Positions 1 through 9,040 of a stretch of 9,040 nt of DNA are shown piece by piece; the stretch's first letter is position 1; each line of letters opens with the position of its first letter. Source of the DNA: Candidatus Hydrogenedentota bacterium (GTDB lineage: Bacteria; UBA8481; J006); NCBI GenBank assembly GCA_003697085.1, contig RFFU01000053.1, positions 1-9,040 of the forward strand, in the 5' to 3' direction. A program made the translations under genes and the position numbers. The notes under the pieces were generated by a model, which saw nothing but the letters and a program-made list of their open reading frames with translations, had not been told where the DNA came from and did no database searches.

Positions 1-449
1 ACCTTGTCCCCCTTCTTCTTCGCCCCCCCCTTTTGGGTCTCCTTACGTTGTCCTTTTCCCCCTAAAACAGACCTGCCAACCTTGCTCGAAGTTTCCCAGG
101 ATTTCCCATCATTCCACGTTAAATTTTCTCCTCCGTTTACAATTAATCCTACTAAATACTTGCGAAAACCGTGCCAGCGGTTGCTGATCTCTAAACCATT
201 GATTTTTCGTTATTTAATGGTGTTTTACATTACCGCTCGAAGGCCCAGGACGCAATTTTTTTTGCCCCCCATTCCGGACGATCTCTCACCCCTTGCCGGT
301 TCGCTGACTCGACAGTCCGCAATCCGCCAAATTCGACGGAATGTCGCTGGAGTAATGAACCTCCTCGCCCCTGCCATTCCTCTAGGACCGTTGAAACAGA
401 AATTGCGACTGGTAAGATGGAGCTCGGTAAGATTCGGTGCCGAAGATTC
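1..449. other. Apparently non-coding upstream region
   Basis: No convincing gene is seen here on either strand. The longest plus-strand reading frame (4-480) has a composition unlike a folded protein, no recognisable motif, and it runs into the repeat element at 450-569. A minus-strand frame at 225-461 starts inside that repeat and also lacks motifs. The first 65 bases are strongly pyrimidine-rich with C and T runs. From about 100 to 280 the sequence is more AT-rich than the genes to the right. This could be a decayed insertion or an ordinary intergenic region; the 5' context is cut off by the window edge. Confidence 0.5.
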
Positions 450-456
450 GGTGCCG
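429..456 (+). repeat. 14-bp perfect tandem duplication abutting the inverted-repeat element
   Basis: The 14-mer AAGATTCGGTGCCG occurs at 429-442 and again, immediately adjacent, at 443-456. The second copy runs into the left arm of the inverted repeat (GGTGCCGGG...). The first copy therefore looks like a truncated duplicate of the outer edge of that arm. It could reflect slippage or the insertion or excision history of the element. Confidence 0.85.
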
Positions 457-569
457 GGCATTAACTTTTTGACTTATTGAAGACGAGCAGTCCCACAGTC
501 GTTTTCAGGGGCCTCTCAATTTCCAGAGGACTCCCAAGGAGAAACGTTAAAAAGTTAATGCCCGGCACC
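450..569. repeat. 120-bp element bounded by 24-bp inverted repeats (MITE/REP-like)
   Basis: The left arm at 450-473 begins GGTGCCGGGCATTAAC. The right arm at 546-569 is its reverse complement. The outer 21 bp (450-470 against 549-569) match perfectly, and extension to 24 bp has one mismatch (471/548). The 72-bp interior has no gene; it contains a small CCTCT/AGAGG hairpin. Inverted arms around a short non-coding core fit a non-autonomous mobile element or a REP/REPIN-type palindromic pair. Such elements are typically moved by IS200/IS605-like (RAYT) transposases, but none is present here, so the family assignment is inference. The right arm ends 27 bp before the hldD start, so the hldD promoter must lie inside or beyond the element. 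Confidence 0.7.
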
Positions 570-578
570 AGAAGGGGA

Positions 579-584
579 AGGAGG
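579..584 (+). promoter_or_regulatory. Shine-Dalgarno AGGAGG of hldD
   Basis: AGGAGG lies 12 nt before ATG 597, just outside the right arm of the inverted repeat. It decides for the 597 start over the in-frame ATGs at 477 and 558; the latter is inside the repeat arm. Confidence 0.75.
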
Positions 585-596
585 ACCAGCGCGAAG

Positions 597-1571
597 ATGT
601 ACATCGTCACGGGAGGCGCGGGCTTCATCGGAAGTGCTCTCGTCTGGAAACTCAACTCGATTGGAATCACGGACATCCTCATCGTCGATGCTTTGGGATC
701 CTCCGATAAGTGGAAGAACCTTTCTTCGCTGCGCTTCACGGATTTTCTCCACAAGGATGATTTTCTCCAGATGCTGATCAGCGAGACGATGCCGGACGGC
801 ATCGAAGGCGTCTTTCACCTCGGCGCCTGCTCCTCGACCACCGAACGCAACGCCGATTACCTTCTCCAGAACAACTACCGTTATTCCTGTCTTCTGGCGC
901 GCTGGACACTATCGAAGAAGATCCGATTTCTCTACGCGTCCAGCGCGGCGACCTACGGTGACGGCTCATCCGGATACTCGGATGACCACGACTCCCTCTT
1001 CCAACTGCGCCCCCAAAACATCTACGGATACTCCAAGCACCTCTTCGATCTCTTCGCTCTTCGCCGCGGCTACCTCGACCATTGCGCCGGCATCAAATTC
1101 TTCAACGTGTACGGCCCGAATGAATACCACAAGGGAGATATGTCCAGCGTCATCTACAAGGCGTTCCACCAGATTCACGAAACCGGAACGCTCAAACTCT
1201 TCCGTTCGTACCGCGATGATTTCGCCGACGGAGAACAAAAACGCGACTTCATCTTCGTCAAGGATTGCGTCGAGGTCCTTTGGTGGCTCTTCGAACACAA
1301 GAACGCGAATGGATTATTCAACCTCGGAACGGGAAAAGCGCGCACGTGGAACGATCTCGCCGCCGCCGTCTTCTCCGCAATGAAGCGGCCCGTCAAAATC
1401 GAGTATATCGATATGCCCGAATCGATCAGGGACCGATACCAATATTTCACCGAAGCACGAATGGAGAAACTTCGCCAGGCCGGCTACACGGAACCGTTCA
1501 CCTCGCTCGAAGACGGAGTCGAAGACTACGTCCGAAACTATCTCGCCCGCGGTCCCGCCCACCTCGGGTGA
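597..1571 (+). CDS. hldD: ADP-L-glycero-D-manno-heptose 6-epimerase
   Basis: The 324-aa product is a cytoplasmic NAD(P)-dependent short-chain dehydrogenase/epimerase. It converts ADP-D-glycero-D-manno-heptose to the L-glycero form, the last step in making the heptose donor for the LPS inner core. Visible features are the N-terminal Rossmann motif TGGAGFIG (residues 5-12), GACSSTTE (76-83) and YASSAATYG (113-121) carrying the conserved Ser. The YxxxK motif is Y143-K147. The FFNVYGPNEYHKG block (168-180) holds K179, the second catalytic residue of HldD. DFIFVKD (217-223) and FNLGTG (241-246) follow. Length is close to the 310 aa of E. coli HldD, and similarity is recognisable along the whole chain. 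The start is ATG 597 because the protein then begins MYIVTGGAGFIG, and AGGAGG at 579-584 lies 12 nt upstream. The frame stays open upstream to 477 (ATGs at 477 and 558), but that part runs through the inverted-repeat element. No hldE or other LPS gene is in the window. Confidence 0.95.
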   Translation: MYIVTGGAGFIGSALVWKLNSIGITDILIVDALGSSDKWKNLSSLRFTDFLHKDDFLQMLISETMPDGIEGVFHLGACSSTTERNADYLLQNNYRYSCLLARWTLSKKIRFLYASSAATYGDGSSGYSDDHDSLFQLRPQNIYGYSKHLFDLFALRRGYLDHCAGIKFFNVYGPNEYHKGDMSSVIYKAFHQIHETGTLKLFRSYRDDFADGEQKRDFIFVKDCVEVLWWLFEHKNANGLFNLGTGKARTWNDLAAAVFSAMKRPVKIEYIDMPESIRDRYQYFTEARMEKLRQAGYTEPFTSLEDGVEDYVRNYLARGPAHLG

Positions 1572-1590
1572 CGGGGCGCCATCGCGTTTC

Positions 1591-1633
1591 GTTCCTCCTG
1601 CCGGGGCAGCGAACACGGAATTTCTTCTCCGTG
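1591..1633 (+). terminator. Two consecutive hairpins downstream of hldD (possible terminator, no U-tract)
   Basis: The first hairpin pairs GTTC 1591-1594 with GAAC 1611-1614 and, inside, CTGC 1598-1601 with GCAG 1606-1609. The second pairs CACGGA 1614-1619 with TCCGTG 1628-1633 around an 8-nt loop. Neither is followed by a run of T, so intrinsic termination is uncertain. They may instead be repeat-like palindromes or chance. They begin 20 nt after the hldD stop. Confidence 0.3.
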
Positions 1634-1723
1634 CCACCCCGACGGAAGGCCGAGAGTGCCAACGGGGGAGACCCACCGGTCGCACCCGCGGAGCACCTGC
1701 CGCACCCGCCCTCGGCATTTTGG

Positions 1724-1753
1724 TGGACTCGGAATTTGATCCTCCCCTATAAT
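1724..1753 (+). promoter_or_regulatory. Sigma70-type promoter for the 1834/2451 gene pair
   Basis: A perfect -10 TATAAT lies at 1748-1753. An acceptable -35, TGGACT (4 of 6 matches to TTGACA), lies at 1724-1729 with an 18-bp spacer. Transcription would start near 1760, giving a leader of about 75 nt before the Shine-Dalgarno at 1818-1823 and ATG 1834. This is the best consensus promoter in the window. Confidence 0.65.
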
Positions 1754-1833
1754 GCCCTTCTCCATTTCCTCGCCCTCTCTTCGGTGTCACGGCGGGGAGG
1801 TGGACAATCGTTTACCATGGAGGTCTTCGCAAA

Positions 1834-2451
1834 ATGAAAATCAGAAATATCGGTCTTTCCGTCGCGGTCCTATTCCTTTCCGCGGTTTTGGTCTCCCCGG
1901 CCCTTTGCGCTCCCACGGGCTACGGCTCGCCTCGCGCGAAAGAGGCTTCCGCGGCTGAACCGGCGCAATCCCAGCCCGCCCCCGAAGCGGCGGCCAAGGA
2001 AGAGTCTGGGGAGCGCATCGGATGGTTCGGCGCTTTCCGCCTCAAGATGCTGGCAAAAAAATACGACATCGACTACGAAACAGCCAAGAAACTTCACGCC
2101 GTCGAAAAAGAAGGCAAGGCGAAGAAGAAGGACCTCTATCGCCAACGGGATCAACTGCTGGCGGACCTCGACGCTCTCCTTTCCTCCGGTAATGCCGATC
2201 CCCGGGAACTTGAAAAGAAGCGGGACGAAATCAAAACAATCGCGATCAATCTCGCCGTTGTCGAAAATACGACAGTCGATAAAGTTTGGGAACTGCTCGG
2301 TCCGGAAAAAGGCGCCCGCTGGTTACTCAGCCGCCAGGGCTTCTTCCAAAAACTCGGAAGCAGCGTCAAGAAGAGTCTCAAGAAGAGTGAGGAAACGTCT
2401 TCCGAGAAGGAATCCTCCGCTCCGAGCCACGGAGCCAAGACGGGATACTGA
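1834..2451 (+). CDS. Secreted helical protein of unknown function
   Basis: The 205-aa product has a clear Sec signal peptide: KIR, then a hydrophobic stretch at residues 7-24, with likely cleavage near ALCA (residue 26). The cysteine at 25 does not fit a lipobox because Leu precedes it. A disordered Ala/Pro/Glu linker follows (27-60). Two charged amphipathic helices come next (about 65-115 and 123-153), then LGPEKGARWLL (155-165) and a Lys/Ser/Glu-rich tail (172-205). Two long helices followed by an LTPEQR-like turn loosely recall the periplasmic Spy/CpxP group, but I see no true LTxxQ repeat, so that is only a guess. The start is ATG 1834 with TGGAGG at 1818-1823, 10 nt upstream. Its TGA overlaps the ATG of the next gene (TGATG), so the two are very likely co-translated. 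Function unknown. Confidence 0.85.
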   Translation: MKIRNIGLSVAVLFLSAVLVSPALCAPTGYGSPRAKEASAAEPAQSQPAPEAAAKEESGERIGWFGAFRLKMLAKKYDIDYETAKKLHAVEKEGKAKKKDLYRQRDQLLADLDALLSSGNADPRELEKKRDEIKTIAINLAVVENTTVDKVWELLGPEKGARWLLSRQGFFQKLGSSVKKSLKKSEETSSEKESSAPSHGAKTGY

Positions 2452-2870
2452 TGTTCCGTCTCGAGATGTTCTCGAAATCGATCGTTTTCCGGCGGCGTTT
2501 CACCGCCGCCGGAATAATGCCTCTCCTTCTTCTTGCTGGATGCGGTCCCACGGTCAAGGTCACTCCTCTGGGCGAAGCTCCGGCGCGGAAGGTCGCTGTC
2601 GAGAATGTGAAGGTCTTCAACAGCCCGGCCGATATCGATCGACCGTACCGTGAGATCGCCCTTTTGACCGCCAACGATCAGGGATGGGACCAGCCCCATA
2701 CCCTGCGGCAACTCATCCGGGAAAAGGCGGCGGCGTTGGGCGCAGACGGCGTCATCTTCGAACGGCCGAAGACGATCAAGAAAACGGGCTACCATGTCGT
2801 CGGCGTCGTCCTCGCTCCGCGCGTCGATGAAAACCAACTCGTGGGAAAAGCCATCGTTTTCACCGACTAG
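2451..2870 (+). CDS. Small predicted lipoprotein, RcsF/YbjQ-like layout
   Basis: The 139-aa product has a lipoprotein signal: RRR at 14-16, a hydrophobic core and the lipobox LLAGC with Cys31 as the predicted lipidated residue. The mature part is about 109 aa with the pattern VKVFNSPADIDRPYREIALL (53-72), then LRQLIREKAAALGADGVIF (85-103), then a final beta strand. A beta strand, 'xPxxIDRPYxEI', an alpha helix ending 'A..LGADgVi' and another strand recall small lipoproteins and domains of the RcsF, YbjQ and DUF4156 kind. The assignment to a particular family is inference. The ATG shares its first base with the stop of the upstream gene, and no strong Shine-Dalgarno is seen, so translation is probably coupled. 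Start codons at residues 6 or 23 are possible but would shorten or remove the basic n-region. Both products are exported, so they probably act together in the envelope. Confidence 0.85.
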   Translation: MFRLEMFSKSIVFRRRFTAAGIMPLLLLAGCGPTVKVTPLGEAPARKVAVENVKVFNSPADIDRPYREIALLTANDQGWDQPHTLRQLIREKAAALGADGVIFERPKTIKKTGYHVVGVVLAPRVDENQLVGKAIVFTD

Positions 2871-2950
2871 AAGCGGTTTCATAAGGCTCCCTTCGCCCTG
2901 GATATTACAGGAACTCCGGAGCCGTAACGGTACTTAATTAACACCGCTTC
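2870..2950. other. Nested inverted repeats in the convergent intergenic region
   Basis: GAAGCGGT at 2870-2877 pairs with ACCGCTTC at 2943-2950. Nested inside, GGCTCC at 2885-2890 pairs with GGAGCC at 2918-2923. The region lies between the plus-strand lipoprotein gene and the minus-strand modC (convergent ends, 195 bp), where a bidirectional terminator would be useful. Loops are long and there is no T-run, so a terminator role is speculative. Nothing else was recognised between 2871 and 3065. Confidence 0.25.
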
Positions 2951-3065
2951 GAACACCTGGAACGGAACATCTCTCCGATCCTCTTCACCACTTGCCCCCT
3001 TCGCGCATCCCGACGGAATGGAAGGGCATCTCGCCTAAGAACGCTCCCTGGGCAATCTTCCTTTT

Positions 3066-3707
3066 CTAGCCGGGGCGGATTTGTCCGTCCTCGATCACAA
3101 AGATGTGATCGCAGTTCGGTGCATCCTCGATCCGATGCAAGGCGATCAAGACCGTCCCGGAATACTCGCGCAGGCGGGAGGCCATTGCCTCGTCAAATTC
3201 ACCGCGACCACGATCGTCGAGCCCCGCATACGGCTCATCCAAAAGCAGAATCTCCGGTTCCCCCGCCAAAGCCCGCGCCAACGCCGCCCGGCGCGCTTGG
3301 CCTCCGGAAACCTGATGCGGATACCGTTTCGCCAGACGTTCGAGTTCGAGCACGGCCAACCATCGTTCCACGCTTCCATCCTCAGTGCTTTTTCCCTGAC
3401 AGCGCCGCGCAAAACGGATGTTTTCTTCCAGGGTCAGCCACGGAAAAAGAAGGTTCTCCTGCGGAAGATAACCGATCCGGCGAAGCCGAGGGGGAAGGAA
3501 GACGCGATCCGCCGGGCGATCGACGAGTCGATCGCCGAGTCGGAGCTCTCCCGAGTCGAGCCGAAGCAACCCGGCGATCGTTTCGAGAAATGTGGTCTTT
3601 CCGCTCCCGTTGTCTCCAAGAAGGACTCCCTCCGAACCTTTCGGAAGACAAATTTTTCCTTCCACACGAAAGGTATGGCGGGAAACGCTCCCTTCGAAAT
3701 GAATCAA
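3066..3707 (-). CDS. modC: Molybdate ABC transporter ATPase, short form, TTG start
   Basis: The 213-aa product is the ATP-hydrolysing subunit that powers molybdate import through ModB. All ABC motifs are present: Walker A GDNGSGKTT (31-39), Q-loop LPQE (Q83), signature VSGGQ (133-137), Walker B ILLLDEP (153-159), D-loop AGLD (161-164) and switch His191 in ALHR. It ends right after the nucleotide-binding domain. It lacks the C-terminal TOBE/Mop molybdate-binding domain of classical ModC (E. coli about 350 aa), so molybdate trans-inhibition through ModC is not expected. The open frame continues upstream to 4523, but that part overlaps modB in another frame and has no family similarity. The start chosen is TTG at 3705-3707, which overlaps the modB stop (TTGA) and gives MIHFEGSVSRHTF, matching typical ModC N-termini. 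No in-frame ATG or GTG is close. The specificity call rests mainly on the adjacent modA and modB. Confidence 0.88.
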   Translation of the reverse strand: MIHFEGSVSRHTFRVEGKICLPKGSEGVLLGDNGSGKTTFLETIAGLLRLDSGELRLGDRLVDRPADRVFLPPRLRRIGYLPQENLLFPWLTLEENIRFARRCQGKSTEDGSVERWLAVLELERLAKRYPHQVSGGQARRAALARALAGEPEILLLDEPYAGLDDRGRGEFDEAMASRLREYSGTVLIALHRIEDAPNCDHIFVIEDGQIRPG

Positions 3708-4489
3708 TGGAGCACTCGCCTGCGGCCACGAATCGCGACGGGGAGAAGCGCAAGGCCGGCAAGAATCAAAACGGCCGAGATGGCAAAAGCCGCTTCCGGA
3801 GAGGTTTGAAGAGCCTGATACGCCGCCAGCGGCAGCGTCCTTGTTCTGCCGGGAAGATTCCCGGCAAAGGTGATTGTCGCCCCGAACTCGCCCAACGCCC
3901 GTCCCAGCGCCAAGGCCGCACCGGAAAGAAAAGCCGGCCGAACCATGGGAAACGTGACGGAAACGAAAACGCGCATTGGGGAGGCCCCGCAAACCGCCGC
4001 AATCTTCTCGAGGCGGCGGTTCCGAGCGCGAAACCCCGCTTCCATCGCGAGGATAAAGAGTGGAGCGCTGACGAAAAACGCGGCGAGAACCGCGCCGGCA
4101 AGAGTGAAGGGGAGAGAAACACCGAACCAGTCCGCAAGATAACGACCAAGAAAGCCTCGCCGCCCGAAGACGCTCAACAATCCGATCCCGCCAACCACCG
4201 GCGGCATCACCAACGGAAGAAGAACCGCGGCCCGCAGCACGCGCGTTCCGGAACCGTTTGCCTCCGCCAAATGATACGCCGCGGGAATACCGAAGAGACA
4301 GCAGAGAAGAAGCACGATTGTTCCCACCAACGCCGATACCCCCATCGCCTCGAAGGCGCCGTATCGCCCCAAGATCTGAAAAAATTCGCGCCACGGGGTT
4401 CGCATCAACAAACCGAAAGCCGGCAGGAAGAAGAAGAGGAGAACGAGGAGAGCGGGAAGGAACGTAAGACGCTTCGACGGCTTCTTCAT
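3704..4489 (-). CDS. modB: Molybdate ABC transporter permease
   Basis: The 261-aa inner-membrane permease forms the molybdate channel and couples to ModC. An N-terminal hydrophobic segment (about 9-28) is followed by several more (about 51-71, 87-108, 128-150, 184-200, 235-252). The EAA coupling loop is EKIAAVCGASPMRVFVSVTF (161-180), which contacts the ATPase. The ModB-typical LGRALGEFGATI (195-206) and RTRTLPLAAYQAL (215-227) are clear. ATG 4489 shares one base with the modA stop (TGATG on the minus strand). Only a weak GGGAG lies 14 nt upstream, so translation is probably coupled to modA. The open frame extends upstream to 4645, but that part is Arg/Gly-rich and lies within modA. Length is normal for ModB (E. 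coli 229 aa). Confidence 0.93.
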   Translation of the reverse strand: MKKPSKRLTFLPALLVLLFFFLPAFGLLMRTPWREFFQILGRYGAFEAMGVSALVGTIVLLLCCLFGIPAAYHLAEANGSGTRVLRAAVLLPLVMPPVVGGIGLLSVFGRRGFLGRYLADWFGVSLPFTLAGAVLAAFFVSAPLFILAMEAGFRARNRRLEKIAAVCGASPMRVFVSVTFPMVRPAFLSGAALALGRALGEFGATITFAGNLPGRTRTLPLAAYQALQTSPEAAFAISAVLILAGLALLPVAIRGRRRVLH

Positions 4490-5361
4490 CAAACGACATT
4501 TCGCTCCCGCGAGAAGAGAGCACCCCGCGGTCGGAGCAAAAAAGCCTCTGAATCCGAAGACCGGTGTGAATCCGCCCTTCCGCCGCCGCCGACCGGCTCG
4601 AATCCGTATCGTTCCAGCAATGCTCTTCCCCCCGGACTCCGCCATCCCTCCAGGAATCTCCGCACCGTATCGTGTTTTCCCGCCGAGCCGGGAAGAACCA
4701 CCGCGTAGTACGTCGCCGTCACATTGAAACTATCCGGAATCGAAACGCCGCGTACCTTCCGCCCTCGAAGATCACTGCGATAAACGATCCCCGCGTCCAC
4801 CTCGCCGAATTCCACCTTCGCCAATGCCGCCCGAACATCGGGTTCCCAAGACACGACGTTCTTCCTCACTTTTTCGAATATTCCGGCGCGTTCGAGCACT
4901 ACCCGTGCGTATGCCCCGGCCGGAACCTCCGGCGCCGCCAAGACGACCTTGCATGAAGAACCACCGAGGTCGCCGAAATGAAATTCTCCCGCTCTTCCCC
5001 GCGCCACAGCAACAACCATCTTCGTCGTGAAGAGAGGCTTCATCGGGCCTTTCCGCTCTCGAAGGACCCGTTCCGCTTGAAGGCGGTTCGCCGAAACGAA
5101 GATATCCGCGTTCGCTCCCGAGAGTATCTGGGAAGCCAGCGTCTGGGATCCGGCCGCATTGACCTTGAAAGGCGGGGTTGAGGGCAATGCGGCGTACTCC
5201 CTCAAAACATCACTCAACGAGGCTGCCGCGAAAACGACAAGCGGCTCCGAAAGCGGCCTTTCCGCTTTCGCGCGCGGTCGATCGCCCATTCCACACCCCA
5301 CCGATGCAAAGAGACACAGGAGCGAGAACAGCGTAATACGGGCGCGGAATCGATTTCCCAT
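4489..5361 (-). CDS. modA: Molybdate-binding (lipo)protein of the ABC transporter
   Basis: The 290-aa extracytoplasmic solute receptor delivers molybdate (or tungstate) to ModBC. The signal (RFRAR, then LFSLLCLFASVG) is followed by Cys23, a plausible though not ideal lipobox (SVGC), so it is probably membrane-tethered. ModA hallmarks follow: VVFAAASLSDVL (42-53, oxyanion-contacting Ser), AAGSQTLASQILSGANADIFVSA (69-91), LAAPEVPAGAYARVVL (141-156) and DAGIVYRSD (189-197). The conserved domain ends near RYGFEPV (251-257). The last 33 residues (258-290, Arg/Ser-rich) are an unusual tail whose coding part runs up to the modB start. ATG 5361 is chosen because it starts the signal peptide. An in-frame ATG at 5460 would add 33 residues encoded by the promoter region. 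There is no Shine-Dalgarno, and a -10-like element ends 7 nt before the ATG, suggesting a leaderless message. First gene of modABC. Confidence 0.93.
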   Translation of the reverse strand: MGNRFRARITLFSLLCLFASVGCGMGDRPRAKAERPLSEPLVVFAAASLSDVLREYAALPSTPPFKVNAAGSQTLASQILSGANADIFVSANRLQAERVLRERKGPMKPLFTTKMVVAVARGRAGEFHFGDLGGSSCKVVLAAPEVPAGAYARVVLERAGIFEKVRKNVVSWEPDVRAALAKVEFGEVDAGIVYRSDLRGRKVRGVSIPDSFNVTATYYAVVLPGSAGKHDTVRRFLEGWRSPGGRALLERYGFEPVGGGGRADSHRSSDSEAFLLRPRGALFSRERNVV

Positions 5362-5368
5362 AGACGTT

Positions 5369-5397
5369 ATTCTGAAAGAAATTCTCCCACTTGGCAA
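5369..5397 (-). promoter_or_regulatory. Promoter of modABC, predicted leaderless start
   Basis: On the minus strand, -35 TTGCCA (5397-5392, 5 of 6 matches) and -10 CAGAAT (5374-5369, 4 of 6) are separated by 17 bp. Only AACGTCT separates the -10 from ATG 5361, which places the expected +1 at or within a base of the A of the start codon. No ModE-like operator was recognised. Confidence 0.55.
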
Positions 5398-5464
5398 TCC
5401 TACACCCTCCGGCCGGCTGCCTATCGAATATTTTGATTGACGGAAGGTGGATTCTCCCATTTCC

Positions 5465-5482
5465 GAAATCGGAGAAATCGGA
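5465..5482. repeat. 9-bp tandem repeat upstream of the mod promoter
   Basis: GAAATCGGA occurs twice in tandem (5465-5473 and 5474-5482). The same stretch contains TTCCGA (5461-5466) and its inverse TCGGAA (5478-5483). It lies about 70 bp upstream of the modA -35, in the 201-bp gap between the DUF2905 gene and modA. It could be an operator or chance. A small GAGGC/GCCTC hairpin (5494-5498 with 5506-5510) is next to it. Nothing else was recognised in 5362-5562. Confidence 0.4.
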
Positions 5483-5562
5483 AGACATTCGGCGAGGCTG
5501 CCGTTGCCTCCTAACGAAAATCAGCGCGTCGAGAACATCTTACAGACACCGCCATAACCGCT

Positions 5563-5778
5563 TCAGCGGCGCAAGAGCCAAAAGACCACGGAGAGAAGAA
5601 GGCTGATCAAGAGACAGGTCGTCAACGGAAAATAGAACGCGAACCCGTCGCGCTCGATCCGGATGTCTCCCGGAAGCCGTCCCAGATACGGGATCCTGCT
5701 TCCGAAGAGAAACGCCAGACCAAGCACGAAGAGGACGAGCGCGAAAAGAAGAAGCATCTTCCCCATCTGTTCCAGCAT
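5563..5778 (-). CDS. DUF2905 family small membrane protein
   Basis: The 71-aa product has two hydrophobic segments (about residues 8-26 and 50-68). They flank the conserved core GRLPGDIRIERDGFAFYFPL (33-52), the hallmark of DUF2905, usually annotated as a small inner-membrane protein of unknown function. Length matches the family. The open frame extends upstream to 6012, but that part is antisense to the thioredoxin gene and not family-like. ATG 5778 gives MLEQMGKMLLLF, a typical start. Met at residue 5 (5766) is an alternative. There is no Shine-Dalgarno; TACAAT ends 7 nt before ATG 5778, suggesting a leaderless transcript. It is divergent from the thioredoxin gene and 201 bp upstream of modA on the same strand, so it may be a separate unit or read through into mod. 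Confidence 0.88.
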   Translation of the reverse strand: MLEQMGKMLLLFALVLFVLGLAFLFGSRIPYLGRLPGDIRIERDGFAFYFPLTTCLLISLLLSVVFWLLRR

Positions 5779-5785
5779 GGGGAAG

Positions 5786-5818
5786 ATTGTATCGCGATGG
5801 TCGGGAGGGGTACACCCC
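5786..5818 (-). promoter_or_regulatory. Promoter of the DUF2905 gene with overlapping palindrome
   Basis: On the minus strand the -10 TACAAT (5791-5786, 5 of 6) is followed by exactly 7 nt (CTTCCCC) and then ATG 5778. The -35 is poor (TGTACC at 5814-5809). That -35 zone is covered by the palindrome GGGGT-AC-ACCCC at 5807-5818, which could be an operator. A wider inverted pair, GTACAC 5810-5815 and GTGTAC 5849-5854, spans the divergent region shared with the thioredoxin gene. Confidence 0.45.
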
Positions 5819-5887
5819 ATCTTTGCTGTTCTCTTCAGACTCCCATCGGTGTACAGTTCTCCGCACGGAAAAGGAGATGGTTTTGAA

Positions 5888-6769
5888 ATGGTGATTCCTC
5901 TCTTTGGAAAAAAAGATCGCGGAGAGAAAAAAAACGGTTCCGAGAAATCCGAGGTCCTTTTCGAAAAGCCTCGGGCAACCGCGCCGCGAGAAAAGGGCGC
6001 CGCTTCCGTCATCGATGTCGGGGTACGGGACTTCGAGACGGCGGTGCTCCGCCGTTCCCTTGAGATCCCCGTTCTTCTGGATCTCTGGGCTCCGTGGTGC
6101 GAACCCTGCCGTCGGCTCTCTCCTCTTCTCGAACGCCTCGCGAATCAGTACGCCGGATCGTTTCTCCTCGCCAAGGTCGATATCGAAAAGCACGCCGAGA
6201 TCGCGATGTTGCTCCGCGTGCAAAGTGTTCCCACCGTCATTCTCTTCAAGGACGGTCGGCCGGTCGATGCCTTTATGGGAGCGCTCTCCGAAGGCGAAAT
6301 CCGGCGTTTTCTCGAGAGACACATTGTTCTGAAAAAGGCCTCCGCGGAAGAAGAACAACCCGGAGGACTTCTCGAACAGATCGGGCGCGGAGAGATCGCA
6401 CGCGCCCGAGACCTCGTGAACGAAACGACCTCGCCTCCGGATCGCCTCCGCGTCCTCATCCTGTCCGGAGACACGAACAAGAGCCGGACACTGCTTCAGG
6501 AACTCAAAGGAAAAGAAGGGGCCGAGGGGGATCCCGTTCTGGAGTCGGCCGAGCGGCTTCTCGGATTTTTTGAGGAGGAATCCCCCGAGTCTCTTCGGAT
6601 TCGCGAGTCGTTGCGGAAGAATCGTCTCCGGGAACTGCTTCCGGAACTTCTTGAGAAAGCGGATGACGATTCCGTCCGCCGCCGTCTCCTCGATCTGCTC
6701 GTTCTTATGGGCCGGGGGGAACTTGCGGACGAGATCCGAACGCGGTTGGCGCGGCGGGTCTTTTCTTGA
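5888..6769 (+). CDS. CnoX/YbbN-like thioredoxin with C-terminal TPR-like region
   Basis: The 293-aa product is predicted cytoplasmic. Residues 1-40 are a charged, lysine-rich extension. A thioredoxin fold follows (about 41-147) with active site WAPWCEPC (C71 and C74) and cis-proline P115 in VQSVPT. Residues about 158-293 are helical, and RRRLLDLLVLMGRGELADEIRTRLARRVF (264-292) matches the conserved C-terminal segment of the YbbN/CnoX co-chaperedoxin family. Known members hold unfolded clients, protect their cysteines and pass them to GroEL or DnaK. E. coli YbbN has lost one active-site Cys; here both are kept, so disulfide reductase activity is plausible. ATG 5888 follows AGGAG (5872-5876) by 11 nt. 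The frame is open upstream to 5663, but that part overlaps the divergent gene. TACAGT (5852-5857) is a weak -10 candidate. Transcribed towards ctpA, 51 bp away. Confidence 0.9.
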   Translation: MVIPLFGKKDRGEKKNGSEKSEVLFEKPRATAPREKGAASVIDVGVRDFETAVLRRSLEIPVLLDLWAPWCEPCRRLSPLLERLANQYAGSFLLAKVDIEKHAEIAMLLRVQSVPTVILFKDGRPVDAFMGALSEGEIRRFLERHIVLKKASAEEEQPGGLLEQIGRGEIARARDLVNETTSPPDRLRVLILSGDTNKSRTLLQELKGKEGAEGDPVLESAERLLGFFEEESPESLRIRESLRKNRLRELLPELLEKADDDSVRRRLLDLLVLMGRGELADEIRTRLARRVFS

Positions 6770-6783
6770 GGCGCACTCTTCCC

Positions 6784-6813
6784 TTGTTCCCGCGGCACGA
6801 ATCCTGCTAATAT
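6784..6813 (+). promoter_or_regulatory. Promoter of ctpA, predicted leaderless start
   Basis: TTGTTC (6784-6789) and TAATAT (6808-6813) are 18 bp apart. CCTTTCT (7 nt) then leads directly to ATG 6821. No Shine-Dalgarno is present in the 25 nt before the ATG. The arrangement matches those at modA and the DUF2905 gene and suggests the mRNA begins at the start codon. Read-through from the thioredoxin gene is also possible. Confidence 0.5.
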
Positions 6814-6820
6814 CCTTTCT

Positions 6821-8248
6821 ATGAAAAAACGCCACTCTCACCGTAACGGATTGACGGGGTTTCTGCTCTCGGCGGCGGCCATAGCGATTCTTCTGGGCCT
6901 TCAGATTTCAGATGTCTCGCGTTTCAAGGCACAACAGGCCGACTTCGACGCCTCGCTCCGGGAGATGCAAGTCTTCGTCGAAGCCTATCGGATCGTTCAG
7001 GCCGATTTCGCTGACACGACGAAACTCGACCCGAAGTCCCTGATCCAGGGCTCCATCCGCGGAATGCTCAAAACCCTCGGCGATCCTCATACCCGTTACA
7101 TCCCGCCGAGGGACGCACGGGAGATGATGGTGGAGACGCAGGGAGAATTCGGCGGAATTGGAATTCACATTGCGATGGAGGAGGGGCGCTTGACCGTCAT
7201 CTCTCCCGTCGAGGGAACGCCGGCGTGGCGTGGTGGTGTCGAAGCCGGGGACATCATCTACAAGATCGACGGAGACACGACGGAGGATATGACGTTGGAC
7301 GAAGCCGTCTCGATTCTGCGTGGACCTCCGGGGACCCCGGTCACCATCGAGGTGCTCCGGCGAGGGGTCAAAAAGCCCATTCCGATCAAACTGGTTCGTG
7401 AGGTGATCCGAGTCAAGAGCGTCCGAGGAAAGAGATACAAGGGCGTCGGATACATTCGCATATCACAGTTCACGGAACATACCGCCGAGGAACTCGACAA
7501 TGCGTTGGCGGAAGTTGGAGAAAATGTGGAGGGCCTGATCTTGGATCTCCGAAATAATCCGGGAGGAGTCTTGACCGGCGCGATCGCGGTGGCGAACCGT
7601 TTCCTCGACACCGGTATCATCGTCTCGATCAAAGCCAGGGATCCGAAACAATCCGTGACCTACTATGCCAGTCCCCAGACTCCGATCACGCGCCTTCCCG
7701 TCGTCGTACTCGTCAACGCCGGAAGCGCCTCGGCTTCCGAGATCGTCAGCGGCGCCATTCGCGACAATCACCGGGGGATCCTGGTGGGAGTCAAAACTTA
7801 TGGAAAAGGATCCGTCCAAACGGTCGAAAACCTTCCGGACGGGTCGCGAATCGCTCTGACCACGGCGCGCTATTTCACTCCCTCCGGTGTCTCTATTCAT
7901 GGCATCGGAATCCAACCCGACTCCGAGGTGAAGATGCCTGAGCTCTCAGATACCGACAAGAAGGGGCTACTGGCACTCAACGACACCTTCCTGGTCCGCG
8001 ACTTCGCGTGGGGCAAGGACACCTATACGAAGGAAGACGTTGCCGCGCTTCAAAAGGTTCTCCGCAAGGCGGGAATCATTCTCAGCGACGAGATCGCGGA
8101 ATGGCGTCTGGTGCGGGAACTCGCCCGCCGTCACGCCGACGCCGTTTACCTCGTTCCGCACCTCGATCCTCAACTCCAAAAAGCCCTCGACCTGATTCAC
8201 GCCGGCGCCGTCGTTCGGCCGAAACGACCGCTCTCCGGCATGGGATAG
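6821..8248 (+). CDS. ctpA: C-terminal processing peptidase, S41 family (CtpA/Prc type)
   Basis: The 475-aa product is an envelope serine protease that trims or degrades exported proteins from their C-termini. An N-terminal hydrophobic segment (about 11-30) after KKRHSHR serves as signal or membrane anchor. An N-terminal cap (37-105) includes TLGDPHTRYIPP (85-96). A PDZ domain (about 107-190) includes GEFGGIGIHI and AGDIIYKIDG. The protease core contains GYIRISQF (210-217), GLILDLRNNPGG (238-249), GSASASEIVSGAIRDN (301-316) and KTYGKGSVQT (325-334). The Ser-Lys dyad is inferred to be S304 and K329, with Q333 as the third residue, from the spacing in characterised CTPs (25 and 4 residues). A C-terminal helical region (about 380-460) follows. 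Length is typical. ATG 6821 is the only good start and yields the expected basic n-region. The gene lies between a CnoX-like thioredoxin gene and tsaD. Confidence 0.94.
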   Translation: MKKRHSHRNGLTGFLLSAAAIAILLGLQISDVSRFKAQQADFDASLREMQVFVEAYRIVQADFADTTKLDPKSLIQGSIRGMLKTLGDPHTRYIPPRDAREMMVETQGEFGGIGIHIAMEEGRLTVISPVEGTPAWRGGVEAGDIIYKIDGDTTEDMTLDEAVSILRGPPGTPVTIEVLRRGVKKPIPIKLVREVIRVKSVRGKRYKGVGYIRISQFTEHTAEELDNALAEVGENVEGLILDLRNNPGGVLTGAIAVANRFLDTGIIVSIKARDPKQSVTYYASPQTPITRLPVVVLVNAGSASASEIVSGAIRDNHRGILVGVKTYGKGSVQTVENLPDGSRIALTTARYFTPSGVSIHGIGIQPDSEVKMPELSDTDKKGLLALNDTFLVRDFAWGKDTYTKEDVAALQKVLRKAGIILSDEIAEWRLVRELARRHADAVYLVPHLDPQLQKALDLIHAGAVVRPKRPLSGMG

Positions 8249-8339
8249 AATGGCAAACCGTTCTCCCCTCTTTCTTTTTATGTTTATGCGTATTCCGGTG
8301 TCTCTTTCCTCCGCGCCCTCCTGAACTGTTTTTCCTCCG

Positions 8340-9040
8340 ATGTCCCCCCTCTCCTCTCTAAAGACCGATCCAAGAACCGATTTGGAAACCGTTCTCGCCA
8401 TTGAAACGTCCTGCGACGAAACGGCGGCGGCCGTTGTAACAAGAGATTTCCGCGTCATCAGCGAGCGTGTCTTCTCCCAAGTCCGAAACCATGCCCCGTT
8501 CGGCGGCGTCGTTCCCGAGGTGGCCTCCCGCTGCCACCTCGAAGTGCTCCTCCCTCTCGTGGAAGAAACCCTCTCCGAAGCCGGAGACACCCGCCCCCAT
8601 GCCGTGGCCGTCACGGCGGGTCCCGGATTGATCGGTTGTCTTCTCGTGGGCGTCTCCTTTGCGCGAGGGTTGGGCCTCCGCTGGGATGTCCCCGTTTACG
8701 GAATTCATCACATCGAAGGGCACATCTGCTCCGTTCTCCTCGAACGACCGGACTGGCGCCCGCCTTTCCTGGCGCTCATCGTCTCCGGCGGTCACACAGA
8801 AACGGTCCTCGTTCGCGAGTTCGGCTCTTACGAAATCCTTGGACGGACGGTGGACGACGCGGCGGGCGAGGCCTTCGACAAGGCGGCTCGCTTGTTGGGA
8901 CTCGGATATCCCGGCGGAAGAATCCTTGAAAGAGAGGCCGAACGCTGCGGCGAAGCATCGGTGCCGCCGCTCGTCGAAACGATAATGCCCGGAAGCCTCG
9001 ATTTCTCTTTCTCCGGACTCAAAACTGCGCTTCTCTACCG
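8340..9040 (+). CDS. tsaD: tRNA N6-threonylcarbamoyladenosine synthase TsaD, 5' part
   Basis: The first 233 residues are in the window; the frame is open at the right edge. TsaD transfers the threonylcarbamoyl group to A37 of ANN-decoding tRNAs (t6A), working with TsaB and TsaE in bacteria. Conserved blocks are AIETSCDETAAAVV (20-33), VVPEVASRCHLE (57-68), TAGPGLIGCLLVG (92-104) and GIHHIEGHI (121-129) with metal ligands H124 and H128. VSGGHTE (148-154), DDAAGEAFDKAARLLGLGYPGG (172-193) and DFSFSGLKTALL (221-232) follow. The start is uncertain. ATG 8340 gives about 19 residues before IETSC, longer than usual. TTG at 8382 gives the more typical METVLAIETSC. Neither has a good Shine-Dalgarno. 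The 91-bp gap after ctpA is C/T-rich, with no clear hairpin or promoter. About 100 C-terminal residues lie beyond the window. Confidence 0.94.
   Translation, partial: MSPLSSLKTDPRTDLETVLAIETSCDETAAAVVTRDFRVISERVFSQVRNHAPFGGVVPEVASRCHLEVLLPLVEETLSEAGDTRPHAVAVTAGPGLIGCLLVGVSFARGLGLRWDVPVYGIHHIEGHICSVLLERPDWRPPFLALIVSGGHTETVLVREFGSYEILGRTVDDAAGEAFDKAARLLGLGYPGGRILEREAERCGEASVPPLVETIMPGSLDFSFSGLKTALLY

Follow-up and report, generated by a model that had tools for sequence, protein, structure and literature searches.

Leaderless genes are well known in the Thermus phylum. Zheng et al. 2011 (PMC3160421) described TA-led (leaderless) genes in many bacteria and took a TANNNT motif, situated about 10-12 bp ahead of the start codon, as the sigma70 -10 box; as in the genome studied here, these genes are mostly single or operon-proximal and coexist with Shine-Dalgarno (SD) genes. 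The present lineage is known from uncultured genomes, and the 2010 RefSeq set of 953 bacteria behind that work is unlikely to include it. In Zhong et al. 2025 (PMC12340547), a TANNNT -10 motif placed, as here, 6-7 bp upstream of the ORF is described for Deinococcus-Thermus, with expression shown experimentally in D. radiodurans. This placement was recovered by our pipeline in Thermus pTT27, where the peak was 10-fold and hence above the 5.5-fold peak of the genome reported below. No literature on leaderless genes in Hydrogenedentes was found in our search, and the domain-wide scan of Zhong et al. (PMC12340547) may include the phylum.

The window analysed in this study is the entire 9,040-bp contig C83 of a Candidatus Hydrogenedentota MAG (3.2 Mb, 145 contigs, 94.6% complete, GC 58%). 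It carries an hldD-like epimerase gene, two hypothetical genes, modC, modB, modA, a DUF2905 gene, a thioredoxin-domain gene (trx), ctpA and tsaD. The best explanation of its upstream regions, judged from the sequence, is that modA, the DUF2905 gene and ctpA are very probably leaderless and expressed from sigma70-type promoters abutting the ATG. Housekeeping-sigma promoters would drive the three genes with the -10 element 7 bp before the start codon, and RNA polymerase would start at the A of the ATG or within one base of it, since a hexamer ending 6-7 nt before this A places +1 on the A. The resulting mRNAs would have neither a 5' leader nor an SD site, and the ribosome may initiate directly at the 5'-terminal AUG, which would itself be the initiation signal. 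We infer this transcription start and this mode of translation for the three genes; the computed support consists of the positional -10 peak, the -35 spacing, the SD depletion, the restriction to ATG and unit-first genes, and the conservation of the ctpA promoter.

In all three genes a -10-like hexamer ends exactly 7 nt before the ATG and no AGGA, GGAG or GAGG is present in the SD window, in agreement with the earlier note on this DNA; hldD, the 1834 gene and trx, which it had set against them, do have SD sites by the same motifs. In modA (minus strand) the start codon at 5359..5361, whose A is the predicted transcription start, is followed by MGNRFRARITLFSLLCLFASVGC, a lipoprotein-type signal peptide as judged by eye, and the protein belongs to Pfam SBP_bac_11. 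Its hexamer CAGAAT (5369..5374, minus strand) is a weak -10 with 4/6 matches which does not conform to TANNNT; it is separated from the start by AACGTCT, and a -35 element TTGCCA (5392..5397, minus strand) with 5/6 matches lies upstream of it across a 17 bp spacer. The DUF2905 gene starts at 5776..5778 (minus strand), its Pfam PF11146 match beginning at residue 6, and is preceded by TACAAT (5786..5791, minus strand; 5/6 matches), the gap sequence CTTCCCC and a weak -35 TGTACC (3/6, 17 bp). In ctpA (plus strand) the start codon lies at 6821..6823 and TAATAT at 6808..6813, with the gap sequence CCTTTCT; TGC directly before the hexamer forms an extended -10, a feature absent from the earlier note. 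Both modA and ctpA had been credited with a -35 hexamer, which is borne out for modA, whereas the TTGTTC of ctpA (6784..6789, plus strand, 18 bp spacer) matches at only 3/6 positions.

The scan for TANNNT that had been proposed for the whole genome covered 1.26 Mb (39% of the MAG), with genes called from coding statistics and start-codon type only, upstream motifs being ignored, and with transcription units defined from gene spacing and orientation. This caller placed the start correctly for only about half of the window genes (the ctpA and DUF2905 starts were misplaced and modA was missed), so that the fractions obtained are diluted. Taking the gap as the number of nucleotides between the hexamer end and the start codon, 12 matches at gap 6 and 16 at gap 7 were found before the ATG of 323 transcription-unit-first genes over a background of 2.55 per gap, i.e. 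28 observed against 5.1 expected (5.5-fold, P=1.5e-12), and a peak before SD-less starts is thus present as had been predicted. No significant excess at gaps 6-7 was seen for GTG/TTG starts (2/129) or operon-inner genes (6/444), deep in-frame ATGs gave no peak comparable to that of unit-first ATG starts, and the peak was lost on shuffling the upstream sequences. In 200 kb of E. coli K-12 the same pipeline gave no peak at gaps 6-7 (3 matches against 3.3 expected). The identical spacing of the three window sites had been held to argue against chance; by themselves these sites are suggestive, and it is the genome-wide peak that removes chance. An exact 7-nt spacing does not hold as a rule, gaps 6 and 7 being used about equally. 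A raw count of TANNNT-N7-ATG over the whole genome (384, with 359 in a reversed control) was discarded: with most ATGs not being starts, it carries no information.

The hexamers at gaps 6-7 are considered to be promoters because of their -35 elements at 16-18 bp and the depletion of SD motifs. Of the 28 hexamers, 17 have a -35 element (at least 4/6 matches to TTGACA) at 16-18 bp, where about 1.3 were expected (0.63 per gap; P=4.5e-14), whereas the decoy spacing of 11-13 bp gave 5. Strong -35 elements were found at a Rex-type repressor gene (TTGACA-18-TACTAT-6-ATG) and, together with a gap 6-7 hexamer, at a gene for an omega-like RNA polymerase subunit. It is quite unlikely that the window hexamers are chance A+T-rich matches and that the three genes have a leader but no SD, with initiation through S1 or low structure. 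Such genes are common in bacteria (PMC5397173), TANNNT has a background of about 0.8% per gap, and the -35 is weak in two of the three genes (DUF2905 and ctpA); against this, the peak is limited to gaps 6-7 (and 9) with the -35 at 16-18 and not 11-13 bp, it is missing from inner genes and from E. coli, and S1 or A/U richness has no need of a -35. A divergent gene pair on another contig (C62:10645-10698, ATG to ATG 54 bp) has TANNNT 6 nt before each ATG, and this entire intergenic region is predicted to consist of two leaderless promoters back to back.

SD4 motifs occur at 6/28 of the genes with a gap 6-7 hexamer and at 163/295 of the others (p=6e-4). This depletion, being a genome-wide trait of the gap 6-7 class, also weighs against the unlikely case that the ATG-proximal promoters are secondary and the bulk of the mRNA is made from promoters farther upstream and has an ordinary leader, a longer mRNA of this kind having no SD for its translation. 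In favour of such a case, ctpA follows trx on the plus strand at a distance of about 52 bp, and alternative promoters are common in bacteria.

The upstream signal was also approached genome-wide with a mixture model in which T1, A2 and T6 were fixed and the spacing was left free; this set-up worked for the Hydrogenedentota MAG and for Thermus. In the MAG its core converged on TAgAAT and its spacing on gaps 7, 6 and 9, and the predicted leaderless starts were 91% ATG versus 67% in the SD-class starts, which is consistent with recognition of a 5'-terminal AUG. With an unconstrained second motif the model drifted to pyrimidine-rich background, and its class weight was rejected as an estimate of the leaderless fraction, shuffled data yielding a similar weight without a peak.

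One relative of the same order (G001; GC 42%) was compared; a 3.9-kb stretch at its rpoB is identical to PEWQ01000080, deposited as Candidatus Hydrogenedentes bacterium CG07_land_8_20_14_0_80_42_17. For this A+T-rich genome the constrained mixture model was unsuccessful and a fixed-position test was substituted. TANNNT was found in 22 and 10 cases at gaps 6 and 7 over a background of 5.75 per gap (P=5e-7), matches at these gaps bearing a -35 gave P=3.9e-9, and SD motifs were depleted (2/32 versus 56/147); a weaker peak is also present in the class of genes which are not unit-first. G001 has a divergent pair similar to that on C62, with 58 bp between the genes (L233:4560-4617). Among 202 reciprocal best pairs, the motif stands in both genomes at well-placed starts for ctpA, a thiolase-like gene and an ATP-cone gene, the latter two retaining gap 6 in both, and two other pairs share it at doubtful starts only. 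Co-occurrence of the motif across orthologue pairs is weakly significant (Fisher p 0.05-0.07), the test being weak because few orthologue pairs are available. For modA the sole match in G001 is remote (23% identity), and no homologue of the DUF2905 gene was found there. The ctpA of G001 reads TGC-TATATT-CTTCTTT-ATG (TGCTATATT-7nt-ATG) against TGC-TAATAT-CCTTTCT-ATG in the window, so that the start, the spacing and the TGC-extended -10 are all the same and the placement of the promoter is conserved between genomes of 58% and 42% GC. A protein search of the genome contigs with ctpA gave no relatives, and an rpoB search of the same contigs did give matches.

The 323 unit-first ATG genes show 12, 16, 3, 12 and 5 matches at gaps 6 to 10: the count dips at gap 8, with 3 matches between neighbours of 16 and 12, and peaks again at gap 9 (P=1.5e-5 against background). 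Leader lengths may possibly be bimodal, 0 nt for gaps 6-7 and about 3 nt for gaps 9-10, as if a leader of 1-2 bases were selected against, and this is rather doubtful; the dip was not seen in G001, with 22, 10, 9, 6 and 4 matches at the same gaps. Leaders of about 3 nt, which the gap 9 peak would fit, also count in favour of the highly improbable reading that the promoters of the three genes are real and translation begins at a codon a little farther downstream, leaving a short leader. Codons 5 and 8 of the DUF2905 gene are indeed ATGs as well, but neither is preceded by an SD, the genomic peak goes with a gap of 6-7 to the ATG, and the ATG and gap of ctpA are the same in G001.

The leaderless class forms a minority of about 7-11% of transcription-unit-first ATG genes, which is a lower bound because about half of the window starts were called wrongly or missed. 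The strict TANNNT excess amounts to about 7% of these genes, and that of a combined score, in which -10, -35 and extended -10 matches at gaps 6-7 are taken together, reaches at most 10.5% over off-gap positions. SD4 motifs, the commoner signal, occur in about half of the unit-first ATG genes; leaderless initiation as claimed earlier is well supported computationally, and its description as widely used was an overstatement. In the window, modA and ctpA score 9 (background rate at or above this score 0.4%) and the DUF2905 gene 8 (1.9%), followed by six other scored genes at 3-6; the implied false-discovery rate of an individual call is about 10% at score 9 and about 20% at score 8. In Zhong et al. 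(PMC12340547) the motif is given for about 30% of Deinococcus-Thermus ORFs, and in comparison with the systems described there the Hydrogenedentota MAG commonly has a -35 at 16-18 bp. Dominant leaderless use of the Deinococcus-Thermus kind was not found in this MAG, even when start miscalls are allowed for, whereas the marks of TA-led genes, namely the gap 6-7 hexamer, the -35 at 16-18 bp, the absence of an SD and the unit-first position, were all found. The finding adds one more case to a known leaderless class and does not define a new kind, because Zhong et al. (PMC12340547) scanned the bacterial domain. Predicted leaderless initiation is hereby extended to the lineage deposited as Candidatus Hydrogenedentota, and in annotation a -10 at 6-7 nt before an ATG can be used to mark the true start of SD-less genes.

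Further features of the window and genome were also recorded. The stop codon of modA overlaps the start codon of modB in TGATG (4487-4491, minus strand), and modB is without an SD; together these make termination-reinitiation coupling likely. A 16S gene, searched for as a check on the anti-SD, was not found in the MAG. Upstream of hldD there is a perfect 21-bp inverted repeat at 450-470 and 549-569, GGTGCCGGGCATTAACTTTTT and AAAAAGTTAATGCCCGGCACC, respectively. Its 16-base core, which is absent from the G001 sample, occurs in two copies per orientation across the 1.26 Mb examined, and hence this core is present elsewhere in the genome too.
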